From Enteractinococcus fodinae (GTDB taxonomy: Bacteria; Actinomycetota; Actinomycetes; Actinomycetales; Micrococcaceae), in the NCBI RefSeq assembly GCF_031458395.1, contig NZ_JAVDYJ010000001.1, forward strand, positions 2,170,001 through 2,234,000: DNA of 64,000 nt. The letters run 5' to 3'. The notes under the pieces were generated by a model. That model was not told the DNA's origin, ran no database searches, and saw only the letters and a list, made by a program, of their open reading frames with translations. A program made the position numbers and the translations under genes. Each line of letters opens with the position of its first letter. Within the stretch, counting starts at the first letter, position 1. Positions 1-64,000 of the stretch are shown piece after piece.

Positions 1-1077
1 TGGGGCTGGCAGCGGTGCAGGCTGGTTCGGCGGAAATTCGCCGTATTGCGGGAAAACGGTGCGGTCCGGGTACCTGTTTGGCACCAGCTCATCAAGTAAT
101 GGACCTGAAATCGGTCCGTCGAGACGTTGATCGTGCAGCGGTGAATGCTCCCCGGCAGGCTCGAAGCCCATCTCGGCCTGGTACCGCTGACGCCACAGAG
201 CGATTTCCTCGTGGGAGCGACCCACAAAGTTCCACCACATGACGATGTCTTCTTCAAGTGGTTCACCACCGATAAGCATGACCCGGATGGGAGTGTCACC
301 GGAATGGATCTGCAATGTGGTCACACCGGTGCCAAGATAGCCCAGGTGGTTCTGTTCGATAACTGCCCCGTTGAAATGCGCGGTACATTCAACCGCCAAG
401 AGCCCATGTTCGTGTTCGGGCGGGACGTCGATTTCAAGTGTCGTGTTGGGATCCAGGGAAATTTCGGCGGCAGAAAGCGGGCTATACGTTTCAATTGGCG
501 ACGTCGAGCCCAGCAGCGACCCGATCGCGACTTTGGCACTCCAGCCCGGGCCGTGAATCGTCTCCGGCCGATGTTGATCCAGGTGCGGAGCTACAAAGCG
601 ATACTTCTTGGGGAATGCGTACCACAGCTGCACACCGTGTAACAGTGTCGTATCGGCGGTTGAGTGTTCTGAATGGGTGATGCCGTAGCCGGCACTCATC
701 AGATTGACTTCCCCGGGCCGGACTACCGCCCAGTTTCCTGCCGAATCGATATGGTCCACGCGGCCTTCAAACAGCCACGAAACCGTGGCTAAACCGGTGT
801 GTGGGTGCCGGGCGACTTGCATGCCACCGGACTTCGCGACGTCGTCCGGTCCGAAGTAATCCAGGAAACACCAGGCACCGATCAGGGATCGGGCACGTTG
901 GGGCAGGGTGCGCTGCACTGACATTGCTCGGGGCCCACCCAGCGGGACCGCGCGGGGGTCGAGCACTTCGACGATGTAGTCGGTGCCGTGTTTCTCGGTG
1001 AACCCTGCGGCCAGCCCGTTGTGATTCTCCGGGGAGTTGTAATCGATCAGGGCTGGATTTGGATCAAGATTCGTCAC
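1..1077 (-). CDS. Pirin family protein, C-terminus cut by the window edge
   Basis: Reading leftwards from a GTG at 1077, the frame stays open for 359 codons to the window edge. The protein begins VTNLDPNPALIDY and contains pirin (bicupin) features: the RAMSVQRTLPQ strand, then SLIGAWCFLDYFGPDD, HPHTGLATVSWLFEG with the metal-ligand histidines, and the later HSEHS segment. Pirins are iron-binding cupins, and some act as quercetinases or redox-sensing co-regulators. Its GTG overlaps the TGA of the upstream AhpD-like gene (GTGA), so the two are translationally coupled. The family is clear; the function is not. The frame runs past the usual length of about 290-320 residues with a Pro-rich tail that is still open at the edge. 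Confidence 0.85.
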   Translation of the reverse strand, partial: MTNLDPNPALIDYNSPENHNGLAAGFTEKHGTDYIVEVLDPRAVPLGGPRAMSVQRTLPQRARSLIGAWCFLDYFGPDDVAKSGGMQVARHPHTGLATVSWLFEGRVDHIDSAGNWAVVRPGEVNLMSAGYGITHSEHSTADTTLLHGVQLWYAFPKKYRFVAPHLDQHRPETIHGPGWSAKVAIGSLLGSTSPIETYSPLSAAEISLDPNTTLEIDVPPEHEHGLLAVECTAHFNGAVIEQNHLGYLGTGVTTLQIHSGDTPIRVMLIGGEPLEEDIVMWWNFVGRSHEEIALWRQRYQAEMGFEPAGEHSPLHDQRLDGPISGPLLDELVPNRYPDRTVFPQYGEFPPNQPAPLPAP

Positions 1078-1577
1078 AGTTCTTCCTCCAGTGCAGGACG
1101 TGAGTCAGCGTTGGGTCGGACGGGGTGGTGCGACATGATCGAGATGCGGTTGGTCAGATTCATCGTCATTGCCAGCCACTGCACGGCCGCATACTGGGCG
1201 TCGTCGAGGGCATTGGAAGCCAGCAACTGCGCGGCGATCACACTGTCAATGTCACGGATCCGGGTTGTAGCTTCGGCCAGCTGTAATGCTGCACGCTCTT
1301 GCTGGGTGTAAAGGCTCTCGGCTTCCCACCAGGCCGATAGCGCCCCGAGACGCTGTGCTGATAAACCGACTTTAACGGCAAGACGGGTGTGCAAGTCTAA
1401 ACAGAATGCACACCCGTTGAGTTGAGAAACCCGCAGATTGACGAGCTCAATGAGCTGTTCCGTCAGGCCAGCGGCACGCGCGTCTTCCCCTACCGCCTTG
1501 GATAATCGAGCTACGGCTTTCCAAGCGTCCGGATTCGATTTGTCTAAATAGAAATGTAGGGGGTCGCGACTTGCCAT
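1074..1577 (-). CDS. Carboxymuconolactone decarboxylase / AhpD-like protein
   Basis: This 167-residue protein has the AhpD-like core: NLRVSQLNGCAFCLDLHTRLA carries the CxxC redox pair and the following His (about residues 56-62). Proteins of this family reduce peroxides or act as disulfide reductases; true decarboxylases lack the CxxC. The ATG at 1577 is chosen because a strong GGAAGGAG lies 7 nt upstream; the longer frame would start on a TTG inside that ribosome site. Its stop overlaps the pirin start, and an AhpD-like/pirin pair suggests a small oxidative-stress operon. The substrate is unknown. Confidence 0.88.
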   Translation of the reverse strand: MASRDPLHFYLDKSNPDAWKAVARLSKAVGEDARAAGLTEQLIELVNLRVSQLNGCAFCLDLHTRLAVKVGLSAQRLGALSAWWEAESLYTQQERAALQLAEATTRIRDIDSVIAAQLLASNALDDAQYAAVQWLAMTMNLTNRISIMSHHPVRPNADSRPALEEEL

Positions 1578-1663
1578 GCGGACGGCTCCTTCCAAAAACT
1601 TACCCCAAGTCTAGCTTGGTCGGCAGTCAGAAGGGAGCCGTTTAGCCGCAGGCAGCGCTGGTG

Positions 1664-2428
1664 TTAGATGGAGTACTCTGGAGCAGCCCAGACCACGACT
1701 TCTGGATGTTCATAGAACCGGTAGCCTTGGCCACGAACGGTGCGAACGGTGCCCGAGAGGCGGCCGAGTTTGGCGCGCAGGCGACGAATATGGACGTCAA
1801 TGGTGCGCTCATTGGGCACTTCTTCAGTCTCGTCCCACAGAGTTTCGAGCAATTCCTCGCGGTTGACGGTACGACCACCGTTCTCCACCAGGTAATTCAG
1901 CAGTTCAAATTCTTTATACGTCAGGTTCAACGGTTCGCCGTCGAGCAGGACTTCCCGACGCGCCAGATCGATCAGGACACCAGGCTGGCGGGTTGAAACC
2001 GGCGTGGGTGCTGCGGCTAATTCCGGCGAGATGGCCTGTTGAATGGTGGGGTCAGCGGTGACCTGGCGGACGACGTCGAGGTCGTCTCCGGACACATTGG
2101 CTGGAGCCATGGCCACAGCTGCGTAAGAATCAGCACCCGGTACCAATGTTTCAACGTAGTGGCGGAGTTCGTTCGCCAGGCGGGTCAGGGACGTGCCAGC
2201 GGCCAGGGCGGCCTGCTCATCCATACCGACATACAGCACGAATCCACGGGCTTCAGTTTCCATATGGACCGGCTGGGTCACACCGTTTTCAATAGGGGTC
2301 GGCTGCTCTGAAGGAACGGCTTTGAGCCTCTTCTGATCCGCCTCCCGATACGCTTGAACTCGTTCGGCTCGACGTTGTGCGTTACGAACTGAGATGTGGA
2401 CGTAACCTTGCTGGGGCGCGCTTGTCAT
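1664..2428 (-). CDS. Winged-helix (OmpR-type) regulator without a receiver domain
   Basis: The last ~95 of 254 residues form an OmpR/PhoB-type winged helix: VLIDLARREVLLDGEPLNLT, then the recognition region NERTIDVHIRRLRAKLG and the wing VRTVRGQGYRF. The first ~150 residues are not a phospho-receiver: no acidic pocket or switch lysine is visible. That part holds a basic stretch (NAQRRAERVQAYREADQKR) followed by an alpha/beta-like segment (residues ~60-110). The start has a GAAGGA ribosome site. A regulator without a receiver is unlikely to be a classical two-component partner. The target genes cannot be told from the sequence; the repeat upstream suggests autoregulation. Confidence 0.82.
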   Translation of the reverse strand: MTSAPQQGYVHISVRNAQRRAERVQAYREADQKRLKAVPSEQPTPIENGVTQPVHMETEARGFVLYVGMDEQAALAAGTSLTRLANELRHYVETLVPGADSYAAVAMAPANVSGDDLDVVRQVTADPTIQQAISPELAAAPTPVSTRQPGVLIDLARREVLLDGEPLNLTYKEFELLNYLVENGGRTVNREELLETLWDETEEVPNERTIDVHIRRLRAKLGRLSGTVRTVRGQGYRFYEHPEVVVWAAPEYSI

Positions 2429-2522
2429 AGAGTTATTCCTTCAACAAACTAAACGGCGGTGACCACCGATGACGCTTGAGCCTAACCTGACTCAAGCCGG
2501 TATCTGATACCCCAACATTGGC

Positions 2523-2540
2523 GCGTAACCATCGCGTAAC
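2523..2540. promoter_or_regulatory. Direct repeat GCGTAAC, 11-bp period, upstream of the winged-helix gene
   Basis: GCGTAAC occurs at 2523-2529 and again at 2534-2540, exactly one helical turn apart, about 95 bp before the winged-helix start. OmpR-family regulators typically bind head-to-tail repeats with this spacing, so this is a plausible autoregulatory operator. It is inferred from sequence alone. Confidence 0.4.
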
Positions 2541-2658
2541 GCAAACCAGAGACCTACATTCATCTCACTATGTGGACTTTCGGCCTAGTTTTGTGATGAA
2601 ACTCACTCGTAATATTCGAATTCTTGACTGTAAAGAACTTCATACAGCTGTATAGGGA

Positions 2659-3294
2659 TTAGCCCGCAACACCGTAAAGACGGTCCCCCGCATCTCCCAG
2701 CCCCGGCACGATATACGCGTTGTCGTCTAGCCGCTCATCAATGGCCGCAACATAAAGATTCATATCAATATCGGCCAGGTTTTCTTGCAAATACTGGATG
2801 CCCTCGGGCGCGGCCAACAGACATATCGCAGAGACCTGTCGAGCGTTGCGCTCATATAAAAAGCGGCACGCCTCGGCCAGCGTCCCGCCGGTGGCGAGCA
2901 TCGGATCCAGTAAGAATACCTGCCGACCGCTGAGGTCCTTTGGCAGACGTTCGGCGTAGGTAACAATGTTCAACGTTTCTTCGTCCCGGACCATTCCCAG
3001 GAAGCCCACCTCCGCCGTGGGAGCCATGCGCACCATACCATCGAGCATGCCCAACCCGGCACGCAGTATCGGCACCACCAACGGCCGTGGATCAGCGATC
3101 TCTTTGCCGGTCGTCGTGGTGACGGGAGTTTCGATATCCACGTCGACGACCGCGAGGTCTCGCGTGGCTTCGTAAGCCAGCAGCATGACCAGCTCTTCAG
3201 TAACCTGTCGGAAAATCATGGACGGGGTCTGGCGTTTCCGCAGGACGGTCAGCTTGTGTGCGAGCAGCGGATGGTCAACGTGATGAACATGCAT
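2659..3294 (-). CDS. upp: Uracil phosphoribosyltransferase
   Basis: Upp makes UMP from uracil and PRPP (pyrimidine salvage, cytoplasm). The 211-residue protein is full length. It shows [28 protein letters not shown] at the N-terminus, the PRPP loop region [15 protein letters not shown] (about residues 129-143) and the uracil-binding C-terminus DAGDRLYGV. There is no Shine-Dalgarno site; TAAACT ends 6 nt before the ATG, so the mRNA is probably leaderless. The gene is divergent from tadA across only 35 bp. Confidence 0.97.
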
Positions 3295-3329
3295 GGTGTC
3301 AGTTTAGCCTGATCGCCTAGGCTAATCGT
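3295..3329. promoter_or_regulatory. 35-bp bidirectional leaderless promoter between upp and tadA
   Basis: The two start codons face away from each other with only 35 bp between them. On the minus strand TAAACT is 6 nt before the upp ATG; on the plus strand TAGGCT (3318-3323) is 6 nt before the tadA GTG. An inverted repeat TTAGCCT-8-AGGCTAA (3303-3324) lies between. Both -10 elements therefore fall inside the spacer, and each -35 region must lie at or inside the opposite start. Confidence 0.5.
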
Positions 3330-3821
3330 GTGCCCAACCAGACTGCTACACCGCTGCCCGATGACGCCCAACTCGCCTCGTGGATGCAGCGTGCGCTCTC
3401 AGCTGCCCGCGCTGCAGCGGTTACCGATGACGTACCCATTGGAGCCGCCCTCTTCACGCCCGACGGACAGCTCGTGGCCACCGGGGTCAACGCGACTCGG
3501 CGCTCTCAGGATCCCACCAGACACGCGGAAATGCTGGCGATCACCTCCGGAGTTGAAGCATTAACCACATCCACCTGGGAGCTAGCTGACTGCACGCTGG
3601 TGGTCACCGTGGAACCGTGCTCGATGTGTGCCGGTGCGATCGTGCTCGCACGTATACCACGTGTGATCTTCGGTGCGTGGGAGCCCAAAACAGGTGCGGC
3701 CGGTTCAGTACTGGACGTGCTGCGCGAACCGCGGTTAAACCATCAGGCCGAAGTCATCGGTGGGGTTCTTGAGGAGGAATGCAGTCAACTACTGCAAGAG
3801 TTCTTTGCAGATAAACGCTGA
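3330..3821 (+). CDS. tadA: tRNA-specific adenosine deaminase (A34 to inosine)
   Basis: TadA deaminates the wobble adenosine of tRNA-Arg(ACG). The 163-residue protein has the cytidine-deaminase zinc site: HAE in DPTRHAEMLAI (about residues 66-68) and PCSMCAGAIVLARIPRV (about residues 97-113). The GTG at 3330 is preferred: it fits the TadA N-terminus and lies 6 nt after a TAGGCT -10 box, with no Shine-Dalgarno site. tRNA-Ser(CGA) follows 51 bp downstream on the same strand. Confidence 0.95.
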   Translation: MPNQTATPLPDDAQLASWMQRALSAARAAAVTDDVPIGAALFTPDGQLVATGVNATRRSQDPTRHAEMLAITSGVEALTTSTWELADCTLVVTVEPCSMCAGAIVLARIPRVIFGAWEPKTGAAGSVLDVLREPRLNHQAEVIGGVLEEECSQLLQEFFADKR

Positions 3822-3872
3822 TTTTGAGGTTTCGGCTATGTATCAGGTATAGTTGAGCGGGTGTAAACACAC

Positions 3873-3963
3873 GGTAGCGTGTCCGAGCGGCCGAAGGTGA
3901 AGCACTCGAAATGCTTTGTACGGTAACCCCGTACCGAGGGTTCAAATCCCTCCGCTACCGCCA
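3873..3963 (+). tRNA. tRNA-Ser(CGA)
   Basis: Acceptor arms GGTAGCG (3873-3879) and CGCTACC (3953-3959) pair fully, followed by discriminator G and an encoded CCA (3961-3963). The anticodon loop CTCGAAA gives anticodon CGA, which reads UCG serine codons. A long variable arm (TACGGTAACCCCGTA) and the T-loop GGTTCAAATCC confirm a class II serine tRNA of 88 nt plus CCA. Confidence 0.97.
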
Positions 3964-3968
3964 GATTG

Positions 3969-4014
3969 AAAACTCCTACTTCGCGAATAAAACCGCGAGG
4001 TAGGAGTTTTTCTT
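3969..4014 (+). terminator. Intrinsic terminator after tRNA-Ser(CGA)
   Basis: A 15-bp stem (AACTCCTACTTCGCG with CGCGAGGTAGGAGTT, one G-U pair) closes an 8-nt loop and is followed by TTTTCTTT. It starts only a few bases after the tRNA CCA end, so it terminates the tRNA transcript and can also serve tadA read-through. Confidence 0.9.
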
Positions 4015-4072
4015 TCCCCACATGACATCGCTCCCCCGTCGTGAGCAGCCGCTGCAAGCGCAGCCGGGCTGG

Positions 4073-4669
4073 CTACGCACGCTGTTCGTCACCCTGCTCT
4101 AGTCTGGCCACTACTTCGTGGAGTTTCGCTGGCCGTCCCCAGGCATCCCAGGAGACGCACACCTGATGCGCTCGGGTCGGGTCCGTGGGTAAGGTCTGGT
4201 GAGTGTGCCCATGAATGAGTGGCTGTCCGTAGTTTCGGAGCCGCCACTGGTTGAACCGCTCTTCGACGGTGTGGTCTCCCTGGTATGGAAAGTGGGACAG
4301 CAGGATGTCACGCCGGTTGTGCCGGATCTTGGCAAAGGGTTGCACTGAATCAAACACGTGCAAGTACTTTGGTTGCTCTTTCTGTGCATTGCGGTGTAGC
4401 GGGTGGCAAGTGTCATGATTGCCCGGTATCAGGTGCATGGTGACTTCGGTCTGCACTTTGACCTCGCGCAGCAGGGAGAGGGCGTAATCCCGGTGGGACC
4501 CCCGGCCCATCACATCGCCCAGGATCCACAACGTCGAGTGTTCTGGCAGCGTCTCGATCAAGGTCTGCATAACCCAGTCATCGTGGTCGTCTACGGTAGT
4601 GAATCCGCGATGGTGAGCGACCAACTCGTGCCCGAGGTGTAGGTCGGCGGTGAAGTAGATGCGACTCAT
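4073..4669 (-). CDS. Calcineurin-like metallophosphoesterase
   Basis: This is a short (198-residue) metallophosphoesterase. The metal-binding motifs appear in order: D-x-H in YFTADLHLGH (residues ~6-12), GDV in WILGDVMG, GNHD in LIPGNHDTCH, and a final GHTH in LIHGHTHQT. The ATG at 4669 is preferred over the longer frame: GGAGGTG lies just upstream and the motif I strand begins at residue 3. Small stand-alone members of this family act on phosphodiesters or nucleotides; the substrate cannot be named here. Confidence 0.88.
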   Translation of the reverse strand: MSRIYFTADLHLGHELVAHHRGFTTVDDHDDWVMQTLIETLPEHSTLWILGDVMGRGSHRDYALSLLREVKVQTEVTMHLIPGNHDTCHPLHRNAQKEQPKYLHVFDSVQPFAKIRHNRRDILLSHFPYQGDHTVEERFNQWRLRNYGQPLIHGHTHQTLPTDPTRAHQVCVSWDAWGRPAKLHEVVARLEQGDEQRA

Positions 4670-4768
4670 GCGGCACCTCCATCCGAAGCAGCGAAACGGG
4701 CTGATTCCGCTAGATAACTCCTCGCATTTTCGTAGACAAGACCCTACCCCAAGGCGTAAAATGAGAGC

Positions 4769-4897
4769 TAGGGAATTAGACACCGGAGGTGAGATAGTTC
4801 CCTACCGATAGCTCAAGAGAAATCGTGAGACATTCGGGACAAGGCCAGCGGTCACCGAACGGAAAGTATTTCGTTCACAGGTGGCCGCTAGTTTTTT
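4769..4897 (+). ncRNA. Candidate small structured RNA with its own promoter and terminator
   Basis: The spacer 4670-4964 lies between two leftward genes, yet its signals point right. TAGACA (4733-4738) and TAAAAT (4757-4762) are 18 nt apart and predict a start near 4769. A 5' hairpin follows: GGGAATTA (4771-4778) pairs with TAGTTCCC (4795-4802), with an inner CACC-GGA-GGTG. GAGCTA/TAGCTC (4765-4770, 4809-4814) could extend the stem if transcription starts earlier. The RNA would end at a strong terminator at 4847-4897. No convincing ORF lies inside. I do not recognise it as a known RNA family. It could instead be a leader read in the other direction, but the T-run supports the plus strand. Confidence 0.42.
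4847..4897 (+). terminator. Strong plus-strand intrinsic terminator of the candidate sRNA
   Basis: AGCGGTCACC (4847-4856) pairs with GGTGGCCGCT (4880-4889) with one G-U. An inner GAACG/CGTTC stem extends it. TTTTTT follows at 4892-4897. No protein gene on this strand ends upstream of it, which is why a short RNA is inferred. Confidence 0.75.
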
Positions 4898-4916
4898 AAT
4901 TTCCTCCGGCATCAGA

Positions 4917-4948
4917 AAAGCCGCGACCACCTGTGTGATCGCGGCTTT
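4917..4948 (-). terminator. Terminator of the prp operon
   Basis: AAAGCCGCGA and TCGCGGCTTT form a stem 17 bp beyond the prpC stop. Read on the minus strand it ends in a T-run (GGCTTTTC). It is nearly symmetrical, so it may work in both directions. Confidence 0.8.
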
Positions 4949-4964
4949 CCCTCGTCAGCGGTGG

Positions 4965-6104
4965 TTAGAGTTCGCGCTGATCCGGACCGTGGTAGGCAGA
5001 CAGCGGGCGAATCAGAGCGTTGTCGGCGCGCTGTTCAATGATGTGAGCCGTCCACCCCGTAATGCGGGAGGCGATGAACAGCGGGGTGAACATATCGGTG
5101 TCGAAGCCCATCAGGTGATAGGTCGGACCGGCCGGGTAGTCCAGGTTAGGCAGAATGTTCTTAGCTTCTGCCATAGCCTTTTCCAACCCGTCGTAGAGGC
5201 CAATGAGTTCGTGACGATCGTAGTAGTCGATCATCTTATCCAGTGCGGCCTTCATCGATGGCACACGGGAGTCACCAGACTTGTAGACGCGGTGACCAAA
5301 GCCCATGACCTTCTTCTTCTCGGCCAGAGCGGCTTCCATCCACGCTTTCGCACGGTCAGCTGCCTCCTGACGAGATTCGTTTTTATCGATACCGATCTCG
5401 TTGAAGGTGTGCATCACGGCTTCGTTTGCACCGCCATGCAGTGAACCCTTCAGTGCGCCAATGGCTCCGGTGACCGCTGAGTGCAGATCTGATTCAGTCG
5501 AGGTGATGATCCGCGCGGTGAAGGTCGAGGCGTTGAAGGAGTGCTCAGCATAGAGCACCATGGAAACCCGGAAGGCGTCGACCACTTCTGGTGGATACTC
5601 TTCGCCGAAGGTCATCCACAGGAAGTTCTGTGAATAATCCAGGTCGTCGCGTGGCTCTACGACGTCAAGCCCACGACGGCGGCGCTGGTCATAAGCCACC
5701 ACGGCGGGGAACGCTGCAAACAGTTCTTTGGCTTTGCGCAGTTCAACCGAAGGATCGGAGTTCTCGGCGTCGTCGTGGCGGGCGCCAATGACCGATACGG
5801 CCGTGCGGGAGACGTCCATCGGGTGGGCGTCTTTCGGCAGCAGATCGATCGCGGCCTTGACCTCTGGTGCCAGTGCGCGGTTGGCGCGTTCCAGTTTGAT
5901 GAAGTCATCCAGCTCGGCTTGGGACGGCAACTCGCCGTTCCACAGCAGCAAGGCAACCTCTTCAAAAGACTTCTGGGAGGCCAGGTCTTGTACCGGGTAG
6001 CCGCGATACAGCAGCGAGTTGGTATCTGGGTTAACTTTTGAAATGGCGGTGGAGTCGGCGACAACGCCGACTAGGCCTTTTCTAATCTCTTCTGTCATAG
6101 TCAT
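4965..6104 (-). CDS. prpC: 2-Methylcitrate synthase (citrate synthase family)
   Basis: The 379-residue protein is a citrate-synthase-fold enzyme. The catalytic histidine regions are HGGANE (LKGSLHGGANEAVM) and GFGHRVYK, with an additional conserved His in VLYAEHSFNAST; a C-terminal arginine is in EQRADNALIRP. It is called methylcitrate synthase, which condenses propionyl-CoA with oxaloacetate, because it is the last gene of a prpD-prpB-prpC operon. Citrate synthase activity is also likely, as in the family. GAGGAG precedes the ATG at 6104, 14 bp after the prpB stop. Confidence 0.93.
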   Translation of the reverse strand: MTMTEEIRKGLVGVVADSTAISKVNPDTNSLLYRGYPVQDLASQKSFEEVALLLWNGELPSQAELDDFIKLERANRALAPEVKAAIDLLPKDAHPMDVSRTAVSVIGARHDDAENSDPSVELRKAKELFAAFPAVVAYDQRRRRGLDVVEPRDDLDYSQNFLWMTFGEEYPPEVVDAFRVSMVLYAEHSFNASTFTARIITSTESDLHSAVTGAIGALKGSLHGGANEAVMHTFNEIGIDKNESRQEAADRAKAWMEAALAEKKKVMGFGHRVYKSGDSRVPSMKAALDKMIDYYDRHELIGLYDGLEKAMAEAKNILPNLDYPAGPTYHLMGFDTDMFTPLFIASRITGWTAHIIEQRADNALIRPLSAYHGPDQREL

Positions 6105-6118
6105 GATTCTCCTCGGGT

Positions 6119-7048
6119 TTAGAGGTTTTCGGCGTTGGCTTGGACATCTACACCGGGCACTTCGAAATTGAAGATTCCAGAGTCAAATGCGTTGTAGTCC
6201 TCGTAGGCCACCAGTTCATACAGTCTTGCACGAGTCAGCATCTGATCGACATAGGCGCTTTGTGTCCCATCGGCGGCGATCGTGTCCAAGACACGTTCTG
6301 CCGCACCCATCGCACTGCGCAGCAGCGTGACCGGGTAGATGACCATGGCGACGCCGACGTCTGCCAGTTGTTGGCGGGTAAACAGCTCAGATTTGCCAAA
6401 CTCCGTCATATTGGCCAACACCGGTACATCGACTGCGTTGGTGATCGCTTCGAATTCGGACAGATCCTTCATGGCCTCCGGGAAAATCGCGTCGGCCCCG
6501 GCATCCACCATGGCCTTGACGCGATCCACGGCTGCGTCCAACCCGTCGATGCCGCGGATATCGGTGCGCGCCATGATCAGGAAGTTCTCATCAATGCGCG
6601 CATCGGCTGCCGCGGCGATGCGCTGGGTCATCGTGGCGGTATCGACGACGGTTTTACCGTCGAGGTGCCCGCAGCGTTTCGGTAGGATCTGGTCTTCAAT
6701 GTGCATGCCAGCCAGACCGGCGTGCTCCAGCTCCTGGATGGTGCGCGCCAGATTCATGGGCTCACCAAAACCAGTATCGGCATCCACTAGGGATGGCAGG
6801 TCGGTCATGCGGGCAATCTGGCCGGCACGGTTGGCCACCTCAGGCAGGGTGGTCAGGCCGATGTCTGGCAGTCCCAGATCATTGGCCAAGACCGCCCCGG
6901 AGATGTACACGCCATCGAAGTTTTTTTCTTCGATGAGTCGTGCCGATAACGGGTTGAAGGCTCCCGGGAACTGCCGGGCAGCACCGGGTGTGAGCATGTC
7001 GCGCAGTGCGACACGTTTATCAGCTGGGCTGACTTTGGAATACAACAT
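6119..7048 (-). CDS. prpB: 2-Methylisocitrate lyase
   Basis: PrpB splits 2-methylisocitrate into pyruvate and succinate. The 309-residue protein has the lyase signature KRCGHLDGK (about residues 123-131) with the catalytic Cys, metal-binding DADTGFGEP, and the ARTDIRGIDGLD segment. The short isocitrate-lyase-superfamily length and the gene context separate it from the true isocitrate lyase at 42-43 kb. Its ATG overlaps the prpD stop by one base (TAATG), so the two are translationally coupled. Confidence 0.95.
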   Translation of the reverse strand: MLYSKVSPADKRVALRDMLTPGAARQFPGAFNPLSARLIEEKNFDGVYISGAVLANDLGLPDIGLTTLPEVANRAGQIARMTDLPSLVDADTGFGEPMNLARTIQELEHAGLAGMHIEDQILPKRCGHLDGKTVVDTATMTQRIAAAADARIDENFLIMARTDIRGIDGLDAAVDRVKAMVDAGADAIFPEAMKDLSEFEAITNAVDVPVLANMTEFGKSELFTRQQLADVGVAMVIYPVTLLRSAMGAAERVLDTIAADGTQSAYVDQMLTRARLYELVAYEDYNAFDSGIFNFEVPGVDVQANAENL

Positions 7049-8565
7049 TAGAAGAGTCCCTTCGGTGCATCAGCTGGGTTAATGAAGCCCGGCTTGGCGA
7101 GGACGTTGAGCTGGTCGAGTTCACCAGCCTTGAGTTCGTCCAGTCGTGCGACGGTCTCGAGGAAGCGTGTGATCTCTGCCTCTTCTACGATACCTTCTGC
7201 CAGGATACGGAATTTGTTGATGTACTCGTCGCGACCGAACGGACGGGCACCCAGTGGGTGTGCGTCAGCCACAGCGATTTCGTCCTTGATGATCGTGCCG
7301 TCTTTCATCGTGATCTCCACGGAGCCGCCGAAGGCCTTTTCGTTCAGATCCAACGAGTGGTAGCGGCGGGTCCATTCTGGATCTTCAACGGTCGACACCT
7401 TATGCCACAGTTCGACGGTATCTGGGCGCTGCGCACGTTCTGGCGCATAAGAGTCCACGTGGTGCCATGCGCCGTCCTGCAGAGCCACAGCGAAGATGTA
7501 CATGATGGAGTGGTCCAAGGTTTCACGCGAGGCGTTGGGATCCATCTTCTCAGGGTCGTTGGCCCCGGTACCAATCACGTAGTGCGTGTGGTGTGACGTC
7601 TTGATCAGAATCGATTCGACGTTGGCCGGATCGGTTGCTTCAGGGTGTTCCTTATTGAGCTTGCGCGCCAGGTCGATCCAGGCTTGAGCCTGGTATTCGG
7701 CCGAGTGTTCCTTGGTGTAGGTGTCCATGATGGCGCGTTTGGCTTCGCCTTCTTCTGGCAGCGGCACCGTGTACTTGGCGTCAGGGCCGTCGAGCATCCA
7801 GGCGATGAAACCGTCTTCACCTTCGTAGATTGGCACCGGTGAAGTCTGGCCGCGCAGGGCGCGGTCGATTGCTTCAACGGCCATCTTGGCAGCAAATGCT
7901 GGTGCGTGAGCCTTCCAGGTGGAAATCTCGCCTTTGCGTGACTGGCGGGTAGCAGTCGTGGTGTGTAGCGCCTGTCCGACCGCCTGGAAGATGGTTTCGA
8001 CGTCGGCACCCAACAGCGTACCCAAACCGGCAGCGGCCGACGGGCCCAAGTGGGCAACATGGTCGATTTTGTGTTCGTGCAAGCAGATCGCTTTGACCAG
8101 ATTGACCTGGATTTCGTAACCGGTGGCGATACCGCGGATCAGGTCGTGGCCGGATTTGCCAGCGTGCTCGGCGGCAGCCATGATGGCTGGAATGTTGTCA
8201 CCCGGGTGCGAGTAGTCAGCGGCCAAGAAGGTGTCGTGGTAGTCGAGTTCGCGAACTGCCACTCCGTTGGCCCAGGCGGCCCATTCCGGGGAGACCTTTT
8301 CGTCGATACCAAACACCGACGCGCCGGAACCATTGGTGGTTGGGGCGTGCGTGGTGGCCTGTGCCCGAGCCGAGACGATCGGCTTGCGGTTCAGGGAAGC
8401 AACCGCAACAGAAGCGTTATCGATGATGCGGTTGATAATCATTTCTTTGACTTCGTCGGTCACTTCGACGTCGTCGGCAGCAACTTTGGCAATCTTGTAG
8501 GCCAGTTGTTCTTCGCGTGGCAGGTTTGCTGCCGATGGGTAGACGCGTACTTCGTGGTTATTCAT
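7048..8565 (-). CDS. prpD: 2-Methylcitrate dehydratase (MmgE/PrpD family)
   Basis: PrpD dehydrates 2-methylcitrate to 2-methylaconitate without an iron-sulfur cluster. The 505-residue protein matches MmgE/Prp[40 protein letters not shown] (residues ~96-134) with the active-site Asp/His region, then [13 protein letters not shown] and [22 protein letters not shown]. It starts 8 bp inside the end of the GntR regulator gene, so regulator and enzymes are one transcript. The operon order is regulator, D, B, C. Confidence 0.96.
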
Positions 8566-9211
8566 GAGGTCCCTTCGGAGTTTCGGCGTGGGTCAATATG
8601 TGGTCCAGCGATGCTTGCAGGTGCATGATGGTCGCGGCACGAGCCAGCAGCTGATCTTTTCTCGCGATTGCCTCGGCAATCTTGGAATGTTCCACCGCTG
8701 AGGCAGCCAGACGAGCGGGATCGTCTTTGGCCATGCGGCGAACGCGTGCCAGATGGACTCGCAAATTTGAAAGCGCTCCGGACAGATAGCTGTTGCCAGC
8801 TGCGTCATCGATGAGTTCATCCATGACGTTGATGAGCTGATAGTACGGTCCGGGGTCCTCTAAAATTTGTGAGTCGTCGGCGTATGCCCGAAATTTCTGG
8901 GCCAGTGGGACAAACTTTTCAGTCTGGTCACTGGCGGCTGCCAACTGTGCTGACTCGGTTTCGAGCACCCGGCGCAGCACGAACATGTCAGCCAGGTCGT
9001 CAAGGGAAACATCAGAGACCACGGTGCCGCGGCCCCGTTGTGCATCCGCTAGACCATCGGCCACCAGTTTGGCCACCGCTTCCCGCACCGGGGTGCGGGA
9101 AACACCGAGACGCTCGGAGAGTTCCACCTCGGCAAGAACTGAGCCGGGTGGCAGGTCCCAATTCAGGATGTCCCGGCGCAGTGCTTCATAAGCTCGTTCA
9201 CTGGCACGCAT
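8558..9211 (-). CDS. GntR-family (FCD) regulator of the methylcitrate operon
   Basis: The 217-residue protein has an N-terminal winged helix ([38 protein letters not shown], residues ~13-50) and an all-helical FCD effector domain (residues ~75-205; [13 protein letters not shown] is typical). FCD regulators usually bind organic acids; 2-methylcitrate or a related metabolite is a reasonable guess. It is the first gene of the prp operon. It has no Shine-Dalgarno site; TACACT is 6 nt before the ATG, so it is probably leaderless. That -10 box overlaps a TGTATACA palindrome, which suggests autorepression. Confidence 0.9.
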
Positions 9212-9217
9212 ACCCTC

Positions 9218-9290
9218 AGTGTATACATCGTTTAGGAGTTCTGGCTAACGTGACGGCAAACAATCAGAAAACAGGCCAGCGCTGTATACA
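9218..9290. promoter_or_regulatory. Paired TGTATACA operators upstream of the prp operon
   Basis: TGTATACA occurs at 9220-9227 and 9283-9290, 63 bp apart (six helical turns). The first overlaps the predicted -10 box (TACACT on the minus strand) of the GntR regulator; the second lies in the divergent spacer before the dehydrogenase gene. Palindromes of the T-G-T-n-n-A-C-A kind are typical FadR/GntR-type sites. The pair suggests cooperative binding, possibly with DNA looping. Confidence 0.5.
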
Positions 9291-9372
9291 CTTCGGGGTT
9301 GCGGTGTGGCTCGTTTCACGCGCGAGATGCCCCGTCGTTGGATCTTGTGAGAGCGCCGACAGCAGTGCCAAG

Positions 9373-10350
9373 ATGGCTGCTATGACAGCTTCTGACGCCA
9401 CCATGCTGGCCATCCAACAAGAACAATTCGGCGATCTCGACGTGTTACACCCGGTGCGATTGCCAAACCCAAAACCGGGGATCAGCGAAATCCTCGTCCG
9501 CGTGTATGCCTCGGGGATCAACCCGACCGACTGGAAGAACCGAGCAGGAAAGGCCTTTGTTCGCACCCTGCCGCTGGTGTTGGGCTGGGATGTGTCCGGC
9601 GTGGTCGAAGCGGTCGGCACTGGCGTGACCCTATATAAGCCCGGCGATGAGGTCTTTGGCATGCTGCCCTACCCGCATGGTGTCGGCGCGCATGCTGAAT
9701 ACGCGGTGGGCCCGACTCGAGCGTTCGTACCGAAACCGTCGATGACTGATCACGTGCAGGCCGGGGCGTTACCGTTGGCGGGGCTGACGGCCTGGCAGGG
9801 TCTGGTCGATACCGCACGCCTGAGATCAGGCGACCGGGTGTTAATCCATGCGGCCGCTGGCGGCGTCGGCCATCTGGCTGTGCAAATTGCCAAAGCCCGC
9901 GGCGCGACCGTGATCGGTACTGCCAGCGAAGCTAAACACGATTTCCTGTATGAGCTTGGCGTCGATGAAGCCATCGATTATCGGCAGGTAGATTTTGCCG
10001 AGGTAGTGCGCGACGTCGACGTGGTTTTCGATCCGATTGGTGGAGACTACCAGCTGCGTTCGCTGCAGACGCTGCGTCCCGGTGGGACATTAGTGTCGAT
10101 CATCCCTCGAGCAGCAGATGGCTTGTGGGACGAAGCCAAACGATTCAAAGTGCGCGCCGAACTCCTCCTCGTGGAGGCCGATTATGCCGGCATGGCCGCG
10201 CTGGCCAAACTCGTTGAAGAGGGCAAGCTGCGCGCCGAAATTGCCCGCACCTACCCGTTGCAAGCAGCGGCCGAAGCACATCAAGCCGGTGAAACGGGCC
10301 GCACCATGGGCAAGATGGTGCTGGTAACCGAGGCGATTGAGCAGTCTTAG
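9373..10350 (+). CDS. Quinone-oxidoreductase-like NADP-dependent dehydrogenase
   Basis: This is an MDR-superfamily enzyme without structural zinc. The N-terminal GroES-like domain contains ILVRVYASGINPTDWKNRAG and LGWDVSGVVEAVGTGVTLYKPGDEVFGM. The NADPH Rossmann loop is AAAGGVGHLAVQIAKARGATVIGTAS, and the C-terminus ends GRTMGKMVLV. The open frame begins far upstream at 8869, but that part is antisense to the GntR gene; homology begins at about 9382. ATG 9373 and ATG 9382 are both possible and neither has a clear ribosome site. The gene is divergent from the prp operon; a link to propionate is unproven. Confidence 0.82.
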   Translation: MAAMTASDATMLAIQQEQFGDLDVLHPVRLPNPKPGISEILVRVYASGINPTDWKNRAGKAFVRTLPLVLGWDVSGVVEAVGTGVTLYKPGDEVFGMLPYPHGVGAHAEYAVGPTRAFVPKPSMTDHVQAGALPLAGLTAWQGLVDTARLRSGDRVLIHAAAGGVGHLAVQIAKARGATVIGTASEAKHDFLYELGVDEAIDYRQVDFAEVVRDVDVVFDPIGGDYQLRSLQTLRPGGTLVSIIPRAADGLWDEAKRFKVRAELLLVEADYAGMAALAKLVEEGKLRAEIARTYPLQAAAEAHQAGETGRTMGKMVLVTEAIEQS

Positions 10351-11690
10351 CCCACCGCTGCGGCTTCGCGCTTATTGGCTCGGGCAATAAACAACCCGAC
10401 GATCACTGCGGCCACCGCGATGACACCCCAGATGCCTACAACAGCCCAGGCAGCTCCGGCGACCACGAGCGGCGGAACAAACGTCACGGCCGTGATTTCT
10501 ACGGGTGTGACGGGAATATAGGCCAGTCCAAAGTCCTCGAGGGTATTGGATTTCAGTTTGGGATCCACCACCCGCAGCATCGCGATACCGGTCGCTACCG
10601 CACCGGTTGACCAACCCCACGTGAAAATGGAGCGTTCGAACCAACCGTCGTGCATCAGCCGTGGCGCGACCCACAGCCCCAAGAAGAGCATCATGACCAG
10701 TCCGAAGACGAACAGCAGAATCAATTCGATCCCGAAGTCAGCCACGACCTGCGGCTGAATCGAGGCGATCCCGGCAACAATTAAGACATCCGTCGCGGTC
10801 CCCGAAATGGACTGCAGGGTGGGCTTATCGACGTATTTTGCCACCCGCCCCTTGGCCATCGCGGATCGCACGACGAGCCCGGTCAAAAACGCCAACACGA
10901 ATACCGGCACCGACAGAGTCGGCCAGAAATGCCCGATCACCAGCGATAGCCCGTAGGCCACCGCTGCGATCATGACGACCAGGGACACCTGAAAGCCCAG
11001 GGATTCGATAGAAGAGCCCGTGTGGGTGTGCTGACCGATCGATGGCCGCTTATTCACTTCTCGGATGACACCCGTGCGTTCGGCTTCGGGCAGCATGCTA
11101 ATCGAACTGAAAGCCTTCACATGACCTCGGCTGGCAGCAATGCGCGCCTGAATAATCCCTCCGACGATGCCGATGATCAGCCCGACCGTCGCTGAGGTAA
11201 ATGCCAACGACGCGATCTCGGGGTCAGTGTCGGCAAAGGCATCCCCCATCGCAGCCGCGGTACCATATCCGCCGACCCAGCCGGCAAACAGGATGACGCC
11301 CAGCGCATCGGGCGCATCAAATAAGGGCTGGAGCACCAGCAGCACGACCGCCATCCCTATGGCGACCTGCAGCGAGTACATCAGCACACCGTGGGCAGCG
11401 AATCCCCCCACGTTGCGATTGAGCTTGCGAACATCGAAGTCATCCGTCATGGCCACCGCTGCGAAGACGACCGCAATCAGAACCGAGGAATACGTGGATA
11501 AGTGTTCGGAAAATGGGAGCCACCCGAGGACCTGTGGCCCCAGGATGAGCCCGAGGACGCCGGCAAGCACCGATGCCGGAATCATCAGCTGTTGAAGAGG
11601 CCGAATCACGGCGCGTAATCCCGCGCCGATGATGAGGAGCAAGCCGATCAGACCGGCATCAACCAAAATGGTCCACGGGGTAAAGTCCAT
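10347..11690 (-). CDS. GltS-type sodium/glutamate symporter family protein
   Basis: The 447-residue membrane protein has about 11-12 hydrophobic helices in two inverted halves, as in GltS. Visible landmarks are PLQQLMIPASVLAGVLGLILGPQVLG near the N-terminus, GWVGGYGTAAAMGDAF in the first pore region and the matching TWGWSTGAVATGIAMLRVVDP in the second. The start at 11690 is chosen because TAGCTT lies 7 nt upstream (leaderless pattern). The stop overlaps the stop of the convergent dehydrogenase gene by 3 bp. Glutamate is the family substrate; the true substrate here is unproven. Confidence 0.8.
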   Translation of the reverse strand: MDFTPWTILVDAGLIGLLLIIGAGLRAVIRPLQQLMIPASVLAGVLGLILGPQVLGWLPFSEHLSTYSSVLIAVVFAAVAMTDDFDVRKLNRNVGGFAAHGVLMYSLQVAIGMAVVLLVLQPLFDAPDALGVILFAGWVGGYGTAAAMGDAFADTDPEIASLAFTSATVGLIIGIVGGIIQARIAASRGHVKAFSSISMLPEAERTGVIREVNKRPSIGQHTHTGSSIESLGFQVSLVVMIAAVAYGLSLVIGHFWPTLSVPVFVLAFLTGLVVRSAMAKGRVAKYVDKPTLQSISGTATDVLIVAGIASIQPQVVADFGIELILLFVFGLVMMLFLGLWVAPRLMHDGWFERSIFTWGWSTGAVATGIAMLRVVDPKLKSNTLEDFGLAYIPVTPVEITAVTFVPPLVVAGAAWAVVGIWGVIAVAAVIVGLFIARANKREAAAVG

Positions 11691-11752
11691 GGCCGTCAAG
11701 CTACAATAGGTTGAGCTTGAAAACAACTTGGGAGACGTGCGGGAGGAGTGGC

Positions 11753-12211
11753 TTGACGTTGCGAATTGTCACGGTGGGAAAGCGCCACGAACCGTGGGTG
11801 GCCGAGGGCATCGAGCGGTTCAGCAAGCGCCTGAAAAAACCCTACGACGTGGAGTTTAAACTCGTGCCGCACACCACCGCCGGGGAGCAGCGCTCCCGAG
11901 AAGAAGAGTCCGCGGCGATTGAAAAGCACCTGCGTCCGGCCGATCACGTGATGTTGTTGGACGAGCGCGGCAAACAGTTCACCTCTCCCCAACTTGCCGG
12001 GCATCTGCAGCAATTATTCGACACTTCGCGTCACCCGGTGCTGATCATCGGGGGCGCGTACGGCGTCAATGACCGGCTGCGAGCGCGAGCCGACACCGTG
12101 TGGTCGTTATCGAAGCTGGTATTTCCGCATCAGTTGGTCCGGTTGATGGTCACCGAGCAGATTTATCGCGCGCAGGAGATTTCTGCGGGCCGACCGTATC
12201 ATCACCAGTAG
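11753..12211 (+). CDS. rlmH: 23S rRNA (pseudouridine-1915-N3)-methyltransferase
   Basis: RlmH methylates pseudouridine 1915 in helix 69 of 23S rRNA. The 152-residue protein is a SPOUT methyltransferase of normal length (about 155). It begins LRIVTVGKRHEPWVAEGIERF and has the trefoil-knot SAM loop VLIIGGAYGVND and the C-terminal RLMVTEQIYRAQEISAGRPYHH. The TTG at 11753 is chosen because GGGAGGAG lies 4 nt upstream and the family homology starts exactly there. A TACAAT -10 box lies at 11702-11707. Confidence 0.95.
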   Translation: MTLRIVTVGKRHEPWVAEGIERFSKRLKKPYDVEFKLVPHTTAGEQRSREEESAAIEKHLRPADHVMLLDERGKQFTSPQLAGHLQQLFDTSRHPVLIIGGAYGVNDRLRARADTVWSLSKLVFPHQLVRLMVTEQIYRAQEISAGRPYHHQ

Positions 12212-12220
12212 TCTTAGCTC

Positions 12221-15200
12221 ATGACCAACGCTGTGCTGGATACGTTCTCTGCGGCCACGAAATCGTGGTTCGAAACGTCGTTTGATGCGCCGACCAAAGC
12301 TCAGATTGGCGCATGGGAAACCATCGCCTCGGGCCAACACGCCCTGGTCATCGCGCCGACGGGTTCGGGCAAGACGCTGGCCGCGTTTTTATCGGCCATC
12401 GATAAGCTCATCACCCAACCGGCGGATCCGAAGCGACGCACCAAAGTGCTCTACATTTCGCCGCTGAAAGCACTCGGGGTCGACGTTGAACGCAACCTGA
12501 CGGCCCCGCTGGTCGGGATCACCCAAACCGCCCAGGCCCAGGGCCAGGAAGTGCCCGAGATTCGCACGGGCGTGCGTTCGGGTGACACCTCCGCGCGGGA
12601 TCGTCGTCGACTCATTACCGACCCGCCTGAAATTTTGATCACGACCCCCGAGTCGCTGTATCTGATGCTGACCTCCAAGGCACGCGAGACCCTCTCTGGA
12701 GTCGAGACCGTCATCGTCGATGAGGTACACGCACTGGCCGGGAATAAACGCGGCGCGCACCTGGCGGTCTCCCTGGAACGCTTAGATGCGCTGCTGGATG
12801 AGCCTGCCCAACGCATCGGGTTGTCGGCAACCGTACGACCAGCCGAAGAAGTCGCCCGCTTCCTGGGCGGGGTCCAACCGGTCACCGCGGTCGACGGGGC
12901 CGAGCAAAAGCGCTGGGACATTGCCGTGGCGGTCCCGGTGACCGATATGACCCAACCGGATACCGGCGCCTCCCCGGAAGAAAACGTCTCGATGTGGCCG
13001 CACGTCCAAGCCAAGATCATGGACCTTGCTCAGGATTACCGGTCCATGATCGTATTCGTGAATTCGCGGCGCTCGGCCGAACGACTCACCGAAGCGCTCA
13101 ACGAGCTGTGGGAACAGCGCCAAGAAGACGACGAGTTGCCCGACGAGGATTTTGCGCGCACCCACCACGGGTCGATGTCGGCCACCGCGCGCTCCGAGGT
13201 CGAAGAAGGCCTGAAATCGGGCACACTGCGGTTGGTCGTGGCGACCTCCTCGTTGGAACTGGGCATCGACATGGGTGTGGTTGATGCGGTCGTGCACCTG
13301 CAATCAGCGCCCACGGTTGCCGCCGGACTGCAGCGTGTAGGCCGCGCCGGCCACCAGGTCGGCGAAGTGTCCGTCGGCTGGTTTTTCCCACTGCACCGGG
13401 CCGATGTGGTCGATGCGGCCGTGGTGACCGAACGCATGCTGTCCGGCCAAATTGAGGCGCTGTCGATTCCGGCTAACCCGTTGGATATTTTGGCCCAACA
13501 CACGATCGCAGCCGCTGCGATGGATGAGCTGGTGGACCAACAGTGGTTGGACCTGATCCGCCGTGCGGCACCGTTTACCACCCTGTCGCTGGACGTCTAC
13601 GCCTCAGTGCTGGACTTGCTGGCCGGTAAATACGTTTCGGATGAATTCTCGCAGCTCAAACCCCGGGTGGTGTGGGATCGCGAAGCCGGGACCATCACGG
13701 CCCGGCCCGGGGCCCAGCGCTTGGCCGTCACCTCGGGCGGCACGATTGCTGACCGCGGCCTGTTCGGGGTCTATCTGGCCACCGACACCGACGCGGCCAA
13801 ACGGGTCGGCGAACTCGACGAAGAGATGGTCTATGAATCCCGCGTGGGCGAAACCATCATCCTGGGGGCGACCACCTGGCAGATCCAAGACATCACTCAC
13901 GACCGCGTGCTTGTCACCCCGGCCTTCGGCCAACCCGGCCGGTTGCCATTTTGGCGTGGTGACCAACCCGGCCGCCCATTAGAGCTGGGTCGGGCCACCG
14001 GGGCGTTTCGTCGCGAAGCGCTCGCGGACCCCAAGATTGACGAACGCCTGTCGGCCGCCGGACTGGATGACAACGCTCGGGCCAACCTGCTGAACTACCT
14101 GAACGAGCAACGCGAAGCGACCGGGCATCTACCCACCGACACGACGATTGTGGTCGAACGCTTCCGAGACGAACTCGGCGACTGGCGCGTCATCCTCCAC
14201 TCCCCGTTTGGCAAGGGCATCCACGCACCCTGGGCGCTGGCCATCTCGGAACGCGTCAAAGCCACCTACGGATTCGACGCCAACGCGATGGCCGGCGACG
14301 ACGGCATCATCGTGCGCATCCCGGCCACCGACGGGGAACCACCCACCGCCGACATCTTCTGGTTCGAACCCGAAGACCTGCGCGATCAGCTGCGCCAACA
14401 CGTTGGCGGCTCGGCCCTGTTTGCCGCGCATTTCCGCGAAAACGCCGCCCGCGCGCTGCTGCTCCCCCGGCGCGATCCGACCAAACGCACCCCGCTCTGG
14501 CAACAACGCCAACGCGCGGCCCAACTGTTGGCAGTCGCCTCGAAATACCCACAATTTCCGATCATTTTGGAAACCGTGCGCGAGGTCCTCCAAGACGTCT
14601 ACGACGTCGACGGACTGTTAGAAATCCTGGATCAGGTGCGCACTCGGGTGCTGCGCGTCGTCGAGGTCCAAACCCCGCAGGCCTCGCCCTTTGCTCAGAC
14701 GCTATTGTTCGGGTATACCGCGCAGTTTATGTACGAAACCGACGCGCCCCTGGCCGAACGCCGGGCCGCGGCCCTATCGCTGGACCCCGGACTGTTATCG
14801 CAACTGCTGGGCCAGGACATGCTGCGCGAATTGCTCGACGACGAGGTCATCGCCCAGGTCCAGGCTGACCTGCAGCACACCTCTGCCTCCCGACGGTTCA
14901 CCGGGGTCGAAGGGATCGCTGACTTATTGCGCCTCCTGGGCCCGTTGACCACGACCGAACTCACCGAGCGGTTACACGACAACGATGAGCCCGTCGACGA
15001 AAACACCGCCCACGCCTGGGTCCAAGAGCTCGTCGACGAGAAACGTGCCATCCGGGTGCGCATGGGTTCGACCCACTACTGGTCCGCCATTGAAGACGCC
15101 CCCCGGTTGCGCGATGGACTGGGTATTCCGCTGCCCATCGGGGTGCCGGCGGCATTTGCCCAGTCGGTGGATGACCCACTGGGCGACCTGGTGTCGCGCT

Positions 15201-16681
15201 ATGCTCGAACCCACGGCCCATTTACCGCACCCCAGGTCGCGCAACGGCTTGGCATCGGACCCGTCATTACCCACCAGGTGCTCCAGCGCTTAGCCTCCCA
15301 ACAGCGCGTGACCTTTGGCGCCTACATGTCGACCCCGCCACCCGGCGACGGCCCGGTGGCCACCGATGAGTGGTGCGACGTCGATGTCCTGGCCCGCATC
15401 CGGCGCCGTTCCCTGGCCCAGCTGCGCGCCGAAGTCGAACCCGTCGAACACGCCGCCTACGCCCGCTACCTGCTGCAGCAACACCAGGTGGCCCCCGCAC
15501 CGCAAGAACGCGGCGTCGACGGGGTAGCCATCGTGTTGGATCAGCTCACCGGATTCGCCGCCCCCGCCCAGGTCTGGGAGTCAGCCATCCTGCCGGCGCG
15601 CGTAGTGGATTACCAACCGGCGATGCTCGACGAACTCCTAGCCACGGGGCAGTTTGTGATGGCCGGTGCGGCCGACCAGTCGGTGGCCTTCCACCACGTC
15701 GACACCGTCGACCTCACCCTGCCCATTCGCACCACCGACGACCGGACCGAGGTCCACGACGACATCGTCGAAGCCCTCACCGGCACGGGCGGCTGGTTCT
15801 ACTCGGCGCTCAATGCCCAGCTGGACCATAGCGGCCCCGATATTCTGGCCGCGCTGTGGGATCTGTTCTGGGCCGGGGTGGTCACCAACGACACGTTCAC
15901 CGCGGTGCGCGCGACCTACTCAAAATCCGCTGCCCGTCGCGGCCAACCCCAACGCTCCGCGCCCCGGCGTGCCGCGCGCCTGCGCCGGCTGAATCGGTTG
16001 GCGCCGTCAACCAATATGGCGCGCCAGGTCGACCCGCCAACTGCAGTGGGCCGCTGGTCGCTGCTGCCCCAACGCACCGACGACAACACGACCGCGCTGC
16101 ACGCCCAGGCCGAGTACTTACTGGACCGCTACGGGGTCATCACCCGCGGCGCAGTCAACGCCGAGGCCCTGCCCGGCGGATTCTCGGCCTACTACCGGTT
16201 ACTGTCGAAAATGGAAGAATCCGGGCACATCCGGCGCGGGTATTTCATCGACGGTCTAGGTGCCGCACAATTTTCCACCGCGGCAACCGTCGACGCGCTG
16301 CGTGCCTTCGACCAAGACCCCACCCACCCGCAAGCCGTGGGCCTGGCCGCTACCGATCCCGCGAACCCCTACGGCGCAACCTTGGACTGGCCCGACACCG
16401 AAGGACACCGGCCAGGTCGCAAAGCCGGCGCCTACGTGGTGCTGGTCAATGGTGCCCTGGTGCTCTATCTTGAGCGCGGCGGCAAAACGCTCCTGCAATT
16501 TAGCGACGACCACCTGGGTCCCGCTGCGACCGCCCTGGCCAAAGTGCTGCACCGCGCCGGAACCGAAAAATTAGCTATCTCCACCGTCAACGGTGACCCG
16601 CTCATCAACGCCCCTCTGGCGTCCCACCTGGTCGAAGCCGGGTTCTACTCAGCACCCAATGCGATCCGGTACCGCGCCTAA
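12221..16681 (+). CDS. lhr: Large ATP-dependent helicase Lhr
   Basis: Lhr is a superfamily 2, 3'-5' DNA translocase of actinobacteria and proteobacteria, linked to mutagenic-damage repair. The 1486 residues match full-length Lhr (about 1500). The order is Walker A APTGSGKTLAAF (K51), VDEVHALAGNKRGAHL (DEVH, about residue 168), motif III GLSATVRP, motif VI region GLQRVGRAGHQVG, the winged-helix and Lhr-core regions, then the long C-terminal Lhr-CTD with several winged helices. No Shine-Dalgarno site is present; TAGTCT lies 6 nt before the ATG. The start is 9 bp after rlmH, and the TAA stop forms part of the next gene's -10 box. Confidence 0.96.
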   Translation: MTNAVLDTFSAATKSWFETSFDAPTKAQIGAWETIASGQHALVIAPTGSGKTLAAFLSAIDKLITQPADPKRRTKVLYISPLKALGVDVERNLTAPLVGITQTAQAQGQEVPEIRTGVRSGDTSARDRRRLITDPPEILITTPESLYLMLTSKARETLSGVETVIVDEVHALAGNKRGAHLAVSLERLDALLDEPAQRIGLSATVRPAEEVARFLGGVQPVTAVDGAEQKRWDIAVAVPVTDMTQPDTGASPEENVSMWPHVQAKIMDLAQDYRSMIVFVNSRRSAERLTEALNELWEQRQEDDELPDEDFARTHHGSMSATARSEVEEGLKSGTLRLVVATSSLELGIDMGVVDAVVHLQSAPTVAAGLQRVGRAGHQVGEVSVGWFFPLHRADVVDAAVVTERMLSGQIEALSIPANPLDILAQHTIAAAAMDELVDQQWLDLIRRAAPFTTLSLDVYASVLDLLAGKYVSDEFSQLKPRVVWDREAGTITARPGAQRLAVTSGGTIADRGLFGVYLATDTDAAKRVGELDEEMVYESRVGETIILGATTWQIQDITHDRVLVTPAFGQPGRLPFWRGDQPGRPLELGRATGAFRREALADPKIDERLSAAGLDDNARANLLNYLNEQREATGHLPTDTTIVVERFRDELGDWRVILHSPFGKGIHAPWALAISERVKATYGFDANAMAGDDGIIVRIPATDGEPPTADIFWFEPEDLRDQLRQHVGGSALFAAHFRENAARALLLPRRDPTKRTPLWQQRQRAAQLLAVASKYPQFPIILETVREVLQDVYDVDGLLEILDQVRTRVLRVVEVQTPQASPFAQTLLFGYTAQFMYETDAPLAERRAAALSLDPGLLSQLLGQDMLRELLDDEVIAQVQADLQHTSASRRFTGVEGIADLLRLLGPLTTTELTERLHDNDEPVDENTAHAWVQELVDEKRAIRVRMGSTHYWSAIEDAPRLRDGLGIPLPIGVPAAFAQSVDDPLGDLVSRYARTHGPFTAPQVAQRLGIGPVITHQVLQRLASQQRVTFGAYMSTPPPGDGPVATDEWCDVDVLARIRRRSLAQLRAEVEPVEHAAYARYLLQQHQVAPAPQERGVDGVAIVLDQLTGFAAPAQVWESAILPARVVDYQPAMLDELLATGQFVMAGAADQSVAFHHVDTVDLTLPIRTTDDRTEVHDDIVEALTGTGGWFYSALNAQLDHSGPDILAALWDLFWAGVVTNDTFTAVRATYSKSAARRGQPQRSAPRRAARLRRLNRLAPSTNMARQVDPPTAVGRWSLLPQRTDDNTTALHAQAEYLLDRYGVITRGAVNAEALPGGFSAYYRLLSKMEESGHIRRGYFIDGLGAAQFSTAATVDALRAFDQDPTHPQAVGLAATDPANPYGATLDWPDTEGHRPGRKAGAYVVLVNGALVLYLERGGKTLLQFSDDHLGPAATALAKVLHRAGTEKLAISTVNGDPLINAPLASHLVEAGFYSAPNAIRYRA

Positions 16682-16690
16682 ACTAGCATC

Positions 16691-17692
16691 ATGGCCACTC
16701 CCCCACTTCCCGTGCGCAACGGCGTCGGACCCACCCGGTTGCGCATCCCGCCCGGCACCCACACCACCGTCGTGGAATTTCTGCACACTCGATTCCCGCA
16801 TCTGGCCGCCGACTCGATCGCCGAGCGCATCCAGGCGGGCGAAATCGTTGCCCAGGACGGCAGTGCCATCACGCATTCCACCCCGGCGGCCGCCCACGAA
16901 TTCATTTGGTACTACCGCACCGTGCCCGACGAAACCCCCATCCCGTTCGACATTGATGTGCTGCACATTGACGATGACCTCGTCGTGGCCGATAAACCGC
17001 ACTTTTTGCCCACCACACCCGGTGGCCAATTTGTTCAAGAAACCGCCCTGGTCCGATTGCGCAACCAACTCAACATCCCCGACCTGGTGCCGCTGCACCG
17101 GCTGGACCGGGCCACCGCCGGCGTATTGTTATTTTCGCCGAATCCCGCCACGCGTGGCGCCTATCAGCAGCTGTTCGAGCACCGCAAAGTCACCCGCCAT
17201 TACCAGGCCGTGGTGCAGCTACCGTCCCCGGCTGAACGCTATTTGGACCGCTTCCCACTGACTTTCCGAAACCGCATCATCAAAACCAAAGGGGTCATCA
17301 CGGCCGAGGTCGATGCCTACCCGGTGGCTCACTCGGGCCGAATCGAGGCACCCCGCACGGGCAAACGCCGTCGGAGTCACGCACCCACGACCGGCCCCAA
17401 TGCCATCACCGATATTGAACTGCTGGGTCATCAGGTCACCGATGACGGTGCCCTTGCGCATGTGGCTTTATATCCCCGGACCGGACGGACCCATCAGCTG
17501 CGTATTCATTTGGCGGCGTTAGGGCACGGGATTTTGCACGACCGCTTCTACCCCGTCTTGTTAGATCATGCACCGGATGACTATGCGAAACCGTTACAGC
17601 TCTTGGCCAGCGGTGTGGCATTTCGTGATCCCCTCACGGGACGAACTCGTGAGTTTATGTCCCAAAAAACCCTGCAACACGCGCCCGGATAA
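16691..17692 (+). CDS. RluA-family pseudouridine synthase
   Basis: This enzyme isomerises uridine to pseudouridine in rRNA or tRNA. The 333-residue protein has the catalytic motif LVPLHRLDRATAGVLLFS with the nucleophilic Asp (about residue 138), then the strand HRKVTRHYQAVV, and the C-terminal GRTHQLRIHLAALGHGILHDRFYP. An N-terminal S4-like segment (residues ~20-60) precedes it. The start has no ribosome site; TAAACT, built from the lhr stop codon, is 6 nt upstream. The exact RNA target cannot be read from sequence. Confidence 0.92.
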   Translation: MATPPLPVRNGVGPTRLRIPPGTHTTVVEFLHTRFPHLAADSIAERIQAGEIVAQDGSAITHSTPAAAHEFIWYYRTVPDETPIPFDIDVLHIDDDLVVADKPHFLPTTPGGQFVQETALVRLRNQLNIPDLVPLHRLDRATAGVLLFSPNPATRGAYQQLFEHRKVTRHYQAVVQLPSPAERYLDRFPLTFRNRIIKTKGVITAEVDAYPVAHSGRIEAPRTGKRRRSHAPTTGPNAITDIELLGHQVTDDGALAHVALYPRTGRTHQLRIHLAALGHGILHDRFYPVLLDHAPDDYAKPLQLLASGVAFRDPLTGRTREFMSQKTLQHAPG

Positions 17693-17712
17693 AGTCATAT
17701 ATCTTGACTTTA
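17690..17712. repeat. Inverted repeat TAAAGTCA-7-TGACTTTA at the stop of the pseudouridine synthase
   Basis: An exact 8-bp inverted repeat with a 7-bp AT-rich spacer begins with the TAA stop codon of the RluA-type gene. No T-run follows, so it is a poor terminator. An operator for the downstream coiled-coil membrane protein is an alternative. Confidence 0.4.
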
Positions 17713-17798
17713 ATCTCGTAGCGTGTCCGCTCGTGAATTACCCGGCTGCGGCAGTAAAATAGCCGGACTCAGGAAATCTATGTGCGGGAGGAGTGCAC

Positions 17799-19451
17799 GT
17801 GAGCTTAGAGCCATCAGAGTCTTCGGAGGCGTTAGACCGACTGAAGAAGACTCCCTCAACGGCTGATGCTGCTAAATCCGCAAATCCCCCGACGAATAAT
17901 TCCGTCCCCGCGAATGCTCACGATACCGAAACGTCTGCCGAGACCGACTCCGCCTCAGATACTGCTGACGTCTCCGCTGCTAACGGTTCCTCGGAACCCC
18001 GCACAGCCGTAGCGTCCGACGAGGAGAAGCTGACAATTCGTGATCGGTTTAACGCCTGGTTAGACTCGTTCCGCGGGCCCACGCAGGACGACATTGAGCG
18101 CGCGATCGCCAATACCCCTGATCGGCTTCGCGCACGGTGGCAGAAATTGCAGGACGAGCGCCGCGAGGCTCGCGAGGCAGAAGAACGTGCACGCCAGCTG
18201 GCGCTCGAGGTAGAAGAAGCCAAACGTGCGCTGGAATCTCAGTGGGAACGCGAAACCGAGAAAATGGCGGAGCTGGAACGTCAGCAAGCTGCTGAAGCTC
18301 GTCGTCGACAGCAAGAACGTGAAACCGAAGCTTTGCTCCAGGCCGCTCGTGAAGTCGAGTCCGATGACGTCCCGGCCCCAGAAAATCGTCCAATGATGCA
18401 GCGTGAGGGTGAATATCTCAGCGATGAAGAGCTGCTAGAGCTGGCACGAGTGAAGCTTCCGGAGTGGCAGCGGCTCGAGCGGCTCGTCAATAAAGCCCGC
18501 TTTATCGAGGCGCAGACACCACCCCCACCACCGGGTGAAGAAGCGGTCACTGAGGGTGCTGAGGATGAGGTCATTCTGCCGTTCCGCAAACCGGTGACGG
18601 ATGATCCTGATCCCAAGCAACTGGATGGTTTCCGAAGGATTGTGTTGAGCGCCAGTTGGGTACTTTTCGTCCTCGTGGGGCTCTTCGCTCTGGGGTGGAT
18701 GGGTCCGTGGCCGTCAGTCCTTGATGCTCAAGATGGGTTGTACACCGGAGCGACGTCTTTAATGTCGATGGCGGCTTGGCATGTTGTGGCCTGGCCATTG
18801 CTCTGGCTTTTGATGCTGGTGTATATGCTGTATCAATGGTCACCGTCGCAGTACTCAGCTGTGCGAAATAGGACAACGGCTTGGTATGTCCTCAATGCAA
18901 TGTTGTTGGCCTCCGGAACGTTACTGTTGGTGCACTTTCAAGATTGGGGACTTGAAGTCCTCACATCAGCCGGTGCTTTTGTGCTGCTTGCACGCGCGAT
19001 CCGAAATCTGAATGAGTATACGGAACGCACTGTTCGGGAGCGTTACTTGGTGGATCTTCCCATCGGTGTATTTACCGGTTGGATGCTCATTTTCACTATG
19101 ACAACGATCTTCACCACCATGGCGTCCTGGAATGTGTCTGATCTGCTGTTCATTCCAGAAATTGTTTGGGCCGTAGCGGCCATGCTGGTGTTACTGGTGA
19201 TCTTGTCGCAGCTGACATTGACTGGACGGGGCCGAATCTCCATCGCGGCTGGTTTCGCGTTTGGTGCGGCAGCAATTATCGGCTCCAGGCTGTTCGGGGA
19301 GAACGAATCGATTTTCTTAACGGTGGTCACGGTACTGGGACTATTTATTGTCTTCGCCGCCACAGAGAACCGACGCTATCAAATCGCTTCTGCTGAAAAG
19401 AGCGTCATGGATCATCTTGTCTACCTCGATGACATAGAAGATCCGTCTTAG
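17799..19451 (+). CDS. Coiled-coil protein with C-terminal multi-spanning membrane domain
   Basis: The 550-residue protein has three parts. Residues 1-75 are disordered and Ser/Thr/Ala-rich. Residues ~100-190 are a charged heptad-like coiled coil (ERAIANTPDRLRARWQKLQDE, then many E-R-A-R/E-E-A-K repeats). Residues ~285-530 hold about eight hydrophobic helices. The segment LPIGVFTGWMLIFTMTTIF resembles the conserved core of bacterial tryptophan-rich (TspO-like) membrane proteins, but this is a weak resemblance. The GTG at 17799 is chosen because GGGAGGAG ends 5-6 nt before it. Function unknown. Confidence 0.75.
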   Translation: MSLEPSESSEALDRLKKTPSTADAAKSANPPTNNSVPANAHDTETSAETDSASDTADVSAANGSSEPRTAVASDEEKLTIRDRFNAWLDSFRGPTQDDIERAIANTPDRLRARWQKLQDERREAREAEERARQLALEVEEAKRALESQWERETEKMAELERQQAAEARRRQQERETEALLQAAREVESDDVPAPENRPMMQREGEYLSDEELLELARVKLPEWQRLERLVNKARFIEAQTPPPPPGEEAVTEGAEDEVILPFRKPVTDDPDPKQLDGFRRIVLSASWVLFVLVGLFALGWMGPWPSVLDAQDGLYTGATSLMSMAAWHVVAWPLLWLLMLVYMLYQWSPSQYSAVRNRTTAWYVLNAMLLASGTLLLVHFQDWGLEVLTSAGAFVLLARAIRNLNEYTERTVRERYLVDLPIGVFTGWMLIFTMTTIFTTMASWNVSDLLFIPEIVWAVAAMLVLLVILSQLTLTGRGRISIAAGFAFGAAAIIGSRLFGENESIFLTVVTVLGLFIVFAATENRRYQIASAEKSVMDHLVYLDDIEDPS

Positions 19452-19464
19452 CTTTTCCGCTTAT

Positions 19465-21396
19465 CTAGAGCGCCCAGTAGAGGTTTCGCAGTAAGGGTTG
19501 GGTGGGGTCGAGCCAGGGTGCTGGTTGGAAGAACGTGGCCCCGTGGTGTTTACGAATCTTCCATTTCCCGTTATGCACGGCCCCGTGATGGTGAGCGCAC
19601 AGGGTGATGGCGTTGTCGACGTTGGTGGTGCCGTTGTTGAGCCATTCGGTGATGTGGTGGATTTGGCAATACACGGCCGGGACGGTGCATCCGGGGGCTT
19701 GGCAGCCACGATCCCGGGCCAGGATCGCACGGCGTTGAGTCGGGGTGAAGAGTCGGTGGGCCCGGTATTGGGCTAAGACGTCGTGGTCGCCATTCCAGAT
19801 TTGACCCACGAGTTTGCTGTCACAAGCTAAGGGTGCGGCATCATGTGGGCGGATGGAACCGATGTTCACGGCCTCGGACATGAACTGGGTCCAGGATGGT
19901 GGGCTGTGGCCTCGGGTGTGATCGGGATTCAGACACACCGGTTGATCGTCGGGATTCGGAACTGTGATGCTCGGGGGTAGCACCCCGGCAGCTTCGGGTG
20001 GTCGTCGCACCGCCTCCGGCAGAGCCCCGACCCCGAGGGTTTCGTAGGCGGTCTGGATGTCTTGGACGATCATCAACTGCGCTGACGCGCCGTGGGCTTT
20101 TTTGGCGCCGAGGTCTTTGGGATCCATCGTCAGCAGGTTTTGAAACATGCCGATCAGGATGGCTGCGGCACGTTGGCCGGTGGTCAACGGGTCGATTTCC
20201 GCAGTTGCTTGAGCTGACCTTGTGTTGCCGTCGGGGTCTTCAGCAGTAGCATCCGGGTCCGGGGCAGATTTCAGGTCATCAAGGTCGTTGTAGGCATCCG
20301 CCGGTTCAGGTTCTTCCTGATCGTCGGTGGCCAGCAGGTCGAACACTTCTTGGGGGATCTCCACCGGGGTGCCATTGTAGTTCAGTTGATGGAGGATCCA
20401 ATTTTTGAACGTCGCATACACCGCTGGGGTGGCATGCATACTAATTTTGCCGGACCCATCGGCTAAGTTCTGGGTGCGGATGGCGTTGTCGGGTTGTTTG
20501 CGAATCGCATCGGCCACCAGCGGCCCGTCGGGGTCGATCGCGTGGGCGATTTTGTTGGCCCACCGAGACTTGGCTTCAGAGAGTTCATCTGGGGTGAGAG
20601 CTTCGGCGGCATCGACCAACGCCTCTTCAAAGGCCAGCAAGATTTCGCGTTTGACCTCTGGGAGGGCCTTGGTTTTATGCACGTATTTCGTGAGATCTTT
20701 GTCCATGCTAATAATCCGGTCGAGATTTTCGCCGGAGATCCGCCCGGCAGCATAAGATTTCGCGACCTTCACCAGGTTGGGGTGATAAGCCGCCAAGGAC
20801 GGGTCCATACCTGGAGCCCAGGTGACATACGGGACCCGGTCATGAATCTTTTTGGTCTGAGCAGTGGAAAGCTTTAGCACTTCGCGGAAGTAGATTGAAG
20901 TGTTCCGGTAACCTTTGACCCCCTCAGGGGTACCCAGCATCACTGCTTGATCACTCATCGCCGGTTCCAAATGAGCGGCGAAATGCGTCAGGAGTGCATC
21001 GGTGGCCCGCTGCTGGTGACGCAACATGTGGGCTATGCCTGGCAGCGAATCATAATAATTTTCCGGTGGGACTGGGATGGAACGAGCCTGTTCCGCAGCT
21101 CCACTCGGCGCGTCGTGCGGCTCCGCTGCGCCGGCGGCTTGTCCAGCGTCATCCTCCGTCACCGCAGGTGGGGCCGCACTGGGCTTAAACCCGGTCCAGT
21201 CCTCCCCAGAGGCCGTCACAAACCGGGCGAACTCACCAGCTGCCGCAGGGTCGGCCATCCGTTTGACGGCCACGTTGGCAAAAAACGCTGCAGCATACGC
21301 CGCTTCTCCCACACTCATCTCATCAGCAGCAGAAGGATCAAACGCCGGCGACGACACCGGAGACCCGATATTAGGCAAAATTTGAGTGGTATCCAT
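19465..21396 (-). CDS. DUF222 / HNH endonuclease domain protein
   Basis: This is a member of the multicopy actinobacterial DUF222-HNH family (the mycobacterial 13E12 repeat type). The 643-residue protein has the DUF222 helical region (residues ~110-330, with a Pro/Asp/Glu-rich linker at ~370-400) and a C-terminal HNH nuclease. Visible residues are RAILARDRGCQAPGCTVP, then QIHHITEW, NAITLCAHHHGAVHNGKW: two CxxC-like zinc cysteines and the H-N-H core are intact. GAAAGGA precedes the ATG. The family often varies in number between strains; whether it acts as a mobile or defence nuclease is unknown. Confidence 0.9.
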   Translation of the reverse strand: MDTTQILPNIGSPVSSPAFDPSAADEMSVGEAAYAAAFFANVAVKRMADPAAAGEFARFVTASGEDWTGFKPSAAPPAVTEDDAGQAAGAAEPHDAPSGAAEQARSIPVPPENYYDSLPGIAHMLRHQQRATDALLTHFAAHLEPAMSDQAVMLGTPEGVKGYRNTSIYFREVLKLSTAQTKKIHDRVPYVTWAPGMDPSLAAYHPNLVKVAKSYAAGRISGENLDRIISMDKDLTKYVHKTKALPEVKREILLAFEEALVDAAEALTPDELSEAKSRWANKIAHAIDPDGPLVADAIRKQPDNAIRTQNLADGSGKISMHATPAVYATFKNWILHQLNYNGTPVEIPQEVFDLLATDDQEEPEPADAYNDLDDLKSAPDPDATAEDPDGNTRSAQATAEIDPLTTGQRAAAILIGMFQNLLTMDPKDLGAKKAHGASAQLMIVQDIQTAYETLGVGALPEAVRRPPEAAGVLPPSITVPNPDDQPVCLNPDHTRGHSPPSWTQFMSEAVNIGSIRPHDAAPLACDSKLVGQIWNGDHDVLAQYRAHRLFTPTQRRAILARDRGCQAPGCTVPAVYCQIHHITEWLNNGTTNVDNAITLCAHHHGAVHNGKWKIRKHHGATFFQPAPWLDPTQPLLRNLYWAL

Positions 21397-21800
21397 CAGC
21401 GCGTCCTTTCAGAAGAGCGGCATGAGCATACGAAAGGGGGATGAAAATCTGGAGTCAGCGTCGGAGAAAGGGGGTTGAGGTATGTCTCTATTCTACCGTC
21501 AGACTGTGACGTACGCAATAGTTTTAACTACTTTTATGCGTATCTATTGTCTTGTATAGCGGTATATACCATACGGGTAGGACACGATAAGGATGTTTTG
21601 TCGGTTTTGTGGATAACTTGAGAAGGTCCAGAACTTTTCCACACACGCCCACGACACGGTTGCGCACCCGCTGTGAATGGCATATCAGCATGCATCTCGC
21701 GGATTACGACCCGAACGCCTGACCCGACTGGGCCGTGAGAAAAACCCGCCCCGAGTAACACAAGGCGAGGCAAAGGACGAACTTGTCCAGCGTTGATGTC
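21397..21800. other. AT-rich spacer with two DnaA-box-like sites
   Basis: No gene is seen in these 404 bases. The part at 21480-21625 is clearly more AT-rich than its surroundings and should hold the promoter of the DUF222 gene. TGTGGATAA (21608-21616, the reverse of TTATCCACA) is a perfect DnaA box; TTTTCCACA (21635-21643) is a near match on the other strand. With no dnaA, dnaN or further boxes, this is not an origin. Confidence 0.4.
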
Positions 21801-22091
21801 CTAGGAGAGCGTCATCCATCGGCCGCCGCGACGCAGCAACAACCGCTGCGCGCCGGTCGTGGCTACACGTGACACGGCATGCTTCATCGCATCGGCGACG
21901 AAGCGGGCATCACCGTCGTCGTCGAGGTGGAACCGCACGACAATCTGAGGCACACCGGCAAGAATTTGAATGTCAGTGTGTTCGACGGTGGCGATGGATG
22001 ACACAGCGGCCACGGCGGAATCCATGACGGACTCGGGACCGTTGCCGGGGTGCACATCTCCGATGGGAAGTATCGCGCGGTAGGAAGGCAT
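21801..22091 (-). CDS. Small conserved-looking hypothetical protein (96 aa)
   Basis: A 96-residue protein begins MPSYRAILPIGDVHPGN and ends RLLLRRGGRWMTLS. It has an alternating strand/helix pattern (VEHTDIQILAGVPQIVVRFHLDDDGDARFVADAMKHAVSRV). I do not recognise a named domain. The start at 22091 is preferred because TACAAT is exactly 7 nt upstream, the leaderless pattern seen in neighbours; an ATG 9 bp further up lacks any signal. It is divergent from the DUF4916 gene. Confidence 0.65.
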   Translation of the reverse strand: MPSYRAILPIGDVHPGNGPESVMDSAVAAVSSIATVEHTDIQILAGVPQIVVRFHLDDDGDARFVADAMKHAVSRVATTGAQRLLLRRGGRWMTLS

Positions 22092-22228
22092 AGGTTTCAT
22101 TGTAGTAAGCGTCAGAACCTGCGTGACGAAACACAGGCCCAGCCAGACTTGACCGATCCCACCGTGCACGCCGCAACTGTGACGTAGCCCAACCGGATCC
22201 GACCCCAGGTCACTGTAGAGTGGTGGCC

Positions 22229-22768
22229 ATGACAGTTCGAACTCCTGACCCGGATCCCGGGTGGCTCTCTGAAACTGAACTGGCAACGGCGCGCGAGCGG
22301 TTGCCGATGGTCTACGTTGAAGCACTCCCCGTCCGGCTTGATGATTACGGCCGTGTTGTGGAAGTGGGACTGCTCTATCGGGCGGATGAATCGGGCCACT
22401 TCCGGTATTCTTTTGTGTCCGGGCGCGTCCGCTATATGCGGTCCATCCGGGACACACTGATGACCCACCTGGAAAAGGACCTGGGGCCGTTGGCGATGCC
22501 GCAACTGCCGATCAGTCTGACACCCTTTACGGTGGCAGAATACTTCCCGTATGCTTCAAGTTCCGGGCTGACCGACGACCGGCAACACGCCGTGGCACTG
22601 TGCTACGTGGTCCCGGTCCGTGGCGACACCCAACCCCGTCAGGATGCGCTCCAGGTAGCCTGGGTTACCCCAGACGAAGCCCTGTCTGCCAAGATCCAGT
22701 CAGAGTTTGAAGGCGGCCGCGGCAAACTTGTGACCCAAGCGATGGCTTGGGCCAACTGGGGTCTCTAA
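22229..22768 (+). CDS. DUF4916 (Nudix-like) protein
   Basis: The 179-residue protein matches the actinobacterial DUF4916 family, which has a Nudix-like fold: MTVRTPDPDPGWLSETELATARERLPMVYVEALPVR, then LMTHLEKDLGPLAMPQLP and FTVAEYFPYA, and QDALQVAWVTPDEAL near the end. The classical Nudix box GX5EX7REUXEEXGU is not present, so hydrolase activity should not be assumed. TAGAGT lies 7 nt before the ATG, with no Shine-Dalgarno site. Confidence 0.82.
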   Translation: MTVRTPDPDPGWLSETELATARERLPMVYVEALPVRLDDYGRVVEVGLLYRADESGHFRYSFVSGRVRYMRSIRDTLMTHLEKDLGPLAMPQLPISLTPFTVAEYFPYASSSGLTDDRQHAVALCYVVPVRGDTQPRQDALQVAWVTPDEALSAKIQSEFEGGRGKLVTQAMAWANWGL

Positions 22769-22787
22769 GCTGGCACAGGAGGTAACA

Positions 22788-23106
22788 ATGACACGTATTG
22801 ATATTGGCGCTACAGAAGATTTCCCTCTCGAAGAGGGCGTCTATATTGGCCACGATGTGACCGGTGGCGAACCGATCGCGGTGTTTCGCACCGATGACGG
22901 CATCTACGCACTCAATGATCGCTGCACGCACGGCAACTACTCGCTATCAGAAGGCTGGGTTGAAGACGGCGCCGTCGAGTGCCCGAAACACGCCTCGGCG
23001 TTCTGTTTGGCCAACGGAAAAGTGCTGAATCTGCCGGCCACCGAGGACGCACCGACCCACACGGTAGAAATCGTGGACGGACGCGTACTGCTCACGCCAC
23101 AATTCG

Positions 23107-23114
<8 letters not shown>
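22788..23114 (+). CDS. Rieske [2Fe-2S] ferredoxin
   Basis: The 108-residue protein is a Rieske-type ferredoxin of the dioxygenase electron-transfer kind. The cluster ligands are CTH (CTHGNYSLSEGWVEDG) and CPKH (VECPKHASAFCLANG). A good AGGAGG ribosome site precedes it. It overlaps the next gene, a flavoprotein reductase, by 8 bp, so the two form an electron-transfer pair. No terminal oxygenase gene is in this window, so the acceptor is unknown. Confidence 0.93.
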
Positions 23115-25507
<2,393 letters not shown>

Positions 25508-25701
25508 TCTGCGATGGGCACCGCGCGGACCCACTGCGTGAGATGAAGGTTTCGATGAGCTGACGTCTGGCGCGACTCGCTGATGACGTTGGTCTCAATG
25601 AGACACATCAATGGGACATCAGAACCCCGGGTTCCTGGGCACGAAATCCATTCGTGGGTATGGGGGTGGCAACTGCCGCTTCAAGCGCCTCAGGCCACGA
25701 G

Positions 25702-26943
25702 TTAACTTCCCACCGTATATTTCCGCTCCGGAGCGACCCCGTTGACCAGGTAGTCGCCAAGGATCCGGGCCCGGTAGATCAACGGGTTGTGGCTAGCCAG
25801 CACCCGAGCGTTGCGCCAATGCCGGTCGAAGGCCCGCGACTGTGACACCGCAGACGCTCCACCTACTTCAAAAATCTTGGTCGCGATCTCGAGCACAATC
25901 GGCGCGATGACCTGCTGGGCCTGATACACCTGCGTATACAGCGCATCGACCTCAGGTTCGGGCAGTTGTTCCCCGCGGGCATCGGCTGCAAAATGTTTAG
26001 CTAACACCGGTGGGATGGCCCGGAAAATGGTTTCGACTCCGGCAACCTGCGAGCTGAGTTCTCCTATGAGTTGCAGAACTTGCGGGTCGGCCTGGACCGT
26101 GTCGGCGGCACCGTGGCTAAAGGTCCGAGTTCGCGACTGGACGTATGCCACCCCATCACGCAGGACGCCTTTGGCGATGCCCACCAGCGTTGCCAAATGC
26201 ACCGTCTGCCAGGTCGCTTGACCAAAGGCGGTGCGCTCACCGGAATCGAGACCGTGCCCGGGCGGGAAGATCTCTGCTTCGTCGACGACCACATTGGTGA
26301 AGATCGTGGTGCCGGATGCTGTGAGTCGCTGACCGAACCCGTCCCAGTCATCAATAATTTCAACCCCGGGCGCGTTGGCGGGGACGGTGACGGAAACGGG
26401 TTCTTCATCGTCGCCGGTTGCAGCGACCATAATCCAGTCGGCATACCCCGTGCCAGTGGAGTAGAACTTGGTCCCATTGAGCTTCCACTTGCTGTTGATA
26501 CGACTAAGCCGCGTGCCGTTTTGTCCGTGCGTATTGCCGCGTTCGGTAATGGCATTCCCGGCAATCGCACCATGGCCAAACCGGGTCAGCCAACGATCTT
26601 GGAAGTCAGCTTGATCTGCGGTGCGGGATAACACATCTTCGACAAATCCCCAGTGCGCTCGCAACGCCTGGGCAAGATTCGAATCAGCCGCGGCGAGCGC
26701 GACGAAAAACTCATAGGCCTGCGGTAACGACAGCCCGTAGCCACCATACTCGGTGGGGACACGCAGCCGGGTAAAGCCAGCGTCGCGGAGTTGCTCGATC
26801 GGGGTCTTGTCGATGCCACCGGCGGCATCCCGGGCCGGTGCGGTGGCTGCGATGTCGTCGAATACCGGCTGTAGTTGCTCCCACAGCTGGGCAACGATGG
26901 TGTTATCGGCAGTGTCAGGAACGGGTACAAAGGTCTGCGTCAT
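25702..26943 (-). CDS. Acyl-CoA-dehydrogenase-fold flavoenzyme, SfnB/DszC-like
   Basis: The 413-residue protein has the acyl-CoA dehydrogenase fold: N-terminal helical domain with GFTRLRVPTEYGGYGLSLPQ, a middle beta domain (KFYSTGTGYADWIMVAA), and the C-terminal segment AFDRHWRNARVLASHNPLIYRARILGDYLVNG. That C-terminal pattern is typical of SfnB/DszC-type flavin-dependent monooxygenases used in organosulfur breakdown, not of beta-oxidation enzymes; no catalytic Glu motif of the latter is evident. GAGGAG precedes the ATG. The substrate is unknown. Confidence 0.82.
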   Translation of the reverse strand: MTQTFVPVPDTADNTIVAQLWEQLQPVFDDIAATAPARDAAGGIDKTPIEQLRDAGFTRLRVPTEYGGYGLSLPQAYEFFVALAAADSNLAQALRAHWGFVEDVLSRTADQADFQDRWLTRFGHGAIAGNAITERGNTHGQNGTRLSRINSKWKLNGTKFYSTGTGYADWIMVAATGDDEEPVSVTVPANAPGVEIIDDWDGFGQRLTASGTTIFTNVVVDEAEIFPPGHGLDSGERTAFGQATWQTVHLATLVGIAKGVLRDGVAYVQSRTRTFSHGAADTVQADPQVLQLIGELSSQVAGVETIFRAIPPVLAKHFAADARGEQLPEPEVDALYTQVYQAQQVIAPIVLEIATKIFEVGGASAVSQSRAFDRHWRNARVLASHNPLIYRARILGDYLVNGVAPERKYTVGS

Positions 26944-27170
26944 GCCAGACTCCTCAAAAGATTTCGTGGCGTCGGCAGATCACTCGCGCACGGCGCCATA
27001 CTTGCTAAGAACGATTGAACTTAGCCGAATCATCACCTGGAGCACCCCGCTACGGCGAGAGGGTTGCTGACTGACCTGCCAGGGCGTTTATGGTCAGCAC
27101 TCGTGATTCTGTTGCACTATCTAACCAGGTTTTCGATAACCCGCCAAGGTGTCGTGCAACACTGCGTCAT

Positions 27171-27872
27171 TTAGGCTTCGGCGACGCTGCCATAGTGCGG
27201 TTCGGCCGTCTTGATCTTGCCGATGGTCCACATGGTGACTGGGGCGAGTATCAGTTCGACGGCGGTTTTCCATATCCATCCGACCAGCACAAACATCACG
27301 TACTGGCCGAGGGTTTCAATGCCGATGACGGTGGCGGCGATCGCTGAGAACGCGATGGTGTCCAGCAGTTCTCCGACCAGGGTTGAGACCGCGATGCGTC
27401 CAAACAGGTATCGTTCTCCACTGCGGCGCTTCATCGCGACCATGATCCAAGCGTTGGTCAGCTGTCCGGCTGCAAAGCCCACCAGGGACGCCAACACAAT
27501 CAGCGGTACGGGGCCCAAGGTTCTGGCCAGTGCCTCTTGGCCGTCGTAGAACTCTGCCGGCGGCAAGATGATGATGATCCAGTAGGTCAACGAGGCGAAT
27601 GCCGAGATCAAGAAGGTCGTGAAGATGACCCGTCGGGAGGCTTTGAAACCGTAGACTTCGGAGATAATGTCACCGACGATGTAGGCCACCGGGAACAGGA
27701 AGAACCCGCCATCGGTGAGGATTGGCCCGAATTGCACCCCTTTGGCGCCGCCGATATTCGACAGGATGAAGACCACGGCCATGATGGCAAACAGCACCGG
27801 ATAGATATGGGAACCCACCGGGGCAAAGTTCCCCCGGCTCGTCTCACTGGTTACATGCGGGTTTTCGGTCAC
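27171..27872 (-). CDS. Queuosine-precursor transporter, YhhQ/VUT family
   Basis: The 233-residue membrane protein has about six to seven helices and the YhhQ-family pattern: FAIMAVVFILSNIGGAKGV, GGFFLFPVAYIVGDIISEVYGFKASRRVI, and GRIAVSTLVGELLDTIAFSAIA. YhhQ proteins import queuosine precursors (preQ0, preQ1 or queuine). With tgt nearby, this supports Q-tRNA made by salvage. The GTG start at 27872 has AAAGGA upstream. No preQ1 riboswitch is recognisable in the leader. Confidence 0.88.
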   Translation of the reverse strand: MTENPHVTSETSRGNFAPVGSHIYPVLFAIMAVVFILSNIGGAKGVQFGPILTDGGFFLFPVAYIVGDIISEVYGFKASRRVIFTTFLISAFASLTYWIIIILPPAEFYDGQEALARTLGPVPLIVLASLVGFAAGQLTNAWIMVAMKRRSGERYLFGRIAVSTLVGELLDTIAFSAIAATVIGIETLGQYVMFVLVGWIWKTAVELILAPVTMWTIGKIKTAEPHYGSVAEA

Positions 27873-27980
27873 GAAGCGTCCTTTGCAAAACGTTGTATCG
27901 CGACGGTGTCACGGCCTCTACGACCCCGTTCACAGCTGCTGCCCCAGCTGGCGTTCATTGAAGTCCAGAAGATATTGTAA

Positions 27981-29219
27981 TCAAACCTTGCCGTAGCTTT
28001 TGAATGGGTCCACCCCGCGCGGCACAAACACCAGCGTGGTCAGGATCCCGATGGCCGAGGCGGTCACGGTCATCGCCCACGACATCTGCCAGGTGCCAGC
28101 CGCCGCGGCGATGGCTGACAGAATAATGGGCCCGATGAAGTTTGCCAGATTGAACATCTGAGTAATCAACCCGATGACGGCTGAGGCCGAGCCGCCAGGA
28201 GGGGCGATATCGACGGCCTGCCGAGTGACGGTCGTGGGGACCAAGGCTCCGGCAAACGAGAAGATGCCGGCGGCCAGCAGCGCCCAGGACACGGTCCCGG
28301 GAACCTGCGACCAGTCGGGGGCAAAGACCAGCGTGGACATGATCGCCATCGTGCCCAGCCCGATGAGAAGTAATCGACGTGGCGGGTGGCCACGCTGCAA
28401 CAGGACGCCGGTCAAAATGTTCGCTAGGCCGTTGAGGCCACCGACCACAGCGGTTGCCAGCCCCACCACGATGGCAACATCCAGACCCGTTTCGATGTCT
28501 GCGGCCGAGAAGATGGTGGGCAAGAAACTCAGCACCGCACCCCACTGCAAAGTGTAGGAGGAAAATATCAGTCCCAACGCCCAGGGCAACGGAGTCTTGA
28601 TCGAAGCGCCGATCAGCCGGGCGATAGCTTTCAGATGCACCACTCCCGGTGGGTCGGCCGGTACCCGTGCGGCGACCACCGGCATGAACGCTAAGGTTCC
28701 GACACCCATCATCAGCCACCACATGTTCCACGAGACCGGGGTCGCGTTGAGCAGCACGGCCGATATGCCAACACCCAAAAAGAGCGCCACACCTTGAAAC
28801 GCACCCCACCACCCCATCGCGCCGTTGACTTTTTCGGGCGGCGCAAGTGCGCGCACCATGCCCGGGGCGACGACCGTAATGAGAATAAAACCGATGCCTT
28901 CGATGGCACGGGTGGTCATCAACCACCCGGTATTCGGGGCAAACGCACCGATCAAGGAGGCAAGACCGGCACAGCCCATCCCCACCAATAGGGTGTTTTT
29001 GGTGCCGAGCCGTTCAGCTACCACCGAAGCGGCTAATCCACCGAGCCCACCGGCTATTTGGACGACCCCGACCAGTGCGCCGGCGGCCACGAGGTTGATG
29101 CCCAGATCAGCCCGGATATAGTCCAGCGCAGCCGGTAGCTTCCAGATATGCATGGCCGCAAGAATGCCCGTGATGACCACCACGGTCCACGCCCGTGTCC
29201 CCGATCCAGTTGTTGCCAT
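27981..29219 (-). CDS. MFS transporter
   Basis: The 412-residue protein has twelve predicted helices of the major facilitator superfamily. Landmarks are GALVGVVQIAGGLGGLAASVVAERLGTKNTLLVG (motif A region), the TRAIEGIGFILITVVAPGMVRALAPPEK loop, and a second half starting near LKAIARLIGASIKTPLPWALGL. The ATG at 29219 is preferred because the longer frame adds a non-conserved leader; TAGGCT lies 8 nt before it. The substrate is not predictable. It is divergent from a small membrane protein gene. Confidence 0.85.
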   Translation of the reverse strand: MATTGSGTRAWTVVVITGILAAMHIWKLPAALDYIRADLGINLVAAGALVGVVQIAGGLGGLAASVVAERLGTKNTLLVGMGCAGLASLIGAFAPNTGWLMTTRAIEGIGFILITVVAPGMVRALAPPEKVNGAMGWWGAFQGVALFLGVGISAVLLNATPVSWNMWWLMMGVGTLAFMPVVAARVPADPPGVVHLKAIARLIGASIKTPLPWALGLIFSSYTLQWGAVLSFLPTIFSAADIETGLDVAIVVGLATAVVGGLNGLANILTGVLLQRGHPPRRLLLIGLGTMAIMSTLVFAPDWSQVPGTVSWALLAAGIFSFAGALVPTTVTRQAVDIAPPGGSASAVIGLITQMFNLANFIGPIILSAIAAAAGTWQMSWAMTVTASAIGILTTLVFVPRGVDPFKSYGKV

Positions 29220-29304
29220 AACCACACAGCCTACTCGGGGCGTCAGAATAACCACTACAATGGCAGATTGAGTACCGTTGCTTCCCCTTCGATAAAGGCA
29301 CATC

Positions 29305-29787
29305 GTGACCACACCCGTTCCAGAGAAATATGATTCGGCGCCTAAACGCCGGAAAAGTTCCGAACCGAGAGCTCGCTTGTCGATGTCGATCTATGGGTTC
29401 TTGTTGGCGTGGCTGGTGCCCAATATCGTGATGGCCGGCCTCGTGGTGATTCTGAACCTTCTGCCGCTGTCAGATACCGTCGGGGATCTCACCCCGCTGC
29501 TGACGCTGGTGGGCTTGGCCGGACTGGTCCTTGGCCTGCCGTTAGCACTGTTTGCCAACTGGTTGCTGCGGTATCAGCTCAACCAGTCCGTGCATATTTT
29601 GGCTTACGCTTTGATCGGCATGCTCTACGGCTTGACGGTCCTGACCGCTGGCGGCGAGGGCCTGTTACCCCTGCTGATTCCATTAGTGGGTTTCCCTGCC
29701 GCGATCTTGATGGCGCTGGGCCGCTGGTCAGCCAGTGCCTTCACGCACGTGGTCGAACCCGAGCAGACCACCGCACCACAGGCCTAA
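29305..29787 (+). CDS. Small four-helix membrane protein
   Basis: The 160-residue protein has a basic N-terminus (APKRRKSSEPRARLS) followed by four hydrophobic segments (about residues 27-50, 62-85, 93-113 and 117-138). No known domain is recognised. The GTG start has AAAGG about 8 nt upstream. It lies between the divergent MFS gene and pdxK; its role is unknown. Confidence 0.7.
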   Translation: MTTPVPEKYDSAPKRRKSSEPRARLSMSIYGFLLAWLVPNIVMAGLVVILNLLPLSDTVGDLTPLLTLVGLAGLVLGLPLALFANWLLRYQLNQSVHILAYALIGMLYGLTVLTAGGEGLLPLLIPLVGFPAAILMALGRWSASAFTHVVEPEQTTAPQA

Positions 29788-29826
29788 ATACCGCGCCGTT
29801 ATCTGAGCGCATAAAACACCACACAT

Positions 29827-29838
29827 TGGCCTAGGCCA
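29827..29838. promoter_or_regulatory. 12-bp palindrome TGGCCTAGGCCA in the pdxK promoter
   Basis: This perfect palindrome sits directly before the predicted -10 box TAAGAT (29841-29846) of pdxK, in the -10/-35 spacer, where a repressor or MerR-type activator would act. It is a positional inference only. Confidence 0.35.
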
Positions 29839-29853
29839 TATAAGATGGTCGGC

Positions 29854-30678
29854 ATGTATAGCATTCATACCCCTGCCGTAACCCTGACGATTGCCGGTTC
29901 TGAAGCAACCGGTGGTGCCGGTGCGCAAGCCGACTTGCGCACGTTCCAAGAACTTGGCACCTATGGCACTGCCGCGCTGACCTGCATTGTCTCCTATAAC
30001 CCAGCCGATAACTGGAACCACCGGCTCACCCGCATTGACCCTGAGGTGCTGGCCAATCAGTTGGAAGCCATTCAAGCGAACTTCGCCGGCCAGCTGGACA
30101 CCGTCAAACTGGGCATGATGGGCTCGGTTGAAACCATCGAGGTCGTTGCCGAAGCGCTTCGTTCCCAGGACTGGAAGAACGTGGTGCTAGATCCGGTGCT
30201 GATCTGTAAGGGCCAAGAACCCGGTGAGGCCCAAGACACCGACGAAGCGTTGAAGTCGAAACTGTTGCCGTTGGCTACCGTGACCACTCCGAATCATTTT
30301 GAGGCAGAACAACTTTCCGGGATGACCATCTCGAACCTCTCGGATCTCAAAGATGCCGCCCGGAAAATTCACGACGATTCCGGTGTTTCGGTGCTGGCGA
30401 AGGGTGGCGTACGCCTCGAGGGCCCGGAAGCCGTTGACGTCTTTTATGACGGTTCCCATCTCGAAGTCTTGGGTGTGGCCAAGATTGGCAACCACGCGGT
30501 GTCTGGTGCGGGCTGTTCCCTAGCCGCTGCAGTGGCTGCTGAGTTGGCCAAAGGGCAGACCGAACTCGAGGCCGCCGAGCGGGCCAAAGATTTCGTGACC
30601 GCAGGCATCAGCCAGCGCATGTCAGCCGAAACACCCTATGACGTCATGTGGCAGGGCGGCTTGCGCAAGCAGGCCTAG
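29854..30678 (+). CDS. pdxK: Pyridoxal/pyridoxine kinase (ThiD-like, Gram-positive type)
   Basis: The 274-residue ribokinase-fold enzyme phosphorylates vitamin B6 vitamers, feeding PLP salvage. It has LTIAGSEATGGAGAQADLRTFQELGTYG at the N-terminus, TVKLGMMGSVETIE, VVLDPVLICKG, TPNHFEAEQLSG, and the C-terminal anion hole NHAVSGAGCSLAAAVAAEL with the Cys seen in the ThiD-like PdxK of Gram-positives. A ThiD function is a less likely alternative. The ATG at 29854 lies 7 nt after TAAGAT with no Shine-Dalgarno site. Its stop overlaps the stop of the convergent VOC gene by 4 bp. Confidence 0.88.
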   Translation: MYSIHTPAVTLTIAGSEATGGAGAQADLRTFQELGTYGTAALTCIVSYNPADNWNHRLTRIDPEVLANQLEAIQANFAGQLDTVKLGMMGSVETIEVVAEALRSQDWKNVVLDPVLICKGQEPGEAQDTDEALKSKLLPLATVTTPNHFEAEQLSGMTISNLSDLKDAARKIHDDSGVSVLAKGGVRLEGPEAVDVFYDGSHLEVLGVAKIGNHAVSGAGCSLAAAVAAELAKGQTELEAAERAKDFVTAGISQRMSAETPYDVMWQGGLRKQA

Positions 30679-31100
30679 TCCCACTGCAGCGACTCGATGG
30701 GACGCTGGTCCTGACGCAATGGGTGGTCGATCGGAATCTGGACGAGCACGATTTCCACCCCGTCGGGATCAGCAATCCATGCTTCTTGTAGACCCCACGG
30801 TTCGGTTTTGGGTTCGCGCAGCAGCGTCACACCTAGATTTCGCAACCGGTTATATTCGGCCACGACGTCACGAACTTGAAACCAGAGCGATATCGGGGGC
30901 GCACCGGAGTCGTCGCGAGGCGTCGCGTGCCCGGCGACTTCCAGTAGCCCGTTGCCACAGAAATACACTCTGCTAGGGCTGTCTGGTGGTCCGAATTCGC
31001 GGTGTACGGCTAGGCCAAGCGTCTGGCCGTAGAATGCATGGCTGGCTGCGGGATCACGTGGGCGCAACAGGGTGCGACCGCTTAAAATCTCCACTGACAC
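30675..31100 (-). CDS. VOC (glyoxalase/bleomycin-resistance fold) protein
   Basis: The 141-residue protein has two beta-alpha-beta-beta-beta modules: LLRPRDPAASHAFYGQTLGLAVHREFG and ISLWFQVRDVVAEYNRLRNLGVTLLREPKTEPWGLQEAWIADPDGVEIVLVQ, ending in the Asp-Pro-Asp-Gly-x-x-(I/E) motif typical of VOC proteins with a metal-ligand Glu. The GTG start lies 6 nt after the stop of the CocE hydrolase, so it is the third gene of an ATP-grasp/CocE/VOC operon. The reaction is unknown. Confidence 0.88.
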   Translation of the reverse strand: MSVEILSGRTLLRPRDPAASHAFYGQTLGLAVHREFGPPDSPSRVYFCGNGLLEVAGHATPRDDSGAPPISLWFQVRDVVAEYNRLRNLGVTLLREPKTEPWGLQEAWIADPDGVEIVLVQIPIDHPLRQDQRPIESLQWD

Positions 31101-31106
31101 ATCCCA

Positions 31107-33149
31107 TCAAATAAAATCACGGTCGATCGTGGTCTTCCAGGTTTTCGACGCTACCCGAGTTTCACCCTCGTAGGCGTCCAACTCAGCATAAACATGGAAG
31201 GCCTCTGGTGTGGAGGTCAACACGGTCTTGGTGTAGGTGTAGACCGACAAGTCGTCGCGTTGGAATCCCATGACCCAGTCCGTTTCACCGCGCACCGAGT
31301 TCACATCGGTGCCTTTGAAGGTGTAGCGCTCCACTGCCCGCCGAGTCACATCGACATCAATATCGGTGAACCGCACGACACCCAGATCTTTGGTCACTTC
31401 CAGCTTGCCTGTTAGATCTACCAGGTTGCGACTGACCGTCCAGTCCTGTTCGCCTGGCACTAACTGCTGGGTTGGCAGTGGTTTTGCCCCTTCGGGCGGA
31501 CCAAATACCGGTAGCATTTCAGGATCTTCTTCATCATCCTGGGGACGTACCGGCAGGATCAGAGCCGACGTGTTGGGATCGATGGTGAGCCGCGCGACGC
31601 GCGGCGAGGGCCAGACCACCGGCCAATAGGAGGTCGAGACGGCGACTCGCAGCCGGTGCCCGGGCGGAAATGACTGCGCCAAACCATTGAGCTTGACCTG
31701 ATAGGTGCGTGACTCCCCCGGGGTTAACGGTTGCGGATCATCCGAGCCGTTGTAGTGATTGAGATTCAGCAGGCCATAACTGACCCGGGTGGCCGCATCA
31801 CTGGGATTCACATCGGATAATCGCACCGCGACCATGGCCACGGGTTGGTCTGATGCGATGGTCAGCTCCACGATCGGTTGGCCCAGCAGCTCGAGCCGTT
31901 CTTCGAGCGGGTCGCTGTCAAAGACCAGTGCGCCACCGTCTTCCTCGCGTTGATCATAGGGCATATCGGGTGGGGCATTATAGGAACACCATTTCCCACC
32001 GAAATGACCGACAGACAGCGGGGATTGTAGCGTCAGTGCTGGGCTGGACAGGTTCGCCTCGGCGTCGGTATCCGCGGTCAGAATGCGACGCCGGAATAGC
32101 GGGTAGCGGGTTTCGACGATTCGGGGGCTGGGCCACGTGCGCTCCCCGACCCAACGGCCGGGACGGTTCTCGTAGGTGGTCGACGGGGTCACGGTGTCTT
32201 GCATCCAAATGGACAGTTGCGGCCCGTCCATCGCCCCGTTGTCGGTGCGGTCTTTGAGCCAGTGATCCCACCAGGCCACGACCTCTTGTAGGAAGCCAAT
32301 CGCCGGACCGGGTTGACCTAGGTGAGGGTACTTGTGACTCCAGGGGCCAATCAGCCCGCGGGTCGGGGCGTCGAGCCCCCGCAGGAGCCGAAACACCGCA
32401 TTGGAGTAGCCATCGGCCCAACCACTGACCGCAAAGACCGGTACCTGGATAGCCGCGTAGTTTTCGTTGACGGACCCGTGGCGCCAGTAGTCGTCTTTGC
32501 GCTGGTGACGCAACCAGGTATCCAGCCACAGTCCGGAGTGTTCCAGCCGGTCATGCCACATATCTCGCCAGCGGTCGCCAACAATTTCCGGGTCGGGTGG
32601 TGCCGAGTTGTAGGCAAACATGGTCGAGGCCCAAGACAGGTTGTCGGTCAGCAGACACCCGCCCATGTAGTGCACGTCATCGGTGTAGCGGTCATCGGTC
32701 GAACACACCGTCACGATGGCCCCGAGACTTTCGGGCTGCCGCGCCGCGACTTGCAAACCGTTGAACCCGCCCCAGGAAATGCCCATGATGCCGGTTCGGC
32801 CACTGCACCACGGTTGGCACGCGAGCCAAGCCAAGACCTCTTCGACGTCTTGGAGCTCCTGTTCAAGATACTCATCGGTCAGGACTCCTTCGGAGTCGCC
32901 ACTGCCGCGTAAGTCCACGCGCAGGCACGCATACCCGTGGCCGGCCATATAGGGGTGATGGATCGAATCTCGCACGGCGGTCAGATCGCGCTTTCGATAC
33001 GGGATCATTTCCACGATACCCGGGACGGGGTTAGCCTCGGCGTCTGCGGGCTTCCACAGTCGGGCGGCTAGCCGTGTGCCATCGGACAGTGGGATCCACA
33101 GATGCTCGGTCTCTTCTACCGGCAGGGGAAGGGTCGTGAGTGTTCGCAT
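31107..33149 (-). CDS. CocE/NonD-family hydrolase (X-Pro dipeptidyl-peptidase fold)
   Basis: The 680-residue protein has an N-terminal alpha/beta hydrolase with the nucleophile elbow GISWGGFNGLQ (Ser about residue 123), PYRKRDLTAVRD and the oxyanion-side RVDLRGSGDSEG, then a C-terminal jelly-roll (PepX_C; RLRVAVSTSYWPVVWPSP). Enzymes of this family cleave esters, amides or dipeptides. No signal peptide is visible, so it acts in the cytoplasm. It starts 7 bp after the ATP-grasp gene and shares an operon with it; the substrate may be the ligase product. Confidence 0.9.
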   Translation of the reverse strand: MRTLTTLPLPVEETEHLWIPLSDGTRLAARLWKPADAEANPVPGIVEMIPYRKRDLTAVRDSIHHPYMAGHGYACLRVDLRGSGDSEGVLTDEYLEQELQDVEEVLAWLACQPWCSGRTGIMGISWGGFNGLQVAARQPESLGAIVTVCSTDDRYTDDVHYMGGCLLTDNLSWASTMFAYNSAPPDPEIVGDRWRDMWHDRLEHSGLWLDTWLRHQRKDDYWRHGSVNENYAAIQVPVFAVSGWADGYSNAVFRLLRGLDAPTRGLIGPWSHKYPHLGQPGPAIGFLQEVVAWWDHWLKDRTDNGAMDGPQLSIWMQDTVTPSTTYENRPGRWVGERTWPSPRIVETRYPLFRRRILTADTDAEANLSSPALTLQSPLSVGHFGGKWCSYNAPPDMPYDQREEDGGALVFDSDPLEERLELLGQPIVELTIASDQPVAMVAVRLSDVNPSDAATRVSYGLLNLNHYNGSDDPQPLTPGESRTYQVKLNGLAQSFPPGHRLRVAVSTSYWPVVWPSPRVARLTIDPNTSALILPVRPQDDEEDPEMLPVFGPPEGAKPLPTQQLVPGEQDWTVSRNLVDLTGKLEVTKDLGVVRFTDIDVDVTRRAVERYTFKGTDVNSVRGETDWVMGFQRDDLSVYTYTKTVLTSTPEAFHVYAELDAYEGETRVASKTWKTTIDRDFI

Positions 33150-33156
33150 CTTCGTC

Positions 33157-34431
33157 CTAAATGTCGTCGATCTCGAATTTCAAGGCTTCGAGGCATGCGT
33201 GATAAATGTCGACGGCCTCTTCGTCGGTCTGTCCGGTGGTGTAAATATTGGCCAGCACATAGCTGTAGCTGTCTTGGCTGAAGCTATCGGATAAGCGTTG
33301 ACCTTCGGTCACTTCCACTTCAACGATGGTCCCCGGGAAGCGTTGTTCGAGGTCCGCTACCTCTTCGGCCGTGGGGATCCGACGAACGATGCCGTCGGCA
33401 AAGTGCCGGTGCATCCACTTCGATGCCGTAGAAAAATATCCTTGATCCACCGGTTGGCGTGGTTTCCGTCCCAGGGCCAAATCGACCATGTGGACGTGAT
33501 TGGTCAGCCCATCAACGTAGCGGAATAGTGGCGCGTGCGACTGGGAGTGCCGGGTGTTGATCTCCAATAACGTGAGCTGATCGGTGGCCTCATCCCAGAA
33601 ATATTCGATGTTGAACGTACTATGCCATAAGCCCAGGCCTGCAATAACGGTCTGGGAGACGCTTCGGATGCGTTCCTGGACCTCCAGCGGCAGGGTCGAG
33701 GGATATTTATAGCGCAAAAAACTCGAGGAATTGTCGTAGTGAATCGAGTCAACGATACCGGTCAGGTGCACTGTGTCATCGTAGGTGTACCCTTCGATCG
33801 TGCACTGGCTACCCACGGCCGCTTCTTCGACCATGTAGGCTCCGCCCGGGATCTGGGCGATCGACTCGGGAAGATCGAGCATCTCTAAGACGTGTTCAAA
33901 TGCTGGGCCGGCACGTTCTGGGGATTCGCGGCGTTTGGCCAGTACGGCTTGGAGTTCCGCATCGGACGGCACCCGGTAGGCGCCCTCAGAGGAAAATGAT
34001 TTGATGGGTTTGGCCCACACCGGATACGACATATGCTCCGGCAGCGTTGCTTGGGGGTCATTGAAGTCCACGAGAGCAAACTTTGGATACTCGTCGATGA
34101 GACGCTGTTGTTCCAGCCGGCTCCAATACTTGTGCTCACATTTGACGGTGCCCAGCAGATCTTTACTAGGCAAACCGTAGCGTTGGCATAAAATGGGCAC
34201 CATCATACTGACGGGAAAGTCCCAGAACCCGATGATGCCGTCGATGGAGCCCTCGAAGGCGTCGAGTTGCCGTTGGGCCTCAGCCAACCGCGCTTCCAGG
34301 TCGATGGTTCCGCTTTGGAGCTCTTCGATCGTGAACAGTCCATGGAACACGTAATCGTGCGCATCGGGCAGTGTTGCCAATTCGGCGATGCCGAGCTCGT
34401 CCAGCCCGAGCACGAAAATGTTGTACGGCAT
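33157..34431 (-). CDS. ATP-grasp ligase of unknown product
   Basis: The 424-residue protein has the ATP-grasp layout: an N-terminal Rossmann-like part (NIFVLGLDELGIAEL), LVDFNDPQA and SYPVWAKPIKSFSSEGAYRV (the ATP-binding lysine region), then VEEAAVGSQCTIEGYTYDDTVHL and the metal-binding LLEINTRHSQSHAPLF. ATP-grasp enzymes join a carboxylate to an amine, thiol or similar through an acyl-phosphate. The start at 34431 is chosen for a GGAG site upstream; the longer frame adds a non-conserved 41 residues. It is the first gene of an operon with CocE and VOC genes. The product is unknown. Confidence 0.85.
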   Translation of the reverse strand: MPYNIFVLGLDELGIAELATLPDAHDYVFHGLFTIEELQSGTIDLEARLAEAQRQLDAFEGSIDGIIGFWDFPVSMMVPILCQRYGLPSKDLLGTVKCEHKYWSRLEQQRLIDEYPKFALVDFNDPQATLPEHMSYPVWAKPIKSFSSEGAYRVPSDAELQAVLAKRRESPERAGPAFEHVLEMLDLPESIAQIPGGAYMVEEAAVGSQCTIEGYTYDDTVHLTGIVDSIHYDNSSSFLRYKYPSTLPLEVQERIRSVSQTVIAGLGLWHSTFNIEYFWDEATDQLTLLEINTRHSQSHAPLFRYVDGLTNHVHMVDLALGRKPRQPVDQGYFSTASKWMHRHFADGIVRRIPTAEEVADLEQRFPGTIVEVEVTEGQRLSDSFSQDSYSYVLANIYTTGQTDEEAVDIYHACLEALKFEIDDI

Positions 34432-34609
34432 GAACACGTCTCCTACTTCGCTGGGCGATGGCGCATCGCACGGGCCTATTGCGCGCAAATCTAACACAAC
34501 GGCCTGGTGAGATAACCCCTCCAGATCTGCGAATTTGCTGGGAGGAATCCTCACGGCATTTCAGCGAGATGAAGCCCTGTGGAAACACGCAGGAGGGTGT
34601 TCAACAGTT

Positions 34610-34656
34610 AAAAAGACACCTGCCGTCTGGTCACAATCGACCGGACGGCAGGTGTT
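34610..34656 (-). terminator. Terminator of the SNase-like gene
   Basis: ACACCTGCCGTC and GACGGCAGGTGT (34616-34627, 34644-34655) pair fully, and CTTTTTAA follows on the minus strand. It lies just beyond the stop of the SNase-like gene. Confidence 0.9.
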
Positions 34657-34662
34657 CTGAAA

Positions 34663-35793
34663 TTACTGAGCGGTGCCGAGCTCCTGGTCTGTAGACCGAA
34701 CTTGGCCTTCCGGCTGAGCTGGGTCCTCAGGTGTCGGCTGCGACACGGATAGAGCTTCGGGTTCATCAACCGCAGGTTCAACCGCGGCTTGCTCGACAGG
34801 GGTCTGGTCGGGCGTTGGCTGTTCTGGTTCGGTCGCCGTCTGTTCTTCGGCCGGTGCTTCGGTCGGTTCGGGCTCAGATTCCGGGCTGGGATTTTCTTCC
34901 GCGTCCGACTCCGGTTCGGGTTCTGGTTCACGTTCTGGCGCGTCGCTGCCCTGGAGGTCGGCGCGTTTGTCCTGGGCGTCTTCGATGAGCCCGCGGATGT
35001 CTTCCAGGTGGGTCTCGATGGTGTCAATGTAGTCTTGCTTAGCATCGCCCCAGGCCAGGGCTGCGACCGAGTCATCATTTTCGGTGTCTGGGATCGCCGA
35101 CAGCATCGCAATGGCCTGCTGGGCGTCGGAACGAATGCGGTTCATTTCGCCAAGATACGCGGTCAGCTCGGTGACGTCGTTGGCTGTTGGCGAGGATGGC
35201 AGGTCTTCGAGCATATCTAAGACCGGTTGGACCTGGGACGGCAGGGTGCAGTCAGCGTCCTGGGAGAAAATGCCGACCCCATCGTGACGGGCTTTTTCTT
35301 GAGCCGCGAGTAATCCATCGAGCTGTTGCGGATCATCGACGGACTCTGGGTCCACGACGGCGAATCCGGCCTCGACCATTTGTAACGCCAAATCGTCGCC
35401 GCCAGAATATATCTCGGCCCACAGCTCACCGTTAGGAGCGTTAGCATACGCTTCGATTTCAACATCAAGCGAGGTGCCTTCACCGGCGAGACTGTCGAGG
35501 TGCTCACGCGCTTGGGCGGACATGCAGGTGTCTAAGGTGTCTTCAACGTCTTCATCCGGGGGTAGCGGCGAGCGCACCGACTGGAAGCGGATCACATCCA
35601 GTCCGGTGGTCCGGTTGACCTCCATGGATTGACCGGTCAGCACTTCGTTGACGGTCACGGGGTCGTCTCCGCGGGTCATCGCCTTGACTACCGATGTGAC
35701 AGTCAGCCCGAGCAGGAGGGCTGCAACAACGACAAAGGTGATCATCACCGGTGTTGTCAGGCGACTTGTGCGCCGTGTGGAGGTTTTAGACAT
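34663..35793 (-). CDS. Membrane-anchored SNase-like protein with acidic tail
   Basis: The 376-residue protein has a basic N-terminus, one transmembrane helix (about residues 14-37), an SNase-like OB-fold domain (about residues 45-155, ending DLALQMVEAGFAVVDPESV), a helical segment (residues ~190-270), and a Pro/Glu-rich tail. In staphylococcal nuclease the active site uses two Arg and a Glu in the motifs RLIGIDTPE and YGR. Here the matching places read VIRFQSVRSPLPP and NGELWAEI, so the nuclease residues appear to be lost. It is probably a scaffold or binding protein at the outer face of the membrane. Confidence 0.75.
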   Translation of the reverse strand: MSKTSTRRTSRLTTPVMITFVVVAALLLGLTVTSVVKAMTRGDDPVTVNEVLTGQSMEVNRTTGLDVIRFQSVRSPLPPDEDVEDTLDTCMSAQAREHLDSLAGEGTSLDVEIEAYANAPNGELWAEIYSGGDDLALQMVEAGFAVVDPESVDDPQQLDGLLAAQEKARHDGVGIFSQDADCTLPSQVQPVLDMLEDLPSSPTANDVTELTAYLGEMNRIRSDAQQAIAMLSAIPDTENDDSVAALAWGDAKQDYIDTIETHLEDIRGLIEDAQDKRADLQGSDAPEREPEPEPESDAEENPSPESEPEPTEAPAEEQTATEPEQPTPDQTPVEQAAVEPAVDEPEALSVSQPTPEDPAQPEGQVRSTDQELGTAQ

Positions 35794-35916
35794 AAACTTA
35801 TCTTGCTACTTTTGTAGGAAATTCTGTACCAGCCGATTGCTGACTCTCACAGATTCTACCGCGGTCGTCAACTTCGTCCTATTTCAGGGCAATCTTCGTC
35901 GGCTAAGCTCACCAGC

Positions 35917-36912
35917 ATGCAGAGATTCTTCCCGGGGTTGGCCGTCGCTTTCGCTGCGGCCGGACTGTCATGGGTGATCGCCTGGTTGTTGGGACCAATC
36001 TTTCCCGGAGTTTCGGCGCTCCTGGTGGCCATTATCCTGGGAGTCGTATGGCGCAATGTGGCACCGGTCCCCTGGTCGTTCAACCCCGGCTTAGCGGTTG
36101 CGGCCAAACCCATCTTGCGGCTTGGCATCGTCCTGTTAGGTTTCCAACTGTCGCTGACGCAAATCTTTGCGTTGGGGTGGCCGGTCATCGTCGTCATCTG
36201 TGCGGCGGTGGTCGTGACCTTTAGTCTCACAGTGGCACTGGGACGGTTACTGCATATCCCCACGAAATTAACGCTGCTGATCGCATCCGGGTTTTCTATT
36301 TGCGGTGCCGCGGCAGTTGCCGGGGCCGACAGTGTGTTGCGCCCCAAGAAAGAACATTCGGCGACCGCTTTGGGACTGGTCGTGCTCAATGGGACGCTGA
36401 TGATCGCGGTGATGCCGGTCCTCTTTGCCCTGTTTTCGCCAGATCCGGTGACGGCCGGGGTGTGGACCGGTGCGGCTGTGCACGAGGTGGCCCAAGTGGT
36501 GGCGGTCGGCCAGAATCTTGGCGACGAGGGGTTACAGGTCGCGGTGACCGTCAAACTGGGGCGAGTGCTGTTGCTGGCGCTGGTACTGGCGGTGCTAGCA
36601 ATGTATATGCGCACCAGCCACACCACAGCCGAATCGACCGGTGCGAAGCGCCCACCTTTAGTGCCGCTGTTCGTGGTCGGTTTCGCTGCGGCCATGCTCC
36701 TGCGGACTTTTGAGGTGGTACCGGAGGCGTTACTGGATGCTGCGGCCATCCTGCAGACCATCATGTTAACCGCGGCGATGTTTGCCTTGGGTATGGGCGT
36801 GCACCTGAAATCACTGCTGCAGGTGGGTGGCAAACCGGTGATTTTGTCTGTACTGTCCACCGTGGTCGTGACCGTGATCGGTGGGCTTGGAGCCTTCTGG
36901 GCCACTCAGTAG
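35917..36912 (+). CDS. YeiH-family (UPF0324) putative membrane transporter
   Basis: The 331-residue protein has about ten helices and the YeiH pattern: PGVSALLVAIILGVVWRN, AKPILRLGIVLLGFQLSL, IASGFSICGAAAVAGADSVLRPKKEHSATALG, and FALGMGVHLKSLLQVGGKPV. Some members have been called sulfate or sulfite exporters, but the substrate is uncertain. TAAGCT is 7 nt before the ATG, so the gene is probably leaderless. Its stop overlaps the convergent asparaginase stop by 7 bp. Confidence 0.88.
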   Translation: MQRFFPGLAVAFAAAGLSWVIAWLLGPIFPGVSALLVAIILGVVWRNVAPVPWSFNPGLAVAAKPILRLGIVLLGFQLSLTQIFALGWPVIVVICAAVVVTFSLTVALGRLLHIPTKLTLLIASGFSICGAAAVAGADSVLRPKKEHSATALGLVVLNGTLMIAVMPVLFALFSPDPVTAGVWTGAAVHEVAQVVAVGQNLGDEGLQVAVTVKLGRVLLLALVLAVLAMYMRTSHTTAESTGAKRPPLVPLFVVGFAAAMLLRTFEVVPEALLDAAAILQTIMLTAAMFALGMGVHLKSLLQVGGKPVILSVLSTVVVTVIGGLGAFWATQ

Positions 36913-37895
36913 GTGGCAACCACCTCGGTGCTTTGCTCGGGCGTGAGTCCCTGAGCTAGACACAGCTGCAGCAAGACTTTGGCCTTGGCCGCGGTGATGT
37001 CCGTGTTTGGGATCAATCCGCGCGAGATGAGCCCAGACCGCGGCGTCACGGCTGGTTCGAATACACCACGGGAGGCCTGGACCACTTGAATGCCTTGGGC
37101 CACGGCCGCATCGACGGCGTCATCCATGGGTCGAGTCAGCGTTCCAGGCGGGTACCCTACGGCGACCAGTCCGCGCGCCCCTGCATTGATAAACGCTTCC
37201 ACAGCCGTCGCGTCGGCACCCGTGTACGCGTGCACTATGTCGACTCTGGGTAGCGGGGTGGTCAGCTCGGCGAAACGTGATTGTTGGGTGTGCGGCGTGG
37301 TCGGCGAGCGCCAGTACTGCACCCGATGGTCTGCCCCGAGGACTCCGAGGGGTCCGCGCACCGGGGATTGCAACGCATCCAAGCGGTGATTGGCAACCTT
37401 GGTCACGTCCCGGGCGCTGTGGATTTCACGGTTCATCACCACCGTGACGCCCCGGGCATGTGAGTCCCGATGGGCTGCGATCCGGAAGGCATCGGCCAAA
37501 TTGCGTTGAACATCGGAGCCCGTCGTGGATCCGGGACGCTGCGCTCCGACCATCACGATCGGTTTGGCGCTCTTGACAACCAAGTGCAAAAACCAGGCGG
37601 TTTCTTCCAACGTTCCCGTCCCGTGCGCCACGACCGCACCGGCGATCTCCGGCTGGGCCAGGACGTGGGTGAGTCGATGGGCAAGCTCAGCCCAGTGTGC
37701 TGCCGTGATGTATTTGGAACGCAACGCGCCGAACGGTTCGACCCGAATCTCGGCAATCTCACGCAGCTCCGGGTGGGCCGCGATCAGCTCATCGGCCTCC
37801 ATTACGGTCCCGTGATCGAGATAATCCAGGTAGTTCTCGGGTCCGGTACCGCGGTTGGCTATCGTGCCTCCGGTGCCAAAAAATGCAATGGTCAT
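36906..37895 (-). CDS. L-asparaginase
   Basis: The 329-residue enzyme hydrolyses L-asparagine to aspartate and ammonia. The first catalytic Thr is in GTGGTIANRG (residues ~7-16), the second in VVAHGTGTLEETAWFLHLVV with the HGTGT-E pattern, followed by VMVGAQRPGSTTGSDVQRNLADAF. No signal peptide is visible, so a cytoplasmic (type I-like) enzyme is likely. The start has GGAGGAG upstream and is divergent from the YihY gene. Confidence 0.92.
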   Translation of the reverse strand: MTIAFFGTGGTIANRGTGPENYLDYLDHGTVMEADELIAAHPELREIAEIRVEPFGALRSKYITAAHWAELAHRLTHVLAQPEIAGAVVAHGTGTLEETAWFLHLVVKSAKPIVMVGAQRPGSTTGSDVQRNLADAFRIAAHRDSHARGVTVVMNREIHSARDVTKVANHRLDALQSPVRGPLGVLGADHRVQYWRSPTTPHTQQSRFAELTTPLPRVDIVHAYTGADATAVEAFINAGARGLVAVGYPPGTLTRPMDDAVDAAVAQGIQVVQASRGVFEPAVTPRSGLISRGLIPNTDITAAKAKVLLQLCLAQGLTPEQSTEVVATY

Positions 37896-38028
37896 AGGCT
37901 CCTCCTACTGTCGTCAGCGTAGTGGATAACTTCACAGCTGGGATTGATCGCGCCGTGAGAGCTGACAGGCCTACTTCAAGTTTCTACACTGGAGTCATTA
38001 ACGTGTCGTTAGGAGAAAGCAGGACGCC

Positions 38029-39171
38029 GTGAGTATGCACCACCAATTGGAACGTACCATTACTGCAGAACAGCAGGCACTTCACGATTCCCAGAATCGC
38101 AAGCCCGCCAAACGGCTGCCTGGTGAAGCCCGGAAATATGCGCTGAAACGGGCCATCAAGCAGTTCAGCGCTGACAAAGGTACAGACAAGGCCGCCATCC
38201 TGACATACTTTGCCGTCCTGTCCCTAGCACCACTGCTGTTGGCAGTGTTTTCCATCCTGACGCTGGTGCTGTCCCAAGCAGCCGACACGGTAGAAAACTT
38301 TACCGAAGATCTGGTGGCTCAAACCGTCCCCACTGAGTACCAAGATCTCGCACTAGATCTAGTCAACACCATGACGGAATCAGCAACGGGCGGGATCATC
38401 GCGTTGATCATCGGTACTGTTGTCGCACTCTGGTCAGCCTCCAAATACGTGCAGGCCTTCTCCCGGAACCTCAACAGTATTTACGGTGTGGTTGAGGGCC
38501 GGTCGATGATCAAGTTCTACCTGTCGATGTTGGGCATCACCTTGATCATGGTCATCACGGTCGTGCTGGCACTGGTTTCGTTGGCACTGAATGCCACCAT
38601 CGTTGAAACGGTCTTCGCGCCGATCGCGCAGGTCGTGGGCGCGCAAGGAATACTGACCACGCTGACTGAGACCTTCTTGCCCATCTGGCAGTGGCTAAAA
38701 TACCCGGTCGTGCTGGCGCTGATCATCATCATGCTCGGGGTGCTCTACCACTTCAGCCCCAACGTTGAACGCCGCTTCAAACTGTTCACCATCGGGGCCA
38801 TCGTCGCGGTCATCGGGATTATTCTCGCCGGTATCGCGATGGGTATCTATCTGACCTACTTCGCCTCGTACTCTTCATACGGGGCCATCGGTACGGTCAT
38901 GGCTGTGCTGTTCGTAATGTGGATCTTCAACATTGTGATTATCTTGGGCGCTGAAATCGATGTTGAACTCCTGCGCGCTCGCCAACTCGTGGGCGGTATC
39001 GCTGCCGAAGAGCACGTGCAGGTTCGCCCACGCTCGGTAGCGACCGTCGAAAAGAAAGCGGACAAGCACGTCGAATCCGTCAAAGACGGCAAGGTGCTGC
39101 GTCGGTCAATGTCCGTGCTGGAAGAGGATGACCAAGGAACGGAACGCTCGGGTAGCTCAGTGCGCTCATGA
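38029..39171 (+). CDS. YihY/BrkB-family membrane protein
   Basis: The 380-residue protein has six long hydrophobic helices and the YihY signature: AILTYFAVLSLAPLLLAVFSIL, then ALWSASKYVQAFSRNLNSIYGVVEGRSMIKFYLSMLGI, WLKYPVVLALIIIMLGVLYHFSPNVERRFKLFTIGA, and MWIFNIVIILGAEIDVEL near the end, followed by a charged cytoplasmic tail. The function of the family is not established, though it was once described as virulence-related or RNase BN. The stop overlaps the ATG of the pseudogene that follows. Confidence 0.9.
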   Translation: MSMHHQLERTITAEQQALHDSQNRKPAKRLPGEARKYALKRAIKQFSADKGTDKAAILTYFAVLSLAPLLLAVFSILTLVLSQAADTVENFTEDLVAQTVPTEYQDLALDLVNTMTESATGGIIALIIGTVVALWSASKYVQAFSRNLNSIYGVVEGRSMIKFYLSMLGITLIMVITVVLALVSLALNATIVETVFAPIAQVVGAQGILTTLTETFLPIWQWLKYPVVLALIIIMLGVLYHFSPNVERRFKLFTIGAIVAVIGIILAGIAMGIYLTYFASYSSYGAIGTVMAVLFVMWIFNIVIILGAEIDVELLRARQLVGGIAAEEHVQVRPRSVATVEKKADKHVESVKDGKVLRRSMSVLEEDDQGTERSGSSVRS

Positions 39172-39437
39172 CCTCGTTGCCGACGACGATGGCCGCCGTG
39201 GTCGTGACCGGCCACGGCGGCCTGGAAAAGTTGGAGTACCGAACCGATATCACCATCACGCTTGGTGACCGACTTACTTCACGACGTGGAAGCTTGGCGG
39301 TAGATACGTGATAGCCCCTGGGCTCGAAAACATACGAATTTCACGAGATCTGGATAGCTCAACAGGATTTTATGACCAAGCGATATCCCGGCAAATTGGT
39401 CCTGCTCACACCGCCGGTTGCGACCTCGCTCGGTTAG
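39168..39437 (+). pseudogene. Remnant of a zinc-type alcohol dehydrogenase / quinone oxidoreductase
   Basis: The start ATG overlaps the YihY stop (ATGA). The first ~28 codons (MAAVVVTGHGGLEKLEYRTDI) match the N-terminus of MDR dehydrogenases. The frame then reaches TGA-TAG at 39309-39314. In the same frame, KTYEFHEIWIAQQDF followed by MTKRYPGKLVLL at 39327-39404 matches the typical MDR C-terminus. The whole catalytic and NADP-binding core (roughly 250-300 codons) is missing. The gene seems to have lost its middle by deletion; the ends remain. This is inferred from family knowledge of both ends. Confidence 0.7.
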
Positions 39438-39445
39438 CGCCACAA

Positions 39446-39482
39446 AGCAAAACGCCGTCTCGAAATTTTTCGAGACGGCGTC
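39446..39482 (-). terminator. Terminator downstream of carD
   Basis: ACGCCGTCTCGAAA (39452-39465) and TTTCGAGACGGCGT (39468-39481) form a 14-bp stem. On the minus strand TTTTGCTTT follows, so it ends carD transcripts. It also lies just after the pseudogene end. Confidence 0.85.
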
Positions 39483-39496
39483 GTAGGCTAAGGGAA

Positions 39497-40024
39497 TTAT
39501 TTTTTGTCTTTACCGCGGTCCAAGCCCAGCCGGGTCAGGGGTACACCATCGATAGCACCGTCGATAGTTTTCTCTGCTTCTTCATGATCGACGTCTAGCA
39601 CCAGCGCCACTTCGGCGACCAGCATGTCTTTGGCTTCTTGGTACAAGTTCCGTTCGGCCATGGACAGATCTTTTTCTTGCTGACGACGGTAGAGGTCACG
39701 GGCAACTTCAGCGACATTATCTAAGTCACCGGTGGCGAGCTTCTCGCGCAAGGCTTTCAGACGACGAGACCACTGCTTTTCCAGTTTGTCGCCGGTCTTG
39801 GCGAGCAAGGACATCAGCTTGCGTAACCGGGTGTGGCTTGCCAGATCACGAACACCAATTTCGGACAGGCTGTCTTCAGGAACGGCGATTTGTAGGCGCT
39901 GATCTTCAACTTCCAGCACTACGTACTCGACGTCTTCACCTTTGACCTTCCTGGTTTTACGCTCAACGACCTCTGCAGGACCGTGCTGAGGGTGAACTAC
40001 GAATTTACCAAGGGTCAGACGCAT
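39497..40024 (-). CDS. carD: CarD-family transcription factor
   Basis: CarD binds the RNA polymerase beta subunit and stabilises open complexes at rRNA and other promoters. The 175-residue protein has the N-terminal RNAP-interacting Tudor-like domain (LGKFVVHPQHGPAEVVERKTRKVKGEDVEYVVLEV) and the C-terminal helical DNA-binding domain (WSRRLKALREKLATGDLDNVAEVARDLYRRQQEKDLSMAERNLYQEA). The conserved Trp that wedges into DNA is in EKQWSRR. GAAAGGTG precedes the ATG. Confidence 0.96.
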   Translation of the reverse strand: MRLTLGKFVVHPQHGPAEVVERKTRKVKGEDVEYVVLEVEDQRLQIAVPEDSLSEIGVRDLASHTRLRKLMSLLAKTGDKLEKQWSRRLKALREKLATGDLDNVAEVARDLYRRQQEKDLSMAERNLYQEAKDMLVAEVALVLDVDHEEAEKTIDGAIDGVPLTRLGLDRGKDKK

Positions 40025-40169
40025 GTGCGGTGGGCACCTTTCGTTCGGGATGGTGACGAGCTGCGCGGCGTGAAACCGAAAAAGGACACAGCTGTCGCAA
40101 ACAGTCTAATAAGAGTTACAGTAACAGCGGTACGGCCCTTGGGGCAAAGCGATGTTGAGCGAAATCCGC

Positions 40170-41669
40170 TCACTGTTGCAAATGTTCTTGCGCAGCTAAA
40201 AATTCGTAGACCGCGACGTCATCAACCCCGGGAAAAGCACCCGGCGGCATGGCGGCAAGCATGTGCGCGTTCGTTCGAGCCGCCGGCCACGCGTACCCGC
40301 CCCACTGCGCCTCTAATTCAGCAGACGGGGTGCGACAGCACGTAGGGTCCGGACAGTTCGATTGGGACCGTTCGGCAGTTTCGGCCCCGCGAAACCAGCG
40401 CGCTTCATCGAAGGGAATACCCACGGATAACGAGAACAGTGACGACTGCGAGGGCTCTACCACCGCAGTGCACCAGAAGGTACCGACCACAGTGTCGGTG
40501 TACTGATTGAAAGGCCGGAAGCGGTCACTGGTCTTGAACACTTCTCGAGAGGTCCAATAGCGGCACGCAGCTTGCCCCTCGATCGCCCCAATGGAATCCA
40601 CAGGGAAGTTCACGCCGTCATTTTCATAGGCTTTATGCAGGACACCCGATTCGTGGACTTTCTGGAAGTGGCAGGTGATATCCAAATGATGTGTGGCAAG
40701 GTTGGTGAACCGGTGCGCGGCTGACTCATAGGAAACCGAGTATGCGTCACGGATGTCTTCGATGGCGATGTCGCGTTCCTGTTTCCGGCGACGCAAATAT
40801 TTGACCACAGCTTTTTCTGGCATGAGCAAGGCCGCGGTCACATAGTTCGTCGAGACGCGCTGACGCAAGAAATCCTTATAGTCTTCCGGTTCCCCGTGGC
40901 CCAGCACATACGACACCAGGGCTTGCAGTGCCACTGAACGAGGATCGTGGTCAGGGTTTCGCGAGTCCGCCAAGAATACGATGCGGTTCTTCAAGTCGGT
41001 CACGGAGCGGGTGGAGTGTGGCAGGGAAGAAATGAAGCGCAGCTCGAAGTTCAGATAGTCAGCAATATCGGCAATCGAGTGATAGGACAAAGGCCCCTCA
41101 TCGTGTCCGACCGCAGTGAGCAGTTGCTGTGCCTGCTGCTCGAGCTCCGCGTAGTAATTATTTCGCTCGCGCTGTTCTTTGCGCATCGCGACGTTAGCTC
41201 GGCGAGCTTCCTCGGGTGTGGCGGCCTGCTCCGCGTGCTGACGCCGCAGCTCACGGTTCAGGCCATCGATGATCTCTAGCACTTGTGTTGGTATGCGTGA
41301 GGAGACCTTGATGTTGGGCAATCCCATAGTCTGCCAGTGCTTGGTCCGCTGCGCTTTTTCGACGGAGATCTCCAGCGCTGCGCGTGGTGACGGAGCTTCG
41401 GGTTTCAGAAGATCAGCGACGGTGACGCCAAGTAACTCTGCAGCCTCCGACAAAAGATTCACCTTCGGTTCGCGTTTGCCGTTTTCGATCATCGACAGAT
41501 GCGAAGCTGTGGCTCCAAGTTTCTTGGCAAGGTCATCGAGCGTCAGGGACGCCTCCGTACGGAAGTGACGCAGCCGGTGACCCAGAATCACCGGATCAAT
41601 ATGGGCGCCGGTGGTTTGATCAGCCAGAACAACCAGATCGTCGTCTTGAGTGTTTGTGATGTAGGACAT
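40170..41669 (-). CDS. ramB: RamB-type regulator of acetate metabolism
   Basis: The 499-residue protein has an N-terminal XRE helix-turn-helix (residues ~26-90: RHFRTEASLTLDDLAKKLGATASHLSMIENGKREP), a middle IrrE/ImmA-like region (HSIADIADYLNFELRFI), and a C-terminal Cys-containing domain (SQSNCPDPTCCRTPSAE). This is the layout of RamB, the regulator of aceA/aceB in Corynebacterium and Mycobacterium. It is divergent from aceA, which fits. The start at 41669 is chosen because a perfect TATGAT -10 box is 6 nt upstream; the mRNA is probably leaderless. Confidence 0.9.
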   Translation of the reverse strand: MSYITNTQDDDLVVLADQTTGAHIDPVILGHRLRHFRTEASLTLDDLAKKLGATASHLSMIENGKREPKVNLLSEAAELLGVTVADLLKPEAPSPRAALEISVEKAQRTKHWQTMGLPNIKVSSRIPTQVLEIIDGLNRELRRQHAEQAATPEEARRANVAMRKEQRERNNYYAELEQQAQQLLTAVGHDEGPLSYHSIADIADYLNFELRFISSLPHSTRSVTDLKNRIVFLADSRNPDHDPRSVALQALVSYVLGHGEPEDYKDFLRQRVSTNYVTAALLMPEKAVVKYLRRRKQERDIAIEDIRDAYSVSYESAAHRFTNLATHHLDITCHFQKVHESGVLHKAYENDGVNFPVDSIGAIEGQAACRYWTSREVFKTSDRFRPFNQYTDTVVGTFWCTAVVEPSQSSLFSLSVGIPFDEARWFRGAETAERSQSNCPDPTCCRTPSAELEAQWGGYAWPAARTNAHMLAAMPPGAFPGVDDVAVYEFLAAQEHLQQ

Positions 41670-42117
41670 GGGCACATCATAGTGAAAAAACCTCAATCTT
41701 CACAAGAGACGGGACCGGAGTGCCATCGAAGTGCCGGCAATACTCCAGATATAAGCAACATTTCAGCAGCGACCGAAAGTTTTTTCGAACAAACTTCAGC
41801 CCTATTTCCCGCAGCAAAGGCAGAAAAGTCACTAAATCAGCTAAAACGGTTGACTTTGGGGTGGCAAAATACGGCCATATTCTCCTTACCTCAGGAGTCG
41901 TGAGCACTTCGCCGGGAAATCGAGGCAAAAGAGCTTGAAAATCTACATCGGTGAAATTTGCGACTTCTTTTCTTCAAGTTGGTCTGTTGTGGGGTTGCGA
42001 CACAGGGAATAGTAGTGACTACACCGATTGCACCACAGCACAACAGCTTGCAATCCACCACAGAGACACAGTGCATTCGGTCGAACCGGATACACCCGCA
42101 CAACGCGTAGGAGAAAC
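41670..42117. promoter_or_regulatory. Control region between ramB and aceA
   Basis: No gene is seen in these 448 bases. TATGAT (41676-41681, minus strand) is the ramB -10 box. AAATTTGCGAC (41954-41964) and TATTTTGCCA (reverse strand, about 41863-41872) resemble the corynebacterial RamB site, A-rich followed by CTTTGCAAA; the first is the better match. The aceA promoter itself could not be placed with confidence. A long leader is likely. Confidence 0.4.
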
Positions 42118-43410
42118 ATGGAACCCGTCATTCAGGCAGCAGCAGACCAGATCCAAGAGGACTGGAACTCCAACCCTCGCTGGAGCAACATCACTCGTGA
42201 CTTCACCGCCGAAGAAGTTGTTCGTCTCCGCGGCCGTGTGCAAGAAGAGCACACCTTGGCAAAACGCGGTGCAGAAAAACTGTGGGATCAGCTCACCAGC
42301 GAACACCCCAAAGGTGAATTCACCAACGCGCTCGGCGCGATGACCGGCGGTCAGGCCGTTCAGCAGGTCAAGGCCGGCCTGCGGGCTATCTACCTTTCCG
42401 GTTGGCAGGTCGCAGCAGACGCGAACCTCTCCGGTCACACCTACCCAGACCAGTCGCTCTACCCTGCCGACTCAGTTCCAAAGGTTGTACGTCGGATCAA
42501 CAACGCCCTGATGCGCGCCGACCAAATCGATTGGGCTGAAGGTAAGCAAACCGTTGAAGATTACCTCGTTCCGATTGTCGCAGACGCTGAGGCCGGTTTC
42601 GGTGGCCCACTGAACGCCTACGAGTTGATGAAGGCCATGATTACCGCGGGCGCAGCCGGTGTGCACTGGGAAGACCAGGTAGCCTCCGAAAAGAAATGTG
42701 GCCACCTCGGCGGTAAGGTCCTCATCCCAACTTCGCATCACGTCCGGACCCTCAATGCAGCCCGTCTTGCAGCCGACGTTGCCGGTGTTCCATCACTGAT
42801 CGTCGCCCGCACCGACGCTGAAGCTGCCACACTCCTGCAGTCCGACATTGATGAACGTGACCACCAGTTCCTGACCGGTGAACGTTCCTCCGAAGGCTTC
42901 TACTACATCAAGAATGGTCTGGAACCATCCATTGCCCGCGCTAAAGCGTATGCACCGTACTCGGATCTGCTGTGGATGGAAACTTCCACCCCGGACCTCG
43001 ACGTCGCCCGTGAATTCGCCGAAGCAGTGAAGGCTGACTTCCCAGACCAGATGCTGGCCTACAACTGCTCGCCATCATTCAACTGGAAAGCCAACCTGGA
43101 CGATGACACCATCGCCAAGTTCCAGCGCGAGCTCGCTGCGATGGGTTACACCTTCCAGTTCATCACGCTGGCTGGCTTCCACTCCTTGAACTACTCGATG
43201 TTCAACCTGGCCAAGGGCTACGCCGATCGCCAGATGTCAGCCTTCGTCGAGCTGCAAGAAGCAGAATTCGCCGCAGAAAAAGATGGTTTCACCGCAACCC
43301 GTCACCAGCGCGAGGTTGGCACCGGTTACTTCGATCTCATCTCGACCACCGTCAACCCAGAATCCTCGACCACCGCACTAGCCGACTCGACCGAAGCACA
43401 ACAGTTCTAG
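42118..43410 (+). CDS. aceA: Isocitrate lyase
   Basis: AceA splits isocitrate into succinate and glyoxylate (glyoxylate shunt). The 430-residue protein has the catalytic KKCGHLGGK (Cys about residue 200), [22 protein letters not shown] with metal-binding Asp, [11 protein letters not shown], and NCSPSFNWK. The length and motifs match actinobacterial AceA. The ATG at 42118 follows AGGAGAAAC. malate synthase follows after 34 bp, so both enzymes of the shunt are in one operon, divergent from ramB. Confidence 0.98.
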
Positions 43411-43444
43411 TTTGAACCGCTAGACAAGAAAAGGAGCACCCGCC

Positions 43445-45106
43445 ATGGCATCACCAACTATCCAACACACAACGCCCGAAGGCATCAACGTGACCGTGTT
43501 CGGTGAACTGGATGCACGGCAGCGTGACGTTCTCACCGAAGAGGCCCTGAATTTCCTGGCCTATCTGCACACCAAACAGGACCCACGCCGTCGTGAGCTG
43601 CTTGCAGCCCGCAAAGACGCTCGGGCCAAGGTGGCAGCAGGAGAACAACTAGATTTTGAAAAGTCTACTCGCAGCATCCGTGAAGATGACTCATGGCGGG
43701 TCGCTCCCCTAGCTCCCGGGTTGAAAGACCGCCGGGTGGAAATCACCGGACCGGTGGACCGGAAGATGACCATCAACGCGTTGAACTCCGGGGCGAAGTG
43801 CTGGTTAGCCGACTTCGAAGATGCCTCATCACCGTTCTGGTCGAATATGGTCAATGGTCAGGTCAACCTGTACGACGCGATTCGGCACAATATTGACTTC
43901 ACGTCCGAACAGGGCAAACACTACCGGCTGAAAAAACCTGCCTTAGCGCAGATGCCGACCATCATCGTGCGGCCTCGTGGGTTGCACCTGGAAGAATCCC
44001 ACATCCTGATCGACGGCGAGCCACTGTCCGGATCGCTGATGGACTTTGGACTGTACTTCTTCCATAACGGTGACAAACTCGTCGAATTGGGCCGCGGACC
44101 GTACTACTACCTGCCTAAACTCGAGCACCATTTGGAAGCTCGCTGGTGGAACTGTGTCTTCAATAAGGCCCAGGACTACATGGGCATCCCGCAAGGCACC
44201 ATCCGAGCCACCGTGCTCATTGAAACCATCACGGCGGCCTTCCAGATGGAAGAGATTCTGTATCAGCTGCGTGACCATGCAGCGGGTCTGAACGCCGGGC
44301 GGTGGGATTACATTTTCTCCATCATCAAGACCTACCGTGATTCTGGTGCCGAGTACGTGCTGCCGGATCGGGCAGAAGTTTCGATGACCCAACCGATGAT
44401 GCGTGCTTACACGGACCTGCTGGTCCACACCTGCCATAAGCGCGGCGCTTCCGCCATTGGCGGGATGAGTGCCTTCATCCCGGACTCATCCAACCCGGAG
44501 CGCACCAAAGAAGCGCTGCGCAAGGTTCGCGAAGACAAAACTCGCGAAGCCCATGACGGGTTTGATGGTTCGTGGGTGGCTCATCCTGGGCTGGTGCCAA
44601 CCTGCATGGGAGTCTTTGACGAACTGCTGTTGGATGCCCCGCATCAGATTCGCACCAACAAACGTGAAGACGTCGAGCCGTCAGCTGAAGCTTTGATCAA
44701 CGTCCAGGCCACCACCGGTGCCATCACCGAAACCGGCCTCGAGACCAACATCGAAGTGGGTATTCGGTACATGGATGCCTGGCTCAACGGGATGGGAGCT
44801 GCTGCTATCAACGGGCTCATGGAAGATGCGGCGACCGCCGAGATTTCACGATCCCAAATCTGGCAGTGGATTCACGCCGAGTCACAAGCCCTCCGCGAAG
44901 ACGGTTCGGCCAAGACCATCACGACGGAATGGGTTACGCAAAAAATTGATGATGTTTTTGCAACTCTTCCCCGGTACGAACGCGACCGTCTCGATGAAGC
45001 AAAAGAACTGTTCGCTGAGTCTGCACTATCGGAAGATTTCGAAGACTTCCTGACGCTGCCAGCCTACGACCGCTACCTCTCTGCACAAGCAAAGGTCAGC
45101 GCCTAA
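43445..45106 (+). CDS. aceB: Malate synthase A
   Basis: AceB condenses glyoxylate with acetyl-CoA to malate. The 553-residue protein is the short isoform A: INALNSGAKCWLADFEDASSPFW, PTIIVRPRGLHLEESHI, ATVLIETITAAFQMEEILYQLRDHAAGLNAGRWDYIFSIIKTY with the active-site Arg and Glu region, and GFDGSWVAHPGLVP before the last catalytic part. AAAAGGAG precedes the ATG. A strong terminator ends the operon 25 bp after the stop. Confidence 0.98.
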   Translation: MASPTIQHTTPEGINVTVFGELDARQRDVLTEEALNFLAYLHTKQDPRRRELLAARKDARAKVAAGEQLDFEKSTRSIREDDSWRVAPLAPGLKDRRVEITGPVDRKMTINALNSGAKCWLADFEDASSPFWSNMVNGQVNLYDAIRHNIDFTSEQGKHYRLKKPALAQMPTIIVRPRGLHLEESHILIDGEPLSGSLMDFGLYFFHNGDKLVELGRGPYYYLPKLEHHLEARWWNCVFNKAQDYMGIPQGTIRATVLIETITAAFQMEEILYQLRDHAAGLNAGRWDYIFSIIKTYRDSGAEYVLPDRAEVSMTQPMMRAYTDLLVHTCHKRGASAIGGMSAFIPDSSNPERTKEALRKVREDKTREAHDGFDGSWVAHPGLVPTCMGVFDELLLDAPHQIRTNKREDVEPSAEALINVQATTGAITETGLETNIEVGIRYMDAWLNGMGAAAINGLMEDAATAEISRSQIWQWIHAESQALREDGSAKTITTEWVTQKIDDVFATLPRYERDRLDEAKELFAESALSEDFEDFLTLPAYDRYLSAQAKVSA

Positions 45107-45130
45107 CACTTCCTCGTGTGCTCACAAACC

Positions 45131-45171
45131 GTGGGGCCTTGTCACTACCCGTGACAAGGCCCCACATTTTT
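45131..45171 (+). terminator. Terminator of aceA-aceB (likely bidirectional)
   Basis: GTGGGGCCTTGTCAC (45131-45145) and GTGACAAGGCCCCAC (45151-45165) form a perfect 15-bp stem followed by ATTTTT. It lies between aceB and the convergent DUF1275 gene and can serve both. Confidence 0.93.
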
Positions 45172-45178
45172 ATGTTGA

Positions 45179-45895
45179 CTAATGCTCCGGGCGATCTGTC
45201 CGCTTTTTGACCCGCCAGGTCAGCATGATAGCTAACACCGTCATGGCGGCAACCGATAACCAGACAGACTGCACCCCATACAAGACATAGGCCCAAGCTC
45301 CAACCAGGGCACCAAAAGCGATCGCCGCCCATAACAGCAGGTAGCGCAAGAAACGTGCCAGATACACAATTGAACGCACCGCAATCGCCGAGGCTAAAGA
45401 TTGGCCCATCTTCACCAGTGTGCCAGTCATATATGTTAGGCCCACGGTCACTTCCCCACGGCGGGTGAAGGTCCCATTGATCGCTCCGGTTGCTGAGGCG
45501 ATGATGAATGGGGCCAGTGTCTCAAGTGGCTCCACCACGGACGCGATCCCGCCCAACAGCATCAGCAAAAAGGCAGTCCAGACCGCTGAACCGTGAGGTG
45601 CGATCTGATCAGTGAGCAGGGATTCCGCGGGCGGGTGGAATCGTTTGGGTCCGAATCGAACCGCAAACGAGGACAGCATCACGCCGATGATAAATGCGAA
45701 GATCAGCATCGAGGCGGCGAGCCATTCCCCGTAGTTGCCTTGTGCTAGCGCTGCGGCTGCCCTGGTCGAGTTCCCGGACATGAAGGATACAAAGTACCCA
45801 CCTAGGTGAAGGAAAAACAGCCCATCGGCGAATCCCGCATTTGCGGTTAACCCTGCCGCTAAGAGTCGTTGTCGCGTGGTGAGCTGTGCTGCCAA
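45179..45895 (-). CDS. DUF1275 (YoaK-like) membrane protein
   Basis: The 238-residue protein has about six helices and the DUF1275 pattern: GLTANAGFADGLFFLHLGGYFVSFMSGNSTRAAAALAQGNY near the N-terminus, GAINGTFTRRGEVTVGLTYMTGTLVKMGQSLA in the middle, and a paired helical C-terminus. The function is unknown. The TTG start at 45895 follows GGAAAGGAATG, a good ribosome site. Confidence 0.88.
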   Translation of the reverse strand: MAAQLTTRQRLLAAGLTANAGFADGLFFLHLGGYFVSFMSGNSTRAAAALAQGNYGEWLAASMLIFAFIIGVMLSSFAVRFGPKRFHPPAESLLTDQIAPHGSAVWTAFLLMLLGGIASVVEPLETLAPFIIASATGAINGTFTRRGEVTVGLTYMTGTLVKMGQSLASAIAVRSIVYLARFLRYLLLWAAIAFGALVGAWAYVLYGVQSVWLSVAAMTVLAIMLTWRVKKRTDRPEH

Positions 45896-46015
45896 GACAT
45901 TCCTTTCCCTGTGAACCTACGCTTATTATCTCCAATGCCGCGGGCATTGCTGGTTTCAAGTCCTGGCTGGAGGGCCGTTTGTTCGCAAATACCGCAATGT
46001 TGAGCCTGGCAGCGT

Positions 46016-46061
46016 AGAAAAAGCCGCTGGCTTCCATATGGGTGGTGGAAGCCAGCGGCCT
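46016..46061 (-). terminator. Terminator of the betaine-type ABC operon
   Basis: AGCCGCTGGCTTCCA and TGGAAGCCAGCGGCC (46022-46036, 46046-46060) pair across a short loop, and on the minus strand GCTTTTTC follows. It ends the transcript 20 bp beyond the binding-protein stop. Confidence 0.9.
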
Positions 46062-46081
46062 GTTAGCAAGTTGCGGTATGA

Positions 46082-47011
46082 CTAGTTGGTCAGACCATCA
46101 ACGTATTCTTGGTTCTCAGCGGCCCATTCTTCGATGATCGGACGGTAGTCGTCAACATCCTCATTCTCGTTGAACATGACGTTCTCAAGCGAGTAGAGGG
46201 TGTCCGAGTCCATTTCAAAGCCCTCGAACCAACCAACTAATTCGGAGTTGGCTTCGTCCTGAGCCCACTCGGCGTTAGCGAAGGTGTGCATGGATTCTGC
46301 GCCACCTAGCGCTCCTTCAGGATCTTCAAGGTCTTTGATCGGGAAGGCGTCGTAGGCCCAGTGCGGACGCCAGAGAGTCACAGCGATGTTTTCGCCCGCT
46401 TCAAGGGCGCTGTCCAACTCCTGCAGCATTGCTGGAGTACTCGATGTGGTGAACTCCATGTCTTCAAGACCATAGGTTGGGATGACCTCGTTTTCAGTCG
46501 TCTGTACCAGCCCGGCCCCTGGGTCGATCCCTACGATTTCGTTGTTGAATTCGTCGGCATTTTCTGCCAACTCATCCAACGAATCGATCGGAGCATCTTC
46601 ATTCACTGCAATGTGAAGTGATGCTTCTTCGTTCCAAGCGCCCAGGTCTTGAATGTCTGCTTCATACTCTTCGACATAGTCTGCGTGAGTAATTGGCAGC
46701 CAAGCGTCAAGCGTGACGTTGTAATCGTTGGTCGACAGCCCGGAGTAGACCGGGGCTGGGTCCGCGTATTCGAGGCTGACGTCGTAGCCTTCTTCTTCTA
46801 GGACGTAGGCCCACAGTTCGGATACTGCAATACCTTCCTCCCAGCCGTTGAAGACGCCGATCGTGACTTCGCCGCCATTGCCTTCAGCAGCTGAGTCACC
46901 GTTACCATTACCGTTACCGGTGTCTTCGCCGCCATTGCCGCACGCGGTCAAGGCGAGAGCAGCTACCGACAAAGCAGCCGCTGACTTGAAGAAACGTGAT
47001 TTAAAAGTCAT
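46082..47011 (-). CDS. Glycine-betaine-type ABC substrate-binding lipoprotein
   Basis: The 309-residue protein begins with a signal peptide and lipobox LTAC (SVAALALTACGN), so it is a lipoprotein. The OpuAC/ProX fold is visible: VFNGWEEGIAVSELWAYVLEEEGYDVSLEY, LDAWLPITHADYVEEYEADI, WNEEASLHIAVNEDAPIDSLDELAENAD, and TLWRPHWAYDAFPIKDLEDPEGALG with the aromatic residues of the ligand cage. The ATG at 47011 has GAAAGGA upstream; the longer frame adds 30 non-signal residues. It is the last gene of the operon, after permease and ATPase. The ligand is a quaternary ammonium solute such as glycine betaine or proline betaine. Confidence 0.93.
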   Translation of the reverse strand: MTFKSRFFKSAAALSVAALALTACGNGGEDTGNGNGNGDSAAEGNGGEVTIGVFNGWEEGIAVSELWAYVLEEEGYDVSLEYADPAPVYSGLSTNDYNVTLDAWLPITHADYVEEYEADIQDLGAWNEEASLHIAVNEDAPIDSLDELAENADEFNNEIVGIDPGAGLVQTTENEVIPTYGLEDMEFTTSSTPAMLQELDSALEAGENIAVTLWRPHWAYDAFPIKDLEDPEGALGGAESMHTFANAEWAQDEANSELVGWFEGFEMDSDTLYSLENVMFNENEDVDDYRPIIEEWAAENQEYVDGLTN

Positions 47012-47057
47012 GACATTCCTTTCATTGAGTTTGTCTATGATGAATTTTTTGTGCAAG

Positions 47058-47897
47058 TTAACGAAGCTTGGACTTCGACTGCATTGAGGTGAGGCGGTCA
47101 AGGTACATCGCCAAGATGACCACTGCGAGGCCGGCTTCGAAACCGAGACCGGCGTTAATGCGGTTCAGCGATGCAACGACTTCCCCACCGAGGCCGCCAG
47201 CGCCGACCATACCGGCGATAACGACCATGGACAGCGAGAGCATGATGACCTGGTTGACGCCCGCCATAATGGTGGGCAATGCAAGCGGCAGCTGGATCTG
47301 ACGCAGAATCTTTCCTGGGGGCGAGCCGAAGGCTTTACCCGCTTCGACTACTTCGGAGTCAACTCCGCGAATACCGAGCTCGGTGAAACGCACCCCGGGT
47401 GCCATCGCGAAGATCACGGTGGCTACCATCCCTGGCACCACGCCGACCCGGAAAATGACCAGCGCCGGAATGAGATACACCATGGGTGGCATCGTTTGGA
47501 TGAAGTCCATGAGCGGGCGCAGGATCTTAGAGGCCGCCTGAGATTTGGCGGCCAAGATTCCCAACGGGATGGCGATAATAATGGCGATCAGGGTAGCGAT
47601 CGCGACCAGCGCGAGGGTTGACATCGCATTGGCCCACTGGTTAACGCCGACGATCAGGATGAAGCCAATGACGGTACCCAGTGCCAGCTGCCAACTGCGC
47701 AACCACCAGCCGAGCCCAGCCAACACAATGGTGACCATCCACCACTCCGGAGTGGTCAGCGCCCACAGCAAGAGCTCATAGGCTTGGACCAAGATTGTCC
47801 GGATGAAGGTGAAGATGCCACCAAGGACGGCCAAGATCCAATCAAGCGCAACTTCGACCCAGTCCCCTAGTGGGATGCGCGGTACGGGTATTTCCAT
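47058..47897 (-). CDS. Glycine-betaine-type ABC permease
   Basis: The 279-residue permease has about six to seven helices and the ProW/OpuAB signature: LVAIATLIAIIIAIPLGILAAKSQAASKILRPLMDFIQTMPPMVYLIPALVIFRVGVVPGMVATVIFAMAPGVRFTELGIRGV, the coupling-loop EAGKAFGSPPGKILRQIQLPLALPTIMAGVNQVIMLSLSMVVIAGMVGAGGLG. Its ATG follows directly after the TAA of the ATPase gene. It provides the membrane channel of the importer. Confidence 0.95.
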   Translation of the reverse strand: MEIPVPRIPLGDWVEVALDWILAVLGGIFTFIRTILVQAYELLLWALTTPEWWMVTIVLAGLGWWLRSWQLALGTVIGFILIVGVNQWANAMSTLALVAIATLIAIIIAIPLGILAAKSQAASKILRPLMDFIQTMPPMVYLIPALVIFRVGVVPGMVATVIFAMAPGVRFTELGIRGVDSEVVEAGKAFGSPPGKILRQIQLPLALPTIMAGVNQVIMLSLSMVVIAGMVGAGGLGGEVVASLNRINAGLGFEAGLAVVILAMYLDRLTSMQSKSKLR

Positions 47898-48989
47898 TTA
47901 TTGTGCCTCCCCTGATCCCGGAACGACCTGAGATTGTTGTGGTGTGAGTGCTTGTAACAGTGACGCAAGACGGATGTAGCCAATATGGTCACTGGAATGC
48001 TCCGCTTCGACCGCGACGGGCGCATTCGCTTCCAGCACCACGGGCACGATCTCTTGCAGCGTCGCGCTGGGTTTCACTGTCAGAGCGTTTTTGGCGAAAG
48101 CAGCACGATCTGCTTCGCTGAGTTCCTCATTGGGCACCATCACAGCTTCTGCCGTCAAGACTCGTCCGCGGTCGACGTCGGCCGTGAAGGATGCCACGTA
48201 GTCGTCTGCCGGTTCGGAGAGAATCTCTTGTGGAGTCCCGATCTGGACGATTTGTCCATCTTTCATCACAGCAATTCGATCTCCCAGGAACATCGCTTCG
48301 TTGAGATCGTGGGTGATGAAGACAATGGTGCGACCCAGTTGAGCCTGGATTTGTTTGAGTTCATCCTGCATTTCACGCCGGATCAGTGGGTCCAGGGCCG
48401 AAAACGCTTCGTCCATGAGCATGATGTCAGTCTCTGCAGCTAGTGCACGTGCCAGTCCGACACGTTGCTGCATACCGCCGGATAGTTCGGAGGGGTAGGA
48501 ATCCTCCCAGCCCTTGAGTCCCACGGCAGCTAGAACTTCGCGGGCCTTCGCGTAACGTTTTTCTTTCTCCACGCCTTGGGTTTCAAGACTGTAGGCAGCG
48601 TTTTCGATCACCGTCCAGTGCGGGAACAGTGCGAAGTGCTGAAACACCATGGAAATATGTTCAGAACGCAGTGCACGGAGCTCTTTAGGCGTCAGCTTCG
48701 CTAGATCTTGGCCGAGCACCTCAACCGTGCCGGAGGTCGCTGGCTGGAGCGCATTCAGTGTCCTAATAACGGTTGACTTACCCGAGCCTGACAAGCCCAT
48801 GACGACGAATATCTCACCTTGATAGACATCAAAGGAGGCATCTATGACCGCGGCTGTCCCAGCTTTTTCGACGTCTTGACGTGTTTCGCCCGATTTCAGT
48901 CGGTCAACGACCGCTTCGGGACGCCGGCCGAATACCTTATAGACATTCCTGGCCCGTATCACGGGCTGGGCTGTGTTTGGTTCGCTCAT
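47898..48989 (-). CDS. Glycine-betaine-type ABC ATPase
   Basis: The 363-residue ATPase has an N-terminal segment NVYKVFGRRPEAVVDRLKSG, typical of ProV/OpuAA, Walker A GLSGSGKSTVIRT (about residues 69-81), the signature LSGGMQQRVGLARALA, Walker B ILMMDEAFSALD-like (DIMLMDEAFSALDP), and the switch His in FITHDLNEAMF. A C-terminal regulatory region (residues ~265-350) replaces a clear CBS pair. The start ATG at 48989 has only a weak GGTGGG site. It is the first gene of the operon. Confidence 0.94.
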   Translation of the reverse strand: MSEPNTAQPVIRARNVYKVFGRRPEAVVDRLKSGETRQDVEKAGTAAVIDASFDVYQGEIFVVMGLSGSGKSTVIRTLNALQPATSGTVEVLGQDLAKLTPKELRALRSEHISMVFQHFALFPHWTVIENAAYSLETQGVEKEKRYAKAREVLAAVGLKGWEDSYPSELSGGMQQRVGLARALAAETDIMLMDEAFSALDPLIRREMQDELKQIQAQLGRTIVFITHDLNEAMFLGDRIAVMKDGQIVQIGTPQEILSEPADDYVASFTADVDRGRVLTAEAVMVPNEELSEADRAAFAKNALTVKPSATLQEIVPVVLEANAPVAVEAEHSSDHIGYIRLASLLQALTPQQSQVVPGSGEAQ

Positions 48990-49606
48990 GGTGCTTGACC
49001 CACCGCCACACCGTGACGGGTGAGCTCCTCCTCACGTCCTTGTTCAACTTGCTAACAAAATAAATATAGGTCGGCCTACCGAATGGCACCGGATCGCGGT
49101 GTTACTTGCGAGTAGACACAACCTCTCGCATCAACGCTAACAAGATTGACACTGCAATTACAGGTGCCACTCAGTCTGTTATCAGGAAGTGACCCTGGAG
49201 GTTGACAAGCTGGAAAAGTTGACGAATACGCGCGCATGGACCCGTGTCCAAAGTGGCGCATCTCACAAAATGCCCCGACGACCTAGCCAGCATCGGCCCC
49301 ATGGGGCGATCCAGCTCACGCCCCGAGCGGCCGGAGGCGAGCTGCTCGACTGATCATAATTGCCACTCTCGGGCTCGCTTTATTCGCCTCGGCGAGCAGG
49401 CACAGCCCGGCCCTCTACGCTATCAGCGAAACGTATTGTTCAGTTGAAGGCTCAAATATGCCCACCCAACCCGGATATTCAAGGTGATTGGCCTCAAAGC
49501 CACCCTTGACATATATCACATATTCTGATTTTATGCCTGCCTTTCGCATTTAGGTTCGGCTCACCTTGCTAGATACACGTCACCTTGCCAGACATCATGT
49601 TGTACT
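48990..49606. other. 617-base spacer with control sites for the ABC operon and the P-type ATPase
   Basis: No convincing gene is present. On the minus strand an AT-rich TATATT/TATTTT region near 49060-49075 is a likely -10 area for the ABC operon, with a leader of about 70 nt. On the plus side the promoter and operator-like repeats of the P-type ATPase are given separately. A hydrophobic stretch at about 49340-49430 could be a remnant of a membrane gene, but this is too weak to call. Confidence 0.4.
49506..49594 (+). promoter_or_regulatory. Promoter and DtxR-like and direct-repeat sites upstream of the P-type ATPase
   Basis: TTGACA (49506-49511) and TTTTAT (49529-49534) are 17 nt apart. A site at 49550-49568 matches 14 of 19 positions of the iron-regulator DtxR/IdeR consensus (TTAGGTTAGCCTAACCTAA). 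It overlaps a direct repeat with a 19-bp period: TCACCTTGC at 49561-49569 and again at 49580-49588. AAGGTGA at 49481-49487 is a third copy, inverted. A metal-responsive repressor is likely; which metal is unknown. Confidence 0.45.
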
Positions 49607-51508
49607 ATGAGCCAGCGAAATTTTGTTGTCCGGCACCCACTCCTCCACCCGGTGGTTTTGTTCGTGGTGGGCGGCCTCGTGCTGGGTGTCGTATTCTTCT
49701 TCGCTGACATGCCTGCCCAGCTGGCTGCTGTGGCCTACGTGGTCGTCGGCGTCGTTATCCTTCTGACGTCAATTGATATGGTCAAAGCACTCAGAGCCGG
49801 TCAGTGGGGGCTAGATATCCTTGCCGTGGTGGCTATGCTTGCCACACTTGCGGTTGAAGAATACTTAGCGGGACTCATTATCGCGCTGATGCTGACCGGC
49901 GGTGAAGCGCTCGAAGACATGGCCGCAGGGCGGGCCTCACGCGAACTCGATTCACTTATTAATCGGCGCCCCACGTTTGCGAACGTCTTAGATACCGACG
50001 GAATCACCGTGCATCGAAAGAATATTTCCGATGTCGAAGTCGGCGATATGCTCGTCGTCCGCGGCAATGAGGTAGTCCCGGTCGATGGCTTGTTAATGTC
50101 ACAGCGGGCCTCACTCGACGAATCATCGGTCACCGGCGAAGCCCTGCCGGTGACAAAATACACCGGGGACGAAGTCATCTCCGGTACGGTCAACAGCACC
50201 GAGACCCTACAGCTGCAGGCCACTACTACTGCCCAAGACTCGCATTATGCCAAGATTGTACGCTTGGTCGAAGAAGCCGTGGAATCTCGTGCGCCGATGG
50301 TGCGACTTGCAGATCGCTACGCTGTCCCCTTTACAGTCATCTCGCTGATCGTCGCGGGCGTGGCCTGGTGGTATTCCGGAGATCCGGTGCGCTTTGCCGA
50401 AGTGCTCGTGGTGGCGACGCCATGCCCCCTACTCATCGGTGCCCCTGTGTCATTTATGGGTGGTATGTCTTCAGCCGCCCGAGCCAATGTCATCGTTAAA
50501 GACGGTGGCACTCTGGAGCGGCTTGCAAAGGTGAAGTCGGCGGCTTTCGATAAAACGGGCACGCTCACTCAAGGCAGACCAACGGTTTCACGGATCGAGC
50601 CCGTGACCGGCTCTGTTGAAGAGACCCTGCGACTGGCAGCTTCGGCCGAGCAGTATTCGGTACATGTCTTTGCTGAACCAATTGTGGCGCATGCTCGCCA
50701 CGAAAATCTCGAACTCCTAGCAATCGACACTGCAGAAGAGATCGCAACCAACGGGGTCGAGGCACGAACGTCAGCTGGTGATCACGTGCGAGTCGGGAAA
50801 TCATCATTCATCGCAGAGGTTGCGCCCGCACATGAAGAATTCCCGCTCAACGCCGGGGAATCAGCCGTCTACGTCTCCAAGAACACCGAGCTTGTTGGCA
50901 TCATCGTCCTGGCTGATCCGCTGAGACACGCCTCGACCGCCACGCTGCAATGGCTGACCGACCACGGGGTAGACCAAATGGTCATGGTCACCGGCGACAT
51001 GGAAGATACCGCCCAGGCCATCGCCCAAGAAGTGGGATTCGGTCGCGCGCAAGTTTTCTCATCGATGAGCCCGACAGACAAAGTCGAGGTCGTCCAACGG
51101 ATGCCGGCTCCCACACTCATGGTCGGCGATGGCATCAACGATGCACCCATCCTGGCAACCGCCGATGTGGGGATCGCCATGGGTGCCCGCGGCGCGACCG
51201 CTGCGTCAGAATCCGCCGATGCGGTCATTACCTCAGAAAATATTGCTCGGCTGGCAGATGTGGTGCATATTTCAAAACGTACGGTGTCGATCGCACTGCA
51301 ATCCATCTGGTTTGGCATGGCGGTTTCGATTGGGCTCATGGCCATCGCCGCATTTGGGTATTTACCGGCCACGTTCGGCGCCTTATTGCAGGAAGTGGTC
51401 GATATTGTTGCAATTGTCATTGCGTTGCGTGCCCTGCGGTTGCATCGAGATATCCCATCGAAGCGCATTACTAGCCCGCGACGAGCGACCACCCCGGTAC
51501 GCGTTTAG
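49607..51508 (+). CDS. P1B-type heavy-metal-transporting ATPase with TPCP motif
   Basis: The 633-residue ATPase has the phosphorylation motif DKTGTLTQG (Asp about residue 315), the actuator SVTGEALPV, and the hinge MVGDGINDAPILATADVGIAMG. The transport motif in the sixth helix is TPCPLL (about residues 270-275), not CPC or SPC. The usual P1B motif SEHPLA is replaced by SVHVFAEP, as in a divergent subgroup. No N-terminal metal-binding domain is present. The substrate is a transition metal; upstream DtxR-like sites favour iron or manganese, but this is not proven. No clear ribosome site precedes the ATG. Confidence 0.88.
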   Translation: MSQRNFVVRHPLLHPVVLFVVGGLVLGVVFFFADMPAQLAAVAYVVVGVVILLTSIDMVKALRAGQWGLDILAVVAMLATLAVEEYLAGLIIALMLTGGEALEDMAAGRASRELDSLINRRPTFANVLDTDGITVHRKNISDVEVGDMLVVRGNEVVPVDGLLMSQRASLDESSVTGEALPVTKYTGDEVISGTVNSTETLQLQATTTAQDSHYAKIVRLVEEAVESRAPMVRLADRYAVPFTVISLIVAGVAWWYSGDPVRFAEVLVVATPCPLLIGAPVSFMGGMSSAARANVIVKDGGTLERLAKVKSAAFDKTGTLTQGRPTVSRIEPVTGSVEETLRLAASAEQYSVHVFAEPIVAHARHENLELLAIDTAEEIATNGVEARTSAGDHVRVGKSSFIAEVAPAHEEFPLNAGESAVYVSKNTELVGIIVLADPLRHASTATLQWLTDHGVDQMVMVTGDMEDTAQAIAQEVGFGRAQVFSSMSPTDKVEVVQRMPAPTLMVGDGINDAPILATADVGIAMGARGATAASESADAVITSENIARLADVVHISKRTVSIALQSIWFGMAVSIGLMAIAAFGYLPATFGALLQEVVDIVAIVIALRALRLHRDIPSKRITSPRRATTPVRV

Positions 51509-51529
51509 TCTGCTGCGAGACCCCGCGGT

Positions 51530-51859
51530 TTAGTCGCCCGGAGTTTCAAAGTAGATTCCATAATGTGCACTACAGCCCGGATTGAAGGCCGCACTACAGG
51601 CAGGGCATCGTTCCGTGCGCATGTATTGAGCGACGAGAAGTTCCGTTTTGCAGACTCCGCACAGCACTGCTGGCTCATCGCTACGGTTATCTGGCCACGG
51701 TCGACGCTCGTGGTCAGCTACCTCATCATGACATTTGAAGCACGGATAGTACTGTTCACAGCACCCAAATTTCAGCGCTACCACATCCAACAGGGTCGCA
51801 TAGTGCGCGCACCGTGTTTGGTCATCGACCGTATGGCCATACACCTGGGGATCAGTCAT
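51530..51859 (-). CDS. CHY zinc-finger protein
   Basis: The 109-residue protein is a stand-alone CHY zinc finger (Hot13-like): YGHTVDDQTRCAHYATLLDVVALKFGCCEQYYPCFKCHDEVADHERRPW, CGVCKTELLVAQYM, and CPACSAAFNPGC-AHY. Eight or more Cys/His ligands for about three zinc ions are visible. The start at 51859 is chosen because TAGGTT is 7 nt upstream (leaderless pattern). Its convergent neighbour is the metal ATPase, but a link is not shown. Confidence 0.88.
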   Translation of the reverse strand: MTDPQVYGHTVDDQTRCAHYATLLDVVALKFGCCEQYYPCFKCHDEVADHERRPWPDNRSDEPAVLCGVCKTELLVAQYMRTERCPACSAAFNPGCSAHYGIYFETPGD

Positions 51860-51902
51860 GTCTGACAACCTACCAGCATGAATACTGCTCGAGCAGTGAT
51901 GC

Positions 51903-51939
51903 GAAAACCCCGCCAGATCAGCGATCTGACGGGGTTTTA
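51903..51939 (-). terminator. Terminator of tRNA-Ser(GGA)
   Basis: On the minus strand CCCCGTCAGATC pairs with GATCTGGCGGGG (one G-U), followed by TTTTCGC. It begins 6 nt after the tRNA 3' end. The forward reading has an equal T-run, so it may be bidirectional. Confidence 0.9.
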
Positions 51940-51944
51940 TTTCG

Positions 51945-52029
51945 CGGAGGATAGGGGATTTGAACCCCTGAGGGCTTTCACCCAACACGCGTTCCAGGCG
52001 TGCGCACTAGGCCGCTATGCGAATCCTCC
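51945..52029 (-). tRNA. tRNA-Ser(GGA)
   Basis: Read on the minus strand, GGAGGAT (52029-52023) pairs with ATCCTCC (51952-51946); discriminator G follows at 51945. The anticodon stem-loop CACGC-CTGGAAC-GCGTG gives anticodon GGA, reading UCC and UCU serine codons. The long variable arm and GGTTCAAATCC T-loop are present. No CCA is encoded (GCGAA follows), unlike tRNA-Ser(CGA) above. Confidence 0.97.
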
Positions 52030-52118
52030 AGAGGGACTTTACAAAGTGTTCACTTCGCAAAGACCAGACTTTAGCATAGCCCATCCATTCTGAAATTAGC
52101 AAAACCGAAGACGGGGCG

Positions 52119-52844
52119 TTAATCGCAACCGTCGACGCCGCAAACTTGACCGTCACTGCCAATAGTTTGCAAGGGCGCAGGGTTGAGTTCCTCCCAGACT
52201 TGATTGAGAGCTTGAGTGAAGGTTTCAACCGATTGTGCTCCAGGAAGTGCGTACTTTTGGGCCAGCACATAGGTCGGGACGGCTGAGACCCCATAAGCGC
52301 GGGCTTGCGCCACATCAGCGCGGGCGGCCGCATCAAACTCGTCGGAAGCTAGTACTTCGCGAACACGGGGTTCATCCAGCCCCACAGAAATCGCAACTTG
52401 CACGAGCTGTTCGTGATCGGAGAGGTCCAGACCCGTTTCAAAATGTCCGGCTAGCAGTTCACGTTTCAATGCCGGCGTGATGTGTGCGCTCTCGTCTGCG
52501 GCTTCCGCGTCATGCAGCTTCGCCAAGTGCAACAACCGGTGGGCGGTCCAGGAGTTCGCCACCACCACATCGTCCATGTTGAACTCTATACCGGCTTCTT
52601 TCCCGTCAGCTTTGATGGTCTCAAACATCTGATGCACCTGGTTTGACGGCATGCCTTTGGTCTCTGCCAGGTACTGCACCTCGCTGCGATCGTCGCGCTC
52701 AGGCAATGACGGATCCAGCTGGAAGGTGCGATAGTGCACGTCTACCGATTCTCGATGCGGGAATGTTGCGAGCGCTTCTTCAAACCGCGTGAGCCCGATG
52801 TAGCACCATGGGCAGGCAATGTCAGACCAGATATCAATTCTCAT
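52119..52844 (-). CDS. FrnE-type DsbA-family oxidoreductase
   Basis: The 241-residue protein has a DsbA-like thioredoxin fold with the active site CPWC (residues 11-14, DIACPWCYIG) and the cis-Pro region GVSAVPTYVLAQKY. The C-terminus ends QVCGVDGCD, a CX4C pair (Cys235 and Cys240), which is a known second redox motif of Deinococcus FrnE. No signal peptide is present, so it is cytoplasmic. The start at 52844 is chosen to begin at the DsbA fold; the longer frame adds 48 non-conserved residues. It probably acts in thiol/oxidative-stress defence. Confidence 0.88.
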   Translation of the reverse strand: MRIDIWSDIACPWCYIGLTRFEEALATFPHRESVDVHYRTFQLDPSLPERDDRSEVQYLAETKGMPSNQVHQMFETIKADGKEAGIEFNMDDVVVANSWTAHRLLHLAKLHDAEAADESAHITPALKRELLAGHFETGLDLSDHEQLVQVAISVGLDEPRVREVLASDEFDAAARADVAQARAYGVSAVPTYVLAQKYALPGAQSVETFTQALNQVWEELNPAPLQTIGSDGQVCGVDGCD

Positions 52845-52979
52845 GCCTGCTACTTTGACACGCGCACTGCCGCCGAGCAATTGTGTTTCCCCGAAAGCGT
52901 GGCGCACCGGTCGATCACCGTCAGAGAACGCTGTGCTACGAATTCGCACTTTGGCTTCGAATTGGTATGATGGACTCCG

Positions 52980-53066
52980 GCCCCTCACGCGGTGTCATCT
53001 TACTCAACTCCCCCAGGGCAGGAATGCAGCAAGGGTAGGTATGCTCTGGCAGGTGCGTGAGGGGCT
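52980..53066 (+). ncRNA. ffs: Signal recognition particle RNA (small type)
   Basis: CCCCTCACG (52981-52989) pairs with CGTGAGGGG (53056-53064). The conserved helix-8 core follows the family pattern, with AGGGCAGGAATGCAGCAAGGG containing the GCAG-tetraloop-like and asymmetric loop, then TAGGTATGCTCTGGCAGG. About 87 nt fits the short bacterial 4.5S-like SRP RNA. Its place upstream of dnaX is usual in actinobacteria. Confidence 0.93.
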
Positions 53067-53317
53067 CCTTGATTTAATACTTTCAGGGACCCCTTTCGCA
53101 GGGTCGAGGCATCGATCATCAGTCTGATCCTTGATGACCACTGACAACAAGTCCGGCCGAACATGCTGATCGCTACGATTCCGACACGCTGGTATTCGAG
53201 ATACCCTCCACCCACCCCTTCGTGGTGTTGCGCTACTGCAGTGCGCTAGACGCCTGAAATCCCATCGCCGAGTTGTACACACCCATCGATAAACCCTTTG
53301 GACCAGGTGTGACCGGT

Positions 53318-53339
53318 GTTACGGTGGTACCACCGTAAC
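53318..53339. promoter_or_regulatory. Perfect 22-bp palindrome before the orphan binding-protein gene
   Basis: The 22 bases 53318-53339 equal their own reverse complement; half-site GTTACGGTGGT. It is 20 bp before the start of the orphan binding-protein gene, and AGGTGT/ACACCT partial arms flank it. A repressor operator of the TetR/BetI type is likely; a hairpin in the 5' leader is the alternative. Confidence 0.6.
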
Positions 53340-53359
53340 CACTTACACCTTAGGAATAC

Positions 53360-54277
53360 ATGAGCCATACAGCAAAGAAAAAATTTCACAGCATGGGCCG
53401 TGTCACCGCTCTTGCCGCTGCTGTCGGTCTTGCGCTGACCGCCTGCGGAAACGGGGAGACTGCAGACACCGGCGACGAAGGTGGCGAAGACAACACCATC
53501 GACATTGCCATCAACCACGGTTGGGAAGAAGGCATCGCCGTCGCTGAGCTCTGGGCACTCATCCTGGAAGATGAAGGCTACGAAGTCAGCAAAAACTACA
53601 TGGACCTCGCTCCGAGCTTCTCCGCACTGTCCACCGGTGACATGGACTTCAACATGAACATCTGGCAGCCGGTGACACATGAGGAATACCTCAACGAATA
53701 CGGCGAAGACCTTGAAGAAGTTGGGGTCTGGAATAGCGACGCGAACCAAGTTATTGCGGTCAACGCTGATGCTCCCATCGACTCGCTGGATGAATTGGCT
53801 GACAACGCCGATCTATTCGATAGCGAACTGGTCGGCATTGAACCGGGTGCTGGTCTGACAGAACGCACCGAACAGTACGTTATCCCGGACTACGGCCTGG
53901 AAGACTGGGAGTTCACAACCTCCTCAACTCCAGCAATGCTGCAGGAAGTCGACACTGCCACCAGTGCTGGCGAAAACATCGCGTTCACCCTGTGGCGTCC
54001 GCACTGGGCTTTTAGCGCTTATGACATCAAAGCACTCGAAGACCCTGAAGAAGCTCTTGGTCAGGAAGAAAACATGACCATCTACGCTCGCAATGGCTTC
54101 TCTGACGATCATCCTGAAGTCTATGAATGGTTGTCGAACTTTGAGTTCGAAACAGACCTGCTGCAGGATCTTGAAGAAGACATGTTCGTTGAAGAAGTCT
54201 CACAAGACGACTACCCAGAGGTCGTGCGTGAGTGGATGGAAGAAAACCAAGAATGGGTTGACAGCCTCACAAACTAA
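53360..54277 (+). CDS. Orphan glycine-betaine-type ABC substrate-binding lipoprotein
   Basis: The 305-residue protein is a paralogue of the binding protein at 46-47 kb. It has a signal peptide with lipobox LTAC, then HGWEEGIAVAELWALILEDEGYEVSKNY, NIWQPVTHEEYLNEYGEDL, DAPIDSLDELADNADLF, EPGAGLTERTEQYVIPDYGLEDWEFTTSSTPAMLQEVDTA, and TLWRPHWAFSAYDIKALEDPEEALG. No permease or ATPase lies beside it, so it may share the transporter encoded 5 kb away. AGGA precedes the ATG; a perfect palindrome upstream suggests its own regulator. Confidence 0.92.
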   Translation: MSHTAKKKFHSMGRVTALAAAVGLALTACGNGETADTGDEGGEDNTIDIAINHGWEEGIAVAELWALILEDEGYEVSKNYMDLAPSFSALSTGDMDFNMNIWQPVTHEEYLNEYGEDLEEVGVWNSDANQVIAVNADAPIDSLDELADNADLFDSELVGIEPGAGLTERTEQYVIPDYGLEDWEFTTSSTPAMLQEVDTATSAGENIAFTLWRPHWAFSAYDIKALEDPEEALGQEENMTIYARNGFSDDHPEVYEWLSNFEFETDLLQDLEEDMFVEEVSQDDYPEVVREWMEENQEWVDSLTN

Positions 54278-54280
54278 GCA

Positions 54281-54907
54281 CTACACGATCTGACAGGCGT
54301 CGACGAAAGAGAGCCTGCCGGCCCGTGGACGAACCGCATCGGCATCATCAACATTTGGCTTCCAACCAACGTTGATGATGACCTCGGTTTTCCACCCGGT
54401 GTCGGTGTGGAACTCTTCGTCGACGCCTGTGGCATTAAAGCCGGTCATCGGGCCCACCTGCAGACCGTGAGCACGTAGCCCCAGGATGAGATACCCGATC
54501 TGTAAGTGTGCAGACCGTTGCCCAATCTCCCGGCGTGCCGCTGGATCGGGTTCCAGCTTTGCACGAGCCCCTTCACGGTGCGGTGCTAACACCTCTAAGT
54601 GATGGTGCCAATTTGGGTCCCACGCGGCAATAATCGTCATCGGCGCGGCCATGGTTTTATCACGGTTCCCGCGGCGCATATGCGGGCTCAGTCGCTGTTT
54701 TGCCTCGGGGCTGGCGATGAGGCTGAGACGCATCGGTTGGGAATTCATCTGCGTGGGGGCCCACCGGATGTCCTCGTAGACTGCGGCGATCACGGCCGGA
54801 TCCACGGGCTCAGCAGCAAAAGTCTTGATGGTATGCGCTTGGACAAACAGCGCATCCAGGACTTCCCGAGGCACCCCAGCCTCGGCAGCGGGACCGTGGA
54901 ACACCAT
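54281..54907 (-). CDS. Nitroreductase-family flavoprotein (RutE-like)
   Basis: The 208-residue FMN protein has the pattern of RutE/HadB-type members: IKTFAAEPVDPAVIAAVYEDIRWAPTQMNSQPMRLSLI near the N-terminus and QIGYLILGLRAHGLQVGPMTGFNATGVDEEF with the PMTGF motif. RutE reduces malonic semialdehyde in uracil breakdown; the same role is a good guess, but no rut genes are nearby. A good AAAGGAAAA site precedes the ATG. Its stop lies 4 bp from the stop of the convergent binding-protein gene. Confidence 0.85.
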   Translation of the reverse strand: MVFHGPAAEAGVPREVLDALFVQAHTIKTFAAEPVDPAVIAAVYEDIRWAPTQMNSQPMRLSLIASPEAKQRLSPHMRRGNRDKTMAAPMTIIAAWDPNWHHHLEVLAPHREGARAKLEPDPAARREIGQRSAHLQIGYLILGLRAHGLQVGPMTGFNATGVDEEFHTDTGWKTEVIINVGWKPNVDDADAVRPRAGRLSFVDACQIV

Positions 54908-55011
54908 GCGTTTTCCTTTCCTCAGCTTCGAAGAATACAGTCTATTGTGACAGTTCGGCCAGCAGATAATGCTGGTAACGATTCGCCCGTCAGCACGCTA
55001 GGGTATTGAGA

Positions 55012-58000
55012 GTGACCACCGCTTTATATCGCCGCTACCGTCCCGATACGTTTGAAGAAGTCATCGGTCAAGAGCACGTTACCGTGCCGTTGGCCAACGC
55101 TATCGACAAGCACCGGATTAACCACGCCTACCTGTTTTCCGGTCCTCGTGGTTGCGGTAAAACCACCTCGGCCCGCATCCTTGCGCGCTGCCTAAACTGC
55201 GCCCAGGGACCCACGGCAACCCCCTGTGGGACCTGTGAGTCGTGCACCGATTTGGCTACCGGGGGTCCGGGATCGCTCGATGTTATTGAAATTGACGCGG
55301 CCTCGCACGGTGGTGTGGATGATGCGCGCGATCTGCGCGAGCGCGCGACATTTGCCCCGACGCGTGACCGGTACAAGATTTTCATTATTGACGAAGCGCA
55401 TATGGTCACCTCGGCCGGTTTCAACGCGCTGTTGAAGATCGTCGAAGAACCGCCAGAACACATCAAGTTTATTTTTGCTACGACCGAACCCGATAAGGTC
55501 ATCGGGACCATCCGCTCGCGCACCCACCACTACCCATTCCGGTTAGTGCCACCAGAGCCGTTGATGGCGTATCTGGAAACGCTGGCGTCGGCGGAGCACG
55601 TCACGATCGCCCCGGGCGTGTTGTCGCTGGTGATCCGCGCCGGTGGCGGATCGGTCCGTGACACGCTGTCGGTGCTGGACCAACTCATCGCCGGGGCCAC
55701 CGAAGAAGGGGTCAGCTACGAGCTGGCCGTCAACCTGCTGGGGTTCACGCCCGAGAACCTCTTAGACGATGTGGTCAATGCCCTGGCCGCAGAGGACTCC
55801 GCCACGGTATTCCGGGTGGTCGATCAGGTCGTGCAATCCGGGCAAGATCCGGAACGCTTCGTACAGGACCTGTTGGAACGCTTCCGTGATGTCGTGATCG
55901 TCAAGGCGGCCCCGCAAGACGCTGCGGGGATTTTGCACGGCATGCCGGCTGACCAACTGCGTCGGTTAGAAGCCCAGGCCAACCAGCTGGGAGCTGCCGA
56001 AGTATCCCGGGCCGCAGATATCACTGCCGCAGCGCTGACCCAAATGTCGGGTGCGACCTCTCCGCGCCTACACCTTGAATTACTCATGGCCCGGCTGATG
56101 TTACCGGCCACCGATGAAACCGAACGCGGTCTTGCCGCACGCATGGATCGGTTGGAGCGCCGCCTCGAGTACGGCGGGGTCCCCGAAACAACTGCTGCCC
56201 CTGCCCAGCCCGAGCCGAACCAGCCTGCAGCGACTGCGCCTGCACAGTCTGAGGAGGCAGGCCTTTCTGGTGCTGCCGCCGCGCGCGCAGCGTTGGCTCG
56301 TGATCGCATCGCAGCCGAAGAGGCCCAAGAACAACCCCAAGACGAGCCCGTCCAACAACCGCAACAGGCGGCCCCGGCCGAGACACAACGGGCCCCTGCA
56401 CCACAGCAACAGCAGCCTGCTGCCGAGCCGGAACAACCGCAAGCGCAACCGCAGGCTGAACCAATTGCGCTACCGGCCGCACCGCAGCCAGCTCAACAGC
56501 AGCAACCCGCTGCGCCACCGCGTCAGCAAGAGCCACCGGTCCCCCAGCAGCCGGCGGAACGCGCCCCACAAGCTGAGCGCCCAGCCGAGCCAGCGCCACA
56601 ACAGCCCGCTGCGCCACCACAGCACCAAGCGGCCGCGTCAGAACAAAAACAACAACCTTCCCAAGTCGAGATGGTTCGCCGCGCGTGGCCCGAAGTGCTC
56701 GAGTTTCTGAAAAACGAATCTCGGCTGATCTGGATGACCGTCAACGGCAACGCCCAAGTGGTGGGCTACGACGGCAAATTACTCACCATTGGGTTCGATA
56801 ACGACGGGGCCCGCAACACCGTACAAATGCGCGGCGGTGAGAAACTGCTCGCCGCCGGTTTCAACCACGTTCTGGGGATCCAGCCGGAGTTGGATCTCAT
56901 TTCGGGCACGTCAGATGGTGGTTCCCCAAAAGGCCCTAGCCGCCAGGCTCGGCCACAGCTGCAACCTCCAGCACAGCGATCACCGCAGCAACCCGCGCAA
57001 CGTCCCGAACAGGCGCCACCGGTGGGCGGTCCGCCGCCCCATCAATCCGGTGGCGGCCCTCAACCGCCACAGCAGGCTGCGCCGGCGTCTCCGGTCTCCC
57101 CTGCGTCGCCAGCATCGCCACCCTCACCGACCTCGCCCAGTTCGCCCAGCTCACCGCAGGCCGAGCCACCAGTTTCGCACTCGCAGCAACCGACTGCACC
57201 TCCACAGCAGAGCCGCCCGCAACCACAGCACCCCGCATCACCACCGACACAGCAACAGCCTGCCCCACAGCAGCCGGCCGCGCCTCAACAGCCGCCGCAG
57301 TCACCGCCAGCAGGTGTCGCCGGGTGGGGCACTGGCGAACCCAACCAAGCGTGGGGCCAACCGGAACCCGACTGGGGGCAGCCCGATCCGAACTGGGGGC
57401 CACCAGAAGATGAGTGGATGCCACCAGAGGACCCGTGGTACCGCGAACCACAGGGTGGACAACCGCTGCCTCCCGAAGCCCAGCCACCTGCTGAACCACC
57501 CGCAGCCAGTGGGCCGACCGCACCTGAACAACTAACGCCTCCGACCACCGGGCAGCAACAACCACCCGCGGCCGAACCGGAAGCGCCACCGGCAGAACCA
57601 GAGCTACCCAGTCAGCCAGATCCGATCGCTGCCGACGGTTACGCCGGCTTCATCCCGCGTGAGGACCCAGCTGATGAACCGTTTGCCCCGGCATTTGCCA
57701 AGTCTGAAGCCGAACTGCGCGAGGAGTTTCAACGACGTTTTAGCGACGTCATTCCAGCCAGCCCTGGGACCAGCAAGCCTCAACAGCAAGGCACCAAACC
57801 CGCAGGGTCGCGCTTTGCCGATATGGTCGCCCAATACGGCGGCCAGCAGGCAAACCAGCAAGACACCCCACCGGCCGCGCACAAGGACGAACCAGCAGAC
57901 GACGATGACGACGACTACGCCTCGGATGATGACGTCATCATCGAAGAATCCGGTCTGGCCGGTCGCGCCGTCGTCGAAGAAGTGCTCAACGCCCGCCTGG

Positions 58001-58038
58001 TTGAAGAACGCAACCCTGACGGCACACCCAAACTTTAA
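55012..58038 (+). CDS. dnaX: DNA polymerase III subunit gamma/tau
   Basis: DnaX is the clamp-loader motor subunit. The 1008-residue protein begins [23 protein letters not shown]. Walker A is [20 protein letters not shown] (about residues 43-62); the zinc module is [12 protein letters not shown]; Walker B and SRC-type motifs include [34 protein letters not shown]. From residue ~390 the tail is Pro/Gln/Ala-rich, broken by a small folded domain (about 550-640). The acidic C-terminus ends [10 protein letters not shown]. The GTG at 55012 has no ribosome site; TAGGGT is 7 nt upstream. recR and lysC follow. Confidence 0.96.
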
Positions 58039-58073
58039 GACCCCCTGAATCCAACGAAAGAAGGCACCAACAC

Positions 58074-58679
58074 GTGTACGACGGTGCAGTACAGTCTCTG
58101 ATTGATGAATTGGGCAGGCTCCCGGGCATCGGCCCCAAGTCTGCCCAGCGCATCGCCTTCCATATTCTTGAAGCCTCCGAAGAAGACATGGTCGCGCTGG
58201 CCACGGCAATCACCGATGTGAAGTCCAAGATTCGGTTGTGCGAAATCTGCTTCAACGTCTCCGAACACGACCGGTGTGCCATCTGTCGCGACGACAACCG
58301 CGACACCGGCCTATTGTGTGTGGTCGAAGAATCCCAAGATGTTCTGGCCATCGAACGCACCCGCACCTTCAACGGGCGCTATCATGTGCTGGGCGGGGCC
58401 ATCAATCCCATCGGTGGCATCGGGCCCGAACAACTTCGGGTTCGCGAGTTACTCACCAGACTCCAAGATGACACGGTCAAAGAAGTCATCATCGCCACTA
58501 ACCCCAACCTGGAGGGCGAAGCCACCGCAACATACCTAACCCGCATGTTGGCGCCGGTCGGGATGACGCTGTCGCGCCTGGCCTCCGGACTGCCGGTCGG
58601 CGGCGATCTGGAATACGCCGACGAAGTGACCCTGGGCAGAGCGTTCGAAGGTCGACGCAAACTCGGCGAAACGCCATAG
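58074..58679 (+). CDS. recR: Recombination mediator RecR
   Basis: RecR works with RecO/RecF in loading RecA. The 201-residue protein has the N-terminal helix-hairpin-helix [20 protein letters not shown], the four-Cys zinc finger [22 protein letters not shown], and the Toprim domain [56 protein letters not shown] precedes the GTG start. It follows dnaX by 35 bp, the usual arrangement. Confidence 0.97.
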
Positions 58680-58730
58680 GAGAGCCGTTACACTTAAGCG
58701 CAGTCCCATTTTCTAACCACAAAGGTAGTT

Positions 58731-60017
58731 ATGAGCCTGATCATCCAAAAATACGGCGGCTCGTCAGTAGCCGACGCCGAAGGCATCCAACGCGTCGCCC
58801 GCCGTGTGGTCGCCACCCAACGGGCCGGCCACCAAGTTGTTGTCGTGGTCTCCGCCATGGGTGACACCACAGATGACCTGCTGGATCTGGCCGCGCAAGT
58901 CACCGACGATGCCCCCAAACGGGAAATGGACATTCTGCTTTCCTCCGGTGAGCGCATCTCGATGGCTCTGTTGGCCATGGCCGTCAACGCCAATGGTTCC
59001 CAAGCCCGGTCTTTCACCGGCTCGCAAGCTGGCATGATGACCGATACCTATCACGGCCAAGCCCGCATCACCCGGGTCTCCCCCACCCGCATCAAAGAAG
59101 CCATCGACGACGGCAATATCGCCATCGTGGCCGGTTTCCAGGGCATGTCCCCCGAATCCAAAGACATCACCACAATGGGTCGCGGCGGCTCCGATACCAC
59201 CGCCGTCGCACTCGCCGCAGCGCTCAACGCTGACGCGTGCGAAATTTACACCGACGTTGACGGCATCTACACCGCCGACCCACGCCTGGTCTCCTCCGCA
59301 TCGCGAATCCACGAAATTTCTTCCGAAGAGATGCTGGAACTGGCCGCTTCGGGCTCCAAGATCCTCCACCTGCGTGCGGTCGAGTACGCCCGTCGATTTG
59401 GCGTCAAACTCCACGTCCGGTCCTCATTCACGGACGAAGAAGGCACCTGGGTGATCCCAGACGAGCAAGACACCATCCAACTACCAGAAGGCCAACCTAT
59501 GGAACAGCCCATCGTCGCCGGTGTCGCCCACGACACCTCAGAAGCCAAAGTCACCATCATCGGGGTCCCGGACATTCCAGGCAAAGCCGCCGAGATCTTC
59601 AAGGTCATCGCCGATGCTCACACCAACATTGACATGATCGTCCAAAATCCATCGCGCGCAGGTGCCGGTGCCACCGACATCTCCTTCACCGTGCCGTTGG
59701 ACCAGGGGAAAGAAGCCATCGCAGCACTGCGTGCCGCTCAAGAGCGCATCGGCTTTGAAGACGTGGCCCACCAGCGCAACATTGGCAAAATCTCCCTCAT
59801 TGGTGCCGGCATGCGTTCCAACCCCGGGGTCTCAGCCACCTTCTTCGATGCCCTGCACCGCGCCGGAGCCAACATCGATCTGATCTCCACGTCCGAGATT
59901 CGGATCTCGGTGGTCACTGCCGAAGACAAACTGCAGGCTGCGGTCAAAGAGATTCACAGCGCTTTCGGGCTCGACGCCGAAGAAGAAGCCACCGTTCACG
60001 GCGGCACGGGACGCTAA
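58731..60017 (+). CDS. lysC: Aspartate kinase
   Basis: LysC phosphorylates aspartate, the first step to lysine, threonine, methionine and diaminopimelate. The 428-residue protein has the kinase motif KYGGSSVADAEGIQRVARRV, then FQGMSPESKDITTMGRGGSDTTAVALAAALNADACEIYTDVDGIYTADPR, and two C-terminal ACT domains (from residue ~260) that bind lysine/threonine. AAAGG precedes the ATG. asd, often its neighbour, does not follow; a terminator does. An internal start for the beta subunit is noted separately. Confidence 0.96.
   Translation: MSLIIQKYGGSSVADAEGIQRVARRVVATQRAGHQVVVVVSAMGDTTDDLLDLAAQVTDDAPKREMDILLSSGERISMALLAMAVNANGSQARSFTGSQAGMMTDTYHGQARITRVSPTRIKEAIDDGNIAIVAGFQGMSPESKDITTMGRGGSDTTAVALAAALNADACEIYTDVDGIYTADPRLVSSASRIHEISSEEMLELAASGSKILHLRAVEYARRFGVKLHVRSSFTDEEGTWVIPDEQDTIQLPEGQPMEQPIVAGVAHDTSEAKVTIIGVPDIPGKAAEIFKVIADAHTNIDMIVQNPSRAGAGATDISFTVPLDQGKEAIAALRAAQERIGFEDVAHQRNIGKISLIGAGMRSNPGVSATFFDALHRAGANIDLISTSEIRISVVTAEDKLQAAVKEIHSAFGLDAEEEATVHGGTGR
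59499..60017 (+). CDS. Likely internal start: LysC beta subunit
   Basis: The ATG at 59499 is in frame with lysC, begins MEQPIVAGVAHDTSEAKV, and has AGAAGG 7 nt upstream. In Corynebacterium an in-frame lysC-beta start lies at the same place in the sequence, giving a 172-residue ACT-only regulatory subunit. The sequence supports the same arrangement here; it is not proven. Confidence 0.55.
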   Translation: MEQPIVAGVAHDTSEAKVTIIGVPDIPGKAAEIFKVIADAHTNIDMIVQNPSRAGAGATDISFTVPLDQGKEAIAALRAAQERIGFEDVAHQRNIGKISLIGAGMRSNPGVSATFFDALHRAGANIDLISTSEIRISVVTAEDKLQAAVKEIHSAFGLDAEEEATVHGGTGR

Positions 60018-60049
60018 CCCGCTGCCCTTCGTCAGGCCCACGGCCACAT

Positions 60050-60092
60050 GCCACCGCAGAGATCGCTCGGATTTCTGCGGTGGCGTTGTTTT
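60050..60092 (+). terminator. Terminator of lysC
   Basis: GCCACCGCAGA (60050-60060) and TCTGCGGTGGC (60074-60084) form an 11-bp stem, followed by GTTGTTTT. It lies 33 bp after the lysC stop. Confidence 0.88.
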
Positions 60093-60190
60093 GTGCTACA
60101 CAAACGCAAACATCTGCTTGCCCGCCGAGTTGACAGATTAGTGTGGACTCCTAACGGCACTGATGCCGTCGGTGGCGGGAAGGAGGCAGG

Positions 60191-61717
60191 ATGTTGGGTT
60201 CAGATTTCGATGTAACCGGTACCGAAACCGTTCGCCAAACAGGCCAAACCTTCCTCGAAAAACTTCGCGCCGAGGATCAGCATCCTGGCCCGCACGGGGC
60301 GACCCCGTTTCCGATCGCCAGTGATATCACCGGTCTGGCATTGCGATATCATCCCGGCTCCCAAGTACGATTCTTAGAACCATGTCTTGGCACCGGTATC
60401 TTCTTTTCCACCCTGCTCCACGAAGCAGATAACCGCGGCGACGAGCTGGAAATCGTTGCAGCCCACGGTGTCGAACGCGAAGAACAATTTGCCGTGTTAG
60501 CGCATGACCTCTGGGCGCCTGCCGGGTTAACGGTGCACGAGCTGGACTTTTTGAGCTTGGGTGCATCCGATGCGCCCAAAGCCACGATGGTGTTGTCTCG
60601 TCCCCCGGTGACACAACATCACCGGCTGTCGTCAGACCTCAAAATACGCGCCGCCGATGCAGCAGAAGCCGCAACCGGTATCCGCCCGACCGGCCTCACG
60701 GACCTGTATAACCACTTCGTGTTGGCCACCCACCAGTTCCTAGCTGACGGTGCGGTCTCCGCCTGGCTATTGCCGACGAAATTCTTGCATCACAGCGCAG
60801 GTCAGGCAACGCGCACCTATCTGGCTACAAAGGTCCGAATGCAGCGCATTCACAATTTTGAAAGCGGCGCCCTGGGCTTCAGCGGCTACCGCGAAGAAAT
60901 CCTTGACTGGTCACTCGTGGTCTTCACCAACGAGCCCGCCAAACCAACCGACACGGTCGAGCTCACTGGCGGGGAAATTTTTGGTGCCGACACCAACACC
61001 ACCGTCACCTATGAGGAACTCAACTCAAGCACGGATTGGACCGAATACTGGCACAACAGTGATCCAACGCTCACCAAACCGCCGACGCTGGAGGACTTTT
61101 TCTTCATCCGACGCGGGTGGGAGGTACCCGGCGGTGACTTCTTTATCGAGTCCGAAAACCGTGCCTGGGCGTTCGGGATTCAGCCCTTCCACATGCATCC
61201 GATGCTGCCCCCGCCTGAAGATGTCACCACCGAGATCATTGAAGCCGACCAGTGGGGGTACCCGGTCGGTGAAGACCGAAAAGTCATCCTCACCGCCCAC
61301 GACGATGAAAACATCTTAGAAGACAAAGATCCAGCGTTGCTGCGGTACCTACAGTCAGCCAACGGTGACACTCGCGCAGCAGCGAAACGCCCGGAATCAC
61401 AACTGTGGTACAGCCTGCATCTACGTCGTCCGGCGCCCATCCTGGTCCAGCCGGCCACCGAAGAAGACCCCGGGCCCTTCCGCTTTATTATCAACGAATC
61501 AGAGGGCATCGCCGGGCCCGGGTGGATCACCATGTCACCGAATCTTGGTTTCGCCAAACCATGGTTTTTAGATAATGACATCGACTGGCACGAACTCGTC
61601 AAAATTTTAGCGTCCATCCCCGCCCCGGATGGCTCCACTAAGCCTGAGCTTTTACCCTCTGTGGTGGCTTCGTTGGACGCAACCGGGGTTGCCGATTGGC
61701 TTGCCGGTTTCGACTAG
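60191..61717 (+). CDS. DNA N6-adenine methyltransferase-like protein with degenerate catalytic motif
   Basis: The 508-residue protein follows the class I, Eco57I-like N6-adenine DNA methyltransferase layout. The SAM-binding motif I is intact: FLEPCLGTGIFFSTLL (residues 61 on). The catalytic motif IV, normally (N/D)PP(Y/F), reads SRPPV (residues 136-140). The region after it, GLTDLYNHFVLATHQFLADGAVSAWLLPTKFLHHSAGQATRTYLATKVRMQRIHNFE, matches the family well. The C-terminal ~200 residues are target-recognition-like. AAGGAGGCAGG precedes the ATG, so it is well translated. No nuclease gene is beside it; it looks like an exapted or inactive orphan. Confidence 0.72.
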   Translation: MLGSDFDVTGTETVRQTGQTFLEKLRAEDQHPGPHGATPFPIASDITGLALRYHPGSQVRFLEPCLGTGIFFSTLLHEADNRGDELEIVAAHGVEREEQFAVLAHDLWAPAGLTVHELDFLSLGASDAPKATMVLSRPPVTQHHRLSSDLKIRAADAAEAATGIRPTGLTDLYNHFVLATHQFLADGAVSAWLLPTKFLHHSAGQATRTYLATKVRMQRIHNFESGALGFSGYREEILDWSLVVFTNEPAKPTDTVELTGGEIFGADTNTTVTYEELNSSTDWTEYWHNSDPTLTKPPTLEDFFFIRRGWEVPGGDFFIESENRAWAFGIQPFHMHPMLPPPEDVTTEIIEADQWGYPVGEDRKVILTAHDDENILEDKDPALLRYLQSANGDTRAAAKRPESQLWYSLHLRRPAPILVQPATEEDPGPFRFIINESEGIAGPGWITMSPNLGFAKPWFLDNDIDWHELVKILASIPAPDGSTKPELLPSVVASLDATGVADWLAGFD

Positions 61718-61861
61718 TCTGTCTCACGCGGCGGGCACCTGCGTGCCGCACAGGTCGCCGACCGGATATCGAAGTGCTTGCTTCGACCTATTCATTTTTT
61801 GCACCACTATGTTCGATAAAATCAAGGATGCCAATTGGTAGATCCCAGATCAGGAGCAATC

Positions 61862-62110
61862 ATGCCCACAATCGTCGTCGAAGTCATGCCGAAACCAGAA
61901 GTGCTTGACCCGCAAGGTAAAGCCATCGATGCTCGGCTGCCCGAACTCGGGTTTCGCGAGTTTTCCGCCGTCCGACAAGGCAAACGCTTTGAACTGACCG
62001 TCGAAGGCGAAGTCACCGACGACGTCTTGGATCGTGCCAGAACCTTGGCAGCAGAATTATTCGCTAACCCCTCGACCGAATATATTGCCAACGTCGAGGT
62101 GGCCAAATGA
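61862..62110 (+). CDS. purS: Phosphoribosylformylglycinamidine synthase subunit PurS
   Basis: PurS is the small bridging subunit of the FGAM synthase (PurSQL), step four of purine synthesis. The 82-residue protein has MPKPEVLDPQGKAIDARLPELGF and VRQGKRFELTVEG, both typical. The ATG at 61862 has AGGAG upstream. A TAAAAT -10 box lies at 61817-61822. Its stop overlaps purQ by four bases (ATGA). It looks normal, unlike purQ. Confidence 0.95.
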   Translation: MPTIVVEVMPKPEVLDPQGKAIDARLPELGFREFSAVRQGKRFELTVEGEVTDDVLDRARTLAAELFANPSTEYIANVEVAK

Positions 62111-62838
62111 GCGAACCCAACATTGGCGTCGTAATGTTCGACGCGGCAACCGATGCGGCCTCGGTCATTCGAGCCGTCGAGCTGGCCGGTGGCACACCGG
62201 TCACCTTGCACCCCAAGACAACGGTCGCCCCGGACCTGGCCGACCTCTCTGTGGTCATTCTGCCGGGCGGATTTTCCTACGGTGACTATCTCCGGGCCGG
62301 CGCCCTGGCGGCGACGCAGCCGATCATGCGGGTCCTGGCGGAAGCCGTCGAAGCCGAAGAGATCACCGTTATCGGATTGGGCAATGGCTTCCAAGTACTG
62401 ACTGAAGCAGGCCTGCTACCGGGTGCGTTTGTCGCCAACGCCACCCCCCGATACCACCACACCGAAGTGGACTTCATTATCGCCAATAACAGCTCGGCCA
62501 TGACCAACGCCTATGAACTCGGCCAACAAGTTCGCCTCGTCCAAAAAGGCGCCTACGCCCAGTACACCGCGACAGCCCAAGAGCTGGAAGCGCTCGAAGA
62601 ACGAGGCAATGTACTCATCCGCGCCAAAGACTCTGCAACCGGTTCCGATATTGCGGGAATTAGCTCGGCTGACGGCCTGGTGTTGGGACTGATGGCAAGC
62701 CCAGAGTATGCGATCGAAGAAGGCTTCGGAACAGACCATCCAGACGGCCCCGGTATGGGTGTGGATGGTCAAGGATTATTTGTCTCAGTTGTGCGTGCTG
62801 CCGGTGCGATCAACGGTGAAGGAGTTGTCGGTGAGTAA
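62107..62838 (+). CDS. purQ: PurQ-like glutaminase subunit lacking the catalytic Cys and His
   Basis: PurQ should release ammonia from glutamine for FGAM synthase. The 243-residue protein is full length and in frame, with [20 protein letters not shown] intact. The nucleophile elbow, normally GxCNGFQ, is GLGNGFQ: Gly92 replaces the Cys. The catalytic His region, normally PHPE, is ASPE: Ser198 replaces His; Glu200 is kept. The DQH-type segment is also changed to [14 protein letters not shown]. The start ATG overlaps the purS stop. Either the complex uses free ammonia, or another amidotransferase supplies it, or this is a diverged paralogue. Confidence 0.88.
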
Positions 62839-64000
62839 AGAACAACTAGATACGGTCGCCCACGCCGACCAGACCCCCGAGGCGGAGCAGTCATGGGCAG
62901 CGCTGGGGTTGAACGCTGAGGAATATCAGCGCATCCGCGATATTCTGGGACGCCGCCCAACCGAAGCGGAACTGGCGATGTATTCCTCCATGTGGTCGGA
63001 GCACACGTCCTATAAATCCTCTAAAGTTCACCTGCGCCAGTTCGGCGAAAAAACCACCGACGAGATGCAGCGCAACATGCTGGTGGGCCTGGGCGAAAAC
63101 GCCGGCGTGGTGGATCTAGGTGACGGTTGGGCCGTGACCTTCAAGGTCGAATCCCACAACTCACCCTCCTTCTTGGAACCCTTCCAGGGTGCCGCCACCG
63201 GGATCGGTGGCGTGGTGCGCGACATCATCTCGATGGGCGCTCGCCCGGTCGCGGTGCTCGACTCGCTGCGGGTCGGCCACGAAGACCACGAAGACACCGC
63301 TCGCATCGTCAAAGGGGCGGTGGCCGGTGTCGGGCACTACGGCAACATCCTAGGGGTGCCCAATATTGCCGGGGAGATCTCCTTTGACTCGGTATTCCAG
63401 GGCAACCCGCTGGTCAACGCCGGAGCTGTCGGAGTCTTGCGCCACGAAGACTTGCGCTTGGCGCAGGCCTCGGGCACCGGCAACCGGATCGTCCTCTTCG
63501 GTGCTCGTACCGGTGGCGATGGCATCGGTGGCGCGGCGATGAGCTCCGCGGCCTTCGATGATGAAGGCGCGGCCAACACCCCGGTCGTCCAAGCCGGCGA
63601 CCCGCTGCAAGAAAACGTGATCATCGAAGCCACCCTGGAACTGTTTGCCAAGTCATTGGTCGAAGGGATCCAGGACTTGGGTGCCGCCGGGATTGCCTGT
63701 GCTACCAGTGAGCTCGCCGCCGGTGGTGACGGGGGCATGCACATCGAACTGACCCACGTCTTGTTGCGCGATGAAGGCCTGACCGCCGGGGACATTTTGA
63801 TGTCGGAATCTCAGGAACGCATGATGGCCGTGGTCACCCCGGACAATGCGGCCGCGTTTGAAGAGATCATGGCCAAATACGGGGTGGAGTACTCCTGGCT
63901 GGGTGAGGTCAACGACTCCGGCCGGTTGACAATTGACTGGAACGGCGAACGCATTGTCGATGTGGACCCCACGACCGTCGCAGACGGCGGACCGGTGTAC
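62831..64000 (+). CDS. purL: Phosphoribosylformylglycinamidine synthase large subunit PurL (N-terminal half)
   Basis: PurL makes FGAM from FGAR, ATP and ammonia. The visible 390 residues run off the window end, about half of the usual ~760. Typical landmarks are [72 protein letters not shown] and [21 protein letters not shown]. Two strongly conserved positions differ: SEHC is SEHT (Thr59) and HNHPS is HNSPS (Ser111); the His of SEH (58) and the first His of HN (109) are kept. The GTG start overlaps purQ by 8 bp. Confidence 0.92.

Follow-up and report, generated by a model that had tools for sequence, protein, structure and literature searches.

The purS-purQ-purL Locus

The window, i.e., the whole stretch of 64,000 nucleotides of Enteractinococcus fodinae DNA that was analyzed, ends within a group of genes that encode the components of FGAM synthase (Table 1). 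The genes are found in the order purS-purQ-purL, as in typical PurQ loci; the purS stop codon overlaps the purQ start codon as ATGA, and the GTG start codon of purL (at 62831) is located inside the 3' end of purQ. The purQ reading frame is intact and complete (243 codons), and both this frame and its neighbors bear out the original prediction of a full-length, in-frame gene in the usual order. An open reading frame of 508 residues found 5' of purS (60191-61717, plus strand) was matched by neither Pfam nor NCBIfam models at E up to 0.001.

Table 1. Features of the FGAM synthase locus, in window coordinates
Feature	Position	Strand	Remarks
purS, small structural subunit of FGAM synthase	61862..62110	+	Pfam PurS, E 1.5e-20; start ATG at 61862
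purQ-derived subunit, proposed pseudo-glutaminase, 243 aa	62107..62838	+	NF002957, 169.8 bits; cut-off 212
purQ codon 92, GGC (Gly), nucleophile (Cys) site	62380..62382	+	
purQ codon 198, AGC (Ser), catalytic His site	62698..62700	+	
purL, FGAM synthetase subunit, 766 aa in genome	62831..64000, continues past window end	+	NF002290

The purQ product is homologous to the PurQ family (TIGR01737 / NF002957), as seen from profile matches and from an alignment with PurQ of T. maritima (3d54_D). In this alignment, Gly92, which is part of a GLGNGFQ segment, is found at the position of the Cys of GICNGFQ, and Ser198, in MASPE, at that of the His of MPHPE. These replacements, as well as the corresponding codons, agree with the earlier claim that both catalytic residues are absent. 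The Glu of the triad (E200, PE motif) is fully kept in PurQ of the genus, and so is a PurQ strand of 11 residues. A structure of the protein predicted using AlphaFold (pLDDT 82.7, pTM 0.85) gave 3d54_D as the best match in the PDB, with a TM score of 0.90 by target length; because 28 of the 29 sequences in the underlying alignment were canonical, the alignment is biased toward the PurQ fold. The model suggests that the window PurQ keeps this fold, in line with the earlier remark that the remainder of the fold is recognizable. Thus, the protein is like its counterpart in the T. maritima PurLQS complex (PDB 3d54) in its predicted fold, gene order, 11-residue strand and triad Glu. It differs in the absence of the Cys and the His, in segments that are altered elsewhere, and in scores below the cut-offs of both curated models, i.e., NF002957 (Table 1) and TIGR01737 (137.6 vs 177.8 bits).

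Distribution of the Loss and Selection on purQ

The best PurQ match falls below the cut-off in all nine genomes of the genus. The Cys site is occupied by Gly in 9/9 of these proteins (one copy ends at a contig end), the His site is occupied by Ser or Asn in all eight full-length copies, and none of the eight contains a Cys anywhere in the protein. From other genera, 110 loci were collected, which were the best-scoring ones and not a random draw, and 102 of them were readable (8 unreadable); here, the Cys is found in 101 and the His in all 102, and the 30 loci with the best scores all display GICNGFQ and GLMPHPE. The exception is an isolated case, a PurQ from a metagenome bin of Mycolicibacterium sp. 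(L096) with Tyr for Cys and an intact His, perhaps the result of a sequencing error. Of 89 columns that are at least 95% conserved outside the genus, 24 are never matched and 52 are fully kept in the eight full-length genus sequences. In the family as a whole, 285 of 295 sampled genomes (the nine of the genus included) exceed the PurQ cut-off; the tenth genome below it is probably G036, which is 82% complete and has two partial-scoring matches.

Because the Cys is lost in 9/9 genomes and the His in 8/8 full-length copies, chance or error is excluded, which confirms the earlier argument that a double loss speaks against a sequencing error. A pseudogene is likewise ruled out by a loss that is shared by all nine genomes with open frames. 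The question raised with the original prediction, i.e., whether related PurQs show the same loss, is answered by the alignment; the loss is common to the whole genus. The median pairwise dN/dS of purQ is 0.100 (8 sequences, 27 of 28 pairs finite), a rough value that covers the genus sequences alone and was obtained at a median dS of 1.5, i.e., near saturation. The gene is under purifying selection.

Trees of PurQ and PurL were constructed from 16 genomes, five of which belong to the genus; of the 18 outgroup loci, 11 could be used. The genus forms one clade in both trees (100/100). Its stem has a length of 0.88 in the PurL tree, and in the PurQ tree the branches on either side of the midpoint root sum to 3.5; because this stem is too long, PurQ itself cannot be placed. 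The genus PurL groups with the Micrococcaceae rows (100/100) and lies within them with support (82/96) that is less than firm. Horizontal replacement was considered and is not supported, with PurL clustering with Micrococcaceae in a tree that includes no other Micrococcales families.

Search for a Second Glutaminase

The genome that harbors the window consists of one contig of 2,932,870 bp. A protein query returned one match only, the window gene, in the whole contig at E up to 10, and a search with the family model yielded the window gene (169 bits) and five weak matches, each at most 21.7 bits. Four of these five were inspected as candidates for a second purQ and rejected; one is HisH, and we take the other three to be two DJ-1/PfpI-like proteins and one PuuD-like protein. 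The fifth is an 897-aa frame with E 0.135. The Pfam class I amidotransferase model identified five places at E up to 0.001, including CarA, GuaA and HisH; we assume, from their motifs, that the remaining two are a PuuD-like hydrolase and a free-standing type 1 amidotransferase. The class I motif is intact in HisH, the PuuD-like hydrolase and the free-standing protein (C1:2553295, partly masked). Hence, the search for a second purQ or a fused purL glutaminase, which had been put forward as a check of the original prediction, found none in the one-contig genome using protein, family-model and Pfam searches.

Other Amidotransferases of the Genus

The loss is not restricted to PurQ. CarA is devoid of the Cys (GIGLGHQ) and has YYPE in all eight genomes where it was found. 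In the glutaminase domain of GuaA, the nucleophile is replaced by Gly in four and by Ser in two of the six proteins read (Ser in the genome of the window), and WNP or WDP is found instead of HPE; the site positions in CarA and GuaA were confirmed by alignments with PDB structures. Five of five PabA-PabB fusions, identified by motif match, have Gly for Cys, and at the His site they display Asp (four cases) or an altered segment (the fifth). A search of the window's own genome with the Pfam class I amidotransferase model gave no PabA-PabB fusion at E 0.001. An AsnB-like protein starts with MSAIVA, i.e., Cys2 is replaced by Ser, in both genomes where it was found. In contrast to the glutaminase domains, the synthetase portions show no such damage (1582 bits for CarB and 449.5 bits for the C-terminal domain of GuaA). 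For five GuaA sequences, dN/dS is 0.136 in the glutaminase domain vs 0.033 in the synthetase domain, i.e., the former is constrained, although less so than the latter. The Cys-less CarA and GuaA still score above the NCBIfam cut-offs of glutamine-hydrolyzing families, and the loss would therefore be hidden from automatic annotation.

Three further enzymes were not detected in the genus at the sensitivity used. In 9/9 genus genomes the synthetase domain of PyrG was unmatched and no protein exceeded the full-length cut-off. PyrG passed the cut-off in 28 of 31 family genomes of other genera, the exceptions being G019, G024 and the incomplete G036; G019 and G024, which are at least 99% complete, also gave no GltB. 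GlmS exceeded the cut-off in none of the nine genus genomes vs 16/16 genomes of other genera, and GltB in none of the nine vs 12/16. A NagB-like gene (partial read, below NCBIfam cut-offs) is found near the gene for the Cys-less AsnB-like protein. NagB can run in reverse with ammonia, and the NagB-like gene may for this reason stand in for GlmS.

Other enzymes keep their nucleophile. HisH has both the Cys and the His in all seven proteins read, PurF retains its N-terminal Cys in 8/8 genus loci, and a class II glutaminase domain retains MCGIAG in 9/9 genomes. Since these three proteins keep the Cys, glutamine is not wholly abandoned; GlnA-type genes are also found in all nine genus genomes. In PurF of the genus (L220 and seven further loci), RYSTTG is changed to RYG(S/A) and the His of HNGN is lost; a canonical PurF was read in four of six outgroup loci. 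Judged from these motifs, the genus PurF glutaminase may or may not be working.

In the window's genome the class II domain (L262, G000 C1:414000-430000) adjoins GlnA-like, Amt-like and glutamate-synthase-like genes. This cluster comprises two type III GlnA-like genes, an Amt-like gene, the intact class II domain, and FwdC-like (GXGXG) and FMN glutamate-synthase-like proteins. The cluster resembles a synthase for glutamate, or perhaps for N-methylglutamate, that is split into separate genes. In an N-acetylglutaminylglutamine amidotransferase (L198-L201; family model run on the G000 copy) the nucleophile position holds Cys, Cys, Ser and Thr in four species, in each case with one extra codon after the ATG. 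The pattern reads as if the loss were still in progress; alternatively, a different start could give an N-terminal Cys. The window also contains an L-asparaginase-like gene (36906-37895, minus strand; TIGR00520 245 bits, below cut-off), a possible internal source of ammonia.

The Partner Subunit PurL

PurL of the genus matches NF002290 with 914.9 bits (cut-off 648; whole gene) and shares no more than 69% identity with any other PurL sequence compared. In a set of 41 PurL sequences from outside the genus, 271 columns are conserved to 97% or more; at 20 of these a different residue is fixed in 5/5 genus sequences, and individual genus sequences depart at 20-22 near-invariant sites. Cys59, found in 41/41 canonical PurL sequences beside His58 in the SEHC motif, is replaced by Thr, and Cys519 (also 41/41) is replaced by Gly in 5/5 genus sequences and in G593 (see below). 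When each of the 41 canonical sequences was held out as a control, the median number of departing columns was 4 and the maximum 18, and these columns coincided with the genus sites about four times as often as expected (62 vs 15.6, summed). A re-tuning of PurL, which the 20 changed sites had seemed to indicate, is weakened by this control; because held-out canonical sequences vary similarly, the count of changes is no proof. We retain only the replacement of Cys519 by Gly as a possible pointer to co-adaptation of PurL.

A Second Lineage

In a sample of the order, 396 genomes were searched with the genus profile, which gave a match in 327, and 38 loci from outside the genus were read. Of the 19 best of these (L174-L192), 18 are canonical and one is dead, and 19 further, chosen loci (L303-L321) are all canonical. 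The dead PurQ (L178, also L302; G593 C3:145348-146019) belongs to another family of the order and has GIGNGFQ and ASPE, i.e., the same replacements, Cys by Gly and His by Ser, as in the window's genus. The gene is located between purS- and purL-like genes, as read by eye. G593 PurL is 55% identical to genus PurL and up to 66% identical to others, and because of the former value the two PurQ losses appear to be independent.

Of the 271 conserved columns, 24 are changed in the G593 PurL, and seven of these belong to the 20 sites changed in the genus, against an expectation of 1.8 (hypergeometric P 6e-4). This overlap is explained by sites that change easily, because an equal, fourfold excess is seen with the held-out canonical sequences. 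The shared replacement of Cys519 by Gly could indicate that co-adaptation took place more than once, with a single genome, G593, as the second case. A search for other amidotransferases in G593, covering 0.70 of about 2.1 Mb with 11 queries (one of them GuaB and one an unconfirmed GltB), gave a single weak match, that of the GuaB query to what is presumably a CBS-domain-like protein.

Proposed Function of PurQ

From the above data, the loss is real, genus-wide, found in a gene under selection, part of a broader loss of glutaminase chemistry and, for PurQ, repeated at least once. In the absence of the nucleophile no glutamyl-thioester can be formed and, therefore, class I hydrolysis of glutamine would not be possible. 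The original prediction, which stated this conclusion and that ammonia or another donor would have to be used, fits the loss of the catalytic sites and a genome where neither a second purQ nor a fused purL was found. We consider it likely that purQ became a pseudo-glutaminase that is kept as a structural or allosteric partner of a synthetase taking free ammonia. According to this model, PurL would use cytosolic free ammonia to form FGAM, and PurQ would hold PurL in a working form or act as the ammonia entry; PurQ was probably retained because PurL needs a PurQ-shaped partner for assembly, gating or ammonia admission. The use of free ammonia by PurL is proposed because related synthetases are able to work with ammonia supplied from outside; CPS1 is the worked example of a glutaminase domain that is dead but kept.

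Vertebrate CPS1 keeps a dead glutaminase-like domain without the Cys, and ammonia is its substrate (PMC4655335). Similarly, PurQ of the genus is a glutaminase domain that is kept after loss of its nucleophile, and its synthetase partner PurL scores over the cut-off, with Cys59 and Cys519 replaced. Unlike CPS1, which is a single enzyme of ammonia disposal, the genus involves several biosynthetic enzymes in one bacterial lineage, and the Cys is replaced by Gly in PurQ, CarA and PabA, in contrast to Ser in CPS1. Archaeal PurF' is, like genus PurQ, an amidotransferase homologue without the nucleophile, for which use of ammonia was proposed (PMC3261824); as described there, however, it is a class II enzyme found in archaea, whereas PurQ belongs to class I. 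The same source reports that archaeal PurQ has fully conserved Cys and Glu, with the His replaced by Asn in two Thaumarchaeota only, and that E. coli PurF without the Cys can use external ammonia (PMC3261824). GMP synthetase is described to use external ammonia in vitro (PMC10526850), and for the single-domain NAD synthetase of bacteria ammonia is given as the physiological donor (PMC3376133). With the latter enzyme genus PurL would share ammonia as the donor, which for PurL is a proposal; the NAD synthetase has no glutaminase part, unlike the enzymes of the genus, where the dead domain is kept. A literature search, mostly outside the subscription journals, revealed no report of a case such as that described here.

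The glutaminase parts of CarA, GuaA, PabA-PabB and the AsnB-like protein would have gone the same way as PurQ and, because several sister enzymes lost their glutaminase chemistry, ammonia may have largely taken the place of glutamine as amide donor in the lineage. In its most far-reaching form, to which we give about an even chance, the genus replaced glutamine by ammonia for synthesis of FGAM, carbamoyl phosphate, GMP, aminodeoxychorismate and asparagine and lost the standard synthases for CTP, glucosamine-6-phosphate and glutamate. The glutaminase domains would then be ammonia ports or regulatory subunits, and CTP would be obtained via an unrecognized enzyme or by obligate salvage. The recurrence of Gly (PurQ of both lineages, CarA, PabA and most GuaA) leads us to guess that a small residue may ease entry of ammonia. 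The niche is plausibly alkaline and ammonia-rich. Animal faeces and soil are the main sources of Enteractinococcus, which grows at pH 7-11, and Enteractinococcus helveticum was obtained from sewage granules upon selection for ammonia-tolerant bacteria (PMC4966478). A high supply of ammonia would fit the proposed use of ammonia.

Alternative Explanations

Glutamine analogues of the azaserine, DON and acivicin type alkylate Cys nucleophiles, and they hit HisH and PurF too. Escape from such antibiotics could have removed the nucleophiles, with the use of ammonia as a by-product. Precisely the residues that these compounds attack are lost, in class I and class II enzymes alike (PurQ, CarA and PabA now have Gly, GuaA has Gly or Ser, and the AsnB-like protein has Ser), but the Cys is still found in HisH and PurF, which are also targets, and our literature search showed no such case; we regard this scenario as unlikely.

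The chance is somewhat slimmer that another, intact amidotransferase feeds ammonia to PurL, such that the complex would be indirectly glutamine-dependent. Three proteins in the window's genome have an intact class I motif (HisH, the PuuD-like hydrolase and the free-standing type 1 amidotransferase at C1:2553295), the last of which could act in trans. However, a single partner would have to serve PurL, CarB, GuaA and PabB, each still equipped with a pseudo-domain or subunit of its own, and no extra purQ-like gene was found in the genome.

Decay of the genes in an organism that lives by salvage and does not need de novo synthesis would account for the undetected PyrG, GlmS and GltB and for the long PurQ stem. 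We find it improbable to a greater degree, given the purQ dN/dS of 0.10 and the intact frames across the genus, as well as purL, purD, purF, purM, carB and guaA that all score over the family cut-offs. A new substrate or role of the PurSQL complex that is unconnected with FGAM, at which the Thr and Gly found at the otherwise invariant Cys59 and Cys519 of PurL (both Cys in 41/41 canonical sequences) might hint, is hardly credible: PurL exceeds the cut-off of its family by a wide margin, purM and further genes of the pathway are present, and the searches revealed no alternative glutaminase for FGAM synthase.

Implications

That glutamine amidotransferases channel ammonia derived from glutamine is a textbook rule of nucleotide synthesis. 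The data also serve as a warning, because CarA and GuaA, although Cys-less, are still assigned by curated models to glutamine-hydrolyzing families, and they raise the question of how CTP is synthesized without a recognizable CTP synthase. With a second lineage that displays the same PurQ replacements, the change becomes testable as a case of repeated evolution. In the pseudo-glutaminase model favored above, the genus would show, in examples shaped by natural selection, how a synthetase may run on free ammonia with its glutaminase domain kept.
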